Source: Ruficoccus amylovorans
Lineage (GTDB): Bacteria; Verrucomicrobiota; Verrucomicrobiia; Opitutales; Cerasicoccaceae
NCBI RefSeq assembly: GCF_014230085.1
Contig: NZ_JACHVB010000034.1
Span: forward strand, 1-64,000
DNA: 64,000 nucleotides
Direction of reading: 5' to 3'
In this document: piece after piece, positions 1-64,000 of the stretch
Layout: each line of letters opens with the position of its first letter
How positions within the stretch are numbered: position 1 is the first letter of the stretch
The notes under the pieces: model-generated
What the model was told of the DNA's origin: nothing
Databases searched by the model: none
The model's input: the letters and a program-made list of their open reading frames with translations, nothing else
Translations under genes and position numbers: made by a program

Positions 1-317
1 CCACCTCGCGGCGGTCGAGGCTGTGTTCTTCTACGAGCCTGAGGATCAGCTCACGCTGTTTGGGTGAGCAGGTCCAGGTGTCGGCTCCGTTGGACAGGCC
101 CGGGTGCGGGTCCCGGCTGCCTGCCTTGCGGCAGCCAGCCGGTCTGTTGGAGCTCGCGGTCCACGGAGGTTTGGAGCAGGCGGTACACCCGCTCCGACTC
201 CTCCGGGACCTGGTTGATGTCGCCCAGCTCCGCCCGGATCGTCACCCCGTACTGGTGCGACGAGTACCCCGGCAGTCCGAGCTTCTTGCAATAGTTGGCC
301 TCCAGTACGATTGCCAT
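1..317 (-). pseudogene. Small mobile-element protein, frameshifted by a 4-bp duplication; 3' end outside window
   Basis: The start at 317 has a strong Shine-Dalgarno site (AAGGAGG, 6 nt upstream). The N-terminus contains KKLGLPGYSSHQYGV, which I recall from small uncharacterised proteins found on many verrucomicrobial and planctomycete elements. The frame from 317 stops at 51 after 88 codons, but its last 20 or so residues look unlike protein. Reading the other frame from about position 117 leftwards gives WTCSPKQRELILRLVEEHSL, the usual C-terminal helix type of that family, open to the window edge. The switch point coincides with a tandem tgcc-tgcc at 118-125; removing one copy joins the two frames. 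It is therefore a real frameshift or a sequencing error. Function is unknown. Confidence 0.6.
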
Positions 318-360
318 GAGGGCCTCCTTTCCTGGTTCATCGACCGGTCCAGATACAATA

Positions 361-393
361 AGACCCGGGCGGCGGTCGATCCGCCCCGGGTCT
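361..393 (-). terminator. Strong GC stem-loop between element genes, terminator-like
   Basis: The arms AGACCCGGGCGG (361-372) and CCGCCCCGGGTCT (381-393) pair with a single bulged base over an 8-nt loop. On the minus strand the stem is followed by a weak U-containing stretch (TATTGTATC), so it may end transcripts from the genes at 522-2335 before the small gene that starts at 317. The U-tract is poor, so a regulatory hairpin in the leader of the 317 gene is equally possible. Confidence 0.4.
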
Positions 394-521
394 CAGATAA
401 CGGAACCTTCCGCTATCAAAGGTATATAACGCAGAAAGGGCGCGAGTTGCCGGTGGATGAGGGGGGTGGTTCCTGTGTGGAACGTGCCGGATAGGGAGCT
501 TCAGTCCACTCCTGAGGGTTT

Positions 522-686
522 TTAGGTACTTGTGGTTCGCCTTCCTCGTTTCATGTCAAGTAACTCCCGTGCCACGAGGATGTCCCCGTGGATCTCCGCC
601 AGCCGGGCGGCCAGGCCCTTGACGGGCTTGGGCAGGCTGCGGAACTGGACCTTGTCGGTCGAGCTGATCGTGTTGGTCGTATGCAT
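522..686 (-). CDS. Small hypothetical protein (54 aa) of the integrative element
   Basis: An ATG at 686 opens a 54-codon frame ending at TAA 522-524. The product is basic and helix-rich, including LAARLAEIHGDILVAREL, and has ordinary protein-like composition. It starts 26 bp after the stop of the 540-aa element gene at 713 and lies on the same strand, so it would be the next gene of that transcript. No good ribosome binding site is visible, and no family is recognised. It is the only open frame with protein-like character in the 395-bp gap between 317 and 713. Confidence 0.4.
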   Translation of the reverse strand: MHTTNTISSTDKVQFRSLPKPVKGLAARLAEIHGDILVARELLDMKRGRRTTST

Positions 687-712
687 GTCATTGATGTGGG
701 TTGGCCGGGGGA

Positions 713-2335
713 CTAGCAGATGGCTACCCCGGTCTCCTCGTCGAGCATGGGAAGGTCCTCATCCCGGACGTCCACGCGCCCGTAGACGAACTCCAGCAGG
801 TCCAGATGCTCCGGGGAGATCGCACCCCGGCGCTTGAGGTCCCGGATGTCGGCCTGAAGATCCAGGGCCGGGTTGAAGCCATCCTCGTACTGTGCCAGGG
901 TGGAACGGTACAGCACGTCCCCCCAACTGCGGATGCTCCGGGCCTTGCCGTAGTACTTGAGGATGTGCAGACAGGTCAGCTCTCCGGGCAGGAGCTCATC
1001 ATTGAGTACCTGCTGCCGGAGGGAGGCCATGAGCCTCTGGCTGACCTTCCGGGTCTTCGGATGATCGTCCTCCGGGTCGAGGTAGCCGAGGAACCTGTTC
1101 CCCTCCGCCAGTACGAACTCCAGTCTCCCCTTCTTCTCTGAGAAATCTATCCTTTCATGAGAACAGCAGAAGTCCTTTAAGATTGATGTTATAGCAGCGG
1201 ACCCCTGGAGCCCCACCGTAAAGATCCGCTTGAGGATCCATAGGGGGTCTACCCCATCATGGCCCGAAGAAGGGTCTTCAACGTCTACCCGGGCCTCCGT
1301 GAGGGTGATGTTACCGTCCAGGGAGTGGTTCGGGCGGCGGTCCTGGTTCATGGCGGGGAGCTTCCCTGTCCGGCCGTTCTTCTTCGACTGGTGGAGTTTG
1401 TCGATCCGGACCTTGAGCTCGTAGAGGCGGGCCTCGTCGGCCTCTACGGTCGGGTTGGTGTCCGGGGCCTCCGGGTAGTCCAGCTCGTCATGGTCTGGGC
1501 TCATGCCGGGGTACGCGACGCCCTCGGCCTCCTGGTGCTCCTCCTCCCAGCGGGGGCGGTTGTCGTCCAGCCAGGCCTGCTCCATGATCTGGTCACTGAC
1601 CGTGCCTCCGACCGCCCGGCGGGATGTCTGGGCCCGGGGAGACTCTCCAGCATAGTCGGCCCACTCGGCGTCCTGCCCGTCGTCCTCGTCCATCTCCCAG
1701 GGGAAGGGACCCTCGTCGTCCACGGCGGGGAACTTGGGCCCGCGGCCCTCGACCACGCTCCATCCCCGGGGGGTGCTGCCCTTCTCGTCGTCACCGCCGG
1801 CGGGCCTGAGGTCGTCCCGGTAGCTGACGGTGTCCCGGTAGGGCTCACGGGTCTTGGGGTCCGCCACGGGGTTGAGGGGGCCTCCGCTGAAGATGATGGC
1901 GTCCATGGCCTGCGGAAGCAGGCGGACGTGGTTCATGCGCAGGTTGTTGAACAAGAAGTGTCCGATCTCGATGATGCCGTCGTCCTTGAGGATCTTGAGC
2001 CGGTTCTTGAGCTCCTTCAGGGACATGAAGCAGTCCTCCGCCATATCCTCGCGGGACCGGGCCCACCAGAGGTAGCCTTTCTTGACGACCTTCAGGCGGA
2101 AGGACTTCTCGCTCAGGTTGTCAGGGTCGTGGTCCCCGCGGGCGGGGGAGAACCAGTAGACCAGCTGACTCAGCAGGAAGATCATGGCCCGGTCCCCGTC
2201 GTAGTTCTCCTTGACGAACCGGACGACGCATCCGGGGATGAAGCGGTTCTCCGAGTCAGGCTCGCTGCTCTTGCAGCACAGGTGGGCGAAGGCGTACCGG
2301 GATATCGGTAGCTCGAAGGGGAGGTTTTTTGACAT
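713..2335 (-). CDS. Winged-helix, replication/regulation-type protein of the integrative element (540 aa)
   Basis: The first 150 residues or so read as a winged-helix DNA-binding region of the phage or plasmid replisome-organiser kind: a short strand, then MIFLLSQLVYWF, YLWWARSREDMAEDCFMS and LKELKNRLKILKDDGIIEI, i.e. a recognition helix followed by a beta wing. Residues from about 170 to 340 are acidic, proline-rich and probably disordered. The C-terminal 170 residues form a second helical segment of unknown kind. The gene sits in the element with integrase and excisionase, which suggests a role in element replication or control. No helicase or primase motif is visible. The functional call rests on fold-like pattern and context only. 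Confidence 0.5.
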   Translation of the reverse strand: MSKNLPFELPISRYAFAHLCCKSSEPDSENRFIPGCVVRFVKENYDGDRAMIFLLSQLVYWFSPARGDHDPDNLSEKSFRLKVVKKGYLWWARSREDMAEDCFMSLKELKNRLKILKDDGIIEIGHFLFNNLRMNHVRLLPQAMDAIIFSGGPLNPVADPKTREPYRDTVSYRDDLRPAGGDDEKGSTPRGWSVVEGRGPKFPAVDDEGPFPWEMDEDDGQDAEWADYAGESPRAQTSRRAVGGTVSDQIMEQAWLDDNRPRWEEEHQEAEGVAYPGMSPDHDELDYPEAPDTNPTVEADEARLYELKVRIDKLHQSKKNGRTGKLPAMNQDRRPNHSLDGNITLTEARVDVEDPSSGHDGVDPLWILKRIFTVGLQGSAAITSILKDFCCSHERIDFSEKKGRLEFVLAEGNRFLGYLDPEDDHPKTRKVSQRLMASLRQQVLNDELLPGELTCLHILKYYGKARSIRSWGDVLYRSTLAQYEDGFNPALDLQADIRDLKRRGAISPEHLDLLEFVYGRVDVRDEDLPMLDEETGVAIC

Positions 2336-2474
2336 GATTTTGATGAATTGAGGTGTCCTGCCTCATTGAGATGCACGAATGAAAGGTGGTGGCGTCTCGA
2401 ATGAACTTGGCCGGAGCTTATGATGGATATTGCTTAATGATGGTTGTTTAGAGATCGTGGAGAGAAGGTATATC

Positions 2475-2708
2475 TCACGTTCTGCGTGTGCTGATCCGTA
2501 GATTACCCATAAGAGCTTCACGCACTTCGCTCACACGAAAGCGTACCAAGTGCCCGAGCTTATAATAGGGGATTGTCCGGTTTGCAGTTTGAGCACGAAG
2601 CCAACGTAAAGAGGGCCTACAGTTCTCGGCAAAGAGATGCTCAAGCAGTTGCTGGGCATCGACGAGAGGCTCGTTGCTGTGTGTAGTGGCAGACTGTTGT
2701 ATATTCAT
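2475..2708 (-). CDS. Excisionase-like / MerR-type helix-turn-helix small protein
   Basis: This 77-aa protein contains PSLRWLRAQTANRTIPYYKLGHL followed by VRFRVSEVREAL (described here in two parts), the HTH_17/excisionase layout: a recognition helix, the IPYYKLG-type turn, a basic strand and a final helix. Proteins of this kind bend attachment-site DNA and direct the integrase towards excision, or repress the element promoter. The start at ATG 2708 is preceded by GGACGC; an in-frame ATG at 2744 would add 12 residues. It lies between the replication-type gene and an unknown gene on the same strand as the integrase. Confidence 0.65.
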   Translation of the reverse strand: MNIQQSATTHSNEPLVDAQQLLEHLFAENCRPSLRWLRAQTANRTIPYYKLGHLVRFRVSEVREALMGNLRISTRRT

Positions 2709-2765
2709 GCGTCCATCATACAACAGGGGCATGGGCGTCAACATGCCGCAGGTTGAGGACTTCCG

Positions 2766-3599
2766 CTACTCGCTTAGCACCAGTGAATTATCCACTATCG
2801 TAAACGGGAAGAGTTTACTTATCCGTTCCTCTACGTTCTTTTTGGCCTTGCTCCAGGCCGAGCTTTCCGAGTATGATTCACTCCCACAGCCCTCAATTAC
2901 TAACTCGTCAAGCTCCCCTGCGCTATAAGCCTTAACCAATATGTCCGTTGAGTTTTTCTTGCCCAGCCGGAGTGCTCCGAGTTGGACCAAGAATGCCCGA
3001 CGCTTCTGCTTGCTGATTCCACTTCCAGATAATGCAGGGATGGGATGAGCTTTCTTACCCGGATATCGTTTTGGTCGATGGGCCTTAAGTAATGCCTGAA
3101 ATTCCTTGGTCAGAGTGCTGTCAGAGCAAGATTCCCATACTTCCGGGGTGATGAGTAGTAGCATCATATCGGCGGGGTTATTGGCTTCTTTGACCATGCG
3201 TAACGCACTCTGTGCAATGGCACTCACCATGACGGGTGTTGTTGCGGTGAAGGAGCCCTTGGTTGGGGCTGCGTAACTCAAAAAATTTGCCTTAGCCTTG
3301 GTATCGAGGTCTTGCCAAGACAAGCCTTGTTTATAGAACTCAGGCATATAACGAAAGGCTGTGAGTCGTCGCCGGACATCAATAGGAAACTTGCTTTTTT
3401 CATCACTATGATTAGTGGCACAGTATTGCCTGAGAATATCGGACTCCCTGCCATGTTCCCAGAGCAGGCAGGCTTCGAGTTCATTCTCTGGCACACTTCC
3501 AAATTTCCAGTCGTAATCGGGAGGGAAGACGACCTCAGACTGTTTGTCCAACATCTCCTGAGACTTGTTAGCTAGGCGTCTGTGAGAACCTTTACCCAT
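2766..3599 (-). CDS. Hypothetical protein of the integrative element (277 aa)
   Basis: A soluble, lysine-rich, mostly helical protein with no signal peptide, membrane segment or motif I can assign. Its DNA is clearly more AT-rich than the chromosomal genes to the right, fitting a horizontally acquired element. It lies between the integrase (104 bp upstream) and the excisionase-like gene (57 bp downstream to the ATG at 2708), all on the minus strand. Such a position is often used for regulatory or cargo genes, but nothing in the sequence points to a specific role. Confidence 0.7.
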   Translation of the reverse strand: MGKGSHRRLANKSQEMLDKQSEVVFPPDYDWKFGSVPENELEACLLWEHGRESDILRQYCATNHSDEKSKFPIDVRRRLTAFRYMPEFYKQGLSWQDLDTKAKANFLSYAAPTKGSFTATTPVMVSAIAQSALRMVKEANNPADMMLLLITPEVWESCSDSTLTKEFQALLKAHRPKRYPGKKAHPIPALSGSGISKQKRRAFLVQLGALRLGKKNSTDILVKAYSAGELDELVIEGCGSESYSESSAWSKAKKNVEERISKLFPFTIVDNSLVLSE

Positions 3600-3703
3600 A
3601 GGGCTAATTTATGGATGAAGAGAATATCAGTCGATACCTTTCGCAATACATGCTGATTGGGGGAGCTTTCCCGGTTGGTAGATATCGACTGGTTATTCCC
3701 GGA

Positions 3704-4969
3704 TCAACCCATGGGAAGATACCGCCCATCCTGTTTTCTCATGGCAGGAAGCGTTTCTCCTTTAGGTACGATGCGCCAAAACTCGTCAGCGTCTTCTGTG
3801 CTTTTTAGGTCGAGATAGTGTTTGCGTATCACGGCTTCGGAGTTGCCTGCTTGGAGAGCTGCGTCTCCGACTGATCGAAAAGCGCCGACAGTCATTGAGA
3901 TATAGGTGTGCCGCATGATATCATGAGGGAAGCTGAATATTTTGCGCACATCCATCCAAAGACTGTGAAAACGGCGCGTTTTTACAATCGGGTGTCGGGA
4001 TATGGGATATTTTTTTAACCATAGGTGAAGGTTTGGTTGAATCTTTACCTGGCGCTTTTCATTTACCTTGGAGGTTTCCGGCTCAATGAGGATGATGCCG
4101 GTGTCCAGACGGATGTCTTTTTCTTGAAGTTTAAGAATTTCGCCTGTTCTCCAATCGGGACGTATGCCTGCGAAGAAAGTAAGGGCAAAGTATGGTACAA
4201 GACTACCGGGTTCGGCCCACCATGACCCGTCCTTGTTCTGTTTTCCCCGGTAACCTTCCAGCCAGTGCATCAATTCTCGTGTTTGCTCCGCGGAAAAAGT
4301 ATCTGCAGTACCTCGACGGTTTTTGATCTTAAACTTAGGAACCGAAATAATAGGGTTTTCGGATACAGTCTTTTGAGAGAGGCAGAACTTGAAAAAAGTA
4401 CTCAGATAGCCTCTGCGGTTATTCCATGTCTTAAGAGAATGGGCATGTCTGGCCCCTTTCTGCTTGCCCTCCAGATACTCTTTCAGTTCCTCGGGTTGAA
4501 TTTCACTTATGACTTGCCCTTCAAACGCGGTTTTGAAGGTTGCAAGTTCATTGAAAATTGAACCGAACTGTCGAGACGAGAGAATGCCTCTATCTACTTC
4601 TTTCTCTTTATGTTGACGATAATCTATGATCGCGTTTTCAACAGATTTGGATTCTGCGGCTTCCTGATAATGGTCTAGCAGATAATTGACTGCGAAAACC
4701 AAAGATTTCTTGGAGTCAGATTTCTGGAGAAGGCTTATCGCGGCGACTGCATCCTTATTCTGATCGTGAGTCAGGGTTGTGAAGATCGTCTGCCCTTCTG
4801 AGGTTTCGTTCAGGTAACGCACCTCCAGTTTCTGTCTTTCGGCGACGGCCTTGCTTCGATTCCTGAAGTTTCGACGGATGCGTTGGCCGTTCAGGGTACC
4901 CGACAAACGCCAGACTTCCTCGCCGCTTGGGTTGGTATACTTCGTGATCTTGAATCGACTTTTGGCCAC
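3704..4969 (-). CDS. int: Tyrosine recombinase / integrase (421 aa)
   Basis: Site-specific recombinase expected to integrate and excise the element at tRNA-Asp. Numbering from the GTG at 4969: an N-terminal DNA-binding region, a core-binding domain at about 110-210, and a catalytic domain with the first Arg at about 270 (FFAGIRPDWRTGEIL), HDIMRHT at about 349-355 and the Tyr nucleophile at about 385 (RKHYLDL). The open frame runs on upstream to 5236, but those extra 89 codons translate the tRNA-Asp gene and its promoter, so the start must lie below 5028. GTG 4969 is preferred; a TTG at 5002 inside the inverted repeat is the alternative. Confidence 0.88.
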   Translation of the reverse strand: MAKSRFKITKYTNPSGEEVWRLSGTLNGQRIRRNFRNRSKAVAERQKLEVRYLNETSEGQTIFTTLTHDQNKDAVAAISLLQKSDSKKSLVFAVNYLLDHYQEAAESKSVENAIIDYRQHKEKEVDRGILSSRQFGSIFNELATFKTAFEGQVISEIQPEELKEYLEGKQKGARHAHSLKTWNNRRGYLSTFFKFCLSQKTVSENPIISVPKFKIKNRRGTADTFSAEQTRELMHWLEGYRGKQNKDGSWWAEPGSLVPYFALTFFAGIRPDWRTGEILKLQEKDIRLDTGIILIEPETSKVNEKRQVKIQPNLHLWLKKYPISRHPIVKTRRFHSLWMDVRKIFSFPHDIMRHTYISMTVGAFRSVGDAALQAGNSEAVIRKHYLDLKSTEDADEFWRIVPKGETLPAMRKQDGRYLPMG

Positions 4970-4976
4970 CTGTTTT

Positions 4977-5008
4977 GGGGATTTGCCAATCCAAAATGGC
5001 AAATCCCC
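4977..5008. repeat. Perfect 12-bp inverted repeat between tRNA-Asp and the integrase start
   Basis: GGGGATTTGCCA at 4977-4988 and TGGCAAATCCCC at 4997-5008 are exact reverse complements around an 8-nt spacer. The repeat sits 20 bp inside the element from the tRNA 3' end and just upstream of the integrase start. No U-tract follows on either strand, so it is not a normal terminator. It may be an integrase or excisionase arm site, an operator for int, or a leader hairpin limiting read-through from the tRNA promoter into int. Confidence 0.7.
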
Positions 5009-5027
5009 GCAAAACGTCGATAAAAAA

Positions 5028-5104
<77 letters not shown>

Positions 5105-5123
5105 TTGAAAGGGAAAGAGGCCG

Positions 5124-5151
5124 AAGTTAGTCGATGGCGGGGACATGTCAA
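5124..5151 (-). promoter_or_regulatory. Promoter of tRNA-Asp
   Basis: On the minus strand a perfect -35 box TTGACA (5151-5146) is followed after 16 bp by TAACTT (5129-5124) as a weak -10 match, placing the start of transcription roughly 13 bp upstream of the mature tRNA 5' end. Read-through from this promoter would run into the integrase gene. Confidence 0.55.
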
Positions 5152-5306
5152 GCGGGCAATTCGCACTTTGTTGAAGAAATGTTGTTTTTTTGTCGGTCTG
5201 GCTGGATGGATGAGGGGTGATAGCTGTTCCGGGCAAGGCTGGTCCTTGATTCTCGCCAAAGTTCGCTGTTTACCCGCTTGGCGAGCAGGCCTAGTTTGGT
5301 GACGAG

Positions 5307-6374
5307 ATGCCGGAGAAGGAAAACGTGGGCCGCAGTTTGGCCGCCATGATTCGCGCCCGCGCAGGACGTGGCAAAGGCGGTGCGCTGGCAGCAGCGGTGG
5401 CTGTGCAGACCGCTCTACTGCTGGTTGCGGTGGGGGTGATTATCGCCGTGCCTTCAGGAAAAGATGAAGCGGCGTTCAAGGCCGGTAAGCGCGTCTCCCT
5501 GCCGCCCCGCGAATTGGAGCATCGGGCCGCGCTGAATGATTTTCAGCAGGCGGCGGGAGCGGCGCTCCCGGTGGAGCGGTTGAGCACGGAGTCGCTCTTG
5601 CCAGAAAATTCCCTGCCGGAGCTTCCGGCGTTGCCGAGTGATAGCTTCAGCCCCTTGGTGCAGGAAGCTCCCGTGCCCGAGGCGGACGCTCTGCTGGCCG
5701 AGTCCGGGCTGAATGCCGCGTTGACGGGGTTGCCGGGCGGTTTCTCCGAACTCGACCTGTTCGGCATTCGCGAAGGGGCGGGGCGGTTCGTGATCCTCGT
5801 CGATACGTCCAACTCCATGTTCGAGCGCCAGCGTGACGGCGTGAAGTACCGTTTCGACTTCACGGTGATCAAGGACGAGATCGCCGCGCTGGTCGCGGGA
5901 CTTCAGCCCGATACGCAGTTTAACCTGGCGATCTACGAGGGTGGCTCGCTCGCCTGGCAACCGAACCTGATGCCAGCGACGCTGGAGAACAAGCAGGCGG
6001 CCGAAGCCTGGCTGCGGGGGTTGAGCGAGAGCCCGAGTGCATCGATTTCCTCGCGCAAGAGCCCCGGTCCCCGGTTGATCGAGGGTGGTGGCACCCGGCT
6101 AGACACGGGGCTGCGGCAGGTGTTCGGGTTCGAGCCGGAGGTGATCTTTATCGTGACGGACGGCGAGATTAACCGCAGCGGGCGAACCATCCCGCAGGAT
6201 GAACTGCTCGATATCATACGCGGGCTTCAGCGCGGATTGGCCGAGTCGGCCCGCATTCACGTCATCCACTACCAGACCGCAGTGACCAAGCCCGAGGAAA
6301 TCGCCACCATGCGGGCAATTGCCGGACGCAACAGTGGTCGTTTTCGCCAGGTCGAGGCGGTTTTGCTGGAGTGA
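5307..6374 (+). CDS. Membrane-anchored von Willebrand factor A (VWA) domain protein
   Basis: A 355-aa protein with a short cytoplasmic N-terminus, one membrane segment at about 26-48, a proline/alanine-rich linker to about 150, and a VWA domain at about 158-350. The metal-dependent adhesion site is complete: DTSNS (Asp166, Ser168, Ser170), Thr263 in GGGTRL and Asp285 in TDGE. Such proteins bind partners through a divalent metal, probably on the outer face of the inner membrane here. It is the first chromosomal gene after the element and stands alone; the downstream gene is convergent. No MoxR ATPase is nearby, so the partner is unknown. Confidence 0.85.
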   Translation: MPEKENVGRSLAAMIRARAGRGKGGALAAAVAVQTALLLVAVGVIIAVPSGKDEAAFKAGKRVSLPPRELEHRAALNDFQQAAGAALPVERLSTESLLPENSLPELPALPSDSFSPLVQEAPVPEADALLAESGLNAALTGLPGGFSELDLFGIREGAGRFVILVDTSNSMFERQRDGVKYRFDFTVIKDEIAALVAGLQPDTQFNLAIYEGGSLAWQPNLMPATLENKQAAEAWLRGLSESPSASISSRKSPGPRLIEGGGTRLDTGLRQVFGFEPEVIFIVTDGEINRSGRTIPQDELLDIIRGLQRGLAESARIHVIHYQTAVTKPEEIATMRAIAGRNSGRFRQVEAVLLE

Positions 6375-6488
6375 GTTTGTCGGCGGAAAACGTCTGTTCA
6401 AAACGCTCTCATTCCGATTCTTCCCGAGTTTGACTGTTACCGTTCTTTCGAAGGAACGTAGTTCCGTTTCAAAAGTTTATGGGGAGAG

Positions 6489-6521
6489 CGCGAGCGGGTT
6501 TTTTCAAAAACACCCGCTCGC
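6489..6521. terminator. Long stem-loop between convergent genes
   Basis: GCGAGCGGGT at 6489-6498 pairs with ACCCGCTCGC at 6512-6521, and the stem continues inward through T-run/A-run pairing with one mismatch. It lies between the ends of the VWA gene (6374) and the minus-strand gene ending at 6557. There is no U-tract after the stem on either strand, so it is a likely but not certain bidirectional transcript end. Confidence 0.45.
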
Positions 6522-6556
6522 ATAACCCTCAAAGCTACTTTGAAGCGGAAAAGTGC

Positions 6557-7126
6557 TCAGCGATTTTCGTGCAGACAGTTGCGCCAGTAGTCCGCTTCGC
6601 CGGGATGGCCGTGCTCCCGGAGCAGTTCAAAGGCGCTAGCCTCGTCCGGTTCGTCAACGGCGTGTCGGGGATCGCCGGGGAGTTCCGGACGCACGGCCCG
6701 AACGAGCGTCCAGCAGGCCCAGGCGCGGGCGGATTTTTGCTCCCGGCGCTTGCCGCGCACACGGTCGGCCAGGTGCTGGAAGTGCACGCGCGGATTGCCG
6801 ATGAAGGTGCCCCCGGGGTTGTGCCGGATGATCCAGACCAGGGCCCGGTAGGGCAGGGGCCAGTCTTTCAGGACGGGCTCGCTGCCGTCGAGCCGGGCGA
6901 AAAACGCGCGGTCCAGCGCCAACAGGCTACGGGCGGAGAGACCGCGCTGCCAGAGGGTTTGCGCGTAGGCCAGGGCGAGTGGGTAAAAGGCTGCGCCGGG
7001 GTCGTCGCGGTGCGGGGCGAGCGTGCGCCAGGACATTTCCGGCAGGGGCGGAGGAAGGTGCGGGCAGGGAGGGTGGCCGGGCATGAGGGAAAGATTTCCG
7101 TAGGCGGGGATGGCTTGCAACGTCAT
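6557..7126 (-). CDS. Hypothetical protein (189 aa)
   Basis: A tryptophan- and arginine-rich soluble protein without signal peptide. The central block WQRGLSARSLLALDRAFF and the segment PLPYRALVWIIRH resemble uncharacterised verrucomicrobial proteins, but I cannot name a family with function. The open frame on the opposite strand is rejected because this frame has the more natural composition. An in-frame ATG at 7084 is an alternative start and would leave room for a promoter, since the ATG at 7126 is only 5 bp from the divergent acyltransferase start at 7132. Confidence 0.65.
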   Translation of the reverse strand: MTLQAIPAYGNLSLMPGHPPCPHLPPPLPEMSWRTLAPHRDDPGAAFYPLALAYAQTLWQRGLSARSLLALDRAFFARLDGSEPVLKDWPLPYRALVWIIRHNPGGTFIGNPRVHFQHLADRVRGKRREQKSARAWACWTLVRAVRPELPGDPRHAVDEPDEASAFELLREHGHPGEADYWRNCLHENR

Positions 7127-7131
7127 TATGG

Positions 7132-7851
7132 ATGCCCTTGAATGCGCGGACTTTGGCTAATCAGGAAAATAAGGAACGGCGCGAGGTGCAACGCGTCAGC
7201 GGGTGGGAACGACTGGCGCTCGGGCTGGGATGTCTGCTGCTCAAGCTCTGGTTGCGCTCGCTGCGCATGCGTGCCGACGAGCACACGCGCAAGGTCTTGG
7301 GCAACCGGAAGTCCGGCGTTGAAATGCTCTGGCACAACCAGTTGTTCATGACGCCGGAGATGGCCCGCCGGTACATGTTCTACCCTGGGCGGCGCATCCA
7401 CGCGCTGATCAGCGGGAGCAAGGACGGGGCCTGGCTGGCTGGAGTTTTCGAGGCGGTCAATGTTGTTCCGATTCGTGGCTCCAGTAGCTGGCGCGGGACC
7501 GAGGCGCTGCGCGAGATTGTACGCATCCTGAAGGACGGCGAGGACGTCGGGATTACTCCGGACGGGCCACGCGGTCCCTGCTACAGCGTGCAGAAAGGCG
7601 CGCTGATGGCGGCAAAGATGGCGCGCACACCAGTGACGCTCATCGCGATGAATCCCTCCCGCGCCTGGCGGCTCAAGAGCTGGGATCGCTTTTACATCCC
7701 GGTGCCGTTCACACGGGTGGAGGTGAAGGCGGTGGGCTTCAGCGACTACGAGGCCCTGGTGAAGGAGGCCAACGCAGAAGAGCCGGCTGCGTATGTACGC
7801 CGCCGGCTGCTCGAGCTTTCAGGGATTCCGGACTGGAAGCCGGAGAGTTGA
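7132..7851 (+). CDS. DUF374 family lysophospholipid acyltransferase-like protein
   Basis: A 239-aa protein with an N-terminal hydrophobic helix (about 25-46) and the DUF374 landmarks: WHNQL at 67-71 (the HX4D-equivalent region), ISGSKDG at 93-99, RGSSS at 115-119 and PDGPRGP at 143-149. DUF374 proteins are related to lipid A and glycerolipid acyltransferases and are expected at the cytoplasmic face of the inner membrane, moving an acyl chain to a lipid acceptor. The substrate cannot be read from sequence. The start at 7132 is close to the divergent gene; a GTG at about 7186 preceded by AAGGAA is possible. Confidence 0.85.
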   Translation: MPLNARTLANQENKERREVQRVSGWERLALGLGCLLLKLWLRSLRMRADEHTRKVLGNRKSGVEMLWHNQLFMTPEMARRYMFYPGRRIHALISGSKDGAWLAGVFEAVNVVPIRGSSSWRGTEALREIVRILKDGEDVGITPDGPRGPCYSVQKGALMAAKMARTPVTLIAMNPSRAWRLKSWDRFYIPVPFTRVEVKAVGFSDYEALVKEANAEEPAAYVRRRLLELSGIPDWKPES

Positions 7852-7857
7852 GGAAGC

Positions 7858-8253
7858 TTAAAAGGTCGGTGAGGTGACCGAGGTTCCGTTGGCGGCGACG
7901 GTGAGGTTTTCACCTTCGGCCCAGATCTCGTCGTTGATGAGAAACTTGAAGGTCAGGCCGCCCTTGGCGCTGGTGGTGGACCAGGTCCAGTCACCGTCAA
8001 CGCAGTCCATCAGCAGGCCTTTTTCCCAGGACATGCCGCCGCCTTCGCCGCGGACGTAGAGGTTGTTCCCCCAGCCGATGTCCACCTTGGCGATGATGGT
8101 GGTCAGCGGGGTCGCGGTCTTCTTTACCGTTTTCTTGGCGGCGGCTTTCTTGACCGCTGCTTTTTTGACGGCCTTTTTGGCGACCGGTTGAGGAGCGGGT
8201 GCTTGTTTGACCGCTTTCTTCACAGCCTTCTTTGCAGCTTTTTTTGTAGCCAT
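7858..8253 (-). CDS. Histone-H1-like tail fused to a glycan-binding (AMPK-CBM/CBM48-like) domain
   Basis: Residues 1-48 consist almost entirely of Lys, Ala, Val and Pro in KKAVKKA-type repeats, like eukaryotic H1 C-terminal tails and bacterial Hc1/AlgP proteins. Residues about 50-131 form a compact beta domain with GWGNNLYVRG, WEKGLLM, WTW and LTFKFLIND, the pattern of starch-binding or AMPK-beta glycan-binding modules (an N-terminal strand, a conserved Trp, then F-K-F/Y). DNA binding by the tail is an inference from composition. The gene is monocistronic, convergent with the DUF374 gene 6 bp away. Confidence 0.7.
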   Translation of the reverse strand: MATKKAAKKAVKKAVKQAPAPQPVAKKAVKKAAVKKAAAKKTVKKTATPLTTIIAKVDIGWGNNLYVRGEGGGMSWEKGLLMDCVDGDWTWSTTSAKGGLTFKFLINDEIWAEGENLTVAANGTSVTSPTF

Positions 8254-8345
8254 AATATTATCTGTTTAGATTGGGGGCAGTTCGAATTAACTAGCAGATG
8301 GAGGGCCAACTGCAAGAGGAATTCCTAACCGCCATATAATCGTGA

Positions 8346-8359
8346 CCATCACGTGATGG
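8346..8359. promoter_or_regulatory. Perfect 14-bp palindrome, possible operator
   Basis: CCATCACGTGATGG is its own reverse complement, with a CACGTG core. It lies in the 158-bp gap upstream of the histone-tailed gene (start 8253) and downstream of the RND gene. The length and perfect dyad fit a dimeric repressor site, but no second copy was seen in the window. Confidence 0.35.
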
Positions 8360-8411
8360 CAGGTATTGGTATTAAGCTATCCGTATTGATCTGTCGCCGG
8401 GTTGGCAAGGT

Positions 8412-11168
8412 TTAGTTCTTGGGCGGGAACGGATGCTGGGTGTTGATACGGGCGAGCGAGTCGTTCAGGCGCATACCCAGGACGCGAGAGAGGTTGAGGA
8501 ACAGCTTGCTGGAAATAAAGGGGCTGGAGCGTTGGAGTTTGACCAGGCTTTCCCAGTCGAGCACGAGGAGTTTTCCCTGGGTACGGGCGGTGACATCGGC
8601 GGTGCGCCGCACGCGGGAGACGAGGCCGACCTCGCCCACGACATCACCCAGTGCGAGAGTGGAGAGCACGACTTTTTTCTCATCGATGCCTTTGCTGACT
8701 TCAAACTCACCATCGATAACGACATACATCTGGTGTCCGTGTTCCCCCTCGCGGATGATGTGGCGTCCCGGTTCACAGTCTTCCAGATTGGCGAGCAGGA
8801 TGAGCTTTTTGGCCTGCCAGCGGGTCATGCCCTGAAAGACGGGCGAGGACTCGATCAGCGTCTTTCGCAGGTTAAAGCCGATCACGTCCCAGAGGGTAAT
8901 CAGGCGCGTGGTGGAGAGCAGGACCGGGGTCAGGATGATGTCCGCCGCGAAGGCCAGCAGCATGACAAACGCGCTCAGCAGCCCGAACTCCATCACGGGC
9001 AGGAAGCTCGAACAACCCAGCACGAGAAACCCTCCGGCCAGCCCGAGCGAAGTTGTCATGACCGGGAAAAATTCCGCGCGCAGAGAGTTGGCGATGGCGG
9101 GCGTTTCCTCTTTGCAGACCTTGAGCTCGCGGTTGTAGCGCACCATCAGGTGCAGGGTGTCGTCCACGGCGATACCGATGGTGATGGCCGCAACCATGCA
9201 GGTGCCGACGTTGAGCGAGATGCCTGTCAGCCCCATCATGCCGAAAACCACCACCACGGGGAAGATGTTCGAAAGCACGGTCAGCAGACCCGCCCGGCAG
9301 GAGAGAAAGAGCAGCGCCACGGTCAGGAACAAAAACACGATCATGCTCGTGAGCGAGAGCACCTGCCCGGTGATGATCTTGTCCACCGCTCTGGCGGCGA
9401 GGACGGATTGGCCGGTCACGCTGAAGGCGTGTCGCCCGAACGCGCCGCTGTTGAGTTTGTCCTCGATCTCGTGGACAAGGCGGTTGAAGGCGCTGCTGTC
9501 GTTGATGTTGCTGCGGATGGCGATATTGACGGCGGAGAAGTCGCCGCTGACGTACGGCTGGAGCGTCGAGCGATGGAAGAAAATCAGGTACTGCGCCACG
9601 AGCGCGTCCTTGTCCGGGACGTGGAGTTGGCCGGGGTCGTCCCCGAACATGGCGGAGTTGACCAGCGCGAGGTAATCGGTGAGCGAGAGCACCTTGTCGA
9701 GGTCGCCGCGCTCCCGTAACCATTGGCACAGTTGCTCGACCTGGTGGAGCTTTTTCGCCTGCCGGTACTCGCCCGGTTCACCCTCCAGCGTGATGTAGGC
9801 GACCTTGCTGCCGCTCAGGCGCGTGGCCACGGTGTTCAGCTTTTCCAGAATGGGGGAGTCGGGCTTGAGAAAGCTCAGCAGGTCGTTGCTCACCCGGATG
9901 CGCGGGATCAGAAACAGGCATGGCACCGCGATCAGCGTGAAGATAGCCATGACGGTTTTCGGGCGCGCCACCACATGCGTCATGATGATGTGAGTGAAGC
10001 GTCGGGCGAGGCGGCGCTGGCGCGTTTCCCCGTTCTGGTGAGGCGAGGCGGCCTTGATGAAGCGGCCAAAATAGCGCAGGTAGGCGGGCAGGAAAATGAC
10101 TGAAACCGCGAAGCGGGCGGCCAGCCCGAAGGCCGCGCTCAACCCGAAGTCTTGCATGATGGTTAGCGCGTTGATCCCGGTGACGGCGAAGCCCAGGGTC
10201 GTGGTGAGCGCGGTCAGAACCAGCGTCAGGCCGATGCGGCGGGCGATGCCCTCGATAGCGGCGAGTCCGGCCGCGCCCTCGTCACGCAGTTCGCGGTACT
10301 CGTTGAGGATGTGGACATCCTCGGTCGCCCCGATGATGAGGATCAGCGCCGGGACGATGTAGTTGAGCATCCCGATGGGGATACCCACCATCGCCATGAA
10401 GCCGAGCGTCCAGATAGTGGCGATGGCGGCGTTGATCACGGGGATGATCGACACCTGTATGCTGCCCATCATCAGGCCGATGAGCCCGATCAGGATGAGG
10501 CAGGAGAGGGGGAGCAGGAGTTTCTGGTCGGCCAGGATGTAGTCACCCATCCAGACGTGGATGGCGGGCGCGCCGACCTGGAAAACCCGGTCAAACTTGC
10601 CCTGATAACCGGCAAGGATTTCCTCGATCCCTTCGTAAACCTCGTGGTCGTAGGCACTCTCCGTGCCGGTGGGCGGCTTGAGGTAGAGCGTCAGGAGCGT
10701 GGCCTCGCCGTCCTCGGAGAGGATGACCCGGCGCAGCAGCGGATTGGCCAGGGCGAGCTCCTTTTCCCGTTCGGCGGCCTCCGGCGTTTGCGGGAGCTTT
10801 TGCAGCAGCGGCGAGGTATCGACCCAACCGCCCGCGCCGCGGATGTTTTTCGCGGTGAAGAGGTTCTCCTCCCGCTGGACCTGCGGGAGTTTTTTCAGGT
10901 CGAGGCTGAGTTGCTTGAGGATGGCCAGCTTTTCCGGGCTGAACAGCTCGGCATCCTCGACATAGACGGAGGCCAGCCGATCAGAGCCAAACTCCTCGCG
11001 CACGGCCTCGTAGCGCTGGCGCTCGGGACTGTCGCGGGGGATAAGCTCCTCGGTCGAGACATTGACCTGTAAATGCGTCGCCTGCCACAGCCCGAAGGCG
11101 GTGATTAGCAGAAAACCCCCTATGACCCACGGGGCGTGCCGATAGCAGAACTGGAAGAGACGCTGCAC
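8412..11168 (-). CDS. RND/MMPL superfamily permease with C-terminal cyclic-nucleotide-binding domain
   Basis: A 918-aa inner-membrane protein with the duplicated MMPL layout: TM1, a periplasmic loop at about 35-215, TM2-6, TM7, a second loop, and TM8-12 ending near 770. The charged signature residues of RND permeases are present in GATEDVHI in the first half and IGIAVDDTLHLM in the second. Residues about 790-900 are a cyclic-nucleotide-type domain (IIREGEHGHQMYVVIDGEFEV, GDVVGEVGL, RRTADV), which is not usual in this family. MMPL proteins of this kind move lipids or lipoproteins and are commonly next to a LolA-like protein, as here (128 bp upstream, same strand). Confidence 0.85.
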   Translation of the reverse strand: MQRLFQFCYRHAPWVIGGFLLITAFGLWQATHLQVNVSTEELIPRDSPERQRYEAVREEFGSDRLASVYVEDAELFSPEKLAILKQLSLDLKKLPQVQREENLFTAKNIRGAGGWVDTSPLLQKLPQTPEAAEREKELALANPLLRRVILSEDGEATLLTLYLKPPTGTESAYDHEVYEGIEEILAGYQGKFDRVFQVGAPAIHVWMGDYILADQKLLLPLSCLILIGLIGLMMGSIQVSIIPVINAAIATIWTLGFMAMVGIPIGMLNYIVPALILIIGATEDVHILNEYRELRDEGAAGLAAIEGIARRIGLTLVLTALTTTLGFAVTGINALTIMQDFGLSAAFGLAARFAVSVIFLPAYLRYFGRFIKAASPHQNGETRQRRLARRFTHIIMTHVVARPKTVMAIFTLIAVPCLFLIPRIRVSNDLLSFLKPDSPILEKLNTVATRLSGSKVAYITLEGEPGEYRQAKKLHQVEQLCQWLRERGDLDKVLSLTDYLALVNSAMFGDDPGQLHVPDKDALVAQYLIFFHRSTLQPYVSGDFSAVNIAIRSNINDSSAFNRLVHEIEDKLNSGAFGRHAFSVTGQSVLAARAVDKIITGQVLSLTSMIVFLFLTVALLFLSCRAGLLTVLSNIFPVVVVFGMMGLTGISLNVGTCMVAAITIGIAVDDTLHLMVRYNRELKVCKEETPAIANSLRAEFFPVMTTSLGLAGGFLVLGCSSFLPVMEFGLLSAFVMLLAFAADIILTPVLLSTTRLITLWDVIGFNLRKTLIESSPVFQGMTRWQAKKLILLANLEDCEPGRHIIREGEHGHQMYVVIDGEFEVSKGIDEKKVVLSTLALGDVVGEVGLVSRVRRTADVTARTQGKLLVLDWESLVKLQRSSPFISSKLFLNLSRVLGMRLNDSLARINTQHPFPPKN

Positions 11169-11296
11169 CCGTTAAGTAGCCAGCATGGATACCATTACCC
11201 ATCCTGATTCGCGATGAGCATGAGGCTTTTACCTATGTTCACAAGCGAAATACGTGGGGTGGGGACTGGAAATCACCCTCTGTTTGAGAGGGCTGG

Positions 11297-12169
11297 TCAG
11301 CTCTTGGTCTTGGCGTCCTGGGGGGCTTCGAGGATTTTCAGCAGTGCTTCGTTGCCGTTGGTCTGGTCCTCCAGAGCCTCGACGGTAAAGACCTCGTCGG
11401 GGATGGGCTTGTTCAGCCGGCCCTTGATCACGGTCATGATCGAAGTGGTCTTGGTGGCGTGGCTGTTCATGGTGGCCCGGCGCGGACGCTCAGTGGGGCC
11501 GTCGATTTCGTGCGAGCCGTAGTCGAAGCCGTTGAAGGTCTTGAACGGCTCCTTTTCGCCCTCGTTGTAGAACTCGATGCGCAGGATGTTGTAGGAATCC
11601 TTGTCGATGTAGAGCAGGCGGCTGGCGTAGTCCTGGCGGTCGCTGATGTCGATGTTGGCCGGGGCCGACATGATGACGTAAACCTCCTTGCCCTCGATCT
11701 CCTCGTCGAGCAGGCGGTAGTACTGGAACTCCTCCGGGTTCTCCTTGCGCAGATCGTCGAAGGTGAAGTCAGAGCCCATGAAGGGCGTGTTTTTCTGCGA
11801 GCCGGTGATCTGGCGCGGCTGCCCGAGCGCGGGCAGGTAAAAATACTGCTCGGCCTCCTCCTCGCCGGGCTTTTCCAGTGTCAGCAGGGAAACCCCGCTG
11901 ATGTCTTCGGGGGAGAGAAAGCGGATGAGATAGCGCAGGTTGCCGTCGGCGTCTGGTTTGATCGCACTGATGAGTTCGCGCACCTCGACGTTATCATTTT
12001 CATCCATGATAACCATCTTGATCAGCTCGACCTCGGACTGCGCAGCCTGATGCTGCTTGAGCTCGGCCATGATCTCGTCGGCCTTTTTATAGTTGGCCTT
12101 GCGGAAGCCGGTCAACGGCAGCACAAGGGCGAGCAGCAAGGACGCAATGCCTATCCGTGTGAGAGTCAT
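11297..12169 (-). CDS. LolA/LolB-like outer membrane lipoprotein-sorting family protein
   Basis: A 290-aa exported protein with a signal-type hydrophobic N-terminus (residues 4-20). The body has the pattern of the 'outer membrane lipoprotein-sorting' (TP_0789-like) family: strands including RYLIRFLSPEDISGVSLLTL, then YFYLPALGQPRQI, FMGSDFTFDDL and YYRLLDEEIEGKEVYV. These proteins form an open half-barrel that carries lipid or lipoprotein across the periplasm. Co-location with the RND/MMPL permease downstream on the same strand suggests that the two form one envelope lipid-transport unit. The cargo is unknown. Confidence 0.8.
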   Translation of the reverse strand: MTLTRIGIASLLLALVLPLTGFRKANYKKADEIMAELKQHQAAQSEVELIKMVIMDENDNVEVRELISAIKPDADGNLRYLIRFLSPEDISGVSLLTLEKPGEEEAEQYFYLPALGQPRQITGSQKNTPFMGSDFTFDDLRKENPEEFQYYRLLDEEIEGKEVYVIMSAPANIDISDRQDYASRLLYIDKDSYNILRIEFYNEGEKEPFKTFNGFDYGSHEIDGPTERPRRATMNSHATKTTSIMTVIKGRLNKPIPDEVFTVEALEDQTNGNEALLKILEAPQDAKTKS

Positions 12170-12262
12170 AGCAATAGCAGAACGCCGCTTAATCTAGACG
12201 ATTAGCGGATATTGTCAATCCGAAGTATTTCCCCGCATACACCGCCGACAGGGGCGGGCGGG

Positions 12263-12913
12263 TCAGCTCAGCGGGCGTGGATTGTCAATCAAGCCGAAGG
12301 CGAGGGCCTGGCGGGTCAGCCCGGCCACGTCGTGCACACCGAGTTTCTTCATCAGGTTGGCGCGGTGGGTGTCGGCGGTTTTGACGCTGATGTCGAGCTT
12401 GGAGGCGATTTCCTTGCTCGTGCAACTCTCGGCGATGAGCTGGAGCACCTGCCGCTCGCGCGGGGTCAACTCCTCCAGGGAATCCCCCTGTGTGGGGTTG
12501 ATCATGATCTCGCGCATGATGTCCACGATGCGCGGGCCGAAGTAGCTCTGCCCGGCGACAATTTTTTCGATGGCCACCTCCAGTTCGTTGAGGTTGGCGT
12601 CCTTTTCGATAAAGCCTTCGATCCCGGCTTCGAGGACTTTTTTGACCACGTTCTTGCTCGGGAAAGCGGAGAAAATGAGGATGTCGGGCTTGCGGTCGTT
12701 GTTTTTGAGTTGGCGCAGGACTTCCACGCCGTTCAACTGCGGGAGCATGATGTCGAGCACAACGATGTCGGGCTTTTTCTCGTTGATCTCGCGCAGGGCC
12801 TCGTGCCCGTCTGCCAGCGCGCCGACGACTTCTATTCCGGGGTACGACTCCAGCAGACGGCAGATGAGGTCCCGCAGGATGGTTTGGTCTTCAACAACAA
12901 CGACGCGTTTCAT
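12263..12913 (-). CDS. NarL/FixJ family response regulator
   Basis: A 216-aa two-domain transcription regulator. The receiver domain (1-120) has the acidic pair at 8-9 and the phospho-acceptor Asp54 in VVLDIMLPQLNGVEV. The output domain (about 150-210) is a LuxR-type helix-turn-helix, LTPRERQVLQLIAE followed by CTSKEIASKLDISVKTADTH. The 30-residue linker is charged. No histidine kinase is adjacent: neighbours are the LolA-like gene (93 bp downstream) and hflX, so the cognate sensor is elsewhere, possibly one of the orphan kinases at 45-47 or 56-58 kb. Confidence 0.9.
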   Translation of the reverse strand: MKRVVVVEDQTILRDLICRLLESYPGIEVVGALADGHEALREINEKKPDIVVLDIMLPQLNGVEVLRQLKNNDRKPDILIFSAFPSKNVVKKVLEAGIEGFIEKDANLNELEVAIEKIVAGQSYFGPRIVDIMREIMINPTQGDSLEELTPRERQVLQLIAESCTSKEIASKLDISVKTADTHRANLMKKLGVHDVAGLTRQALAFGLIDNPRPLS

Positions 12914-13097
12914 GAGGAATTTTCACCATAGTACAAGCCCCGTCCGCCGCTTGGCAATCCCCTTTCGGGGGAGGGAAAGGGCCGTCTGCAAGGGGTTATT
13001 TGCCTGAGAAGCTGCGGGAAAATGCCTTGGGACGGAGGCGAATTATCCGTACTTGCGGTTGGCGGTCCGGGTGTTTTGATAAGCAAAGAGGAGTATA

Positions 13098-14384
13098 TTA
13101 GCCGTTGGTGGAAAACTCCTTCACCATGTCCAGCAACCGGGTGGGAATCGTGCCCTGAATGAGTACGCCCTCGTCCTGGGCCTCTTCGGAGCGGACGGCG
13201 CCCGCCTGGTGGAGCTTGCCGATGAGGTCGTAGCGATCGTGGGGGATGAGCAGGGTCATGGCCTGACCAAACTCGCGCAGCATCTGCTCGCATTTGTCCA
13301 AAAGCCTGTCGATGCCCTCGCCGGTGCGGGCGCTGATGAAAATCGCCTCCGGGTGGTCGTGGCGCAGTTCGGCTTCGTTTAGCCCGTCGATGCCGCGGTC
13401 GATCTTGTTAAAGACGGTGATGGTGTTTTTCATGTCCGCGCCCAGTTCCTTGAGCACGCTGATGGTGGTTTTGAAGTGCGCCTCGGCCTCGGGGCTGGAC
13501 GCGTCCACCACGTGTATCAGAAAAGTCGATACAATGGCCTCTTCGAGCGTGGCCTTGAACGCCTCGACCAGGCGGTGGGGCAGGCGGCGGACGAAGCCGA
13601 CCGTGTCCGTGACCAGCATCGGCTGGCCGGAGGGCAGCTCCATGCGGCGGGTGGTCGGGTCGAGCGTGGCGAAGAGCTTGTCGGCGGCGAGCACGTCAGC
13701 GCCGGTCAGGCGGTTGAGGAGGGAGGATTTGCCCGCGTTGGTGTAGCCGACGATGGCGGCGGAGGGGAGCGGGACCTTCATGCGCTGCTTGCGCTGGGTC
13801 TCGCGGTGGCGCACCACATCCTTGAGCTCGGTCTTGAGCCGGGAGATGCGCGTGCGGATCAGGCGCTGGTCCATTTCGAGCTGGGTTTCCCCGGCGTCGC
13901 GCTGGACGGCGCCGCCTCCGCGCTGGCGGTCGAGGTGGCTCCAGGCGCGCTTCATGCGTGGGAGCATGTACTCCAGCCGGGCCAGCTCCACCTGGAGGCT
14001 GGCCTCCTTGGTCGAGGCGCGGCTGTTGAAAATGTCCAAAATGATTTCCTGCCGGTCGATGACGAGGATCTTGCCCCCGGCTTCGCGCTCCCAGTTGCGT
14101 TGCTGGGCCGGGGTCAGTTCCTCGTCGAAAATGATCGAGTCGCACTCCTCGCGGGCGACTTCCTCCAGAACTTCTTTTACCTTGCCCGTGCCCAGCAGGA
14201 ACGCCGCCTGCGGCTCGCGGATGCGGACGATCTTGCGCAGGCCCATGCCGATCCCGAGGTTGCTTGCCAGCTCCTCCAGCTCGTCGAGCAGGCTCTCGGC
14301 CTCGCCGGATTTCATGCCGGGGCGTTCGACGCCCAGCAGGCAGGCGCGGCGTATCATCGGGTTGAGGTCGTCGGTATCGATCAT
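13098..14384 (-). CDS. hflX: GTPase HflX
   Basis: A 428-aa ribosome-associated GTPase. The N-terminal HflX domain (about 1-190) includes the glycine-rich region LLGTGKVKEVLE and DEELTPAQQRNWE. A coiled segment with RGGGAVQRDAGETQLEMD follows. The G domain (about 205-370) has G1 GYTNAGKSSLL, G2 TLDPTTR, G3 DTVGF and G4 NKID. HflX binds 50S subunits and splits stalled or hibernating ribosomes, notably after heat stress. Length matches the family. It is a single gene with the response regulator 184 bp downstream. Confidence 0.95.
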   Translation of the reverse strand: MIDTDDLNPMIRRACLLGVERPGMKSGEAESLLDELEELASNLGIGMGLRKIVRIREPQAAFLLGTGKVKEVLEEVAREECDSIIFDEELTPAQQRNWEREAGGKILVIDRQEIILDIFNSRASTKEASLQVELARLEYMLPRMKRAWSHLDRQRGGGAVQRDAGETQLEMDQRLIRTRISRLKTELKDVVRHRETQRKQRMKVPLPSAAIVGYTNAGKSSLLNRLTGADVLAADKLFATLDPTTRRMELPSGQPMLVTDTVGFVRRLPHRLVEAFKATLEEAIVSTFLIHVVDASSPEAEAHFKTTISVLKELGADMKNTITVFNKIDRGIDGLNEAELRHDHPEAIFISARTGEGIDRLLDKCEQMLREFGQAMTLLIPHDRYDLIGKLHQAGAVRSEEAQDEGVLIQGTIPTRLLDMVKEFSTNG

Positions 14385-14399
14385 GGAAAAAAGGAGGGA

Positions 14400-14429
14400 T
14401 TAACCGCAAAGGAGCAAAGACGCAAAGGA
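14400..14429. repeat. Intergenic 'cgcaaag' repeat remnant
   Basis: The stretch taaccgcaaaggagcaaag followed by acgcaaagg is one of several short, direction-variable intergenic sequences in this window built on 'cacaaag / cgcaaag / cgcgaag' units (also near 31563, 31715, 43047, 44368, 44599 and 54800). Here it lies just upstream of hflX. Confidence 0.5.
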
Positions 14430-14535
14430 ATACAGCGAGCAAAATGCTGCGGCTTTTTTCTCCGTGAACCCCGTGGCCTCGGTGTGAAATATTTCCTCGT
14501 GTTGAACGATATGGAGGCGAACGTGAATCGGTTGG

Positions 14536-15069
14536 TTAACCCATCCCAATGTCCTTAACGAAGTGTCCGTTCATCGGGTAGTTCGTTTTTCCGGTCACAC
14601 ATTCAATTGCGTTTCGGACGCCGAATACGATCCATGAACGATCCCAGCTTTCATTGGGAAATAAGAGTTTCCGTAAATGACTTTGAGTCATGTTCTGGAT
14701 CGTCCTTCTGACCGTCCATGGTTTACAGAACAGCAGAAAGTTATCTCTCGTTCGCGGGCGATCCCCTCGCGCTGAAGCAATAAGTGCATTCCAGTGCCGG
14801 CGCGTATTTTGCGGGAAGATGTTGCTCAGCTTTGTTTCCATCTTCAGCGGCTGATTGTATGCGCCAACCAGTTTGGTGTACCGTCTTAGAAGAGTAAATG
14901 CCCTGAGATGAGGACAAGGGAGCCCCGAAGCCGAGGATGCACTCAGGACATTTGTCAGGTGTTCTATTACGAGTTCGGGAGTCTCTAGCTGGACTCCGGT
15001 AGACTCGTCTATTTCGACATCGAAGGTTTCCTCGATGCACATAAAAAACTCTACGATTTCCAGTCCCAT
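14536..15069 (-). CDS. Circularly permuted acyl-carrier-like protein lacking the phosphopantetheine serine (177 aa)
   Basis: The protein starts MGLEIVEFFMCIEETFDVEI, matching acyl carrier proteins from the DSL motif onwards ([20 protein letters not shown] in E. coli AcpP), with Gly at the Ser position. The match continues to about residue 43 (LVIEHLTNVL, helix IV). The last 30 residues, VRNAIECVTGK...FVKDIGMG, match ACP helix I and the loop up to DLGAD, i.e. exactly the part missing from the N-terminus. The carrier fold therefore appears split and reversed around a 95-residue central insert (LRAFTLLRRY, LSNIFPQNTRRHWNAL). It could not carry a 4'-phosphopantetheine in the usual place. Start ATG 15069 follows the family-like N-terminus; an upstream open frame to 15213 overlaps the ppdK terminator. 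Confidence 0.65.
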   Translation of the reverse strand: MGLEIVEFFMCIEETFDVEIDESTGVQLETPELVIEHLTNVLSASSASGLPCPHLRAFTLLRRYTKLVGAYNQPLKMETKLSNIFPQNTRRHWNALIASARGDRPRTRDNFLLFCKPWTVRRTIQNMTQSHLRKLLFPNESWDRSWIVFGVRNAIECVTGKTNYPMNGHFVKDIGMG

Positions 15070-15117
15070 CGGTCTGTTATCAGTACCGTTAGCCTGTGCC
15101 TTTGTGGTTATGAACTC

Positions 15118-15150
15118 AACAAAAAAGCCCCGGCGCGAAGGCCGGGGCTC
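15118..15150 (-). terminator. Rho-independent terminator of ppdK
   Basis: On the minus strand AGCCCCGGC and GCCGGGGCT (15148-15140 and 15133-15125) form a 9-bp stem followed by a run of U (15125-15119). It lies 26 bp after the ppdK stop codon. Confidence 0.9.
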
Positions 15151-15175
15151 TTGAAAGGATGTCGCGCTGCGCGGG

Positions 15176-17932
<2,757 letters not shown>

Positions 17933-18061
17933 GCTGTTTGTAGGTGAGGCGACGGCGAAATTACCGTGCGCGTGCGTGGTTTAAGTATTGAACGATGGTA
18001 AGGAAACGGCGATAGAAAAGGGTTTCCAGCTCACCTGTCAACGGAAAGCTGGCCCCTGTCT

Positions 18062-18883
18062 ATGATGGACGAACCCGAGAACGTCAATGAGGCTGCCGAA
18101 GACTCCCAGGAAAGGGAGCCCGGCACGATGGGTTTACTCGACCACCTTGAGGAATTACGCTGGGCTGTTTTGCGCAGTATGAGCGCCGTGCTGGCCGGCG
18201 TTGTGATCACGGCCTTTTTCTTTCCGAGTTTTTTCTCCGTGCTGCGCTACCCGCTCGACCGGGCGATTGCCAACGAGCCCTCCGGTCTGGTGGCGCTGAC
18301 CACCACCAGCGTGATGGGGGTGTTTATGGTGATCATTCAGGTGTGCATGATCGGGGGCGTGGCTCTCGGCCTGCCTTTTGTGCTCTATAATTTTTCCCGC
18401 TTCGTGGCTCCGGGGCTGACCCAAAAGGAAAAACGCGTCCTCATCCCGGCCTGTGCCTGCACGCTGTTGCTGTTTTTGTTCGGCTGCCTGTTCGCCTATT
18501 TTGTGGTTTTGCCGACGGGGTTGGAGGTCACCTTGTACCTGAACAAAAAGCTCGGGCTTGGGATCATCTGGACCGCCCAGAGCTACTACAATCTTGTTAT
18601 CTGGCTGATGATCGGGGTGGGGCTGGCTTTTGAGTTCCCGCTGGTGCTGGTTATTCTCCAGTATATCGGGGTGGTGACGCCGGGGCAATTGCGGGAGTAC
18701 CGGCGATTCTCGGTCGTCGGGATCCTGATCGCCGCGGCACTTATTACTCCCGGGGGCGATCCGATCACCATGCTCATGCTGGCCTCGGTGTTGTACCTGT
18801 TTTTCGAGTCGGCGATTCTCGTGGGTGATCGGCTGGTGAAGAAACGCGAAGCCGAGATGGCGGAATACCTGGACGAGGATTGA
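18062..18883 (+). CDS. tatC: Sec-independent protein translocase TatC
   Basis: A 273-aa inner-membrane protein, the signal-peptide receptor of the twin-arginine translocase. After a 20-residue acidic extension come LLDHLEELRWAVLRS (the conserved cytoplasmic N-terminal motif), six membrane segments, the F-VAPGLTQKEK loop, and the C-terminal LREYRRFSVVGILIAAALITPGGDPITM signature (given here as a region, about 216-243). No tatA/tatB gene is adjacent, so those partners are encoded elsewhere. ATG at 18062 or 18065 could be used. The gene stands alone, divergent from ppdK. Confidence 0.96.
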   Translation: MMDEPENVNEAAEDSQEREPGTMGLLDHLEELRWAVLRSMSAVLAGVVITAFFFPSFFSVLRYPLDRAIANEPSGLVALTTTSVMGVFMVIIQVCMIGGVALGLPFVLYNFSRFVAPGLTQKEKRVLIPACACTLLLFLFGCLFAYFVVLPTGLEVTLYLNKKLGLGIIWTAQSYYNLVIWLMIGVGLAFEFPLVLVILQYIGVVTPGQLREYRRFSVVGILIAAALITPGGDPITMLMLASVLYLFFESAILVGDRLVKKREAEMAEYLDED

Positions 18884-18998
18884 TTAAAAATCCCGGTAAG
18901 GGGACGGATGCCGACCGGTCTGGAGAGAGCATGCTCGCTTTTGTCCAAGAGGAGGGCGGGTTCGGGGGCCTTGCTCGTGGCGGGCCTGATGTCCGGGC

Positions 18999-19036
18999 AA
19001 AAAAAGGGGGAGTCCGTCTCTCACCCCGGACTCCCC
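18999..19036 (-). terminator. Rho-independent terminator of the PAS-domain gene
   Basis: GGGGAGTCCG (19007-19016) and CGGACTCCCC (19027-19036) form a perfect 10-bp stem. On the minus strand it is followed by seven U residues (19005-18999), 65 bp after the stop of the gene at 19101. Confidence 0.88.
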
Positions 19037-19100
19037 ACGCCGGCACTAAATGGCCGGTTAATCCCCTAATCTATTCTCTCTGTCTATACCTCTGAAAGCT

Positions 19101-19601
19101 TCACGAAGAAACCTCCAGGAGGGATAAAAGTACGTAACGGCCGACCCGGGTCTCAACCGGACGGGTGGTTATTTGATAAGTGCAAAGTTGATGATTGCTG
19201 CCGTTGGCGATGCGCAGGCGGCAGTCGTCCTTGACTTCCTCGCCTTCGAAGGCCTTGTCCACCGCCGTGGTGATGGCGCATTTGTCGCAGCCCGGAGCGG
19301 TTCCGCAGCCGGTGCGGCGCAGGGTCGAGGACTGGCATCCGAGGATTTCTCCGATACGCAGGCCGCCGAACAGGCTGTCGCTGGCCATGTCCAGCAGCCC
19401 GGAAAAGGTGCGGTTGGCAAAAACGACCTGGCGGTGGCGGTTGAGAATCAACCACGCGCCGGGCATAACCTCGATGACGCGGCGCAGATGCGAAAGTCGC
19501 TCGATGCGAGAGGCTTCCTGACGGATCGACTCCTTCGAGCTCCGCACCGGGAGGGTGCGATGCCTGGAAGAGGCTGATCGGTCTTTGGCTGCTGTCGTCA
19601 T
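19101..19601 (-). CDS. Stand-alone PAS domain protein with a cysteine cluster
   Basis: A 166-aa protein with a basic, probably helical N-terminus (1-38) and a single PAS domain at about 40-162 (VIEVMPGAWLILNRHRQVVFANRTF is the start; RPVETRVGRYVLLSLLEV the final strands). Inside the PAS core four cysteines are spaced C89-x9-C99-x5-C105-x2-C108, in GCQSSTLRRTGCG and PGCDKCAI, with two more at 127 and 140. This Cys-containing PAS variant is known to me as a stand-alone or sensor-linked module, and the cluster could bind a metal or respond to redox. No output domain is present, so it must act through a partner. Confidence 0.75.
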   Translation of the reverse strand: MTTAAKDRSASSRHRTLPVRSSKESIRQEASRIERLSHLRRVIEVMPGAWLILNRHRQVVFANRTFSGLLDMASDSLFGGLRIGEILGCQSSTLRRTGCGTAPGCDKCAITTAVDKAFEGEEVKDDCRLRIANGSNHQLCTYQITTRPVETRVGRYVLLSLLEVSS

Positions 19602-19941
19602 GTTGATGTGACATTAGTCATACTCATGGCAAAATCAATAAAAGATTAGTATTATTTTAGTCTCACGGGCAATGAATTAAGTTTTCTAATGTACCGGGAA
19701 AGCCAACCTATCCTAATGCCTTGGGCCCAAACGTATCTGAAGTGAGGTGGGGTGCCCTTGGATCCCTTTCTGGAGAAGGCGTCAGGCTTTTTATGGTATA
19801 GAGCGAGGACCGGGAGATGTCTCTTGCCGGGAGGGTGGTCTGCTTCTCTAGGTAGAGATGATGAAAAATACAGAATAAGTATTTATGCGAATGAGGCCGG
19901 GTGTTAATGCCATCTAATGGCATCAGGTTGATCCAAAAAAC
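19602..19941. other. Gene-free AT-rich stretch (340 bp)
   Basis: No convincing gene is visible here. The part next to 19601 is AT-rich and probably holds the promoter of the PAS gene. The only structured element is a short inverted repeat, ATGCCAT (19907-19913) and ATGGCAT (19917-19923). A 71-codon minus-strand frame at 19708-19923 has unlikely composition and is not called. Confidence 0.5.
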
Positions 19942-19974
19942 AAAAAATCACCGGGCGTTTACCCGGTGATTTTT
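19942..19974 (-). terminator. Rho-independent terminator (bidirectional-type)
   Basis: ATCACCGGG (19947-19955) and CCCGGTGAT (19962-19970) form a 9-bp stem flanked by A-run and T-run, so a U-tract follows on both strands. On the minus strand it ends the small membrane-protein gene whose stop is at 20032. Confidence 0.85.
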
Positions 19975-20031
19975 AAAGAAGTTGGCTTTCGCCCAAGTCT
20001 GGCAGATCGCTCAGCGCGGGGAAGGCGGCGG

Positions 20032-20283
20032 TTATTTCGATTCGCTTTTGCGGCGGCGAAGTTGGTCAACGAGCGTGACGCGGAACAGGCAGAGGGCCAG
20101 CCAGGTGAAACCGCCCATCACCACGGAGCAGTAGCCGGAGAAGATCATTTTCCAGGTCGGATTATAGATCGGCACGTGCGGGGGGATGATAACGAACATG
20201 AAGACGAGAAAAACGCAGAAGGCGATCGCCACATCGACGAGCGCGCCTGTTACGCCTATCAGCTTCCGGTTTTCGGTTTCCAT
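20032..20283 (-). CDS. Small two-helix membrane protein (83 aa)
   Basis: The protein has two hydrophobic segments: ALVDVAIAFCVFLVFMFVII (about 14-33) and YCSVVMGGFTWLALCLFRV (about 51-69). A short PPHVPIYNP loop separates them, and a basic RRRKSESK tail follows, so both ends are probably cytoplasmic. It is followed by a good terminator and lies 230 bp downstream of the SGNH hydrolase on the same strand. I recognise no family. Confidence 0.65.
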   Translation of the reverse strand: METENRKLIGVTGALVDVAIAFCVFLVFMFVIIPPHVPIYNPTWKMIFSGYCSVVMGGFTWLALCLFRVTLVDQLRRRKSESK

Positions 20284-20450
20284 GCGGCTAACGTGGATGA
20301 AGACAGCGGGGCAGTCAAAATAAATTTATAGGTCTGATAAGCCTACTGTTTCATGGGGTTGGAGAAGGGTAGGCCCGATTTTCAGCCAAGGGAATAGTGG
20401 TTGATATTCCCCTGGTCAGAGGGCTTGTCGGGGTATTGGGGCGTGCGGTG

Positions 20451-20494
20451 ACAGAAAGCGTGGGGCAAAGAATGGATGCCTCCACGCTTTCTGT
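20451..20494. repeat. Perfect 13-bp inverted repeat after the SGNH hydrolase gene
   Basis: ACAGAAAGCGTGG (20451-20463) and CCACGCTTTCTGT (20482-20494) are exact reverse complements around an 18-nt loop. It starts 20 bp after the stop of the minus-strand gene at 20514, but has no U-tract on either side, so it is not a standard intrinsic terminator. Confidence 0.7.
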
Positions 20495-20513
20495 AATCGA
20501 AGCGCTTGCCGGA

Positions 20514-21146
20514 TCAGGCGCACAGGCCGACGGCCCGCAGCCAGTGCCGGGCCATGAGGGCGTGTCCGGCGGTGGTTGGGTGAACGCCGTCGGGGGCCCA
20601 GAACTCGCAGGGGCGCTGGGTGGAGGCGGCGGCGAAGACGCCGTCAAAGGGAACGTAAATGGCCTTGAACTCGCGAGCCAGTTCGCGGGCGGCGTGGATG
20701 CGGGGGTCCAGATCTTCGCGCCAGGCCTTGCGGTCTTCCGGCACGGGCAGGAGGAAGGGCTCGCACACAATCAGCCCCATCCCGGCAGCGGCGCTGCGGG
20801 TGAGGATGTCGCGGTAGTGGCGGGTGTAGTCCTCGGTCGAGGTCGGATCGTTGCTGTCGAAGCGGCGCCAGGTGTCGTTGACACCGATCAGGATGGAGAC
20901 CCAGTCCGGCTTCAGATCCAGGCAATCCTTCTGCCAACGGTCGGAGAGGTCGATGGCGCGGTTGCCGCTGATGCCCCGGTTGAGCAGGGTCAGGTTCAGC
21001 TCGGGGCGGGCGGCGTTCAGCCAGGCGGCGGCGAGAGAGGCATAACCGTTGCCCATACCGGCGTGGTCTTCGCGGTCACGGGCACAGTCAGTGATGCTGT
21101 CGCCCTGAAAGAGAATGGTTTGGTCAGCTTTGAAGATAAGGCTCAT
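20514..21146 (-). CDS. SGNH/GDSL family hydrolase (esterase/lipase-like)
   Basis: A 210-aa serine hydrolase with all four SGNH blocks: block I GDSIT with nucleophile Ser17, block II SGN (Gly61, Asn62 region), block III GVND at 88-91, and block V DGVHP with Asp186 and His189. No signal peptide is visible, so it is probably cytoplasmic. Enzymes of this type remove acyl or acetyl groups from sugars, lipids or thioesters; the rhamnogalacturonan acetylesterase-like layout suggests carbohydrate de-acetylation, but the substrate is not determined. It is monocistronic. Confidence 0.9.
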   Translation of the reverse strand: MSLIFKADQTILFQGDSITDCARDREDHAGMGNGYASLAAAWLNAARPELNLTLLNRGISGNRAIDLSDRWQKDCLDLKPDWVSILIGVNDTWRRFDSNDPTSTEDYTRHYRDILTRSAAAGMGLIVCEPFLLPVPEDRKAWREDLDPRIHAARELAREFKAIYVPFDGVFAAASTQRPCEFWAPDGVHPTTAGHALMARHWLRAVGLCA

Positions 21147-21270
21147 TCAGGAAACCTAATGAGCCGTTTGGCTTTGAAAAGCCGAAAGGATAGTGGGCGA
21201 AGAATTCTCTTGGTGTATCCTGAGTGCTTGCCTGCACTGCATGGCCGAGGCTTGTGCGCGGGTGGAGCGT

Positions 21271-22206
21271 TCAGAAGTTCGCCCCGATTTCAAAGCCGAA
21301 AGTCGCGCCCGGCTCAGCCTTGATGGTCTGGTACTTGTTGCGGTAGGCCCGGAAAGTGTACTCGCGCATGAAATCGCCCTGAACATAGCCGCGCACGTAG
21401 AAGGGACCGCCAAAGCGATGGGTGATGCCGACACCGGCTGTGACGGACTGGGCCTCGACCGCCGGGTTGGTGTAGGTGCCGGTGGTGGGGATGTATTGGT
21501 TGTTCAGTTGGAAGCTGCTGGAGTTGTACTGGACGGTGAAGTCGAGCACGGTTTCCTGGTCGGCATTGACGTCGTAAACGAGCGTCACGCCGTTGAAGCT
21601 GCGCAGGCGCAGGTTTTCATTGATTGTCCATTCCAGAAAGGCGACCGGCCAGTAGCGCACGCCTTGTTCCAGGTCGGAGATGACCAGTACGCCGAAGGAG
21701 AAGGAGAAATTTTTAAAGAACTCGTAGCTGGCCCCGAAGCTGGCCGTGTAGGAGTCACCCGCGGTGAGGGAGGCATTGCCGGACTCCGCCCCGAGGCTGC
21801 CGCTGGCCATGACGTACGCGCCCCAGTCGCTGGCGTCGAACTGGTATTGGTAGATGGCGCTGAGTGTGAGCTGGCTCACGTCGCTGAAGTAGTCGGGCGC
21901 GCCATTGGACCAGTTGTAGTTGCTGTAGCCGTAGTCAAAGGTCACGTTCAGCCGTTGGTCCTTCCAGCCTTTCTTGTAGCTGAGGGTCGTTTCGAGCTCA
22001 AGGAGGTCCATTTCCCCGGTGGCCCCGCTTTTGAGGTTGCTTGGGAGTGTGTAGCTGACCCCTTGTCCGATGGTCAGGCCCAGAGGGACTTCCGGCGAAA
22101 AGATGTCCAGAAAGGTCCCCGAGGTGGTCAACTGCTGGGCGGAAACGGTGCCCGCGGCTACGCAAAGCAGGGCGGATGCGGCGAAAATTTTAGCTGTTAA
22201 ACGCAT
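21271..22206 (-). CDS. Secreted outer-membrane beta-barrel-like protein
   Basis: A 311-aa protein with a clear signal peptide (about 1-24, ...ALLCVAAGTVSAQQ). The mature part alternates polar and aromatic residues in strands such as LNVTFDYGYSNYNW, LSAIYQYQF, YTASFGASYEFFKNF and FYVRGYVQGDF, and ends in Phe (GFEIGANF), as outer-membrane barrels do. It resembles porin-like or opacity-like barrels of about 14 strands. The transported substrate is unknown. Monocistronic, divergent from the DinB operon. Confidence 0.75.
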   Translation of the reverse strand: MRLTAKIFAASALLCVAAGTVSAQQLTTSGTFLDIFSPEVPLGLTIGQGVSYTLPSNLKSGATGEMDLLELETTLSYKKGWKDQRLNVTFDYGYSNYNWSNGAPDYFSDVSQLTLSAIYQYQFDASDWGAYVMASGSLGAESGNASLTAGDSYTASFGASYEFFKNFSFSFGVLVISDLEQGVRYWPVAFLEWTINENLRLRSFNGVTLVYDVNADQETVLDFTVQYNSSSFQLNNQYIPTTGTYTNPAVEAQSVTAGVGITHRFGGPFYVRGYVQGDFMREYTFRAYRNKYQTIKAEPGATFGFEIGANF

Positions 22207-22483
22207 AGATCAGGTATTATTCAAAAAGCAATAAGAATAATGTCAACGACCAAAATGGGCCGCCAACAGAGGTTGGCCTTCTGTCGGAAGCAGGCCGGAA
22301 GGCGATGCTTCGTCGGGAAAGGAATCCTTGCTATTTAAAATGAATTCAAGCATCAAAAGCGACACAGGTATGCAAAATGTCATCTGCTATCCTCTCTTGT
22401 TCCTATGGTGATCTCGACTGTGCCATCCTGGCTGAAGCATGGGCGGTGCCACAACGCGACTTCATAACCCCGCAGCAACGGTA

Positions 22484-22999
22484 ATGTTACAAGCGATTCA
22501 AGATAATGTGCGCTGTCTGCGCCAGGGGATGGAGCTGCTCCAATCATTGCCTGTTCCGGAATATACGCGAGCCGAATCGGCTTGTTTTGACGCCAGCGTG
22601 GGGGAGCACATGCGCCACCTGATTGATCACTACGCCTGTTTTGTCCGCGATTTGCCCGCGGGCCGCATCGACTACGATGCGCGCTCGCGCGATCGGGTGG
22701 TGGAGACGGACCCTGCGCAGGCTGTAGCCCGTCTGAACACACTCATTGAAGCGCTCGAAGCTCTTGGTGAGAAAGAGCTGAAGGCCCCGGTCGAGGTCGT
22801 GATGGATACGGGCAGTGAGCCCGGTGGATGGGCTCGTTCAAGTGTTCATCGGGAGCTTCAGTTTCTGCTTGGCCATACCGTGCACCATTACGCGCTTATC
22901 GCGGTTATTTGCCGGCTGCGCGGGATCGGGACGGAACCTTCCTTCGGCGTGGCTCCCAGCACGTTGCGCCATCGCGGACAACCTCCATGTGCACAGTAA
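22484..22999 (+). CDS. DinB-like four-helix metalloprotein
   Basis: A 171-aa protein from the ATG at 22484 (an upstream in-frame ATG at 22439 lacks support). The DinB/YfiT pattern of three metal-ligand histidines is present: GEHMRHLIDHY near residues 38-48 and LGHTVHHYALI near 136-146. DinB-like proteins bind nickel or zinc and act as thiol transferases or hydrolases; the exact reaction here is unknown. It starts an operon in which its stop overlaps the next start by 13 bp. Confidence 0.8.
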   Translation: MLQAIQDNVRCLRQGMELLQSLPVPEYTRAESACFDASVGEHMRHLIDHYACFVRDLPAGRIDYDARSRDRVVETDPAQAVARLNTLIEALEALGEKELKAPVEVVMDTGSEPGGWARSSVHRELQFLLGHTVHHYALIAVICRLRGIGTEPSFGVAPSTLRHRGQPPCAQ

Positions 23000-23724
23000 C
23001 CTGGTGGAGAGCAGCCGATGGCTACGAGCTGTATTTCAACCGGGATGAGCTCAAGTCGCGTTTGCCCGGCCTGCCGCCGGAGGAGTTGGTGCTGGACGGA
23101 GTACGCTACCTCAGCCCCCGTGACGCTGACGCCGGGGGCACTTGGTTGCTGGTCAACGAATATGGCCTGAGCGTCTGCCTGATCAACCAGTACCCGTTGC
23201 GCCGTCCGGTGCCTCGCGGCCCGTTGGTCAGCCGGGGTTGCCTTGTCCGGCGCATGGCTGATTGCCGCAGTGTGGAGGAGATCAAAAATCGCCTGCGCGG
23301 GCAGGATCTTTTCTCCTACCGGCCTTTTCAGATAATCGCGGTGTCTCCTGACGGGTCGGATGCGGCCTGTGGCTGGGATGGCCATCGGCTTGCGGAGACG
23401 GACAACCCGCACGCGAGCATGCCTTTTACATCTTCCTCTTATTTATCCGAGCAGACGGTGCGGCATCGCCGGGAGCGTTTCGCGTCCATCGTGGCGGAGC
23501 GTGGCGATATGTCCCCGTCCGATTTGCTCGCCTTTCACCGCGAGCACCATGTCGATGCCGGAGCCTTTTCGGTCTTCATGCAGCGCGATGATGCCGAGAC
23601 GGTCAGCCTGACCCAGGTGGTCGTGCGGCCCGAACTGATTACCATGACTTATTCGCAGAAAGTTCCCGGTCGGGCGGAGTTCGCCGCGCCGGTCAGCATT
23701 AATCTCCAGCCCCGCATTTGCTGA
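22987..23724 (+). CDS. NRDE/TANGO2 family protein
   Basis: A 245-aa protein starting MCTVTWWRA, the typical N-terminus in which Cys2 becomes the exposed residue, as in Ntn-hydrolase-like folds. The family signature NRDE is present in LYFNRDELKSR. The family is best known from eukaryotic TANGO2 (linked to heme and acyl-lipid homeostasis); bacterial members are uncharacterised. The start at 22987 overlaps the DinB gene by 13 bp, and the stop is 1 bp before the fusion gene start, so the three are translationally coupled. Confidence 0.85.
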   Translation: MCTVTWWRAADGYELYFNRDELKSRLPGLPPEELVLDGVRYLSPRDADAGGTWLLVNEYGLSVCLINQYPLRRPVPRGPLVSRGCLVRRMADCRSVEEIKNRLRGQDLFSYRPFQIIAVSPDGSDAACGWDGHRLAETDNPHASMPFTSSSYLSEQTVRHRRERFASIVAERGDMSPSDLLAFHREHHVDAGAFSVFMQRDDAETVSLTQVVVRPELITMTYSQKVPGRAEFAAPVSINLQPRIC

Positions 23725-23725
23725 G

Positions 23726-26356
23726 ATGGTAGAGGGTGGACAAAAGAAAAGGCGCGGGGGCCGGAAGCTCCGGCTAATCCTGCTGGGGGTATTCTTGCTG
23801 GCGCTGTTGGCCTCGTACCTGTGGCGCCACTTCACGCTGCCGCCCACGGGGTCATTGCGCCCCGGACAGGATCGGGTGGTGTTACCCGAGTGGCGGGGGG
23901 ACGGCGAGACTGGCGGCCAGATCGAACTGGCTTACCGGGATTTGCCGTCGGCTTCCGGCGACAAGGATGCGCCTGTACTGATTCTCGTCCACGGGATTCC
24001 ACTGATGCCGGAGGCGATGGAGGGACTCGTTCCGGCGCTCAACGCGCAGGCGCGCCTGATTATTCCGGACCTGCCAGGCTTCGGGGCCTCGACCCGCGAT
24101 GTGCCCGACTACTCCATCCGTGCGCAGGCACGGGCCGTGCTCGACCTGATGGACCATCTCGGGTTGGAGAAGGCCAGCATGCTGGGCTATAGCCAGGGCT
24201 CCGGCGTGGTGCTGAACGTGGCCGAGATCGCCCCGGAGCGGGTTGAGAGCCTGACCCTGCTTTCGGGGATCGGCGTGCAGGACTACGAGCTGACCGGCGA
24301 CTACACGCTCAACCACGGTCTGTACGGGATGCAACTGCTGATCCTGACTGGTGCGCGCGAGGTGCTGCCGCACTTCGGCCTGCTCGACCGGTCGATGTTT
24401 AATGTACCCTACGCCCGGAGCTTCTGGGACAGCGATCAGCGGCCCCTGCGCAGTGTATTGGAAACGTATGACGGCCCCATGCTCATTGTGCATGGCGATC
24501 AGGATTTTTACGTTCCGCCTTCCACGGCGCGGGAGCATCACCGCATTGTCCCCCAGAGCGAACTTGAGATGATGCCGGGCAGTCACCTCTTGCCCGTGCA
24601 TCAGCCGGAGGAGGTGGCCGCGCGGGTGAAGACGTTTTTGGAAGAAGTGAAAACGGGCGCGGCGAAAATCCGCAGCGAGGCTTCGCCGGAGCGCTTGCTC
24701 AAGGCGGCGGCGGACGAACCGGTGGCGCGTCGTGAGGCCGCCGGGCGAACCTTGGCCTTTTACTGCGCGTTGCTTGTCGCCGGGACGCAGGTGGCTGAGG
24801 ATTTGACCTGTATCTCCGCCGGGTTTCTGGCCGCGCGCGGGGTGGTGCCGTTCTGGGCCGGGACGGTGGCCTGCATCTTTGGTATCTTTGTCGGCGACAT
24901 GCTGCTGTACCTGGCGGGCCGGGTCTTCGGGCGCAAGGCCCTGCATCACGCTCCGATCAAGTGGATGCTCAAGGAGCGCGACCTCAGTTCGATGGAGGAA
25001 TGGTTCCAGCAGCGCGGGCCGATGTTGATCGTGCTCTCGCGCTTTATGCCGGGCACGCGCATCCCGGTCTTCTTCGGGGCGGGTATGCTCCATATGCCCA
25101 CGGGCAAGTTCATGTTCTATTTCTTTATCGCGGCGGCGGCGTGGACGCCCTGTCTGGTCGGGCTGGCCTGGTGGCTGGGCGATGCGTTCATCGGCTACTT
25201 CGAGCGTTTCGAGAAGTACGCTATCGTTGGCCTGCTTGGGATGGTGGTCGGAATCATGCTCTTGTTGCACCTGGTTGTTCCGATGTTCACCTGGCGCGGG
25301 CGGCGCAAGCTCTATGGGCGTTGGCGGCGCTGGGCGCGCTGGGAGTACTGGCCCGCGTGGTTTTTTTATCCGCCAGTAGCTTTGTATGTCCTGTGGCTGG
25401 GGCTGCGCAACCGGGGGCTGACCCTCTTCACTGCTGTGAATCCCGGCATGGCCGACGGCAGCGGCTTCACCGGAGAATCCAAGGCCGATATCCTCGGCAA
25501 GCTCCGGGGCGCGGGCGAAGCCGTCGCCGAGTGGACGACGCTCGATGCGGATGCTCCGGCGGATGAAAAGGAGCGTCGATTGCGGGCCTTTATGGAGGAG
25601 CGGGGGCTGGGCTTTCCGCTCGTGCTCAAGCCGGATATCGGGGAGCGCGGTAGCGGCGTCGCCATCATTCGCGACTGGGAAGCGGCCCGCGTATATCTCG
25701 AGGAATGCCCGTTCTCGGTCATCGCACAACGCTATGTGCCGGGGCGTGAATACGGAGTTTTTTACGTTCGCCTGCCTTGGGAAGAAAAGGGGCGAATCTT
25801 CGGAATCACAGACAAGCGCTTTACGTCGGTGACGGGCGACGGGCGCCGCCCGCTGGAGGAGCTTATCCTGGCCGACAACCGGGCCGTGTGCATGGAGGCC
25901 TTTTTTGAGCAAAAGCACAGCGACCGGCTCAGCGAAGTCGTCCCCGCGGGGGAGAAATATGTGCTGGCGGAGCTGGGAACGCATTGTCGGGGGGCGCTCT
26001 TTCTCGATGGTGGCGAGTTGGCTACCGAGCCGCTGCGTGAATGGTTCCAGCGGGTCAGTGACACGTTTGAAGGGTTTTATTTCGGGCGCTACGATGTGCG
26101 CGTGCCCTCGGAGGAGGACTTGCGGGCTGGACAGAATTTGACCGTGATCGAACTCAACGGCGTCAGCTCCGAGGCGACCTGGATCTATGACCCGAAGCAT
26201 TCAGTACTCTTCGCCTGGCGCACGCTTTTCGAGCAGTGGAGGCTCGCCTTCGAGATCGCGGCCTGGAACCGCCAAGAGGGGCACCGGCCCTTGTCGTTGC
26301 GTGCGACCGTGAAGGCGATTTTCAGGCGGAGCGTGCGCGAGTCCTTTGAGGCGTGA
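23726..26356 (+). CDS. Three-domain fusion: alpha/beta hydrolase - DedA membrane domain - ATP-grasp-like domain
   Basis: An 876-aa membrane protein. An N-terminal anchor (15-34) leads to an alpha/beta hydrolase at about 60-308 with nucleophile Ser156 (GYSQGSG), Asp258 (HGDQD) and His287 (PGSHLLP). A DedA/SNARE-associated (VTT) domain follows at about 340-520, with SRFMPGTRIPVFFGAG and several membrane segments. After two further hydrophobic stretches, residues about 560-830 read as ATP-grasp: FPLVLKPDIGERGSGVAII binds the nucleotide and VIELNGVSSEATW carries the metal ligands. DedA proteins flip polyprenyl phosphates or phospholipids. The combination suggests processing of a lipid-linked compound, which is inference. 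It is the last gene of the DinB-TANGO2 operon. Confidence 0.82.
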   Translation: MVEGGQKKRRGGRKLRLILLGVFLLALLASYLWRHFTLPPTGSLRPGQDRVVLPEWRGDGETGGQIELAYRDLPSASGDKDAPVLILVHGIPLMPEAMEGLVPALNAQARLIIPDLPGFGASTRDVPDYSIRAQARAVLDLMDHLGLEKASMLGYSQGSGVVLNVAEIAPERVESLTLLSGIGVQDYELTGDYTLNHGLYGMQLLILTGAREVLPHFGLLDRSMFNVPYARSFWDSDQRPLRSVLETYDGPMLIVHGDQDFYVPPSTAREHHRIVPQSELEMMPGSHLLPVHQPEEVAARVKTFLEEVKTGAAKIRSEASPERLLKAAADEPVARREAAGRTLAFYCALLVAGTQVAEDLTCISAGFLAARGVVPFWAGTVACIFGIFVGDMLLYLAGRVFGRKALHHAPIKWMLKERDLSSMEEWFQQRGPMLIVLSRFMPGTRIPVFFGAGMLHMPTGKFMFYFFIAAAAWTPCLVGLAWWLGDAFIGYFERFEKYAIVGLLGMVVGIMLLLHLVVPMFTWRGRRKLYGRWRRWARWEYWPAWFFYPPVALYVLWLGLRNRGLTLFTAVNPGMADGSGFTGESKADILGKLRGAGEAVAEWTTLDADAPADEKERRLRAFMEERGLGFPLVLKPDIGERGSGVAIIRDWEAARVYLEECPFSVIAQRYVPGREYGVFYVRLPWEEKGRIFGITDKRFTSVTGDGRRPLEELILADNRAVCMEAFFEQKHSDRLSEVVPAGEKYVLAELGTHCRGALFLDGGELATEPLREWFQRVSDTFEGFYFGRYDVRVPSEEDLRAGQNLTVIELNGVSSEATWIYDPKHSVLFAWRTLFEQWRLAFEIAAWNRQEGHRPLSLRATVKAIFRRSVRESFEA

Positions 26357-26473
26357 ATCCGTTTTCAGGACATTTTATGTTATAACCACAAAAAGCATAC
26401 TGAAGCGCGAAAATGACTCAGGGCTTGTCCCTTAGCGCGTTTCAAAAAATACTGTAGCCACAAACTTTGAATA

Positions 26474-26549
26474 GCTAAATGGCTAATTGTTAATTGTTGG
26501 ATTCCGAACGTAGGAAATAACAATTAACCATTTAATCATTTAGCCATTC
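26474..26549. repeat. AT-rich dispersed repeat with internal inverted repeat, copy 1
   Basis: An AT-rich unit bounded by AATGGCTAATTG on the left and TTTAGCCATT on the right, containing TAATTGTTAATTGTT and AACAATTAACC in opposite orientation. The stretch from GTTGGAT to the end recurs at 31653-31708 with about a dozen changes. It lies in the 293-bp gap between the fusion gene and the response regulator, which holds no other recognisable feature. Confidence 0.6.
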
Positions 26550-26649
26550 GGCCCTTTTTGACGGCTACGACTTTATTTGAAGACGCTCTAATAAAATCCA
26601 TGCGCCTCGGTGGTAAAAAAAAGAACCGTCCAGACCACGCCTTTATCGC

Positions 26650-27165
26650 TCACTCGTCCGGCGGGAGACACCGGGCGGCATTCTCCAGTTTTGCCCGCAG
26701 TTCCCGGTTTTCCTGCTCAAGTCGCTGGTTGTCTTGGGTGAGCTTGAACAGCTTCTCCTCGGAGGCGCGCTGATAGGCCATGCGTTCGATGGCGTTGTTA
26801 AGGGCGCGCAGCAGGCGTTCGGGGGAGAGGGCGGGCTTTTGCAGGTAGTCCTGCGCCCCGCGTTTCATCGCCTCGACGGCGGTGGCCTCGTCGCCCGTGC
26901 CGGTCAGTACGACGATGGGCCAGTAGAGACTGCCGAAGACCCGCTTCAGTTCGAGCATGAAGTCCAGCCCGCTCATGCCCGGCAGTTGGATATCGAGCAC
27001 GATGGCATCCAGGCGGAGGGCCCGGCAGTAGTTCAGGGCGTCGTCCGCCTGACCGGCTTCCAGGACGTGATTGGAAAAATCTGTATCCATCCCCAGGTAG
27101 TGCGCGATCAGACGGCGTTCCTGGGGATTATCTTCAACAACGAGTATCCGGCGTTTTTTCAACAC
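26650..27165 (-). CDS. Response regulator with C-terminal coiled coil
   Basis: A 171-aa protein. The receiver domain (about 5-122) has acidic residues 11-12, phospho-acceptor Asp58 in IVLDIQLPGMSG, Thr in VVLTGTGDE and Lys in LQKPAL. Instead of a DNA-binding domain it ends in a predicted coiled coil (about 135-165, KLFKLTQDNQRLEQENRELR), which may mediate dimerisation or contact with a target such as a kinase or phosphatase. No kinase is adjacent; the gene is monocistronic. Confidence 0.85.
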   Translation of the reverse strand: MLKKRRILVVEDNPQERRLIAHYLGMDTDFSNHVLEAGQADDALNYCRALRLDAIVLDIQLPGMSGLDFMLELKRVFGSLYWPIVVLTGTGDEATAVEAMKRGAQDYLQKPALSPERLLRALNNAIERMAYQRASEEKLFKLTQDNQRLEQENRELRAKLENAARCLPPDE

Positions 27166-27301
27166 GGCGTGCCTTCATCAAGGTGGCTTTTACCTTACCC
27201 CTTTTTTTGGACCCGCGCAATGGTTTCCCGGGATTAAAAAAAGCGACGGGTACCGCTCGACGGGGTGGTGGCGGGTGCAGGTTAGGAGAGGGGGGGTGGG
27301 C

Positions 27302-28189
27302 TTACTCAGTTTCGTGGCTGAGCGCGAGCAGGGCGGCGGCCCGGGTGTCGCCGGGGTCCTGGCTCAGCAGGTGATCCAGGTAGTGCCGGGCTGATGCCGG
27401 GTCGCCGGACTCAATCAGGACCTCGGCTTTGAGGTAAGGGAACTCCCGGTACCAGGGGGCGGCGCGTTCGGCCCGCAGCAGCAGTTCCGCCGCTTGCGTG
27501 GTGTTTCCCGAGGCGGCTTCGATCCGGGCCAGCGCGGCGGCGGCAGGGGCGTTGCCGGTGTTGGTCAGGGCGGTGTGGCGGACGCGTTCGTCCGCATCCC
27601 TGGACCAGCGGATACCATCCTCGACTCCGAGGCAGACAACCCATACCAAAAGCACCACCGTGAGAAACGCATACATGTGTTTCCACGGGCGGGGGCAGCG
27701 CGGGCGGCGGGCGAATCGCACGCACTGGAGAATCAGGCTGGCCATCATCAGCGCCAGTCCCAGTCCGGGGATGAGCAGGTACTTTTGGGAAAACGGCTGC
27801 CACCCCAGTTCGATAAAAATCCCGACCGGAAGCAGCCACAGGACGGCCCAGCCCAGTCCGACGGCGACCCACGGGTTGTACCGGCGGAGGCGGAAGGCGT
27901 GCCGAAGCATGAGCACGAGGATGAGCCAGAAGAGCAGGTTGATGGCGAACATCGCGGGCGGGTCGAGCGGCCGCAAGACCCAGTCCCGCCCAAAGGGCCA
28001 CAGCCACCAGCCCATGTGCTCCAGCACGACGTAGGCGAGCGAGAACAGCCGCTCTCCGAAGCCGGACGGGGCCACCAGTGGACTGGCGGGAACCGGGCGC
28101 GCCTGAAAAAGAGCCTGCGTGGCGGGAGCCAGCAGCCAGATGAGCGCGGTCAGGGAAAGGAGTTTTCGGTCGGCTGGCAAGGGGTTCAA
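27302..28189 (-). CDS. Multi-spanning membrane protein with C-terminal TPR-like repeats
   Basis: A 295-aa protein with about five membrane segments in residues 1-190, among them FAINLLFWLILVLML and YAFLTVVLLVWVVCLGVE, then two or three TPR-type helical pairs at about 205-290 (ARIEAASGNTTQAAELLLRAE, AEVLIESGDPASARHYLDHLL). The segment EHMGWWLWPFGRDWVLRP and the polytopic-plus-TPR layout resemble the C-terminal half of TMTC-like membrane TPR proteins, which are usually over 500 residues. It may therefore be a short version or have lost its N-terminus. Function unknown. Confidence 0.65.
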   Translation of the reverse strand: MNPLPADRKLLSLTALIWLLAPATQALFQARPVPASPLVAPSGFGERLFSLAYVVLEHMGWWLWPFGRDWVLRPLDPPAMFAINLLFWLILVLMLRHAFRLRRYNPWVAVGLGWAVLWLLPVGIFIELGWQPFSQKYLLIPGLGLALMMASLILQCVRFARRPRCPRPWKHMYAFLTVVLLVWVVCLGVEDGIRWSRDADERVRHTALTNTGNAPAAAALARIEAASGNTTQAAELLLRAERAAPWYREFPYLKAEVLIESGDPASARHYLDHLLSQDPGDTRAAALLALSHETE

Positions 28190-28343
28190 GACTTCGTTAG
28201 CATGCGATGGCTGGTGTGCGGTTCAATCTTTTTGCGGCCTGGCGTTCAATAACCTTTCGCCGGCTCGGAGCGGGCGCTGCGTCATTTCTAAACTCGGGTC
28301 TGAACAGCCCCTGAAGCAGCTTGAACACGCTGGCCGTCGCACA

Positions 28344-28367
28344 CAAAAAAAGTCCCTGGCGGGACTT
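28344..28367 (-). terminator. Rho-independent terminator of rhlE
   Basis: AAGTCCC (28350-28356) and GGGACTT (28361-28367) form a short stem over a 4-nt loop; on the minus strand it is followed by a run of U (28350-28345). It lies 75 bp after the rhlE stop. Confidence 0.75.
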
Positions 28368-28441
28368 TAGTGATTTTGCCGACAGGAAACTGTAGTTGTT
28401 TTCCATGACAAGAGGTGCCCGTTGCGGGCTGTGGGCGGCTT

Positions 28442-31441
<3,000 letters not shown>

Positions 31442-31488
31442 GCTTTTCGGTCCCGAGTGTCCGCGCGCAACCAAGCGTGCATCTTTTC

Positions 31489-31517
31489 AAGCCCGGCCGC
31501 TTTCGGCCGGGCTTTTT
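31489..31517 (+). terminator. Rho-independent terminator of eno
   Basis: AAGCCCGGCCG (31489-31499) and CGGCCGGGCTT (31504-31514) form an 11-bp stem over a 4-nt loop, followed by U residues (31513-31517). It starts 47 bp after the enolase stop codon. Confidence 0.92.
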
Positions 31518-31562
31518 GTCTTTGATGATCCAATGCGACAGAATAAGGGAGAGGGGGTTAAG

Positions 31563-31755
31563 CTGGTCACAGAGCACACAGAGACTTTCCTGCTTCAAGG
31601 CGCTCTGTGCGCTTGGCCGTTAGTTTGCTTTACGAGATCTTGTAGTCACCGTGTTGGATGCTGGACGTAGAAAATAACAATTAGCCAGTTTAACCATTTA
31701 GCTATTTCTCCATCCCTGTCTCCGTGCCTTTGTGCCTCCGTGTGAGTCTCTTTTT
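31563..31755. repeat. Gene-free repeat region after eno (two repeat types)
   Basis: The gap between the eno terminator and uvrA holds three repeat remnants: a cacagagcacacagagac segment near 31568; the second copy of the AT-rich repeat (31653-31708, GTTGGATGCTGGACGTAG...TTTAACCATTTAGC); and an inverted 'cctttgtgcctccgtg' segment near 31725. The first and third are the two orientations of the same 'cacagag' repeat type. No gene is visible here. Confidence 0.55.
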
Positions 31756-31817
31756 GAGAAAATAAGAAACGTGCGGATTCCAGGGCAGGCTCCGCGAAGC
31801 CTTCCCGGTTAGCTGGC

Positions 31818-34800
31818 TTACAGTTTCTCTTTGAGATAGGGGGCAGTAGGGCTGGACTTGGTTTTGAGCAGGCCGGGGAGTGCGCCTTGATACAGGATGT
31901 GCCCGCCCGATTCGCCGCCTTCGGGGCCGACCTCGACCACGTAGTCGGCCTCGGCGATGAGGTCGAGGTTGTGCTCGATCACGGCCACGGTGTGGCCCTG
32001 CTCAACCAGCCGGTGCAGCAGTTCTATCAGTCGCTCGCAGTCGCTCATGTGCAGGCCGATGGTCGGCTCTTCCAGCAGGTAGAGATTGCGCCGGAGCAGG
32101 CCGCGCGACTTTTCCTTGAACGAGGGCAGGCCGGTCGAAAGCTCGCTCACGAGCTTCAGGCGCTGGGCCTCGCCGCCGGAAAGCGTCGGGCTGCTCTGGC
32201 CGAGTGTGAGGTAGCCCAGCCCGGTCTCGACCATCAGCCCGAGCATGTCGGAAAGGCGGCTGTGGAAGCTGAAAAACTCCGCCGCCTCCTCGAAGCTCAT
32301 GGCGAGCACGTCGGCGATGGTTTTACCGTTCCAGCGGATGTCGGCCAGTTCGGGGCCGTAGCGGGTGCCGTGGCAATCCTCGCAGGGCACGTACTGGTCG
32401 GGCAGGAAACTCATCTCCAGCTTGATCCGGCCCGCGCCCTGGCAGGTTTCGCAGCGCCCGCCCTTGGTGTTGAAGGAAAAATGTCCCGCGGTGTAGCCGT
32501 GGATTTTAGCCTCTGGCAGCGAGGCGAAAAACTGCCGGATGATGTCGAAAGCCCCGATGTAGGTGGCCGGAGTCGAGCGCGGGGTTTTGCCGATGGGTTC
32601 CTGATCCACTTCGATGACGGCTCGGAAGGCGTTGCCGTTGACAAGGTCCTGGCAGGGCAGCGCAAGGTCCGCGCCGGTGAGGCGGGCGGATTTTTTGGCA
32701 ATGGCGATTTCGACAGCGGGCTTGAGCAGGCCGCGCATGAGGGTGGATTTGCCCGCGCCGGAGATACCGCAGACCATGATGAGCCGGGCCAGTGGCAGGC
32801 GAAGGTCCTCGCCCTTGAGGTTGCGCAGGGCGGGCTTGCGCAGGACAAGCCAGTCCGCCGTCTTGGACCGGGGCGTCCACTTCTTCGGCAACGCCCGGTA
32901 AGCGCCGCGCAGCGGGTGGGCGATGCCGTCCTTCAAGTATTGCCCGGTGAGTGAGTCCGGGTTTTTAATTATTTTGTCATAAGGCCCCTCGGCCAGCAGG
33001 CGGCCACCGTGGATGCCCGCGCCGGGGCCGAGGTCGATGATGTTGTCGGCGGCGCGCATGGTGTCGTCGTCGTGCTCGACTACGAGCAGGGTGTTACCCT
33101 TGTCCCGGAGGGTCAGAAGGGAGCGGATCAACTCGTCGTTGTCGCGGGCGTGCAGGCCGATGGACGGTTCGTCCAGCACGTAGAGCACGCCGGAAAGATT
33201 GGAGCCGAGCTGAGCGGCGAGGCGGATGCGCTGGGCTTCGCCGCCGGAGAGAGTGTTCGTCGCACGGTCGAGGCAGAGATAGCCCAGCCCCACGCGGTCC
33301 ATGAACTTCAACCGCTCCTCGACCTCGGGCACGATCTCGCGGGCGATACGCTTGCCGCGGGTGTCGAGCCGGAGCGTGCGGAGAGTTTCCAGCAGGCGCT
33401 GCGGGGGAAGGGCGAGCAGTTGCGGCAGGGAGAGTTTGCCGGAGGCTGTGTCGATCAGCACGGAACGGCTGACCGGGTTCAGGCGTGTGCCTTCGCAGGT
33501 CGGGCAAGGCTCGCCGTCGTCGGCATCCTCCGGCACTTCCTGGAAATCTTCATGGTCGTGCATCCAGGAAAAAATACGCCCGTAGCCGTGGCAGGCCGGG
33601 CACCAGCCCTTGGCCGAGTTCCAGGAAAAATGCTTCGGGTCCAACTCCGGGTAGGCCTCGCCCGTGGCGGGGTCGGTCCTTGTCGTGGAAAACCATGACA
33701 AAATACCGTCGCGTGTGCTGAGGATGAAGCAGGCGCCTTTGCCGTGCTTGAGCGCCTCGCCCAGAAGCTTGGCGGCGGCTTCCTCGTTTGCCGGGTCCAG
33801 TTCCCAGACCAGTTCGATGTCGTGCTCGCGGTAGCGGTCGAGTTTTTGGAATTTGTCCAGTTCGACCAGCTCGCCGTCGCAGCGCATGAGGGTAAAACCG
33901 TGGTCGCGGGCCCAGTTGGCCAGCGGCTCGTGGTGCCCCTTGCGGGCGCGGACGACCGGGGCGCACAAGTAAAGGGCGCGACCATTCGCTGCCTGTCTGG
34001 AGGAAAGCGTTTCGCGGAACTTTTTGCGCAGGGCCGGGCGTGACATGGCCACAAGCGGCTCGCCGGTGACGGGGCTGTGCTGCACGCCGACCTTGGCGGT
34101 GAGCAGGCGCAGGTACTGTGCGACTTCGGTGATAGTGGCGACGGTGGACTTGCGGCTGCCGCGAGTCACGCGCTGCTCGATGGCCACGGTCGGCTGGACG
34201 CCACTCAGGTCGTCAATGTCAGGGCGCTGGAGTTGCTCCACGAATTGCCGGGCGTAGGCCGACATCGACTCCATGAAGCGCCGCTGCCCCTCGGCGAACA
34301 CGATGTCAAAGGCGAGCGAGGACTTGCCCGATCCGCTGACACCGGTCACGACGTTGAAGGCGTGCTGCGGGATGGACAGGTCAAGGTTGCGCAGGTTGTG
34401 CTCGCGCGCGCCGAGGATGCGTAGCTGGCCGCTGGCCGGGCCGGATTTTTTGGCACGGGATTTTGTTTTACCGGAAGCTGCTTTGGACTTTGGCCTTGTA
34501 TTTATTTTTCCACTACACAGCTCTTTGAGGAAGGGGCTAGTGGTGGTGGATGCTTTTAGCATCTGTGCTGGGGTTCCCTGGAAAATGACCTGCCCGCCGC
34601 CGGAACCGGCCTCAGGGCCGAGCTCGATCAACCAGTCGGCACAGCGGAGCATGTCGAGCTGGTGCTCGATCACGACAAGGCTATGCCCGGCATCGACCAG
34701 TTTTTGAAGAACGGTAATAAGGCGTTTCACGTCGTCGCGGTGCAGGCCGGTGGTCGGCTCGTCGAGCAGCAGGAGCGCGTTTTCCTCCCCGGCGCGGGCG

Positions 34801-37328
34801 AGGTATTTGACCAGCTTGAGCCGCTGGCACTCGCCGCCGGAGAGGGTGTTGAGCGGCTGGCCGAGTGTGAGGTAGCCCAGTCCCACATCGGCCAGTGAGC
34901 GCAGTCGACTGACGATGCGCGCCCGCTCGGCGAAGAAAGTGATCGCCTCGTTGACATCGAGCGCGAGCACGTCGGAGACGCTCTTTCCGTTCCAGCGGAT
35001 GGCGAGAACTTCGGGCTTGAAACGTTTGCCTTCGCAGACCGGGCAGGGGACGAAAACATCGGCCAGGAACTGCATCTCGATGCGCTCGTAGCCGAGGCCC
35101 TGGCAATGCTCGCATCGCCCCTGGCCGCTGTTGAAGGAGAAATGGGAGGCGGTCAGCCCGGCGGCCTGCGCGGTCTCGGTGCGGGCGAACTGCTGGCGGA
35201 TGTCGTCCCAGGCTTCGCAGTAGAGGGCAGCGTTCGAGCGCGGTGTCTTGCTGACCGGCGACTGGTCCACCAGCACGATGTCGCTCAGGGATTCGTCTCC
35301 GGCGATAGCGGTGATTTCCGCCGGGTCGTCGGCCATCTTGCCGCGCTTGGCGAGCAGGCCCTGATGGATGACGTTGTTCAAGAGGGTGGACTTGCCCGAG
35401 CCGCTGACGCCGCTCAAGGCGACGAAACGCCCGAGCGGGATCTCCACATCGAGGCCGCGCAGGTTGTGCTTGCGGGCGGCCTTGAATGAAAGCCGGGGCG
35501 CGTCTTTGACGGAGCGGAGTGTAGTGGGAGGATCAATACACAGGCGCCCGGACAGGTAGCCTCCGGTGAGACTTTTTTTGTCTTTGTAAATCTGCGCGGG
35601 CGTCCCTTGGAAGACAATTTGACCGCCGCCGGAACCTGGTTCGGGGCCGAGCTCGATTAACTGGTCGGCGGCGCGCATGACGGCCTCGTCATGCTCGACC
35701 ACGACGACGGTGTTTCCCGCGTCGGTCAGGCGGCGCAGGATGGAGACGAGCCGGTCGATGTCGCGCGAGTGCAGGCCGACGGAGGGCTCGTCGAGGACGA
35801 AGAGCGTGTCCACCAGCGCGGTGCCGAGGCAGGTGGTGAGGTTGACGCGCTCAACCTCACCGCCGGAGAGCGTGCGGCTGGCGCGGTCGAGCGTGAGGTA
35901 GCCCAGACCGACTTCGTTCAGGTAGCGCAGGCGGGTGAGGATGGCCTCGTGTGCCAGCTCGGACTGGTGGGCGCGGCCGTTACCGCTGGATTTTTTCCGG
36001 ACCGGCGCATGTTGCTCGATCCGCTCCAGCAGATCGGAGACGGGGATCTGGTAAAGCTCGGGCAGGGTATGGCCGTGCCACTTCCAGTTCATGGCCTCGG
36101 GGACGAGCCGCGAGCCGTGGCACTCCGGACAGGTCGTGTAGGAGCGGAATTTTGAGAGAAACACCCGCACATGCATCTTGTAGGTGGTGCTTTCGAGCCA
36201 GTCGAAAAAACGCTTTACGCCGTACCACTTGCGCGAGCTTCCGGCCCCGTCCCACTCGTAGTCGGGCTCGCCCTCCATGACCCATTGGCGGTCGGTCTCG
36301 GACATGTCGGCCCACGGGAGGTTGGTGGGGACGCCTTTCTTTTTCGCGCGGGCGACGAGGTCGCGCAGGCTCTCGCTGTAAACCTGCCCCTGAAAGGCGC
36401 GGATGGCGCCGTCCTCGATGGAGAGCGTGGTGTCGGGGATGACAAGGCGGTAGTCTATCTCGATCACGCGCCCGAAGCCCCGGCACTTGGGGCAGGCGCC
36501 GATGGGGGAATTGAAGGAGAAAAGCCCGGCGCGGGCGGGGCGGTAGCGCTTGCCGGTGGCGGGGGAGTGCAGGCCCTCGGAAAAGTGCCCCAGCTCGGCG
36601 GCTTGTGAGCCTTTGGCGGAAAACAGGAACAACTCGCCCTGCCCGAAATGGAGCGCCTGCGCGGCGGCTTCGAGGAAGCGCGCGCGGGATGCGTCGGCGA
36701 GCTTGAGCTTGTCGGCCACGACGTGGACGCTTTGGTCGGTAAAATTTGTATCGAAATTTTCGATACGGGTAACTCCGCCCCCCGCGATGAGGCGGGTGTA
36801 GCCCTGGGCGGAGACCGGGCCGAGGATGTCGGGCCAGACGAGTTTTTCCGGCTTGTCGATTTTAAAGGTTAAGAGGACTTCCTGGCCGGGCCAGGCGACG
36901 AGGGCTTTTTTCCAGATGGAGGCAGGATTGTCGTCCTCGATGATCTCGCCGGTGTCGGGGTCATGGAGTTGGCTGACGTGGCAGAACCAGACCTTGAAGT
37001 AGTCGCACAGCTCGGTCATGGTGCCGACGGTCGAGCGGGAAGTTTTGACCGTGTTGCTCTGCTCGATGGCGATGGAGGGGCGGATGTTCTCGATGGCGTC
37101 CACCTCGGGGCGGTCGAGCATTTCGAGGAACTGCCGGGTGTAGGGCGAGAAGGTCTCGACATAGCGGCGCTGGCCCTCGGCGTGGAGCGTCTCGAAGACG
37201 AGGGAGGACTTGCCGGTCCCGCTCAGCCCGGTGACGCAGATGAGCTTGCCCAGCGGCAGGTCGAGGTCGAAACCCTTTAAATTGTTCTGACGGACGCCGC
37301 GCAGGCGGATGGAGTCGAAAGTACCCAT
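31818..37328 (-). CDS. uvrA: Double-length excinuclease ABC subunit UvrA (1836 aa)
   Basis: UvrA recognises damaged DNA and loads UvrB in nucleotide-excision repair. This version holds two UvrA-like halves in one chain. Four Walker A sites are present: GLSGTGKSS (about 34), GVSGSGKST (about 639), GVSGSGKSS (about 993) and GISGAGKST (about 1517), each with its signature ([24 protein letters not shown] twice) and Walker B ([36 protein letters not shown]). CxxC zinc modules also recur in pairs. Normal UvrA has about 940 residues and acts as a dimer, so this is a covalent dimer, as in chlamydiae. ATG 37328 precedes the family N-terminus. Confidence 0.95.
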
Positions 37329-37424
37329 GAGTTTAAAGCGATAAACATATGTGCACCTTTGCGGGAAATGCAAGCGACAGGATGCACTTGTTTTCGCCGC
37401 TGTCCCGGTTGCGGCTGAAAGCCT

Positions 37425-38018
37425 CTACAGCAGGTTGGTCGGAAGCTCCTCTTCGGGGGTTGCGGTGGCGGTGGCTTGTTCGCGGGCGCGGGAGCGGGCT
37501 TCGGCGGGGACCGCGGGGGCGTAGGAGAAATGGGCCAGGGCGACGAATACGTCGGACTCGGGGACACTGTCCTCCAGCACGGGGCGCAGGCAGCCGAGGA
37601 AGGCGCGGTCGGCCTCGCCCGCCGGGTGGGCGAAGTCCTCAACCTCGCGCCAGAAGTGCTGGCGATGCTCGCTGACGGCGCGGGTGAGCGGGTTGTCAGC
37701 GGTGGTGCGCCAGGCCAGGAGCACGCGCGTCAGTGGGCGTGACTGGAGGGCTTTGCGGTAGTTGTTGACGAAGTCGCTGAGGTCGCCGGTTGCCTCTTCG
37801 GGGAAGAGGGTGGCCGCAGGCGGAAAGAAGTCCGTGTTGGCGGCGATGTGTTCCATGAGGCCGTCAAGGCCCTTGAAGTAGCGGTAAATGAGTACCTTGT
37901 CCACGCCGGAACGGGCGGCGACATGGTTAATCCCCAATTCGTGGAAACCGCCCTGAAGGATCAGGTCCACCGCAGCCTGTGCAATGCGTTCTTCGGTATG
38001 GGCGCGGTTTCGCTTCAT
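37425..38018 (-). CDS. TetR/AcrR family transcriptional regulator
   Basis: A 197-aa repressor-type protein from ATG 38018. The N-terminal helix-turn-helix is typical: RIAQAAVDLILQGGFHELGI followed by NHVAARSGVDKVLIYRYFKG and LMEHIA. The C-terminal ligand domain has no recognisable inducer specificity. It is divergent from the EF-hand protein gene (start 38177); the 158-bp gap is the likely place for its operator, so that gene is a candidate target. Its last residues contain an odd TATATPEEELPTNLL tail. Confidence 0.88.
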   Translation of the reverse strand: MKRNRAHTEERIAQAAVDLILQGGFHELGINHVAARSGVDKVLIYRYFKGLDGLMEHIAANTDFFPPAATLFPEEATGDLSDFVNNYRKALQSRPLTRVLLAWRTTADNPLTRAVSEHRQHFWREVEDFAHPAGEADRAFLGCLRPVLEDSVPESDVFVALAHFSYAPAVPAEARSRAREQATATATPEEELPTNLL

Positions 38019-38176
38019 GGAATCTTCATATAAGGGGGCGCTTCCGACCCTGTCAAACGCAACTGCGGGACGAAAACCGACGTAACACAAAAAACATACC
38101 GAACAGTGAATCTTGCCGGTCGGTTTGGATAAATCCTTGTCAGCCCCCACCGGGGGCGTATCTAGTGTAACTGAAC

Positions 38177-40519
38177 GTGACTGAAGATTTGTCAAAAGTT
38201 TCCCCCGGTGTGACACCGGCTGTTCGCTATTTCCGCGCTGGCGGTTTTAACCAGTTGTACCTGTCGTCGGCTGATGATCTCAAGGCCCTGGCCGGTCTGG
38301 ACCAGACGCTTTGGGTTGCCTCCAGTTGTCCGACCACCGGGCTGGACATGGACGAGAAGACGCTCGGCCTGATGGATACCGACGGCGACGGACGCATCCG
38401 CGTGCCGGAAGTGATGGCCGCCATCAACTGGACCCTGAGCGCGCTCAAGGATATTTCGACTCTGCCGGAGGGACGCGATTGGCTCGCCCTGGAGCAGATC
38501 GCGACCGATACCGATATTGGCGCTCGGCTTCACGAGTCGGTCAAGCGCATCCTGCGCAATCTCGACCGTCACGAGGACACGCGCATTTCCCTGGCTGACG
38601 CGCTCGACCGGAAGGGCATCTTCGCGGTCGCCAAGAGTAACGGCGACGGTGTCATCCCTGTGACCGCGGCGGACGGCCCGGCAGTGGGCCAGATTATCCA
38701 GGACATTCTGGACACGGTCGGCGGGGCGACTGATCGCAGCGGCGCGCCCGGCGTTACCGCCGAGGGCGTAACCAACTTTTACACCTCCTTGCAGGCCTAC
38801 ATCGACTGGTGGTCCGCCGGGCACCCGGAGGCGCGTAACCTCCTCGTGCCCGAGGGTGAACCGCAGGCCGACCTGTCCGCGCTCGACCCGGCCATTTTCC
38901 CGCTGGGTGAACAGACGGCAGCCGCTTCCGCCGCCGTCGAGGCGATTGCCGCCAAGGTGGAAGACTTCTTTGAAAACTGCGAAATGGCCGCTTTCGACGC
39001 GCAGGCGGTGAGCTTCTTTAACTTCTCGGAGCGTGACCTCTCCCAGCTCGGGGGCCGCACCAAGTCCGAAGTCCAGGAGGTGCTCCGCGATCTCCCTCTG
39101 GCCCGTGTGCAGGCCGACCGGCCGCTGCCGCTCTCGGAGGGGGTGAACCCGTACTACGCCTCCGCACTGGCCGCGCTGAGCGAGTCCGCCGTCGCTCCGG
39201 TGCTCGGGGAGGGCAAGCAGAGTCTGACTCGGCAGGAGTGGGACAAGCTGCGGGCGAGCTTTGCGGCCTATCGCGCCTGGATTGCGGCCAAGGCGGGAGC
39301 CGATGTCGAAAAGCTCGGCCTGTCGCGGATCGCCGAACTCCTGCGCGACAACAAGCGTTCGGCGCTCGAAGTGCTGATCAAGCTCGACGAAGCCATCGCG
39401 GAGGAAATCCTGTCCGTGGACGAGGTGGAGAAAATCCTGCGCTACCATCGGGATTTGTTCCGCCTGCTCAACAACTACGTTGCGCTGCCCGAATTTTACG
39501 ATACCGACCGGCGGGCGGTTTTTCAGATGGGTAAGCTCATTATCGACGGCTGCTCACTCAGCCTGTGCGTGGATGTGGACGACATCAACCGGCACTCGCT
39601 CATTGCGGCCAAGTCGGGCATTTTCCTGGCTTACTGCGAACTTTCCCGTAAAGACGTAGCGGCCAAAAGAATCATCGCCGCCGCCGTCACGCAACGGGGG
39701 GTCGGGCGAATCACCGTGGGCAAGAACGCGGTCTTTTACGACCGCTACGGGCGCGACTGGGATGCCAAAGTGGTCAAGACGGTGGAGAATCCGGTCAGCC
39801 TGCGCGAGGCCGCGTTGGCCCCGTTCAAGAAGCTGGCCGCGCTGGTTAGTTCCCAGGTGGACAAGCTGACCTCGGCGCGGGAGAAAGCGATCGAAAGCAG
39901 CTTGACGACCGGCATCCAGAACGCCGGGCAAAAGATCGGGGAGAAACCGGCGGCGACCCCGGCGGCGGCTCCCTCAGGCGGGGTCGGTGTCGGCGGAATG
40001 CTGGCCGGAGGGGGTGTCGCGCTGGCGGCGTTGACCTCGTCCTTTGCCTTTATCGCCCAGTCGATGCAGAAGATCAGTGCGGCTTCGATTTTTTATACCA
40101 TCGGGATCATCCTGCTTTTCATCCTGGTACCGGCATTGGTCACCGGCTTTTTCAAGCTCCGGGCCCGCGACATCGGGATGATTCTGGAAGCCTGCGGCTG
40201 GGCTATTAATGGCCGTATGCGGATCACGCTGAATGTCGCCCGACAACTCATGCATGTGGGGCGTTTCTCCAAGGGTTCAGAGCGGATCTATCCCACCTAT
40301 GCCGAGAAACGCGGTGGCCTCTGGCGCTGGATCTTTTTCCCGATTTTCATCGGGCTGGCTATCTATTGCGCGATCTGGCTGGGCCGCATCCTGTGGACGG
40401 ACAAGGAAGCTGAGGTTTCCCCGCCGCCACCGGTGGCGGAGACGGTCGAGGAAGCGCCGACCGCCGCCGAGAAGGATGCCGCCGCCGAAGCCGCAACCGC
40501 TCCAGACACCGCGGAGTAA
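38177..40519 (+). CDS. Large hypothetical protein with EF-hand motif and C-terminal membrane segments
   Basis: A 780-aa protein starting at GTG 38177. Near residues 70-82 an EF-hand loop DTDGDGRIRVPEV is complete for calcium. A long soluble, helix-rich region follows to about 590 (an SLCVDVDD patch and KNAVFYDRYGRDWDAKVV in the middle). An Ala/Gly-rich hydrophobic stretch (about 612-628) and segments at about 635-660 and 715-735 are membrane-spanning, and the C-terminus is an acidic AAEAATAPDTAE tail. I recognise the overall type as a verrucomicrobial hypothetical but know no function. TetR regulates it possibly, being divergent. Confidence 0.75.
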   Translation: MTEDLSKVSPGVTPAVRYFRAGGFNQLYLSSADDLKALAGLDQTLWVASSCPTTGLDMDEKTLGLMDTDGDGRIRVPEVMAAINWTLSALKDISTLPEGRDWLALEQIATDTDIGARLHESVKRILRNLDRHEDTRISLADALDRKGIFAVAKSNGDGVIPVTAADGPAVGQIIQDILDTVGGATDRSGAPGVTAEGVTNFYTSLQAYIDWWSAGHPEARNLLVPEGEPQADLSALDPAIFPLGEQTAAASAAVEAIAAKVEDFFENCEMAAFDAQAVSFFNFSERDLSQLGGRTKSEVQEVLRDLPLARVQADRPLPLSEGVNPYYASALAALSESAVAPVLGEGKQSLTRQEWDKLRASFAAYRAWIAAKAGADVEKLGLSRIAELLRDNKRSALEVLIKLDEAIAEEILSVDEVEKILRYHRDLFRLLNNYVALPEFYDTDRRAVFQMGKLIIDGCSLSLCVDVDDINRHSLIAAKSGIFLAYCELSRKDVAAKRIIAAAVTQRGVGRITVGKNAVFYDRYGRDWDAKVVKTVENPVSLREAALAPFKKLAALVSSQVDKLTSAREKAIESSLTTGIQNAGQKIGEKPAATPAAAPSGGVGVGGMLAGGGVALAALTSSFAFIAQSMQKISAASIFYTIGIILLFILVPALVTGFFKLRARDIGMILEACGWAINGRMRITLNVARQLMHVGRFSKGSERIYPTYAEKRGGLWRWIFFPIFIGLAIYCAIWLGRILWTDKEAEVSPPPPVAETVEEAPTAAEKDAAAEAATAPDTAE

Positions 40520-40535
40520 AGCGAACATGCTCTAG
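40518..40535. repeat. Short dyad of the 'gagcgaacatgctc' type
   Basis: aaagcgaacatgctctaga directly after the stop of the EF-hand gene. The core gcgaacatgct is shared with the dyads at 29845-29860 and (as gcgaatatgct) 54935-54950, all intergenic. Confidence 0.4.
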
Positions 40536-40657
40536 ATTTGCAACCGTTGCGCCGCGAAGTGGCGACACGGGTTGTTTTGGCAATGTATTTTACCGGCGCG
40601 ATAAGAACTTTTGTGCTGAGGAAAAAAGCGCGGACCGTTGCCGGTTGGTCCCCTCCC

Positions 40658-41116
40658 TCAGCGGGCGATGTCGGTGTGGTTGAGGACGCGGATGCCATTG
40701 CGGTTGAGCACGTCGGCGGCCAGCTCATTGTCTTCCAGGCGCATGACCAGCCCGCTCTTGCCACCGGGGCGGGTCAGCATCGGGTAGGCGTAGTGGATGT
40801 TGATCTCGGCCTGGACGAGGGCGCAGGTGACTTTTTTCAGGTCTTGCTCGGTGTTGATCTCGGCCACGATTACTTCGTTGAGCGAAAAGGCGAAGCCCTG
40901 CTCGTGGAAGAAATCGCGGGCCTGCTCCCAGTAATCGACGATGAGCCGGATGATAACGTTGTCGGTCGTATCGACGGAGGTGACGGACATGATGTGCACG
41001 TCGTGCGAGGCGAGCATCATGATGATGTCGTTGAGGCGGCCCACCTTGTTGTCCGCGAATATGGAAAATTGCCGTACGGCCTCGCTGCCGGGGTTCTGAA
41101 TCGTCTTCGCCGCCAT
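40658..41116 (-). CDS. Tandem ACT-domain protein
   Basis: A 152-aa protein made of two ACT modules. The first (about 14-80) reads RQFSIFADNKVGRLNDIIMML followed by VHIMSVTSVDTTDNVIIRLIV, the second (about 83-150) EVIVAEINTEQDLKKVTCAL followed by EINIHYAYPML. ACT domains bind small ligands, mostly amino acids. No catalytic domain is present, and the layout is that of small stand-alone regulatory ACT proteins next to biosynthetic genes. Here it stands alone, so the ligand is not suggested by neighbours. Confidence 0.87.
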   Translation of the reverse strand: MAAKTIQNPGSEAVRQFSIFADNKVGRLNDIIMMLASHDVHIMSVTSVDTTDNVIIRLIVDYWEQARDFFHEQGFAFSLNEVIVAEINTEQDLKKVTCALVQAEINIHYAYPMLTRPGGKSGLVMRLEDNELAADVLNRNGIRVLNHTDIAR

Positions 41117-41204
41117 GAGTGGTTAATCTAGCGTAGTTTGCGTAAAATGACAGGTAAAAAAAACGGCCTTGCGCCGCCGGGGTTTTTACAGCCAGTCTCG
41201 TGCC

Positions 41205-42194
41205 ATGAGCTATGTCCCCGCCGCCGACCGCTACGAAAAAACCGCGTACGCCCGTTGCGGGCGTTCAGGACTGAAGTTACCCCGGGTTTCGCTCGGGCTG
41301 TGGCATAATTTCGGAGGCGTCGATGTGGAGGAAAACGCCCGCGCCATGATCCTGCACGCCTTTGACCGTGGGATTACGCACTTCGACCTGGCCAACAATT
41401 ACGGGCCGCCGCCGGGCTCGGCGGAGGAGACCTTCGGGCGGGTGTTGCGCCGGGATCTGTCCCGCTGGCGCGACGAACTGGTCATCTCGACCAAGGCCGG
41501 TTATCACATGTGGGAAGGGCCTTACGGGGAATGGGGCTCGCGCAAGTACCTGCTCTCCAGCCTCGACCAGAGCCTTGGGCGTATGGGGCTCGACTATGTG
41601 GATATCTTTTACTCCCACCGCCCTGATCCCGAGACGCCGCTGGAGGAGACGATGGGTGCGCTGGCCACTGCCGTCCAGAGCGGGCGGGCGCTCTATGTGG
41701 GCGTTTCCAATTACAGTGCCGCGCAGACCCGCGAGGCGACCCGCCTCCTGCGCGAGTGGAAAGTCCCGTGCCTGATTCACCAGCCGCGTTACAGCCTCTT
41801 TGACCGCTGGATCGAGCCCGAGCTATGCCCGGTGCTGGAGGAGGAGGGGATCGGTTGCATCGTTTTCAGCCCGCTGGCGCAGGGGATGCTGACCGGGCGC
41901 TACCTCGACGGCGTGCCGCGGGATTCGCGGGCGGGTGGTCCGAGTGTTTTTCTCAAAGAGGAGCGCGTGCGCGAGATGCTTCCCAAAATCCAGGCTCTCA
42001 ACGAGCTTGCCCAGGCCCGTGGGCAAAGTCTGGCTCAGTTCGCCATCGCCTGGGTGTTGCGGCGGCCGGTCGTCACGTCCGCGCTCATCGGGGCGAGTCG
42101 TCCGGCGCAGATCGACGATTGCCTCGGCGCGCTGGAGGCCCCGGCCTTCACGGACGAGGAACTCGCCGCTATTGAGCGGATTCTGGCGGCTTAA
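41205..42194 (+). CDS. Aldo/keto reductase, L-glyceraldehyde-3-phosphate reductase type (YghZ-like)
   Basis: A 329-aa NADPH-dependent oxidoreductase of the (beta/alpha)8 AKR family. From ATG 41205 the N-terminus RYEKTAYARCGRSGLKLPRV and LSLGLWHNFGG-type motif (here SLGLWHNFGG) match the YghZ/Gpr group. Catalytic Asp and Tyr are in FDLANNYGPPPGSAEE, Lys in VISTKAGY, and His in YSHRPDPETPLEE. The cofactor pocket is in SALIGASRPAQIDD. The enzyme reduces reactive aldehydes such as L-glyceraldehyde 3-phosphate or methylglyoxal; the exact substrate is not certain. The upstream extension to 41169 is not supported. It may be cotranscribed with the EEP gene 46 bp downstream. Confidence 0.9.
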   Translation: MSYVPAADRYEKTAYARCGRSGLKLPRVSLGLWHNFGGVDVEENARAMILHAFDRGITHFDLANNYGPPPGSAEETFGRVLRRDLSRWRDELVISTKAGYHMWEGPYGEWGSRKYLLSSLDQSLGRMGLDYVDIFYSHRPDPETPLEETMGALATAVQSGRALYVGVSNYSAAQTREATRLLREWKVPCLIHQPRYSLFDRWIEPELCPVLEEEGIGCIVFSPLAQGMLTGRYLDGVPRDSRAGGPSVFLKEERVREMLPKIQALNELAQARGQSLAQFAIAWVLRRPVVTSALIGASRPAQIDDCLGALEAPAFTDEELAAIERILAA

Positions 42195-42240
42195 ACGGGC
42201 TCGGAGGTTGAGTTCGCCCGCCGAGGGGATAACCTAGCTT

Positions 42241-43035
42241 TTGAACGTGGCCAAGACGCTTAAACTGCTGACCTTTAACATCGCGCACGGGCGTGGGCTT
42301 TCGCTCTACCAGGGGTTCCACTCCGAGCGGGTCATCCGCCGCAACCTGTCCCGCATCGCGCAACTGCTCAACGACAGCGGCGCGGACATCGTGGCCTTGC
42401 AGGAGGTCGATGAACGCTCCCACTGGAACAAGAACCTCAACCTGGCCCGGCTGATTCAGGAGGAGAGCGGTTTCGGCTACGCCCAGATCGGGGTCAACAA
42501 CCGCCGCGAGGGCGGCAAGCCCCTGGCCTACGGCAATGCCATCCTCTCGCGTCACCCGGTGCATTTTTGGGAGAACAATCCCTTCGGCAGCGCCACCTTG
42601 GGTGAGAAGGGGTTCATCTACGCCGAAGTGGACGTGGACGGGCACCACATCCCCGTGATCAACCTGCATCTGGACTTCCGCTCGCGCAAACGCCGGATCT
42701 GGCAGGTCGAGCGTATCGTCCAGTACATGCGACAGCGGCCTTGCCCGCGCCGGGGCGACGGGATGGTCGCGCCGATCATTTGCGGCGACTTCAACAGCGG
42801 CTCCTCCCCGGACGGCGACGCTGTGAATCACCTTTTCCAGACCGTGCTTGAGCACGGCGACTACCAGCTTTATCCGACAGACGCCAAGACCTTCCCGACC
42901 TACTGGCCGCGCAAGGCGATTGACTTCGTGTTCGTGCCGGAGCCGTACCGGGTCGTCGGCGAGGAGGTGCGCAAATCCTACCTCTCCGACCATCTGCCCG
43001 TGCTGGTCGAGTTCGAGATCGCCCCCGGCGAGTAG
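42241..43035 (+). CDS. Endonuclease/exonuclease/phosphatase (EEP) family protein
   Basis: A 264-aa enzyme with the EEP fold: LTFNIAHG (Asn), VALQEVDE (metal-binding Glu), INLHLDFRS, ICGDFNSGS (Asp/Asn) and SDHLPVLVEFEI (catalytic Asp-His). The family includes phosphodiesterases and phosphatases acting on DNA, sphingomyelin or inositol phosphates; this intracellular copy has no signal peptide. The start is TTG 42241 (GAGGGG lies 13 nt upstream) or GTG 42247. It follows the aldo/keto reductase by 46 bp on the same strand. Confidence 0.87.
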   Translation: MNVAKTLKLLTFNIAHGRGLSLYQGFHSERVIRRNLSRIAQLLNDSGADIVALQEVDERSHWNKNLNLARLIQEESGFGYAQIGVNNRREGGKPLAYGNAILSRHPVHFWENNPFGSATLGEKGFIYAEVDVDGHHIPVINLHLDFRSRKRRIWQVERIVQYMRQRPCPRRGDGMVAPIICGDFNSGSSPDGDAVNHLFQTVLEHGDYQLYPTDAKTFPTYWPRKAIDFVFVPEPYRVVGEEVRKSYLSDHLPVLVEFEIAPGE

Positions 43036-43106
43036 GGGAGTTTGCTCGCGAAGGCACGCTAAGAAGCGCGAAGTTGCGGGTCATTAGCCACAACGGCCTA
43101 TCGCGC

Positions 43107-44291
43107 TCAGGTCGGGTGCTTGCGCATGGCACGCAGCAGGGGGAGCATGAGCAGCGGGGCCAACAGGGAAACCGAAATACCCCAGCTCAGGCTGGAAAGG
43201 TCGGCGACCGCCCCGACGACCCAGGGCATGAAAATCCCGCCCGCGTTTCCCAACGCGGCCAGAAGGGCAAACATGCTGGCTCCGCCGTTGGGGTAGTGGT
43301 TGGCAGTGATGGCGAGGGTCGTAGGCCACAGGCAGCTCCCCGTGAAGCCGACCAGAATACAGGCGGTCAGTGCGACCCACGGCACCGGGAAAAAGCAGCC
43401 GATGATAAAAAGCACGACGGAGGAGGAACAACTCCAGACCATCAGCGTGATCGGGGTGACGCGGTTGCCGATGGCCCCGATAATCATGCGGCCCAGTGAC
43501 ATGGCCAGCGAAAACAGCAGCAGGCACAGCCCGGCGAATTCGGTCGAGTAGCCGAGGGAAATTTCCGCGTAGGCGGGCAGCCACTGGGCGATGCCCAGCT
43601 CCGTCGCCCCTCCCAGAAAAATCGCGATAAGAGCCAGCCCGAACCAGCGCCGCCGCAGAAGCTGGCGCAGGGGCATGCGCCGGCCGCCTTCGGCGATGAG
43701 GGAGGGGAAGCGAAGCAGGCTGAAGGCTGTCAGCAGCACCAGCGGCAGCGGAAGGAGCAGGTAGCAGGCTCCGGCCCAGCCGAGGTCAAAGCCCAGCGCC
43801 AGCGTGCCGATCATGACAGTCACGATTGCCCCCACGCAGTAAAAGGAGTGGAGCAGGTTCATCGAGGAGGCGAGCTTGTCCGGGTTGAGCGCGGCCACGA
43901 TCGGGCTCAGGATCATGTCCAGAATACCCGAGCCCAGCCCGAGGAAAAAGAACGTCACCCCGAGCAGCGCGTAGCTCGGTGCCAGTGCCATCCCGACCAG
44001 GCTGACGGCGATGAACAGGTTACCGAGCAACGCGAAGGGCTTCGCCCCGAAGCGATCAGCCAGTGGTCCGGTAATGACGATGCCAATCACCAGCCCCCCG
44101 AAGACAGACGCACCCAACCGCCCGAGCTGTTCCTGGCTGAGCCCTTCCTCACCGCCATAGAGACGGCTCAGCGTGGTGAGAAAGACCGGCAGCAGATTAA
44201 TCCCGATAGACAGGCTCATCATCGCGCCATAGCTGAGCCAGGTCAGCAGGCGGGCATTGGGAAAAGCGGAGGGCATATCCCGCCCCATCAA
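43107..44291 (-). CDS. MFS permease, sugar/fucose-permease-like
   Basis: A 394-aa inner-membrane transporter with 12 predicted segments. After TM2 the loop GPLADRFGAKPFALLG is the major facilitator motif A variant between TM2 and TM3, and the equivalent half-two motif is near ISLGYSTEFAGLCLL. The overall pattern (FFFLGLGSGILDMILSP, TGSCLWPTTLAITANHYPNGG) resembles the fucose permease and FGGY-associated sugar groups. The substrate is not known. It is convergent with the EEP gene and has no partner gene next to it. Confidence 0.85.
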   Translation of the reverse strand: MMGRDMPSAFPNARLLTWLSYGAMMSLSIGINLLPVFLTTLSRLYGGEEGLSQEQLGRLGASVFGGLVIGIVITGPLADRFGAKPFALLGNLFIAVSLVGMALAPSYALLGVTFFFLGLGSGILDMILSPIVAALNPDKLASSMNLLHSFYCVGAIVTVMIGTLALGFDLGWAGACYLLLPLPLVLLTAFSLLRFPSLIAEGGRRMPLRQLLRRRWFGLALIAIFLGGATELGIAQWLPAYAEISLGYSTEFAGLCLLLFSLAMSLGRMIIGAIGNRVTPITLMVWSCSSSVVLFIIGCFFPVPWVALTACILVGFTGSCLWPTTLAITANHYPNGGASMFALLAALGNAGGIFMPWVVGAVADLSSLSWGISVSLLAPLLMLPLLRAMRKHPT

Positions 44292-44367
44292 AGCCAGCTT
44301 TCGGGGGAAGGCAAATCCCGGTTGGGAATGTTTTCACCGCGGGTGAGCGGCGGACGAAAAAAAGAAA

Positions 44368-44632
44368 TTGCCCGCGAAGTCACGCGAAGGGGCGCGAAGG
44401 TTATTTGTGGAGCGTTGCTGGTACTTCTTGCCCGTTTTGATCAGACGAGGAGATTTCGCGAGAAAGCGGGCAAGGGAGAGAGCATACGCTTCCGGGCTTA
44501 CTTAACGTGCTTTCCGGACTTCCTGTTAGGGCCTGTTCTCCGCTGCTTGTGGCAGGGATGACTTGTTCTCTGTCTATATAATGCCTCTTTGAAAAATGAC
44601 CTTCGCGCCCCTTCGCGTGACTTCGCGGGCAA
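44368..44632. repeat. Non-coding unit bounded by 34-bp perfect inverted repeats
   Basis: Positions 44368-44401 (start ttgcccgcgaagtcacgcga) and 44599-44632 (end acttcgcgggcaa) are exact reverse complements over 34 bp, with further partial matching outside. A nested pair CTTGCCCG (44427-44434) / CGGGCAAG (44467-44474) lies inside. The 197-bp interior has no protein-like frame. Arms share the 'cgcgaagg' core with remnants near 43047 and 54876. The unit fills most of the 374-bp gap between the MFS gene and the gene at 44666. Confidence 0.75.
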
Positions 44633-44665
44633 CTTCCAGATCCCGACGCGCAAGCGGGCGCGGGG

Positions 44666-45193
44666 TCACTGCTCCGGATGGATCGGCTGGAGGTAGCGGC
44701 GCAGGTAGGGGATGCCTTGCTTGTCCTTGTAAATGAGCACGAGGTCGCCGCGCTTGAGCGGGGGCGAGCCGGAAAGCAACTCGTCCTGAAAATCCTGGGT
44801 CACGCGCCGGGCTTCCACGCCGTCGGCGTCCAGCTCCGAACGCCGGATGACGAGCAGCCCCGCCTCGGGGACTTCCCAGCGGGTATTGGCGGGCATGATG
44901 TCGAGAAAGAGCGCGCGGTCCTCGTCTGACACGCGGCGGGTGGCGGTGATGTTTTTAAAAACCCCGTCTTCGAGAAAGGCGAAAATCTGATAGCGGGCGG
45001 TGGCTTCGGGGTCGTTCTCGACCGGTTTGCTAAAGCGCTGGAAGGTCATTTCCCAAATACCGGCGATCTCCTCGCGGCTGGCGGGGCGGGAGTTGAGCGC
45101 AAGCGCGTCTGCATCTATTTGCGCATGCAGCAGCCCGCAGCCCCAAAGAGCGGCGGCGAGAAACAGAAAGCGTTTACGGAGAATGGCAGGCAT
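44666..45193 (-). CDS. Exported hypothetical protein (175 aa)
   Basis: From ATG 45193 the N-terminus RKRFLFLAAALWGCGLLHAQ is a signal peptide with a probable cleavage after HA, so the protein is periplasmic or exported. The mature part (about 155 aa) includes IAGIWEMTFQRF and YQIFAFLEDGVFKNITATR, then ANTRWEVPEAGLLVIRR, giving the look of a small lipocalin-like or lipoprotein-like beta fold, but I cannot assign a family. It is alone between the inverted-repeat unit and the kinase gene. Confidence 0.7.
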   Translation of the reverse strand: MPAILRKRFLFLAAALWGCGLLHAQIDADALALNSRPASREEIAGIWEMTFQRFSKPVENDPEATARYQIFAFLEDGVFKNITATRRVSDEDRALFLDIMPANTRWEVPEAGLLVIRRSELDADGVEARRVTQDFQDELLSGSPPLKRGDLVLIYKDKQGIPYLRRYLQPIHPEQ

Positions 45194-45316
45194 GCGTATG
45201 TCTTCTGACAGCAGGCTGGCGCAAAGGTGCCTCAAAGGCAAGACCGGCCTCAGGGGCTGCCCCTGAAGAAAAATCTCGTGTCATTTGTGGTAAAAAAACG
45301 ACCCGCCGAGGCGTCT

Positions 45317-47101
45317 CTAGTCACTTTGCAGCAGCGGGATGAGGAAGCGGAAGGTCGTGCCGGCGGGGCCGGTTTCGAGCAGTTCGAGTTCGCCACGGTG
45401 GGACTTGAGAATCTGGCGTGAGATGGCCAGCCCGAGCCCGGTTCCCTGCGACTTGCCGGTGAGGAAGGACTCGAAAATCTTCCCGCGCATTTTTTCGGGA
45501 ACGCCGCCGCCGGCATCCTTGACCGTCACGCTGGCCAGCGTGCGTTCGCCCAGAAGCTGAGTGCCAAGGATGACGGAGATGACTCCGCCCTCGGGCATGG
45601 CTTCGACCGCGTTGATAATCAGGTTGAGGATGACCTGCTGGATCTGGCCCTTGTGGACCTCGACCATGAGCGGCTCTCGCGGGGCCTCGTAGGCGAGATG
45701 GACCTTGGATTGCTCCAGCTTGAGGCGCAGCAGTACGAGGCTGTCTTCGACCAGCTTCTTGAGATCGTGGGGTGAGTGCATCTCCGAACGGCTTTTGCCG
45801 AAGTTGAGCACCCGGCTGACGATTTCCTCCAGTTGGACAATCTTCTCGGTGATGACGGACACGTCCTGCTGGCGCGGGTCGCCCGCGGGGAACTCCAGGT
45901 CAAGCGCCTCGAACAGGAGCTTGATCACGGTCAGCGGGTTGCGAATCTCGTGGGCGATCTCGGCCGCGAGCAGCCCGAGTGTGGTCAGGCGTTCGTTGCG
46001 GCGGAGGCTCTCCTCGGTGGCGAAGACGCGGCTGTAGAGCCGGGAGTTTTCCAGGGCCACGCCGCCGAGCGAGGCCAGCGTGGTGAAAAGGCGTTTCTCG
46101 TCGTTGTTGAAGCGGTGGGAGACATCGGTGTAGGCGTTGAGCACGCCGATGACTTCCTTCCCCACGACGATGGGCGTGGTCAGCATGGAGCGGAGCTGGT
46201 CGCTCTGCACGAAGGGGACAAAGTGGTGCTCCTCGGTCCGGGCCAGGTCGGAGACACTTATCTGCTTGTTGCGCTTGAGGGCGACGCCGATCGTGCTTTG
46301 CTCCAGGTCCAGTTCCTCTTGATACTCGACGCTGCCATCCGGCCCTTCCAGGGCGTGGAGTTTCAGGGATTTGCCGTCCGGGGTCAGGAGCATGATCGCG
46401 CAGTAGCGGCAGTCCATCAGGCGGCGGGCCTCGCGGGCGATGCTCTGTAAAAGTGTGGGCTGATCGCGGGTGGCCACCAGTTGCTGTCCGGCGCTGATGA
46501 GGGCCTGAAGCTGCCCGGCTTTTTCCTTGAGCTGGTTGATCAGCCACAGGCGACCCACGACCTTGGTGGCCTCGGAGGTCAGCAGCACGAGCAGCTTGAG
46601 GTCCTTTTCGTCAAAGGCGGCGACCTGCTCGCTGTCCACATTGACCACGCCGACGGTCAGCCCTTGCAGGATCATGGGGGCGGCCATCTCGGAGCGGATC
46701 GACTGCTTTAAGGTGATGTAGCGCGGATCGAAGCGCACGTCCTCGATCAGCACGGGTTCGCCGTGCAGGGCGACCCAGCCGGTGACGCCGCTGCCCAGAG
46801 CGAGCTTGATCTCCTCCGAGGACTTGGGCAGCCCCCGGTAAACTTCGATTTCGAGCCGGTTGGTGTCGGGGTTGATGAGCGCGATGGACGCGCTGGTGGC
46901 CCCGAGGGTTTCCAGCAGGTTTTTGATGATGAGTTCCAGCGCCTCGCGCGGGTCCTCGGTCTGGCTGACGAGACTGCTGATCCGGTAGAGGGAATCGAGC
47001 ACGGAACGGTCTTCCTGGGCGGTTTTCAACTCTGGGTCAGCATGGGAAGAAATCGCTCCCGCGCAACGCCAATTCCCTGTGGCTTGTGCATCCTCCTTCA
47101 C
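45317..47101 (-). CDS. GAF-domain sensor histidine kinase
   Basis: A 594-aa soluble kinase with no membrane segment. It has two GAF modules (about 35-185, SASIALINPDTNRLEIEVYRG, and about 215-360, CRYCAIMLLTPDGKSLKLHA), then HisKA with phospho-acceptor His in AAEIAHEIRNPLTV, and HATPase_c with N box LNLIINAVEAM, G1 VKDAGGGVP and G2 SQGTGLGLAI. It senses a cytoplasmic small molecule, probably through the GAFs. The start codon is GTG at 47101, 1 bp after the glnD stop, indicating translational coupling with glnD. No response regulator is adjacent. Confidence 0.88.
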   Translation of the reverse strand: MKEDAQATGNWRCAGAISSHADPELKTAQEDRSVLDSLYRISSLVSQTEDPREALELIIKNLLETLGATSASIALINPDTNRLEIEVYRGLPKSSEEIKLALGSGVTGWVALHGEPVLIEDVRFDPRYITLKQSIRSEMAAPMILQGLTVGVVNVDSEQVAAFDEKDLKLLVLLTSEATKVVGRLWLINQLKEKAGQLQALISAGQQLVATRDQPTLLQSIAREARRLMDCRYCAIMLLTPDGKSLKLHALEGPDGSVEYQEELDLEQSTIGVALKRNKQISVSDLARTEEHHFVPFVQSDQLRSMLTTPIVVGKEVIGVLNAYTDVSHRFNNDEKRLFTTLASLGGVALENSRLYSRVFATEESLRRNERLTTLGLLAAEIAHEIRNPLTVIKLLFEALDLEFPAGDPRQQDVSVITEKIVQLEEIVSRVLNFGKSRSEMHSPHDLKKLVEDSLVLLRLKLEQSKVHLAYEAPREPLMVEVHKGQIQQVILNLIINAVEAMPEGGVISVILGTQLLGERTLASVTVKDAGGGVPEKMRGKIFESFLTGKSQGTGLGLAISRQILKSHRGELELLETGPAGTTFRFLIPLLQSD

Positions 47102-47102
47102 C

Positions 47103-49970
47103 TCAGATCACGGCCTGGAAGTCTTCGCACGAGATGATGCGGTTGAGCGTGTCGCGCAGGGCGACCAGGCTGGAGGTGTCGGCCTTGTCGCCGTGGTCGA
47201 TGCGCTCGATGTAGAAGGTGTCAAGCGCGGCGGTCCGCTCGGTCGAAATGCGGGCGAAGGTGATGTCGAAGCCGTGGTCGAAGATGGCCTTGGAGAGCTG
47301 GTAGAGCAGACCGACGTGGTCGTTGGTCTGGATCTCGACGATGGTGCGGCGCAGGGAAAGCTCGTGGTAGATGTCCACCGAGGAGGGGATGGGCGCGCGC
47401 AGGCGCGAGTCCGTTTCGTACATCTTGGCACGGCTGGCCTGGCGGGCCTTTTCCTGGATGCCGGGCATGAGATCTTTGTTGGTCAGGAGCGCGTCGTTGA
47501 GTTCCTTTTCAAAGATTTCTCGGGCATGGGCATTGGTGACGACCCCGCCGGAGGGGTCCACTACGTAGAAGGTGTCGATCGTGATATGGTCACCACGGGA
47601 GATGGCCTTGGTGCTGAGAATGTTCACCCCGGCCACGGTGAGCGCCCCGGCCAGCTTGTAAAACAGGCCAGCCCGGTCCCAGGTGACGACGTTGACCACG
47701 CTCATGCCCTGGTCGATGTCGTCTTTCCAGTCAACCATGGGTACGAGGGAGCCGACCGAGTCGGCCTCGGTGATCTGCCCGAGCAGGTTGTTGATCATGC
47801 GCAGGTGAAGCTCGATGTCTTCAGCGCTGTTGTGGAGAAAATATCGCTCCGGCAGGAGGTTGAAGTGCGCTTCAATCTGATCTTCCGGGATGTCGGGCAA
47901 ACTGCTGGCAATGAGTTTTTTGTGTATCATCTCGATGTGTTCTCGGGTCTTGCGGGCCACCTCCTCCTCATCGTGCAGCAGGTCAAAGCTGGCGCGATAG
48001 AGCTGGCGGTGGAGGGCGTCCTTGTATTCGTTCCAGAGGCCTTTGGCCGTCCCTCGCGCGTCGCAGTAGGTGCACACGAAGAGGTGTCGCAGGGCCTCTT
48101 CATTTTCCACCAGTTCGGCAAACGATTGGATCGTCCTTGGGTCATCTACGTCGAACCGTTGCCAGAATCGTGCCATTTCGAGATGATTCTTTATAATAAA
48201 TAAAACAAGCGGGTGGAATTTTTCGGGTACATCCATGCGCTTGAGGATGGGGGCGGCCAGGGCGACGCCGCGTTCGCAGTGGTCCTCGACGCCATCGCTT
48301 TTGCCCAGATCGTGCAGCAGGAGGATCAGGTAGAGCAGGGCCGGAGTCTCGGCCTGGCGGATGGCCTCCTGGTACGGCGTAACGAACTCGCCCACGCCTT
48401 CAAAGACCTGGTCCAGCTCGTGGATGGTGTTGAGCACGTGAATGTCCGCCGTGTACCGGTGATAGAACTCGTGCTGCACGAGGCAGGTCAACTCGCCAAA
48501 CTCGGGGATGAAGCGCCCGAGCACGCCCAGCTCGTGCATGAGCGAGAGCGTGGGGTAAACCTGTCCGCGCTCCTGCAGGATGGAGCGGAAAGTGCGGTTG
48601 GGGGACTCGGCGTGGGTGATGCGCGGCGTGATGAGTTGAGTGGAATTGGTGATGAGGCTCTGCAACTCGATGTCGAGGCGCGCCCGGTACTGCTGGGCGT
48701 AGCGGAAGACGCGAATCAGCCGGTCGGGGTCTTCCCCGAAAATGCCGGAATGCTCGTGGCCGAGGACGCCTTCGCGCAGGATGAAGCCGTCGAAGCGCTT
48801 TTCGAGGCTTGTCTGGCGCGAGCGGATCACGTCGCGCAGGGTGATGCGCTCCTTGCCGGGCATGCCGGTGATGGCCAACCGCTGCTCCAGCAAGCGCGAG
48901 AGGGTGTAAATGCGGTTGGCGTGGGAGTAGTAGTCACGCATGAACCACTCCACCCGGCGGAAAATATCCTCCCGGCGGTAGCCGAGCGCCCAGGCCACGG
49001 AGGGCTGTTTTTCGAGGTTGAGCAGGTCCGTCGGGCGGGTGCTCTCGAAGTGAAGCTCGTTGCGGACGCGCAGCAGGAAACTGTAGGAGGTTTCCAGGCT
49101 CTTGCGCTCCTGCGGGGTGAGGTAGCGGCGGCGCTCCAGAGCGTCGAGCGAGCCTTCCCCCAACCGGATGCGAGCCATCCAGAGGATGTTCTGGTAGTCG
49201 CGCAGGCCGCCGACGCCGTTCTTGATGTCGGGCTCCTGCATAAAGACGGTTCCGCCGTACTTCTCGCGGCGTTCGGCCTGGTCTTTTAAGCGGAATCGCA
49301 CGTAGGGGGTCGGGTCCTCGTGTTCGAGCATCCGGTTGTAGTCGTGCGTGAATTTGTCAAAAACCTTCTGCGAGCCGCAGATGAGCCGGGCCTCCAGCAG
49401 GGCGTTTTTCGACTGGTCCTCCAGTTTGGCCTCCTCCAGCGCCTCCTTGATTGTGCGGGTGGAGTGGCCGACTTTCAGGCTCAGGTCCCACAGCGGGTAG
49501 AGAATCTCGTTGGTGAGGGTCTCCTGAAGCGGCTTGATCGCCACCTCCTTGACCCGCTTGGGAAAGAGAAACATCAGGTCAATGTCGCTGAAGGGGCTCA
49601 ACTCCTCCCGCCCGTAACCCCCGAGGGCGACCAGGGCGACTTCGCAGGGCAGCTTGCCGTGCTTGAGCTTGTAGGTCTCGATCGCGTGCTGATAGAGCTT
49701 TTCCAGCAACACATCGACCATGATCGTGCGGGCTTTTGCCACACGAAGACCCGCATCGCCCTTGCGGTGGTAGCGCTGAAGCATTTCCCGTTCGAGTCGG
49801 GCGTATTCCTTGAGCTTCGGCAGCTTCTCCCCAGGGCCTGATCCGGGCCCAAAAACCAGACGCTTCTCGGCGTGCTGGCGGATGCGGCGGAACAGCGGGT
49901 CTTCGGTTATGGAGCTCAAAACCCTCTTAATCACGCAGATGCACCGCCCGATTTCAACGGGGAAAATCAC
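47103..49970 (-). CDS. glnD: Bifunctional [protein-PII] uridylyltransferase/UMP-removing enzyme GlnD
   Basis: This 955-aa enzyme uridylylates PII nitrogen-signal proteins when nitrogen is limiting and removes UMP when glutamine is plentiful. Domains: a nucleotidyltransferase domain (about 80-250) with GGYGREELSPFSDIDLMF, a linker, an HD hydrolase domain with LLHDLGKSDGVEDHCERG (metal-binding His-Asp), and two C-terminal ACT domains (about 785-955; VVTWDRAGLFYKLAGALTVA is in the first) for glutamine sensing. The length is somewhat over that of E. coli GlnD (890). Start at GTG 49970; an internal GTG 12 codons later is an alternative. It is followed directly by a kinase gene. Confidence 0.93.
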   Translation of the reverse strand: MIFPVEIGRCICVIKRVLSSITEDPLFRRIRQHAEKRLVFGPGSGPGEKLPKLKEYARLEREMLQRYHRKGDAGLRVAKARTIMVDVLLEKLYQHAIETYKLKHGKLPCEVALVALGGYGREELSPFSDIDLMFLFPKRVKEVAIKPLQETLTNEILYPLWDLSLKVGHSTRTIKEALEEAKLEDQSKNALLEARLICGSQKVFDKFTHDYNRMLEHEDPTPYVRFRLKDQAERREKYGGTVFMQEPDIKNGVGGLRDYQNILWMARIRLGEGSLDALERRRYLTPQERKSLETSYSFLLRVRNELHFESTRPTDLLNLEKQPSVAWALGYRREDIFRRVEWFMRDYYSHANRIYTLSRLLEQRLAITGMPGKERITLRDVIRSRQTSLEKRFDGFILREGVLGHEHSGIFGEDPDRLIRVFRYAQQYRARLDIELQSLITNSTQLITPRITHAESPNRTFRSILQERGQVYPTLSLMHELGVLGRFIPEFGELTCLVQHEFYHRYTADIHVLNTIHELDQVFEGVGEFVTPYQEAIRQAETPALLYLILLLHDLGKSDGVEDHCERGVALAAPILKRMDVPEKFHPLVLFIIKNHLEMARFWQRFDVDDPRTIQSFAELVENEEALRHLFVCTYCDARGTAKGLWNEYKDALHRQLYRASFDLLHDEEEVARKTREHIEMIHKKLIASSLPDIPEDQIEAHFNLLPERYFLHNSAEDIELHLRMINNLLGQITEADSVGSLVPMVDWKDDIDQGMSVVNVVTWDRAGLFYKLAGALTVAGVNILSTKAISRGDHITIDTFYVVDPSGGVVTNAHAREIFEKELNDALLTNKDLMPGIQEKARQASRAKMYETDSRLRAPIPSSVDIYHELSLRRTIVEIQTNDHVGLLYQLSKAIFDHGFDITFARISTERTAALDTFYIERIDHGDKADTSSLVALRDTLNRIISCEDFQAVI

Positions 49971-50004
49971 CCCCGGCGCATAATTCTTGCCCGCTCACGC
50001 TGCA

Positions 50005-50047
50005 AAAAAAAAGCCCGTCAGTTCCAGCGGTGCCGAAACTGACGGGC
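50005..50047 (-). terminator. Rho-independent terminator of the PiT-like gene
   Basis: On the minus strand GCCCGTCAGTT (50047-50037) and AACTGACGGGC (50023-50013) form an 11-bp stem followed by a run of U (50012-50004). It lies 27 bp after the stop of the gene at 50074 and upstream of glnD. Confidence 0.9.
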
Positions 50048-50073
50048 GCAAAGGAGAACCGTTGTCGCCTGAC

Positions 50074-51105
50074 CTAGAACTCGCCGGACTGGAGCATTTG
50101 CTCGGTGGCAGGTTCTTCGGCGGGGGCGTCGATGAGTTTTTCAATCGCGGGCAGGCCGAAGGCCAGGGCGATGCTGACGGCCAGGCCCAGGATCAGCTTG
50201 ATCGTGTCGCGCCCGACGTTGGCGTAGGTCTTCTTCTTGATCTTGCGGTCGATCCCCAGGCACAGGGCGATTTCGCGGCCTGCGAGCAGCCCGAGGAAGA
50301 CCCAGGTCGTGCTCATCGGGATGTTGTTCAGGTTCTTGAAAATGTACAGGATGACGCCGTACTGGAAGTCGATGATCGTGGCCGAGCGGATGTCGTTGCT
50401 GTTGCGCTTGGAGGTGACGATGCGCTGGATGCTGCCCCCACGGATGTAGAAGATGATCGCCAGCAGAGCGCAGATCCACCCCGTCGCCGCTATCATGGTG
50501 GTCAGGTCCAGTTTGCGCGGAGTGAAGGCGAAGATGTTGGCCAGGTCCTGCATCAGCCACTGTGACCAGAGGAAGCCCGTGGATATCCACTGGAGGATGA
50601 CCCAGATCGGGTGCTTGTCCTCGTCGTCGCTGTGGGTTTTTAGAAAATAGCGTTCAACTGCCAGCAGGACAAAGCGGGCCAGCACAAAGGCGCAGGCGAA
50701 GGCGACCCCGTAGCCCAGAATGGACTTGAGGACCATCTTCTGGATAACCTCCGGGTTGTTCGAAGCGACAAAGACCGACAGCGTCAGGAAGGTCGTGCTG
50801 ACCGGTACCCCGTAGCGGGTGAGGATCAGGATAACGATGGGCGGGACGATGAAGTACCACTCGATCCCGTCGGGCGGGATCGGAATGCGGTCCAGGCGGT
50901 TGTAGCTGGGGTCCCCGCCGTGGGTGTGCCAGCCATACATCAGCACCAGGGTCAGGATCGTGGCCGCAAAAAGCCACAACACCCACCAGGGGCGGTTGTG
51001 GTTGGATGCCAGAAAGGTCCCCAGAGTCTGGATCGCGTCATTGGCAATGATTGAATAGGAGGCGAACGAAAAGCCGATCACCATGAAGATAAGTTGCCAG
51101 TCCAT
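50074..51105 (-). CDS. PiT-like (inorganic phosphate/anion) permease
   Basis: A 343-aa membrane protein with about nine segments. Two signature regions of the PiT family (TC 2.A.20) can be seen: IANDAIQTLGTFLASN in the first half, resembling GANDxxNxxG, and PVSTTFLTLSVF; the repeat-half equivalent is IPMSTTWVFLGLLAGRE. The usual second GANDVAN motif is not conserved, so the transported ion cannot be assumed to be phosphate. No phoU-like gene is adjacent. Alone on its transcript, with a terminator. Confidence 0.72.
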   Translation of the reverse strand: MDWQLIFMVIGFSFASYSIIANDAIQTLGTFLASNHNRPWWVLWLFAATILTLVLMYGWHTHGGDPSYNRLDRIPIPPDGIEWYFIVPPIVILILTRYGVPVSTTFLTLSVFVASNNPEVIQKMVLKSILGYGVAFACAFVLARFVLLAVERYFLKTHSDDEDKHPIWVILQWISTGFLWSQWLMQDLANIFAFTPRKLDLTTMIAATGWICALLAIIFYIRGGSIQRIVTSKRNSNDIRSATIIDFQYGVILYIFKNLNNIPMSTTWVFLGLLAGREIALCLGIDRKIKKKTYANVGRDTIKLILGLAVSIALAFGLPAIEKLIDAPAEEPATEQMLQSGEF

Positions 51106-51337
51106 AGGCGACTGTGCGTAGCACAGTCGGCGGTAGAGACTGGCGAAGGCCGCGCATAGGTCAAGTCACGCTCTGTGACATTTCTGTGACGATGCTTTGG
51201 GCAAAGACAGGAGGACTTTCCGGCGGAAACGAAGTGTTCACCGAGGATAGGGACTGCCGGTCCCTTGATCGCTGAAAAAGGGACTGCGGGCTTGCCCGTG
51301 GGCATGCTTGGGGTAGGGTAAGCGCCTTCTGACCAGG

Positions 51338-51387
51338 AAGCGGGGACGACCCCGCCTCTCCGCATTCAAAAATGGGGACGGCCCCGG
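51338..51387 (+). ncRNA. Guanidine-II (mini-ykkC) riboswitch upstream of gdx
   Basis: Two GC hairpins with ACGR tetraloops lie in tandem. P1 is GCGGGG-acga-CCCCGC (51340-51355); P2 is GGGG-acgg-CCCC (51374-51385), possibly extended by a U-G pair. The 18-nt linker is unstructured. These are the defining features of guanidine-II riboswitches, which bind one guanidinium in each loop and turn on genes for guanidine export. The start codon of the Gdx-like transporter follows P2 by 17 nt, where ligand binding would free the ribosome binding site. Confidence 0.88.
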
Positions 51388-51404
51388 TAAAATCTCCTGA
51401 AAAG

Positions 51405-51728
51405 ATGCATTGGTTAATATTGATCGTGGCGGGCCTGTTGGAGGTCGGCTGGGCCGTGGGGCTGAAATATACGGAGGGCTTTACCCGGCCCTTGCCGACG
51501 GCGGGGACGGTTTTGGCGATGGTGCTGAGCATGTTCCTGCTGGGGCTGGCGATGAAGACGCTGCCGGTCGGGACCGCCTATGCCGTGTGGGTGGGAATCG
51601 GCGTGGTGGGGACGGCTGTCGCCGGGGTCTTCCTGCTGGGAGAGGCCGTCCACTGGCTGAAGGCGGTCAGCCTGCTGTTGATCGTTGTCGGGATCGTCGG
51701 ACTTAAAATGAGTGCGGCTGCGGATTGA
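51405..51728 (+). CDS. gdx: SMR-family guanidinium exporter Gdx (SugE-like)
   Basis: A 107-aa small multidrug-resistance family protein with four membrane segments. The central acidic residue is in LLEVGWAVGLKYTEGFTRP (the Gdx/SugE-type W-A-x-x-L-K-x-S/T-x-G-F-T-R pattern). It differs from EmrE-type drug exporters and matches proton-coupled guanidinium exporters. The guanidine-II riboswitch immediately upstream supports this. Start at ATG 51405; an upstream in-frame extension to 51372 overlaps the P2 hairpin and is rejected. valS starts 84 bp downstream. Confidence 0.93.
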   Translation: MHWLILIVAGLLEVGWAVGLKYTEGFTRPLPTAGTVLAMVLSMFLLGLAMKTLPVGTAYAVWVGIGVVGTAVAGVFLLGEAVHWLKAVSLLLIVVGIVGLKMSAAAD

Positions 51729-51812
51729 AGGGGAGGTAAAAACCGCGCTTGCCCCGACGCGTAGGGCTGGCAAAATATCCGGTTTCAATTTTTCCGTCAA
51801 AAACCAGAAAAG

Positions 51813-54656
51813 ATGTCCGAGATAGCCAAAGCCTACGAACCGCAGGAAGTCGAAGCCCGGTGGAGCGCCGCCTGGGAGCAAGCCAAGTGCTTCAAGGGGG
51901 TACTGCCTGAGGATCCCTCCGCCGTCGAGGCGCACTCCATCGTGATTCCGCCGCCCAACGTGACGGGCGTGCTGCACATGGGGCACATCCTCAACAACAC
52001 CATTCAGGACATCCTCACCCGCCGCGCCCGCCAGCAGGGCAAGGCCGCCGTCTGGGTCCCCGGCACCGACCACGCCGGGATCGCCACCCAGGCCCGCGTC
52101 GAGCGCGAACTGCGCAAGGAGGGCAAGACCCGCCACGACCTCGGACGGGAAAAGTTTCTGGAAAAAGCCTGCCAATGGCGCGACGAGCACGGCGGCATCA
52201 TTCTGGAGCAGTTGAAAAAGCTCGGGGCCTCCTGCGACTGGGACCGCACGGTGCACACGCTCGACGAGGGCTACAGCCGCGCCGTGCTCACAGCCTTTGT
52301 GGAGCTTTATAACAAGGGCATGATCTACCGCGGCCAGCGCATGGTCAACTGGTGCCCGGTCAGCCTGACCGCCCTTTCCGACGAGGAAGTCATCATGAAG
52401 CCCCAGCAGGGCTTCCTCTACAAGATGCGCTACGAGATCGCCGAGCGCCCCGGCGAGTTTGTCGAGATCTCCACCACCCGCCCTGAGACGATCATGGGCG
52501 ACACCGGCGTGGCCATCCACCCCGAAGACGAGCGTTACAAGCACCTCCACGGCCTGCACGCCATCCGCCCCTTTCCCCGCGCGGAAATTCCCTTTGTGCC
52601 GGACGCGCACGTGGACCGGGAGTTCGGGACCGGGGTGCTCAAGGTCACTCCGGCCCACGACCAGGCGGACTGGGAGATCGGCAAGCGCCACAACCTGCCG
52701 GCTATCGACGTGCTCACGCCGGACGGCAAGGTCAACTGCCCCGAGATGCCCGAGTTCCACGGAAAGGACCGCTTTGAGGTTCGCAAACTTGCCGCGAAGA
52801 AGCTGGAGGAAATGGGCCTGCTCATCGAGGCCGAGCGCTACGAGAACAACGTCGGCTTCTCCGAACGCGCTGATGTGCCGATCGAGCCGCGCCTGTCCGA
52901 CCAGTGGTGGCTCAAGTACCCGAAGGTCGAAGAGGCCAAGGAGGCCGTCCGCTCCGGGGCGATCAAGTTCTACCCGCAGCGTTGGGAAAAGGTTTACCTG
53001 CACTGGCTCGACAACATCCAGGACTGGTGCATCAGCCGTCAGCTCTGGTGGGGCCACCGCATCCCCGTCTGGTACAAGAAGGGCATCGACCGCTCGAAGT
53101 TGAGCGACGCGGACTTCGCCAACCCGGAGCTGGTCCATGTCTCCGTGGACGGCCCCGCCGACCCCGAAAACTGGGAACAGGAAGCCGACGTGCTCGACAC
53201 CTGGGCAAGTTCCTGGCTCTGGCCCTTCGGGACCTTTGGTTGGCCGGGTGCCCCGGATGCGCAGCCTGACCCGGATGCGGAAAAACCGCTTTGGCAGCGT
53301 GAGCTGGAGTTTTGGTATCCGACCGCCGCGCTGGCGACGGGGCCGGACATCATTTTCTTCTGGGTGGCGCGCATGATTATGGCGGGCCTGGAGTTCATGG
53401 GGGACATCCCGTTCAAGACCGTTTACTTCAACGGCATCATCCGCGACGGCAAGGGCCGCAAAATGTCCAAGTCGCTCGGCAACTCCCCTGATCCGCTGGA
53501 ACTGATCGCCCTCTACGGCGCGGACTCCATGCGTCTGGGGATGCTCATGATCGCCCCCAAGGGCCAGGACGTGCTCTTTGACTTCACCACCGACCCGAAA
53601 ACCGGCGCGGTCACCGAGTGCCCGCCGCTCCAGCAGGGTCGCAACTTCTGCAACAAGCTCTGGAATGCCTGCCGCTTCCGGCTGATGCAGCAGGTTGCTC
53701 CTGAGGGTGCTGAAGGGCAAGCCTCTACGGATGCGCAGCCTGCCCCGGCGAGCGGCGGCTCGCTGGAGGACATCGTCGCGCGGCTTGAACCGGAAAAGTT
53801 CGACGCCGACGACCACGCCATCCTCGGTTCGCTGGCCGAGACGCTCGACGCCTACGACAAGGATCTGTCGGCCTACGAGTTCAACGCGGTCACGCAGCAG
53901 ATTTACAAATTCTTCTGGTCGGACTTCTGTGACTGGTACCTGGAGGTTTCCAAGTCCAAGCTCCAGAACCCCGCGCTGAAGGACAACTGCCTTGCCATTC
54001 AAGACCTTTGCCTGCGGCAACTGCTGCTCATGCTCTACCCGCTGACGCCGTTCATCACCGAGCAGCTCTGGAACGACATGGGCTTTGCCGCCGCTACCGC
54101 AGACGGCCAGCCGGACTTCATCCAGCACTACGCCCCCGGCACCGGTACAGAACTGCGCGCCAAACTGCTTTCGGCCAATGTCACACTCAATCAGGGGGCG
54201 ATGGAGGAAGTCGAGGCCCTGCGAGACTTCGTGCAAAAGGCCCGCGCGCTCAAGGCCCAGTACAACCTTGCCGCCAAGCGTGACGTGACTTTCTTTGTGG
54301 TCGGCGACGCGGCCAACCGTGCCGTCGTCGAAAGCCACGGCGAAAAGCTCAAGCGCCTGATTGGTGCGCTCGGCATCGAGCCGCGTGACGACGTGCAGGA
54401 CGCCCCGGCGTCCGTTACGGCGTTGGGCACGCTCTACCTTGACCTCTCCGATATCGATGTGGAGGGCGAAAAGAAGCGTCTGGGCAAGGAGCTGGAAAAA
54501 CTCGTCGGTGCGATCCGCGGCGCGGAGGCCAAGCTCGGGAACGAGAAGTTCACCGGCAAGGCTCCGGCCGATGTCGTCGAAGGCGTGCGCCAGACCTTGG
54601 CCGAAAACAAGGCCAAGGCCGCCGAACTGGAACGCCTGCTCGCCTCATTCGGCTGA
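51813..54656 (+). CDS. valS: Valyl-tRNA synthetase
   Basis: A 947-aa class Ia synthetase that charges tRNA-Val. The HIGH-type motif is in PPPNVTGVLHMGHILNN (about residue 50), the editing CP1 domain holds TTRPETIMGDTGVAIHP, and the KMSKS loop is in GRKMSKSLGNSPDPLE (about 550). The anticodon-binding region follows (about 650-830), then a C-terminal coiled coil (about 885-945, KKRLGKELEKLVGAIRGAEAKL is in it). Length is near-normal for ValS (about 950). It is distinguished from IleRS by the PPPNVTG and HMGH forms. Possibly read from the gdx promoter as well. Confidence 0.97.
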   Translation: MSEIAKAYEPQEVEARWSAAWEQAKCFKGVLPEDPSAVEAHSIVIPPPNVTGVLHMGHILNNTIQDILTRRARQQGKAAVWVPGTDHAGIATQARVERELRKEGKTRHDLGREKFLEKACQWRDEHGGIILEQLKKLGASCDWDRTVHTLDEGYSRAVLTAFVELYNKGMIYRGQRMVNWCPVSLTALSDEEVIMKPQQGFLYKMRYEIAERPGEFVEISTTRPETIMGDTGVAIHPEDERYKHLHGLHAIRPFPRAEIPFVPDAHVDREFGTGVLKVTPAHDQADWEIGKRHNLPAIDVLTPDGKVNCPEMPEFHGKDRFEVRKLAAKKLEEMGLLIEAERYENNVGFSERADVPIEPRLSDQWWLKYPKVEEAKEAVRSGAIKFYPQRWEKVYLHWLDNIQDWCISRQLWWGHRIPVWYKKGIDRSKLSDADFANPELVHVSVDGPADPENWEQEADVLDTWASSWLWPFGTFGWPGAPDAQPDPDAEKPLWQRELEFWYPTAALATGPDIIFFWVARMIMAGLEFMGDIPFKTVYFNGIIRDGKGRKMSKSLGNSPDPLELIALYGADSMRLGMLMIAPKGQDVLFDFTTDPKTGAVTECPPLQQGRNFCNKLWNACRFRLMQQVAPEGAEGQASTDAQPAPASGGSLEDIVARLEPEKFDADDHAILGSLAETLDAYDKDLSAYEFNAVTQQIYKFFWSDFCDWYLEVSKSKLQNPALKDNCLAIQDLCLRQLLLMLYPLTPFITEQLWNDMGFAAATADGQPDFIQHYAPGTGTELRAKLLSANVTLNQGAMEEVEALRDFVQKARALKAQYNLAAKRDVTFFVVGDAANRAVVESHGEKLKRLIGALGIEPRDDVQDAPASVTALGTLYLDLSDIDVEGEKKRLGKELEKLVGAIRGAEAKLGNEKFTGKAPADVVEGVRQTLAENKAKAAELERLLASFG

Positions 54657-54799
54657 GCCTGCCACGCGCTGGCGATGAGTGCTGCTGGCGGTAAGCCCCG
54701 CAGCCGTAAACCTCATCCCTTCGCCGCCACCCGCCGTTACCGCAAGCCCGCTCGCTGACTTCAGCAGGCGATGAACAGCGCTGGACGCTCGTTTGTCGT

Positions 54800-54865
54800 C
54801 TCTCTGTGTCTTTGTGCCTCTGTGGTGAAAAATTGGATTAACCACAAAGTCACAGAGACACAAAG
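54800..54865. repeat. 'cacagag' repeat as an inverted pair
   Basis: The left half tctctgtgtctttgtgcctc (from 54800) and the right half aaccacaaagtcacagagac (from 54839) are reverse complements with a few changes, around an 8-nt attggatt spacer. Just after it, 54870-54895 repeats the 'ttcgcgtgccttcgcggg' sequence seen at the right arm of the 44.4-kb unit. No gene lies between valS and 54948. Confidence 0.6.
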
Positions 54866-54934
54866 GGGATGCCTCTTCGCGTGCCTTCGCGGGCAACTCC
54901 ATTCGCCTTTCGCGGGCGACCCCTCTCCCGGCTT

Positions 54935-54950
54935 AGAGCGAATATGCTCT
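54935..54950. repeat. Short dyad of the 'gagcgaatatgctc' type
   Basis: AGAGC (54935-54939) and GCTCT (54946-54950) are inverted around gaatat. It partly overlaps the last codon region of the DUF2017-like gene (stop at 54949) and matches the dyads at 29845 and 40518. Confidence 0.4.
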
Positions 54951-55404
54951 AGATCTCGGGGTCGGTTTCCTGAATGAGGACTTCCTGCAACCCGGCCAGA
55001 AAGATGTAACAGGCATAGACCTGCTGAAGTTCAGGGCTCATTTCGTCGAAATCGAGCTCGCCTTCTTCTAGCTGTTCGTCGGCGAAGGGCTTGAGAAAAA
55101 GCTGCTGGATTTTCAGGCGCACCGCGGAGCAGGCCCGCATGACGGCGAAGGCTTTGTCTTCGGAGAGAGTGATGGTCTGGTGGCCGGTGCTGGCGTTGTT
55201 CAGCATCTCGGCCAACTCGCCGCAATCGGCCCGGACGGATTCCAGCAACCCGTCGCGCCAGGCTTCGGTCAGTTCGGTGTCGGCGGGGTCCGGCCCCTCC
55301 ATACGGACGGAGAGTTGCGCGCCAACCTGGCGCGAGAAGCTGTCGATCAGTTCGCGGAAGGTGGCCAGAAAGACCGGGCTGAGCCTGAGATGGATGTCGG
55401 GCAT
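54949..55404 (-). CDS. DUF2017-like protein paired with clpS
   Basis: A 151-aa helical, acidic protein. LRLSPVFLATFRELIDSF opens it and SEDKAFAVMRACSAVRLKI is in the middle; a run of acidic residues (EQLEEGELDFDEM) precedes the last helices. Position directly after clpS (89 bp, same strand) and the all-helical profile fit DUF2017, whose genes accompany clpS in actinobacteria. Identification is by context and general pattern, not by a strong motif. The product may be an accessory of the ClpS/Clp protease N-degron pathway. Confidence 0.6.
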   Translation of the reverse strand: MPDIHLRLSPVFLATFRELIDSFSRQVGAQLSVRMEGPDPADTELTEAWRDGLLESVRADCGELAEMLNNASTGHQTITLSEDKAFAVMRACSAVRLKIQQLFLKPFADEQLEEGELDFDEMSPELQQVYACYIFLAGLQEVLIQETDPEI

Positions 55405-55493
55405 GTTGTCTGGTTAAACAATGAAGGCAGGGCCGCGCGAAATGCAAGGCCGGGCTGGACTCCCTGGGGGCAGCAGGGGGCGTACCCGGTGGG

Positions 55494-55790
55494 TTATTCG
55501 CCGGAATCGCGCTGGAGTTTGGCGCTGAGCTGCCACTCCTGAAGCTGATAAACGTAGGCCTCGGCCTGTTCTCGGGAGCCGGACCAGAGCACGGAGCGTC
55601 CCTCCTCGTGAACTTCGAGCATGTGCTTGCGGGCCTTGGCCAGGTCGTAGCCGAAGACACGCCGGAACACCATGACGACGTAGTCCATCAGGTTGACGGG
55701 GTCGTTCATGACCACGACCAGCCAGGGCAGATCGGCTTCGGTCTGCGTTTGGGTCTTGGGCGCGGCCAGCGGATGGGAAGTCTGAGCCAT
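55494..55790 (-). CDS. clpS: ATP-dependent Clp protease adaptor ClpS
   Basis: A 98-aa adaptor that delivers N-degron substrates to ClpA/ClpC. The start is ATG 55790; the open frame upstream to 56111 lies within the hybrid-kinase gene and is not real. The ClpS signature is plain: VVVMNDPVNLMDYVVMVF (the substrate-pocket Asn-Asp and Met), then HMLEVHEEGRSVLWSG with the binding His, and the last strand YVYQLQEWQLSAKL. The disordered N-terminus (about 20 residues) is typical. Confidence 0.95.
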   Translation of the reverse strand: MAQTSHPLAAPKTQTQTEADLPWLVVVMNDPVNLMDYVVMVFRRVFGYDLAKARKHMLEVHEEGRSVLWSGSREQAEAYVYQLQEWQLSAKLQRDSGE

Positions 55791-55864
55791 GAGAGTTGCG
55801 CGGGCACGGCACGTTTCCCGGCCCGGAGTAAAAAACTTACCCCGGTCCCCGATGTCCGCAAGTG

Positions 55865-58615
55865 CTAAACCTTGCGCTTGCCGATCTGCTTGCGCAGGAG
55901 GCTGGCGAAGGCCTCCAGTTCCTCTTCCAGAGCGGGCATGTACTGGGCGATATTCTCGGCCTCGGCATTGAGGGCGGCCAGTTCGAGGCTTTCGGCCAGA
56001 TGGCTGAGGCGCTCGGCGTGAAAGATGGACGCCCCGCCCTTGATGCTGTGGGCGCGGTGATTCAACTCGGAGAATTCCCCTCGTTCCCAGGCCTGGGAAA
56101 GTCTTTCCCAATCCGAACGGTAGTTCTCCAGAAAAATGTCGGCGGCGGAGAGCAGGTCGTCGCGGTCCTCGTGCGAGAGCTCCCCGAAGAGTCGCTCAAG
56201 GTCGTCGTCACGGGTGGGGACGTAGCCCGGTCCCGCGCAGTGGCGGCCCTTGCCCAGGTCGGAGGATATGGTGTCGAGGACCGAGTGCAGCTTGGCCGCA
56301 CGAAAAGGCTTGGCGATGTAGGCGTCCATCCCGGCTTCGAGACAGAGGGCCTCGTCGCTGGACATGGCGCGGGCGGTCATGGCCACGATGACGGTGCGTG
56401 TGCCGCGAATTTTCTCCATTTCACGGATCTGACGGGTCGCCTCGATGCCGTCCATTTCGGGCATCTGCACATCCATCAGAATCAGGTCGAAGCGCACGGC
56501 CATGGAAGCTTCCACCGCCAGGCGGCCATTTTCGACCACGGTGACTTCATGCCCCATTTTTTTCAGGCGGCGCTGAGTGACTTCCTGGTTAATCGGGTTG
56601 TCCTCGGCCAGCAACACGCGCAGCGGGGACATAGCGGCGGCCTTGCCGCCCGTGTGGGTATGTCCTTCAGCTGTGCGCGAGGGGTGCCGACGGCGTTCCG
56701 GTACCGCCACCTCGAAGAGTTCCAACACGACTTCGAGCAGGACCGACTGCTTGATCGGCTTGCTCAGGAAGCGCTGGATGCCCATTTCGCTGGCCTGGCG
56801 CGCCTCGTCCTGATTGAGCGAGGAGGAGAGCAGGATGAGCTTGGCGTCCTTTAAATGCTGGCGATTGACAATCAGGCTGGCCACCTCAAGTCCGCTTAGG
56901 TGGGGCATCTGCTGATCGAGCAGGACAAGCTGATAGGGCTCGCCGCCGGTAGTGGCCCGTTGCATCATTTCCAGCCCTTGCAGGCCACCCTCGGCTACCT
57001 CGGCTCGGAAGCCCCAGTGACGGCACAGTTCGGAAAGAATGGTGCGGTTTGTCTGGTGGTCGTCGATGATGAGCACGCGCAGGCCTTCAAGTTGCTTGAG
57101 GTGCTTGCGCGGCACGCTCTCGCGCCGCCGCAGCGCCTGGAAGGGAATCTCCACTGAGAAGGTCGAGCCTTGGTCAAGGCAGCTCTGCACGCTGATGGAA
57201 CCGCCCATCATCTCCGCCAATTGGCGGCAGATAGACAAGCCCAGCCCAGTACCCCCGTATTTGCGGGTGGTGGAGGAGTCGGCTTGGGTAAAACTGTCGA
57301 AAATAGCCGCCTGGCGCGAGTCGGGGATGCCGATGCCGGTGTCGGTGACGGAGAAGCGGATACGAGTTTGTCCATCTTTCTCGTTCACGGTGGCGGCCGA
57401 GACAACGATCTCGCCCTCATCAGTGAACTTGACTGCGTTGCTGATCAGGTTGCTGAGGATCTGGCGAAAGCGGGTGGGGTCGCCGCGTACGTGGCTGGGC
57501 AGGTCGGAGCCTGTGCGCAGGGCCAGTTCGATGCCTTTCTCACGGGTTTGCCCCGCGAACTGGTCCAGGCATTCCTCTATGGTGGTGAGGAGGTTGAAAT
57601 TGATCTCCTCCAGTTCGAGCTGGCCAGATTCGATCTTGGAGAAGTCCAGCAGGTCGTTGATGAGGGTGAGCAGGGTGTTGCTGCAATTGACGATGGTCTG
57701 GACGTATTTCTCCTGCTCGGCGGTCAGGTCCGAGTCGAGCGAAAGCTCCGCCATGCCGATGATACCGTTGATCGGAGTGCGGATTTCGTGGCTCATGTTG
57801 GCCAGGAAGTCACTTTTGGCGCGGCTGGCCTGCTCGGCGCGGGTCATGGCCTCGCGCAGCTTGCGCTCCTGCTCGACCGAGTCGGAGATGTTCCGGCTGA
57901 CGCAGACCACGCCGAGGCGCTTGTTATTGCTGTCGAAGACGGGCATCTTGGTCGATTGCAGCCACAGGCCGGGGCCATCCTTCAACTGGAAATAGCTCAC
58001 GTTCTTGATTACCGGCTGGAGGCTGGTCAGCACCTCGTGGTCCACCTCCTCGGAGGCGACGGCGGTCTTTTCGTTGACGAAGTCCGAGAGCCGGCGGCCA
58101 ATCTCGTAGCCGGGGTGGGGGGTGCGGATGAGCCGCTGAAAAGCGCGGTTGGCGATGATGAAGTGCCCCCGGATGTCCTGGAAATAGACGTAGTCGAGGG
58201 TGTGGTCCATCAGGATCTGGAGCAGGCGAAGTTCGCTCTGGCTGCCGAGGACGATCTGGTCGTTGATGACCGGGTTCTCCATCACGATAACCCAGAGCAG
58301 CTTATCATCGTCGGGGTCCTGCTCCACCATGACCTCGAAGATGAGCTTCTCCTCCTCGTCGGCGAGTTGCCACTTGCTGTGGGTGGCGCGTCCGGGGACG
58401 GTGTAGAGCAGGGCATCGGCAACGCTGTCATGGTCGCCGATACCTTCGAAGAGCTCCGTCACAGGCGGTCCTTGCTCAAGGGGCGTTTCGCAATCGAGCA
58501 GTCGCTGGAAATGTCGGTTGGTGTAGACAATATTGCCCGTACGATCGCACAACAAGAACGGCCAAGGCATAACCTTGGACAGACCGGCTAGTTTGCTATC
58601 GTCAAATAGGCCCAT
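55865..58615 (-). CDS. Hybrid sensor histidine kinase with two receivers and HPt
   Basis: A 916-aa soluble multi-step phosphorelay kinase. Order: N-terminal PAS (about 8-115, [18 protein letters not shown]), second PAS (about 130-255), HisKA with His in [17 protein letters not shown] (about 285), HATPase_c ([25 protein letters not shown]), receiver 1 (about 510-630, Asp in [13 protein letters not shown]), receiver 2 (about 655-775, Asp in [16 protein letters not shown]) and HPt (about 815-910, His in [14 protein letters not shown]). This is the BarA/RpfC/TodS-like layout without transmembrane segments. The receiver target is not in the neighbourhood. Confidence 0.93.
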
Positions 58616-58750
58616 GCCTTGAGCTGTTTCTCTGGGATTTATACCCTACTTCTCGGCATTACTCAAGGTGCATTAAGCCTTTTTCTTGCCACTGGTGGGG
58701 AGGATTTTGCATCTAGTAAGCGGTTTTATCGTCTCAATCACGTGCATTAA

Positions 58751-58873
58751 ATGGACAATTCTCCTGAAGATCGACAGAAGGCTCCTCCAAAGCCTTGGCC
58801 TATGCGTTATATTGTGATAGCAATAGTGGTGTTTGTACTTTCCTTCAACCTCTATCTGCTACTGGCAAACTAG
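58751..58873 (+). CDS. Small single-span membrane protein (40 aa)
   Basis: ATG 58751 opens a 40-codon frame with a charged, proline-rich N-terminus (MDNSPEDRQKAPPKPWP) and one hydrophobic span of about 20 residues (YIVIAIVVFVLSFNLYLLLA). The composition is that of a small membrane protein. No Shine-Dalgarno site is visible. It lies between divergent hybrid kinase and flavoprotein genes and would run towards the latter (convergent). I recognise no family; the call rests on the membrane-like pattern. Confidence 0.45.
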   Translation: MDNSPEDRQKAPPKPWPMRYIVIAIVVFVLSFNLYLLLAN

Positions 58874-58908
58874 TTGACTGCCGGTGAACCGCTTAGGTTC
58901 AAAAAAAC

Positions 58909-60288
58909 TTACTGGCCCGGAAGGATGATCTTGTAATTGGCCACGATGACGCCGCTGGTGAGCGCGCCCATGATGCCGATACCCGCCTGGTCATTTCCGA
59001 TGACGAAGAGGCCTGGCAGAGGCGTTCCCCCGTCGAAGGACTTTACGCTGCCGCCGTAGATACCGCCGTTGAGATGGCTGGTGTAGTGCACCACGGTTTT
59101 CGGGGTGAGCGATTCGTGGTGCGCGGCGGGCTCATCCAGCAGTCCGGGGAAGCGGGCGGTCAGCTCGCCGAGCATTTTTTCCTCCAGGCGGTTTTTCTCG
59201 TGCTGGTAGGTCTCCGCGTCGAGCCCGAGCCAGTGGGTGCCGCTCTGGAAACACCCGATTTTCAGGTGATGGACGGATGGAGCTTCAGCAAAGGCGTAGT
59301 TGTCGGAGGCGGCCAGCGTGAGGTGGAAGTACTCCTGGCGGCCCTCCGGGGCGCGCCAGTGGAACTCCGGCTCCAGCGAGACCATGAGCAGGGTGCGGTC
59401 CACGCCCAACTGATCCAGCGGGCGGTTCATGGCCACCACGGTCTCGAAAACGGACAAATCCCCGCTGCGGCCCCAGGTTTCTCCGGCGAGGAGCCCGGTC
59501 TCGGCCAGCCCAGCCGAGGATAGGCAGGCTCCGGCCTCGATTTGGGTGCCGTCGGCTAACTCGACGCCCCGGAAGCGCCCGTCCTCGGAAAGGATACGGG
59601 CCACGCGACGGCGGAACTTCAGTTCGCCTCCGAGAGACTTGAAGCGGGCGATGAGCAGGTCGAGGACGTGCTTGATATCGGGGGGAGAGCCGCAGCCCTC
59701 CAGAAAGATCGAACGGAAGACAGTCCCGAAGGTGGCGGCGTCGATCTGTCCTTCGCGGTAGCCGCCGTAGATGTAGACCGGCATTTCGAGCAGGTCGATC
59801 AGGTGCGGGTCGTTGAAGTATTCGCCCAAAAGCTCGCGGCTGCCGGCGCGTTGAAGGGTGGGGGCGTCCTGGGGCTTTTTCAGGTCTTCACAAAAGCGGT
59901 CGAAGGCGCCGATCTCGGCGGGGAACTTGTCCCGAACGGAGCCGCGGAGGATTTCCAGATCGTTGCCGAAGAGCAGTTCCCCGGCCGGGGTCTGGAGCGC
60001 GGAGGGGTGCTTGGGCGGGGCGAGCCGAAAGTCCCGCGCGTCGATCCCGAGGTTGCGGCAGATCAGCCCAAAGCCCCAGCGGCGGTTTCGGGCGTTGAAA
60101 TTGGTGACGGTATGCAGGCCGCTGTTGTAGAGCTGCCCCTTGCCCCGGAAGTAGTAGGAGTTGAGCCCGCCCGGCAGGACGTGCGACTCCAGGATCAGCA
60201 CGCGCTTCTGGAACTGCGCCAGTCGGATACCGGCAGAGAGCCCGGCAAAACCGGCTCCGATGATAATCGTATCATATCGCTCAGCCAA
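58909..60288 (-). CDS. FAD-dependent oxidoreductase, phytoene desaturase/retinol saturase-like
   Basis: A 459-aa flavoprotein. The N-terminal FAD-binding motif is IIIGAGFAGLSAGIRLA (about 9-25), with the following glutamate and GGLNSYY. The C-terminal end GNDQAGIGIMGALTSGVIVA is the conserved FAD-binding tail of the CrtI/CrtISO/retinol saturase superfamily. Such enzymes add or remove double bonds in lipid-like substrates. It follows a ketosynthase and an ACP on the same strand (70 bp), so it may act on the product of a small polyketide or fatty-acid-type pathway. The substrate is inference. Confidence 0.82.
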   Translation of the reverse strand: MAERYDTIIIGAGFAGLSAGIRLAQFQKRVLILESHVLPGGLNSYYFRGKGQLYNSGLHTVTNFNARNRRWGFGLICRNLGIDARDFRLAPPKHPSALQTPAGELLFGNDLEILRGSVRDKFPAEIGAFDRFCEDLKKPQDAPTLQRAGSRELLGEYFNDPHLIDLLEMPVYIYGGYREGQIDAATFGTVFRSIFLEGCGSPPDIKHVLDLLIARFKSLGGELKFRRRVARILSEDGRFRGVELADGTQIEAGACLSSAGLAETGLLAGETWGRSGDLSVFETVVAMNRPLDQLGVDRTLLMVSLEPEFHWRAPEGRQEYFHLTLAASDNYAFAEAPSVHHLKIGCFQSGTHWLGLDAETYQHEKNRLEEKMLGELTARFPGLLDEPAAHHESLTPKTVVHYTSHLNGGIYGGSVKSFDGGTPLPGLFVIGNDQAGIGIMGALTSGVIVANYKIILPGQ

Positions 60289-60357
60289 GCGGACGCCTTC
60301 GGGATGAGGGGTGGTAAAAACCTGTCGTGGCCGGGCTGAGCCGGTGACGGGCGCGGC

Positions 60358-60615
60358 CTAGGCCTTGAGCGCGGCGAACTTCGGTTCGAGATAGTCGGCG
60401 CAGCTGTCGAGGGAGGCCAGCTTCGGGTAGTCCTCTTCGGGGACTTCGATGCCGTGCTGTTTGCGCAGTTCCATCACGATGTCGAGGAAGTCCATCGAAT
60501 CCAGGTCGAGCTGGTCGCGCAGGCGCACCTCGGGCTTGACGTCCGAGAGGTCTTCGTCGGGCGCGATTTCTGCGATAATATCCAGCACGATCTGCTTGAT
60601 TTCGTCTTTGGTCAT
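60358..60615 (-). CDS. Acyl carrier protein
   Basis: An 85-aa carrier with the phosphopantetheine attachment motif LDLDSMDFLDIVMEL (Ser in DSM), IVLDIIAEIAPDEDL in helix I and YPKLASLDSCADYL near the end. It carries acyl or polyketide intermediates. It is 16 bp downstream of the ketosynthase gene and 70 bp upstream of the flavoprotein gene, all on the minus strand. Since it differs from housekeeping AcpP (D-S-M instead of D-S-L), a specialised pathway carrier is likely. Confidence 0.93.
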   Translation of the reverse strand: MTKDEIKQIVLDIIAEIAPDEDLSDVKPEVRLRDQLDLDSMDFLDIVMELRKQHGIEVPEEDYPKLASLDSCADYLEPKFAALKA

Positions 60616-60630
60616 GTTCCTAAGGTCAAT

Positions 60631-61878
60631 TTACTGGGTGGCCGCGTCGTATCGTTTGATGATGAGGGCGGAGTTGATTCCGAGCATACCGAAAGAGTTG
60701 TTCAGGATGCTGTCAATCCTGCCCGCCTTTTTGGGCTCGTTGAGGACCAGCGTGGGAAATTCGCAGGACGGGTCAAGATTATCCACATTGATCGTCGGGT
60801 GGACGACACCGTCGTCGAAGGAGGGGAGGTTCCCGGCCAGTTCGAGCGCTCCGGCTGCGCCCATGGCGTGCCCGATAAAGCTTTTGGTGTTGTTGACCCA
60901 GGTGTTTTCGCAGCCGCCGAAGACCTCACGCACGGCGGTCATTTCCTGAATATCGCCCTGTTTGGTGGCGGTGGCGTGGGTGTTGACGATGGAAATATCT
61001 CCCGGCTCCATCCCGGCGCGTGCGAGCGCCTGGCGCATGCACTGGGCCTGCCGCTCGGGGTTGGGCAGGACGGCGTCGGTCGCGTCCGAGTTGATGCACC
61101 ACCCGGCGATCTCGCCGTAGATCGTCGCGCCGCGGGCGAGGGCATCCTCCAGTCGCTCAACGACATAGATGCAGCCGCCTTCGGAGACGACGATGCCGTT
61201 GCGGTCCTGGTCGAAGGGACGGGAAGCCTTGTTCGGGTCTTCGTGGACGGCGAGTGCGCCCTGATTTTTGAACCCGGCGAAAATGCCGAAAGTGTGAATG
61301 CTCTCGCTGATGCCGCCGGCCAGGGCGAGGTCGCACTCGCCGAGCATGAGCATCTGGGCGGCCTGGATGAGTCCGGCGTTACCGGCGGCGCAGGCCGCGC
61401 CGATGGTGTAGTGGGGGCCGGTGATGCCGAGGTTCATCGTCACCTCCCCGGCGGGGTTGTTGGCGACGGTGCGGGGGTTGTGGTGGTGCGTCCAGAACTT
61501 CGTGTCGTAGTTGAACTGCGAGATGTTGAAGATTTCGTTCTCGGTCTCGACATTGCCGTGCTCGGTGATCCCGAGGTACACGCCGATGCGGCTCTTGTCC
61601 AGACTGTCGAGGTCCAGGCCGCTGTCGGCCACGGCCTCGCGGGCGCAGTAGATGGCAATGCTTCCTGCACGGGTCCCGTTGCGCAGTTCCTTGCGCTTCT
61701 GGTACTTGAGCGGGTCGAAGTCGCAGACCCCTGCGTGGACCTGCCCCATGTGGCGGATCTCGATGTTCTGGAGGCGGGCCACGCCGTCCAGCAGGTTCTG
61801 GCGGTACTCGGACAGGGTATTGCCGTTGGGGGCGGTCAACCCCAGACCGGTGATAACAATACGGGTGCTCTGTTGCAT
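60631..61878 (-). CDS. Beta-ketoacyl-ACP synthase (FabF/KS type)
   Basis: A 415-aa thiolase-fold condensing enzyme. The catalytic Cys is in TIGAACAAGNAGL, and the two His are in VNTHATATKQGD and KSFIGHAMGAAGALE, so all three residues of an active KS are present. The N-terminus RIVITGLGLTAPNGNTL is typical. It heads a three-gene operon with an ACP and a flavoprotein. Several lines (MGQVHAGVCDFDPLKYQ) depart from housekeeping FabF, and this arrangement is of the specialised fatty-acid or polyketide type. Divergent from the secreted-protein gene at 62047. Confidence 0.92.
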   Translation of the reverse strand: MQQSTRIVITGLGLTAPNGNTLSEYRQNLLDGVARLQNIEIRHMGQVHAGVCDFDPLKYQKRKELRNGTRAGSIAIYCAREAVADSGLDLDSLDKSRIGVYLGITEHGNVETENEIFNISQFNYDTKFWTHHHNPRTVANNPAGEVTMNLGITGPHYTIGAACAAGNAGLIQAAQMLMLGECDLALAGGISESIHTFGIFAGFKNQGALAVHEDPNKASRPFDQDRNGIVVSEGGCIYVVERLEDALARGATIYGEIAGWCINSDATDAVLPNPERQAQCMRQALARAGMEPGDISIVNTHATATKQGDIQEMTAVREVFGGCENTWVNNTKSFIGHAMGAAGALELAGNLPSFDDGVVHPTINVDNLDPSCEFPTLVLNEPKKAGRIDSILNNSFGMLGINSALIIKRYDAATQ

Positions 61879-62046
61879 GAAATGGATGGGAAACCAACCA
61901 GATTAACAAAATCCCCCCCCGCGTGAAGGCCAAAATGCCCCGGATAGTCCATCGCGTCGGTTTGCCCGGTCCGTCGGCGTCCTTTTTGCCCAACCGTAAC
62001 GCTTTTTTGCTTCACCTGTCGGCCCTTGGCCGTGATAGTGCATGCG

Positions 62047-63582
62047 ATGCGCCGCCACCGCCTGTTTTATCTCTTTACCATTGTCCTGGCCTTGGGCGCG
62101 AGTGCTAACGCTTCGGCCCAGACTGTGCCGACGTATCTCCCCGCCGACAACAACCCCGCCGATGGAATTGTCAGCGAAGTGGAGTTTACCGCCTACTGTG
62201 ATGCCTGGCGCAAGGGGTTGGACTGGCCGGAGCACGGCGGGCCGGTCCCGGTGGATTTTGTGACGCGCACGGCCTGGATTTTCTGGGAGTACGACGGCTA
62301 CTACGAGGTGGATGTCGAGGGCGACCCCGGCAACTCTGGCACTTACAGCGGGAGTGTCACTTTAACCTCCGATTCACTACAAGGCCTTTTGCCGATTGGT
62401 CCGACGCTGATCGCAACGGAGGTTTACTGGCGCTCGGCCCGTATTTATTTTTCCGTGAACGCACCGGTAAATACCTATGCCTGCGCGGTGGAGATGGCCG
62501 TCCCGGCCGGATGGAACCGCCTGTTCGACGATGAGCGGGTAAGCACGGTCAACGATCTGGACGCCATGCCCAACGGTACTGTGGGTGCCGAGGGGCGAAT
62601 CGTTCGCTGGGGCCCGTACCGTACGGGCGACATCCCTGATTACCTCGGGTTCGGGGTCATAGCGATGGACGGAACGATTCTGCCGGATGTGAGCGGGTTG
62701 GAAGCGACCGTTTCCTTTGACGGTAGTCTTGAAACTGTGACGGATTTTCAGGCCGAAAAGCCCTGGCTGAGTATCATTATCGGGACAGACAGCGCGGGAG
62801 AGGATCCCGGCTTGCGCCTTGATGGTCCGCTGCTGGAGCGGGCCCTGGCCGGGCGGGCCAATCGTCCCAGCGACGAATTTGCCCCGGTCTTTGAACGTTT
62901 TTCGGACGAGTCGGGCACATCTTGGATGCGCTGCACGGTAGTCCGCGACGTGATTTATCCGGAAATGGCCTTCATCGTCCAGCGGACGACAGATTTCAGC
63001 CAATGGCAGGCCGTCGAAGTCGAGTGGCTGCTGAAGGCGCAGGACGGGCGTTATCTGACTTTTGAAACAGAGTTTCCGTGCGTCGGTGGCCCGGAGGTTT
63101 ACCGTGTGCAGGTGGAGGAAAACAGCGTTGATGTTGCCGGTCTGGTGCGGGGCTTTGTGGACAATTCTTCCCTTACGCTGGACGACTGGGTGTTGGGAGG
63201 CGGCTTCGAGTTCGGTGGCAGCCTTGATTGGACCTATTATTTCAATGGAGATGGCTCGCTGACTCTGATGTCGGTTGGAGCTTATGATCCGACCCTTTCT
63301 GATCCGCTATATGAAGCGTATTTCCCGAACGACGGTAACGGCCTCTGGGATTACGAGGTGGTCGTGATCAATGCCAGCAGGAGCAGCGGGGCGTTCTTGG
63401 AACTGCTCGACGAGCATCAGGCTGTGATTTACAACCAGTTCCTTGCGACCGAGGCCGCGCAGTACGCGCAGGCATACGGGCTGGAGCTGTACACGCTCAG
63501 TGACGGCAACCTGCTCCTGATGACCTCAGGCGAACTGGCCAATGCGCCGTCTTCGCTCCGGGGCCTGATCGTCGAAGGTTGA
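62047..63582 (+). CDS. Secreted hypothetical protein (511 aa)
   Basis: From ATG 62047 the N-terminus RRHRLFYLFTIVLALGASANASAQ is a signal peptide with cleavage expected after SAQ or ASA. The mature protein is acidic, rich in beta strands and aromatic residues. Early on, NPADGIVSEVEFTAYCDAWRKG resembles a dockerin or type-IV cohesin-like calcium segment. In the middle, FIVQRTTDFSQWQAVEVEW has the 'VQRS-x-L-x-W' pattern seen in secreted verrucomicrobial proteins. Two internal Cys occur at FPCVGG and MRCTV. No catalytic motif is recognised; it is likely periplasmic or extracellular. Confidence 0.7.
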   Translation: MRRHRLFYLFTIVLALGASANASAQTVPTYLPADNNPADGIVSEVEFTAYCDAWRKGLDWPEHGGPVPVDFVTRTAWIFWEYDGYYEVDVEGDPGNSGTYSGSVTLTSDSLQGLLPIGPTLIATEVYWRSARIYFSVNAPVNTYACAVEMAVPAGWNRLFDDERVSTVNDLDAMPNGTVGAEGRIVRWGPYRTGDIPDYLGFGVIAMDGTILPDVSGLEATVSFDGSLETVTDFQAEKPWLSIIIGTDSAGEDPGLRLDGPLLERALAGRANRPSDEFAPVFERFSDESGTSWMRCTVVRDVIYPEMAFIVQRTTDFSQWQAVEVEWLLKAQDGRYLTFETEFPCVGGPEVYRVQVEENSVDVAGLVRGFVDNSSLTLDDWVLGGGFEFGGSLDWTYYFNGDGSLTLMSVGAYDPTLSDPLYEAYFPNDGNGLWDYEVVVINASRSSGAFLELLDEHQAVIYNQFLATEAAQYAQAYGLELYTLSDGNLLLMTSGELANAPSSLRGLIVEG

Positions 63583-63645
63583 CCGGGGAGGGAAGGGTAT
63601 CCCCCCCGTTCCTCATAAAAAGCAGCCTGGCCCGGCGAGCGTAGC

Positions 63646-64000
63646 TTATTTGTGCAGCGGCGGCTCCAGCAGGGTCATTTCGGCGGTGTGGCCGCGCAGC
63701 TCGACGCGCAGCGGCAGCTCGGACTCGTCACTGAGCAGGGCTGAGCCAATGGGCTGGTTGCGGACCGGGGAAAGCGTCCCCGAAAGCACCTTGCCGACGA
63801 CCTTGTTCTCGGCGTCAAGCACCTCGGTGCCTTCACGGGCGATGCGGCGGCCCTCCAGTGTGAAAAAACGTACCCGCGGCAGGTTGGCGTCCATGGCCTG
63901 TTCGCCGAGGGCTTCGCGCCCGGTGAAGTGCGGCTTGTCCAGCTTTACCGCCCAGCCCAGTCCGGCTATGATGGGCGTGATCGTCTCGCTCAGTTCATGT
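63646..64000 (-). CDS. gcvT: Aminomethyltransferase (glycine cleavage T protein), 3' part
   Basis: The reading frame enters from the right window edge (the start is outside) and ends at TAA 63646. The 117 visible residues are the C-terminal end of GcvT: HELSETITPIIAGLGWAVKL, then DKPHFTGREAL, and RIAREGTEVL in the last domain with SGTLSPVRNQPIG. GcvT transfers the methylene group of glycine to tetrahydrofolate within the glycine cleavage system. The other gcv genes and any upstream glycine riboswitch would lie outside the window. Confidence 0.9.
   Translation of the reverse strand, partial: HELSETITPIIAGLGWAVKLDKPHFTGREALGEQAMDANLPRVRFFTLEGRRIAREGTEVLDAENKVVGKVLSGTLSPVRNQPIGSALLSDESELPLRVELRGHTAEMTLLEPPLHK

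Follow-up and report, generated by a model that had tools for sequence, protein, structure and literature searches.

A single gene of Ruficoccus amylovorans encodes an alpha/beta hydrolase domain, a VTT/DedA domain and an ATP-grasp domain, and homologues of this triple fusion are linked to genes for a DinB-family protein, a TANGO2-like protein and aminolipid-type acyltransferases. The domain composition, the intact catalytic residues, the ATP-grasp fold, the conservation across phyla and the operon linkage are matters of observation. As a whole, the protein is interpreted here as a membrane enzyme that belongs to an aminolipid pathway not described so far, an explanation that we hold tentatively and with slightly less than even confidence. 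The domains themselves are all known; what seems new is the fusion family and its operon, that is, an aminolipid-type cluster with an extra ligase-transport-hydrolase module. Neither the family nor the operon was found described in the literature searched.

One frame with three domains

The window, by which we mean the whole stretch of 64,000 nucleotides that was analysed, carries the fusion gene as the last of three coupled genes (Table 1). It had been proposed from the letters alone that hydrolase, DedA and ATP-grasp parts reside in one protein, and this was borne out, with all three domains supported in one uninterrupted frame that is kept in the genus, the family, the order and beyond. In addition, the intact frame, the domain order and the catalytic residues reappear in homologues whose identity is as low as about 40%, a recurrence that is more than chance. 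A strain-specific accident or an assembly artefact is likewise ruled out by recurrence across genomes. Domain searches placed the hydrolase and VTT parts above their cut-offs, but the ATP-grasp part stayed below by sequence, and its fold was shown by a model. The model of the full-length protein has a mean pLDDT of 88.8 and a pTM of 0.69; consequently, the relative placement of the domains is less certain.

Table 1. Coordinates of the coupled genes and of the domains of the fusion protein in the window
Feature	Position	Strand	Details and basis
DinB/DinB_2-family gene, 186 aa	22439..22999	+	First of the coupled trio; Pfam DinB_2 1.2e-7
TANGO2-like gene, 245 aa	22987..23724	+	MCTVTWW..., candidate Cys2 N-terminal nucleophile; Pfam TANGO2 1.2e-7
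Triple-fusion gene, 876 aa	23726..26356	+	Single open frame
N-terminal TM anchor, ~residues 14-37	23765..23836	+	Sequence; model helix 2-37
Alpha/beta hydrolase domain, ~residues 40-310	23843..24655	+	Ser156/Asp260/His287; predicted periplasmic
VTT/DedA domain, ~residues 340-520	24743..25285	+	SRFMPGTRIP, E358/R439/R445; Pfam VTT_dom 9e-19
ATP-grasp domain, ~residues 521-876	25286..26353	+	Model, PDB matches, invariant nucleotide- and Mg-site residues

The N-terminal domain matches Abhydrolase_1 (Pfam 2.3e-27, 96.7 bits against a cut-off of 25.8) and meets the definition of an alpha/beta hydrolase, namely the fold and a Ser-Asp-His triad. The triad differs in one residue from that of the original prediction (Ser156, Asp258 and His287). 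An alignment of 40 full-length homologues has Ser156 in 38 sequences and His287 likewise in 38, but position 258 is variable, with Asp in only 6 of the 40, and the conserved acid is Asp260 (38/40). The model matches of this domain are esterases and lipases, including the membrane phospholipase A 6i8w and the monoacylglycerol lipase ABHD6 (7ots). These two are, like the fusion hydrolase, TM-anchored alpha/beta hydrolases; nevertheless, they are about 20-22% identical to it over the match, and the fusion hydrolase is joined to VTT and ATP-grasp domains.

The protein starts with a basic segment (KKRRGGRKLR) that is followed by the transmembrane helix and is predicted to lie on the inside, and a basic-then-hydrophobic start is also seen in fusion homologues. 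From this arrangement, an N-in anchor and a periplasmic hydrolase are inferred. The ATP-grasp domain is inferred to be cytosolic because it needs ATP, and the loop preceding it is strongly basic. With this inferred topology, the fusion protein would probably expose one active site to the periplasm and another to the cytosol. Several VTT-ATP-grasp relatives that lack the hydrolase have a signal-peptide-like or lipoprotein-like N-terminus before the VTT domain, and in relatives that consist of ATP-grasp alone the protein starts at the basic membrane-proximal helix.

For the central domain, VTT_dom is matched at 68.6 bits against a cut-off of 33.9. The predicted DedA signature is present as SRFMPGTRIP, a motif (SRFxPGTRxP) that is nearly invariant among full-length homologues, where E358 and R445 are found in 40/40 and R439 in 39/40. 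UptA is among the best NCBIfam matches (2.8e-15), but membership in that family was rejected, as its curated cut-off is not met (56.9 against 250 bits). Thus, the domain has VTT_dom above cut-off and a conserved Arg pair in common with DedA/VTT proteins such as UptA and YqjA, and differs from them in being fused at both ends and in scoring below the UptA equivalog cut-off. Lipid transport by this domain is an inference.

The ATP-grasp domain

By sequence, the matches of the C-terminal third are weak and all below cut-off: ATP-grasp_3 (0.016), RimK (0.022) and the NCBIfam cyanophycin synthetase model (5.7e-6). Since the domain of the window falls below every Pfam cut-off, it is largely missed by routine annotation. 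An AlphaFold2 model of residues 520-876, made with 79 homologues, reached a mean pLDDT of 96.5 and a pTM of 0.93. Cyanophycin synthetase was the top match of this model in both Foldseek (3.0e-11) and VIA-align (Z 17.3 over 272 residues, 7wae), followed by LysX/ArgX, RimK, Ddl and other ATP-grasp enzymes, and many ATP-grasp families scored above Z 13 in VIA-align. Judged by this confident model, the third that had been predicted to be ATP-grasp-like is a true ATP-grasp fold.

The residues expected at an active site are retained as well. K586, K635, E675, K697, R788, D790 and E809 are identical in 79/79 C-terminal sequences, and N811 in 78/79. The nucleotide loop, already recognised in the original prediction, keeps G642 along with K635 in all 79, and the D...E-x-N metal site is also present.

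The domain begins with a basic membrane-proximal helix, which is followed by a conserved hydrophobic segment, WEYWPAWFFYPPVALYVLWLGL (WEYWPxWxxYPPV...LWLGL). A segment of the WPxWxxYPPV type is retained in similar form in standalone ATP-grasp relatives; the persistence of both helix and segment even there suggests attachment to the membrane.

Cyanophycin synthetase, LysX/ArgX, RimK and Ddl have the fold (Z 13-17) and the D...E-x-N metal site in common with the fusion domain. By contrast, identity to these ligases is only 11-23%, the fusion domain has a short N-terminal part built round the membrane-associated segment, and it lacks a further Mur-ligase-like domain. Membership in the cyanophycin synthetase or Ddl families was rejected, given the low identity and a cyanophycin synthetase cut-off that is not met (24.6 against 850 bits). 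Most of the best-matching solved ATP-grasp enzymes join a carboxylate to an amine via an acyl-phosphate, and by analogy with them carboxylate-amine ligase activity is inferred for the fusion domain.

Distribution of the fusion family

The full fusion was found in all 3 sampled congeners and in 5 of 6 members that were sampled from the family's other genera. With a C-terminal profile, carriers were recognised in 29 of 289 sampled genomes of Verrucomicrobiota, where three architectures occur (ABH-VTT-ATP-grasp, VTT-ATP-grasp and ATP-grasp alone). Standalone ATP-grasp homologues measure about 350-380 aa. Elsewhere, carriers amount to 35/247 sampled genomes in Acidobacteriota, 72/395 in GTDB Bacteroidota and 22/246 in Planctomycetota, and full-length or domain-reduced homologues are present in about ten phyla.

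A scan of named genomes confirmed at least 567 loci, from which the best 80 were retained, a set biased towards sequences near the query. These best 80 of at least 567 come from Verrucomicrobiota (Cerasicoccus, Pelagicoccus, DG1235 and others), Acidobacteriota, Planctomycetota, Gemmatimonadota, Calditrichota and KSB1, and also from Balneolota/Rhodothermota, Bacteroidota, Spirochaetota, Chloroflexota and Krumholzibacteriota. Cultured carriers include Cerasicoccus and Balneola. The fusion of the window clusters with those of Opitutales-type Verrucomicrobiota. In effect, both the fusion and the DinB/TANGO2 order recur across many phyla and are not confined to one strain.

Linkage to aminolipid acyltransferases

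Gene context was counted in 53 named loci, taken from the best 80 of at least 567, that had at least 3 kb upstream and at least 1.5 kb downstream. On the same strand and within 3 kb, these loci contain DinB in 46 cases, TANGO2 in 34, an OlsB-like gene in 31, PlsC in 30 and YHS in 9, and 48 of the 53 have DinB or TANGO2. The neighbour HMMs were built iteratively on the same loci, with the near absence of matches beyond 3.5 kb as a control: at that distance only three were seen in all among the best 80 of at least 567 (one OlsB, one OlsF and one YHS). Unbiased clustering of neighbours put the same four families (DinB, TANGO2, OlsB-like and PlsC) on top, with DoxX-like proteins next.

Typical gene orders are OlsB-PlsC-DinB-TANGO2-fusion, OlsB-PlsC-DinB-fusion and DinB-TANGO2-fusion, and in Opitutaceae the order is DinB-TANGO2-(VTT-)ATP-grasp-OlsB-PlsC. 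OlsB and PlsC are linked, for example, in a Calditrichaceae locus and in one of Acidobacteria Mor1. Other loci are linked to an OlsF-like gene, with an acyltransferase of a different family, PF19576. Thus, the linkage occurs in at least three arrangements: OlsB-PlsC upstream, OlsB-PlsC downstream and OlsF-type with PF19576. The OlsB-like neighbours match PF13444, and their best NCBIfam model is OlsB (4.2e-45); the equivalog cut-off is not met despite this value (154.5 against 350 bits), so they can be called OlsB-like only and their substrate remains unassigned. For the PlsC-like neighbours, the best NCBIfam model is OlsA (8.2e-37), again below the equivalog cut-off.

In the family of the window itself, the acyltransferase is unlinked to the fusion; the genome of the window has an OlsF-like gene on another contig (1.7e-117), which does not meet the OlsF cut-off (393.4 against 620 bits). 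Among Bacteroidota, PF13444 lies upstream of the triple fusion, on the same strand and within about 4 kb, in 16/16 carriers checked. The other 24 of the 40 Bacteroidota carriers tested have a standalone ATP-grasp, and PF13444 is unlinked in 15 of these and absent in 9. At the level of genomes, PF13444 co-occurs with the family both in Bacteroidota (31/40 carriers against 14/40 non-carriers, p=0.0003) and in Verrucomicrobiota (24/29 against 141/260, p=0.003), in neither case with a correction for phylogeny. PF13444 is common in these phyla anyway.

The OlsB/OlsA and OlsF ornithine-lipid synthases and the GlsB/GlsA glycine-lipid synthases belong to the same Pfam families as the neighbours (PF13444, PF01553 and PF19576). 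The acyltransferases of the fusion operon score best against the OlsB, OlsA and OlsF models, yet below the curated equivalog cut-offs, and in the literature searched no known aminolipid operon has DinB, TANGO2 or an ATP-grasp/VTT fusion.

The DinB and TANGO2 partners

Coupling of the DinB, TANGO2 and fusion genes had been predicted, and the spacing agrees with it. All three run in the same direction, the TANGO2 ATG at 22987 overlaps the DinB stop codon (22997-22999) with 13 nt shared, and a single nucleotide separates the TANGO2 stop codon (23722-23724) from the fusion ATG at 23726. The DinB protein meets the DinB_2 cut-off (32.7 against 24.8 bits), and in the operon family H146, H149 and H150 are conserved in 56/56 sequences and H60 in 52, with 4 gaps. 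Metal binding by the conserved histidines, as a three-His site, is inferred.

The TANGO2 protein also meets its Pfam cut-off (32.5 against 22.6 bits). Cys2 is found in 44/44 operon-family sequences that cover the position, an N-R-D-E motif is present, and its Asp20 is conserved in 45, with 2 gaps. This residue aligns to Asp27 of human TANGO2. The region of Asn157, a residue of the human active site, reads TSSS in the operon family, and the alignment there is uncertain. A whole-genome search for TANGO2 missed the window's own gene, and its negatives were discarded. One description of human TANGO2 is as a likely cysteine Ntn-hydrolase, with its active site given (PMC13044924), and another is as an acyl-CoA-binding protein (PMC11867700).

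A possible aminolipid pathway and its alternatives

The original prediction of a single undescribed lipid-related pathway is strengthened by the OlsB-like and OlsA/PlsC-like genes in the same operon, although the function is inferred. No lipid or enzyme data are available, and substrate, direction, transport, chemistry and the roles of DinB and TANGO2 are likewise inferences. In the proposed pathway, acyltransferases of the OlsB/OlsA type (in the genome of the window, the unlinked OlsF-like fusion) would form an acyloxyacyl amino acid with a free alpha-carboxylate, a natural substrate group for ATP-grasp ligation. In the cytosol, the membrane-anchored ATP-grasp domain would turn a carboxylate, most plausibly this one, into an acyl-phosphate and couple it to an amine (an amino acid, taurine or a polyamine), producing an extended head group. 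The VTT domain would carry this product across to the outer leaflet; there, it would be deacylated, trimmed or remodelled by the TM-anchored periplasmic hydrolase. TANGO2, as a candidate N-terminal-Cys amidase, and DinB, as a candidate metal-dependent transferase, may edit or recycle intermediates. The combination of N-acyltransferase, O-acyltransferase, membrane ligase, flippase-type domain and periplasmic hydrolase fits cytosolic extension, transfer and processing outside, and the nearness of the ATP-grasp fold to enzymes that join carboxylates to amines counts in favour of head-group ligation.

The same genes could instead form a module chiefly for the breakdown and recycling of aminolipids or phospholipids, in which acyl chains would be freed by the hydrolase and TANGO2, lyso-lipids flipped inward by VTT, and the head group re-ligated or scavenged by ATP-grasp. 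Such a catabolic role, which we regard as unlikely, would suit an operon with two candidate hydrolases and a hydrolase fold whose matches include phospholipase A 6i8w. It would also suit the pattern of TANGO2, which, in the named loci among the best 80 of at least 567, is kept in 17/17 that lack the ABH domain and in 17/36 that contain it (p=1e-4), as if one partly substituted for the other. Nevertheless, this contrast rests on only 2-4 independent pairs, too few to exclude shared ancestry, and the most frequent further partners in the 53 loci counted from the best 80 of at least 567 are the biosynthetic OlsB and OlsA. The OlsB/OlsA linkage also speaks against a small-molecule or thiol pathway, in which the ATP-grasp would make a peptide or peptide-like thiol, a DinB transferase would use it, VTT or LysE would export, and the link to lipids would be secondary. 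Bifunctional glutathione synthetases are among the ATP-grasp fold matches, and thiol transferases exist among DinB-superfamily enzymes. Moreover, in many Bacteroidota the standalone ATP-grasp adjoins, besides DinB and TANGO2, genes for a YHS-(seleno)protein, DoxX, a LysE-like protein and, in places, AhpC/TSA. However, no partner resembling gamma-glutamylcysteine ligase was seen, the hydrophobic segment is retained even in the standalone ATP-grasp, and this explanation seems to us quite doubtful.

Modification of polyprenyl-phosphate-linked or envelope polymers, with VTT as a UptA-like carrier flippase and ATP-grasp adding an amino acid to a lipid-linked glycan, is very unlikely: although UptA ranks high among the VTT matches and many ATP-grasp ligases, with Ddl folds, serve cell-wall synthesis, the UptA cut-off is far from met and no glycosyltransferase or cell-wall family was recognised among the recurrent neighbours. 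Finally, the TANGO2 homologue could point to haem trafficking, the role proposed for bacterial homologues such as Shewanella HtpA (PMC10470608). This is barely tenable here, as the haem role is disputed (PMC12782551, PMC13044924) and no cytochrome-c-maturation family was recognised among the recurrent neighbours.

The aminolipid pathway, which thus remains our preferred explanation, has a chemical precedent. Lipids with several amino acids, such as serine-glycine lipids, flavolipin, lipid 654 and ornithine-taurine lipids, require amide ligation on the carboxylate of an aminolipid (PMC12746155; PMC10191378), a reaction feasible for an ATP-grasp enzyme, and for serine-glycine lipids the serine-ligating gene is described as not yet identified (PMC12746155). 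There is no evidence that the producers use the ATP-grasp family of the fusion, however, and these lipids are an analogy for the chemistry, not proof for the family. A more specific reading, which is possible but on balance improbable, is that the ATP-grasp domain is the founding member of a family of membrane ligases that join carboxylates to amines in dipeptide-type aminolipids, with the operon TANGO2 cleaving these lipids as an N-acyl-amidase. If so, the domain would be an enzyme of the kind still lacking for flavolipin or ornithine-taurine-like lipids, and bacterial TANGO2 would gain a concrete enzymatic function. More generally, if the aminolipid pathway exists, a widespread undescribed branch of bacterial membrane-lipid biochemistry would be carried on one portable operon, and candidates would be at hand for the ligase of multi-amino-acid lipids that has not been identified (PMC12746155, PMC10191378). 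A homologue of TANGO2, a human protein that causes disease and is of disputed function (PMC11867700, PMC12782551, PMC13044924), would likewise gain a place in a defined lipid pathway, in which its substrate could be sought.

An aminolipid acyltransferase of the PF13444 family is not obligatory, given the 9 of 40 Bacteroidota carriers without it. The standalone context with YHS, DoxX and LysE-like genes, sometimes without PF13444, means that the core function of DinB, TANGO2 and ATP-grasp may be wider than OlsB-type lipids; this context also fits a redox or small-molecule theme.

Other observations on the locus and the family

A scan of viral contigs with the fusion gave no match, and promoter and terminator scans of the region did no better than shuffles. 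An antisense ORF of 772 aa at 23882-26200 was taken for a GC-rich shadow frame, solely on its position opposite a conserved gene, the fusion. In some family members, hydrolase or ATP-grasp residues have been lost, and the sites look degraded.

Other reading frames around the fusion gene

Of two further frames in this region, the antisense one is probably a high-GC shadow frame, and the other encodes a protein for which no Pfam match was found.

Open reading frames near or opposite the fusion gene
Feature	Window position	Strand	Remark
Antisense ORF, 772 aa	23882-26200	-	Opposite fusion gene
Secreted or outer-membrane-like protein	21271-22206	-	Signal peptide

Variation among homologous loci

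In the Bacteroidota loci L142-L161, where the ATP-grasp protein is standalone, the gene order is YHS-DoxX-DinB-TANGO2-ATP-grasp-LysE-like, as if a LysE-type transporter had taken the place of the VTT domain. One of them, L160 (genome and contig G863:C1), has a single TANGO2 gene between two ATP-grasp paralogues. Among the conserved partners, the DoxX-like and YHS-(seleno)protein genes rank as secondary, in L142-L161 as well as in the homologous loci L109 and L022, and they hint at redox or thiol chemistry. In addition, a membrane protein that, judged by eye only, resembles ferric-reductase-type cytochromes is observed near the cluster in 11 of the named loci (the best 80 of at least 567), for instance at L123:2525-3556.

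Some members are altered. The hydrolase triad is lost in L013 and L014, and the ATP-grasp motifs are changed in L014, L039, and L040; these four members are possibly pseudo-enzymes. The ATP-grasp homologue at G252:C1:1518207-1519212, interrupted by several stop codons, is an apparent pseudogene.
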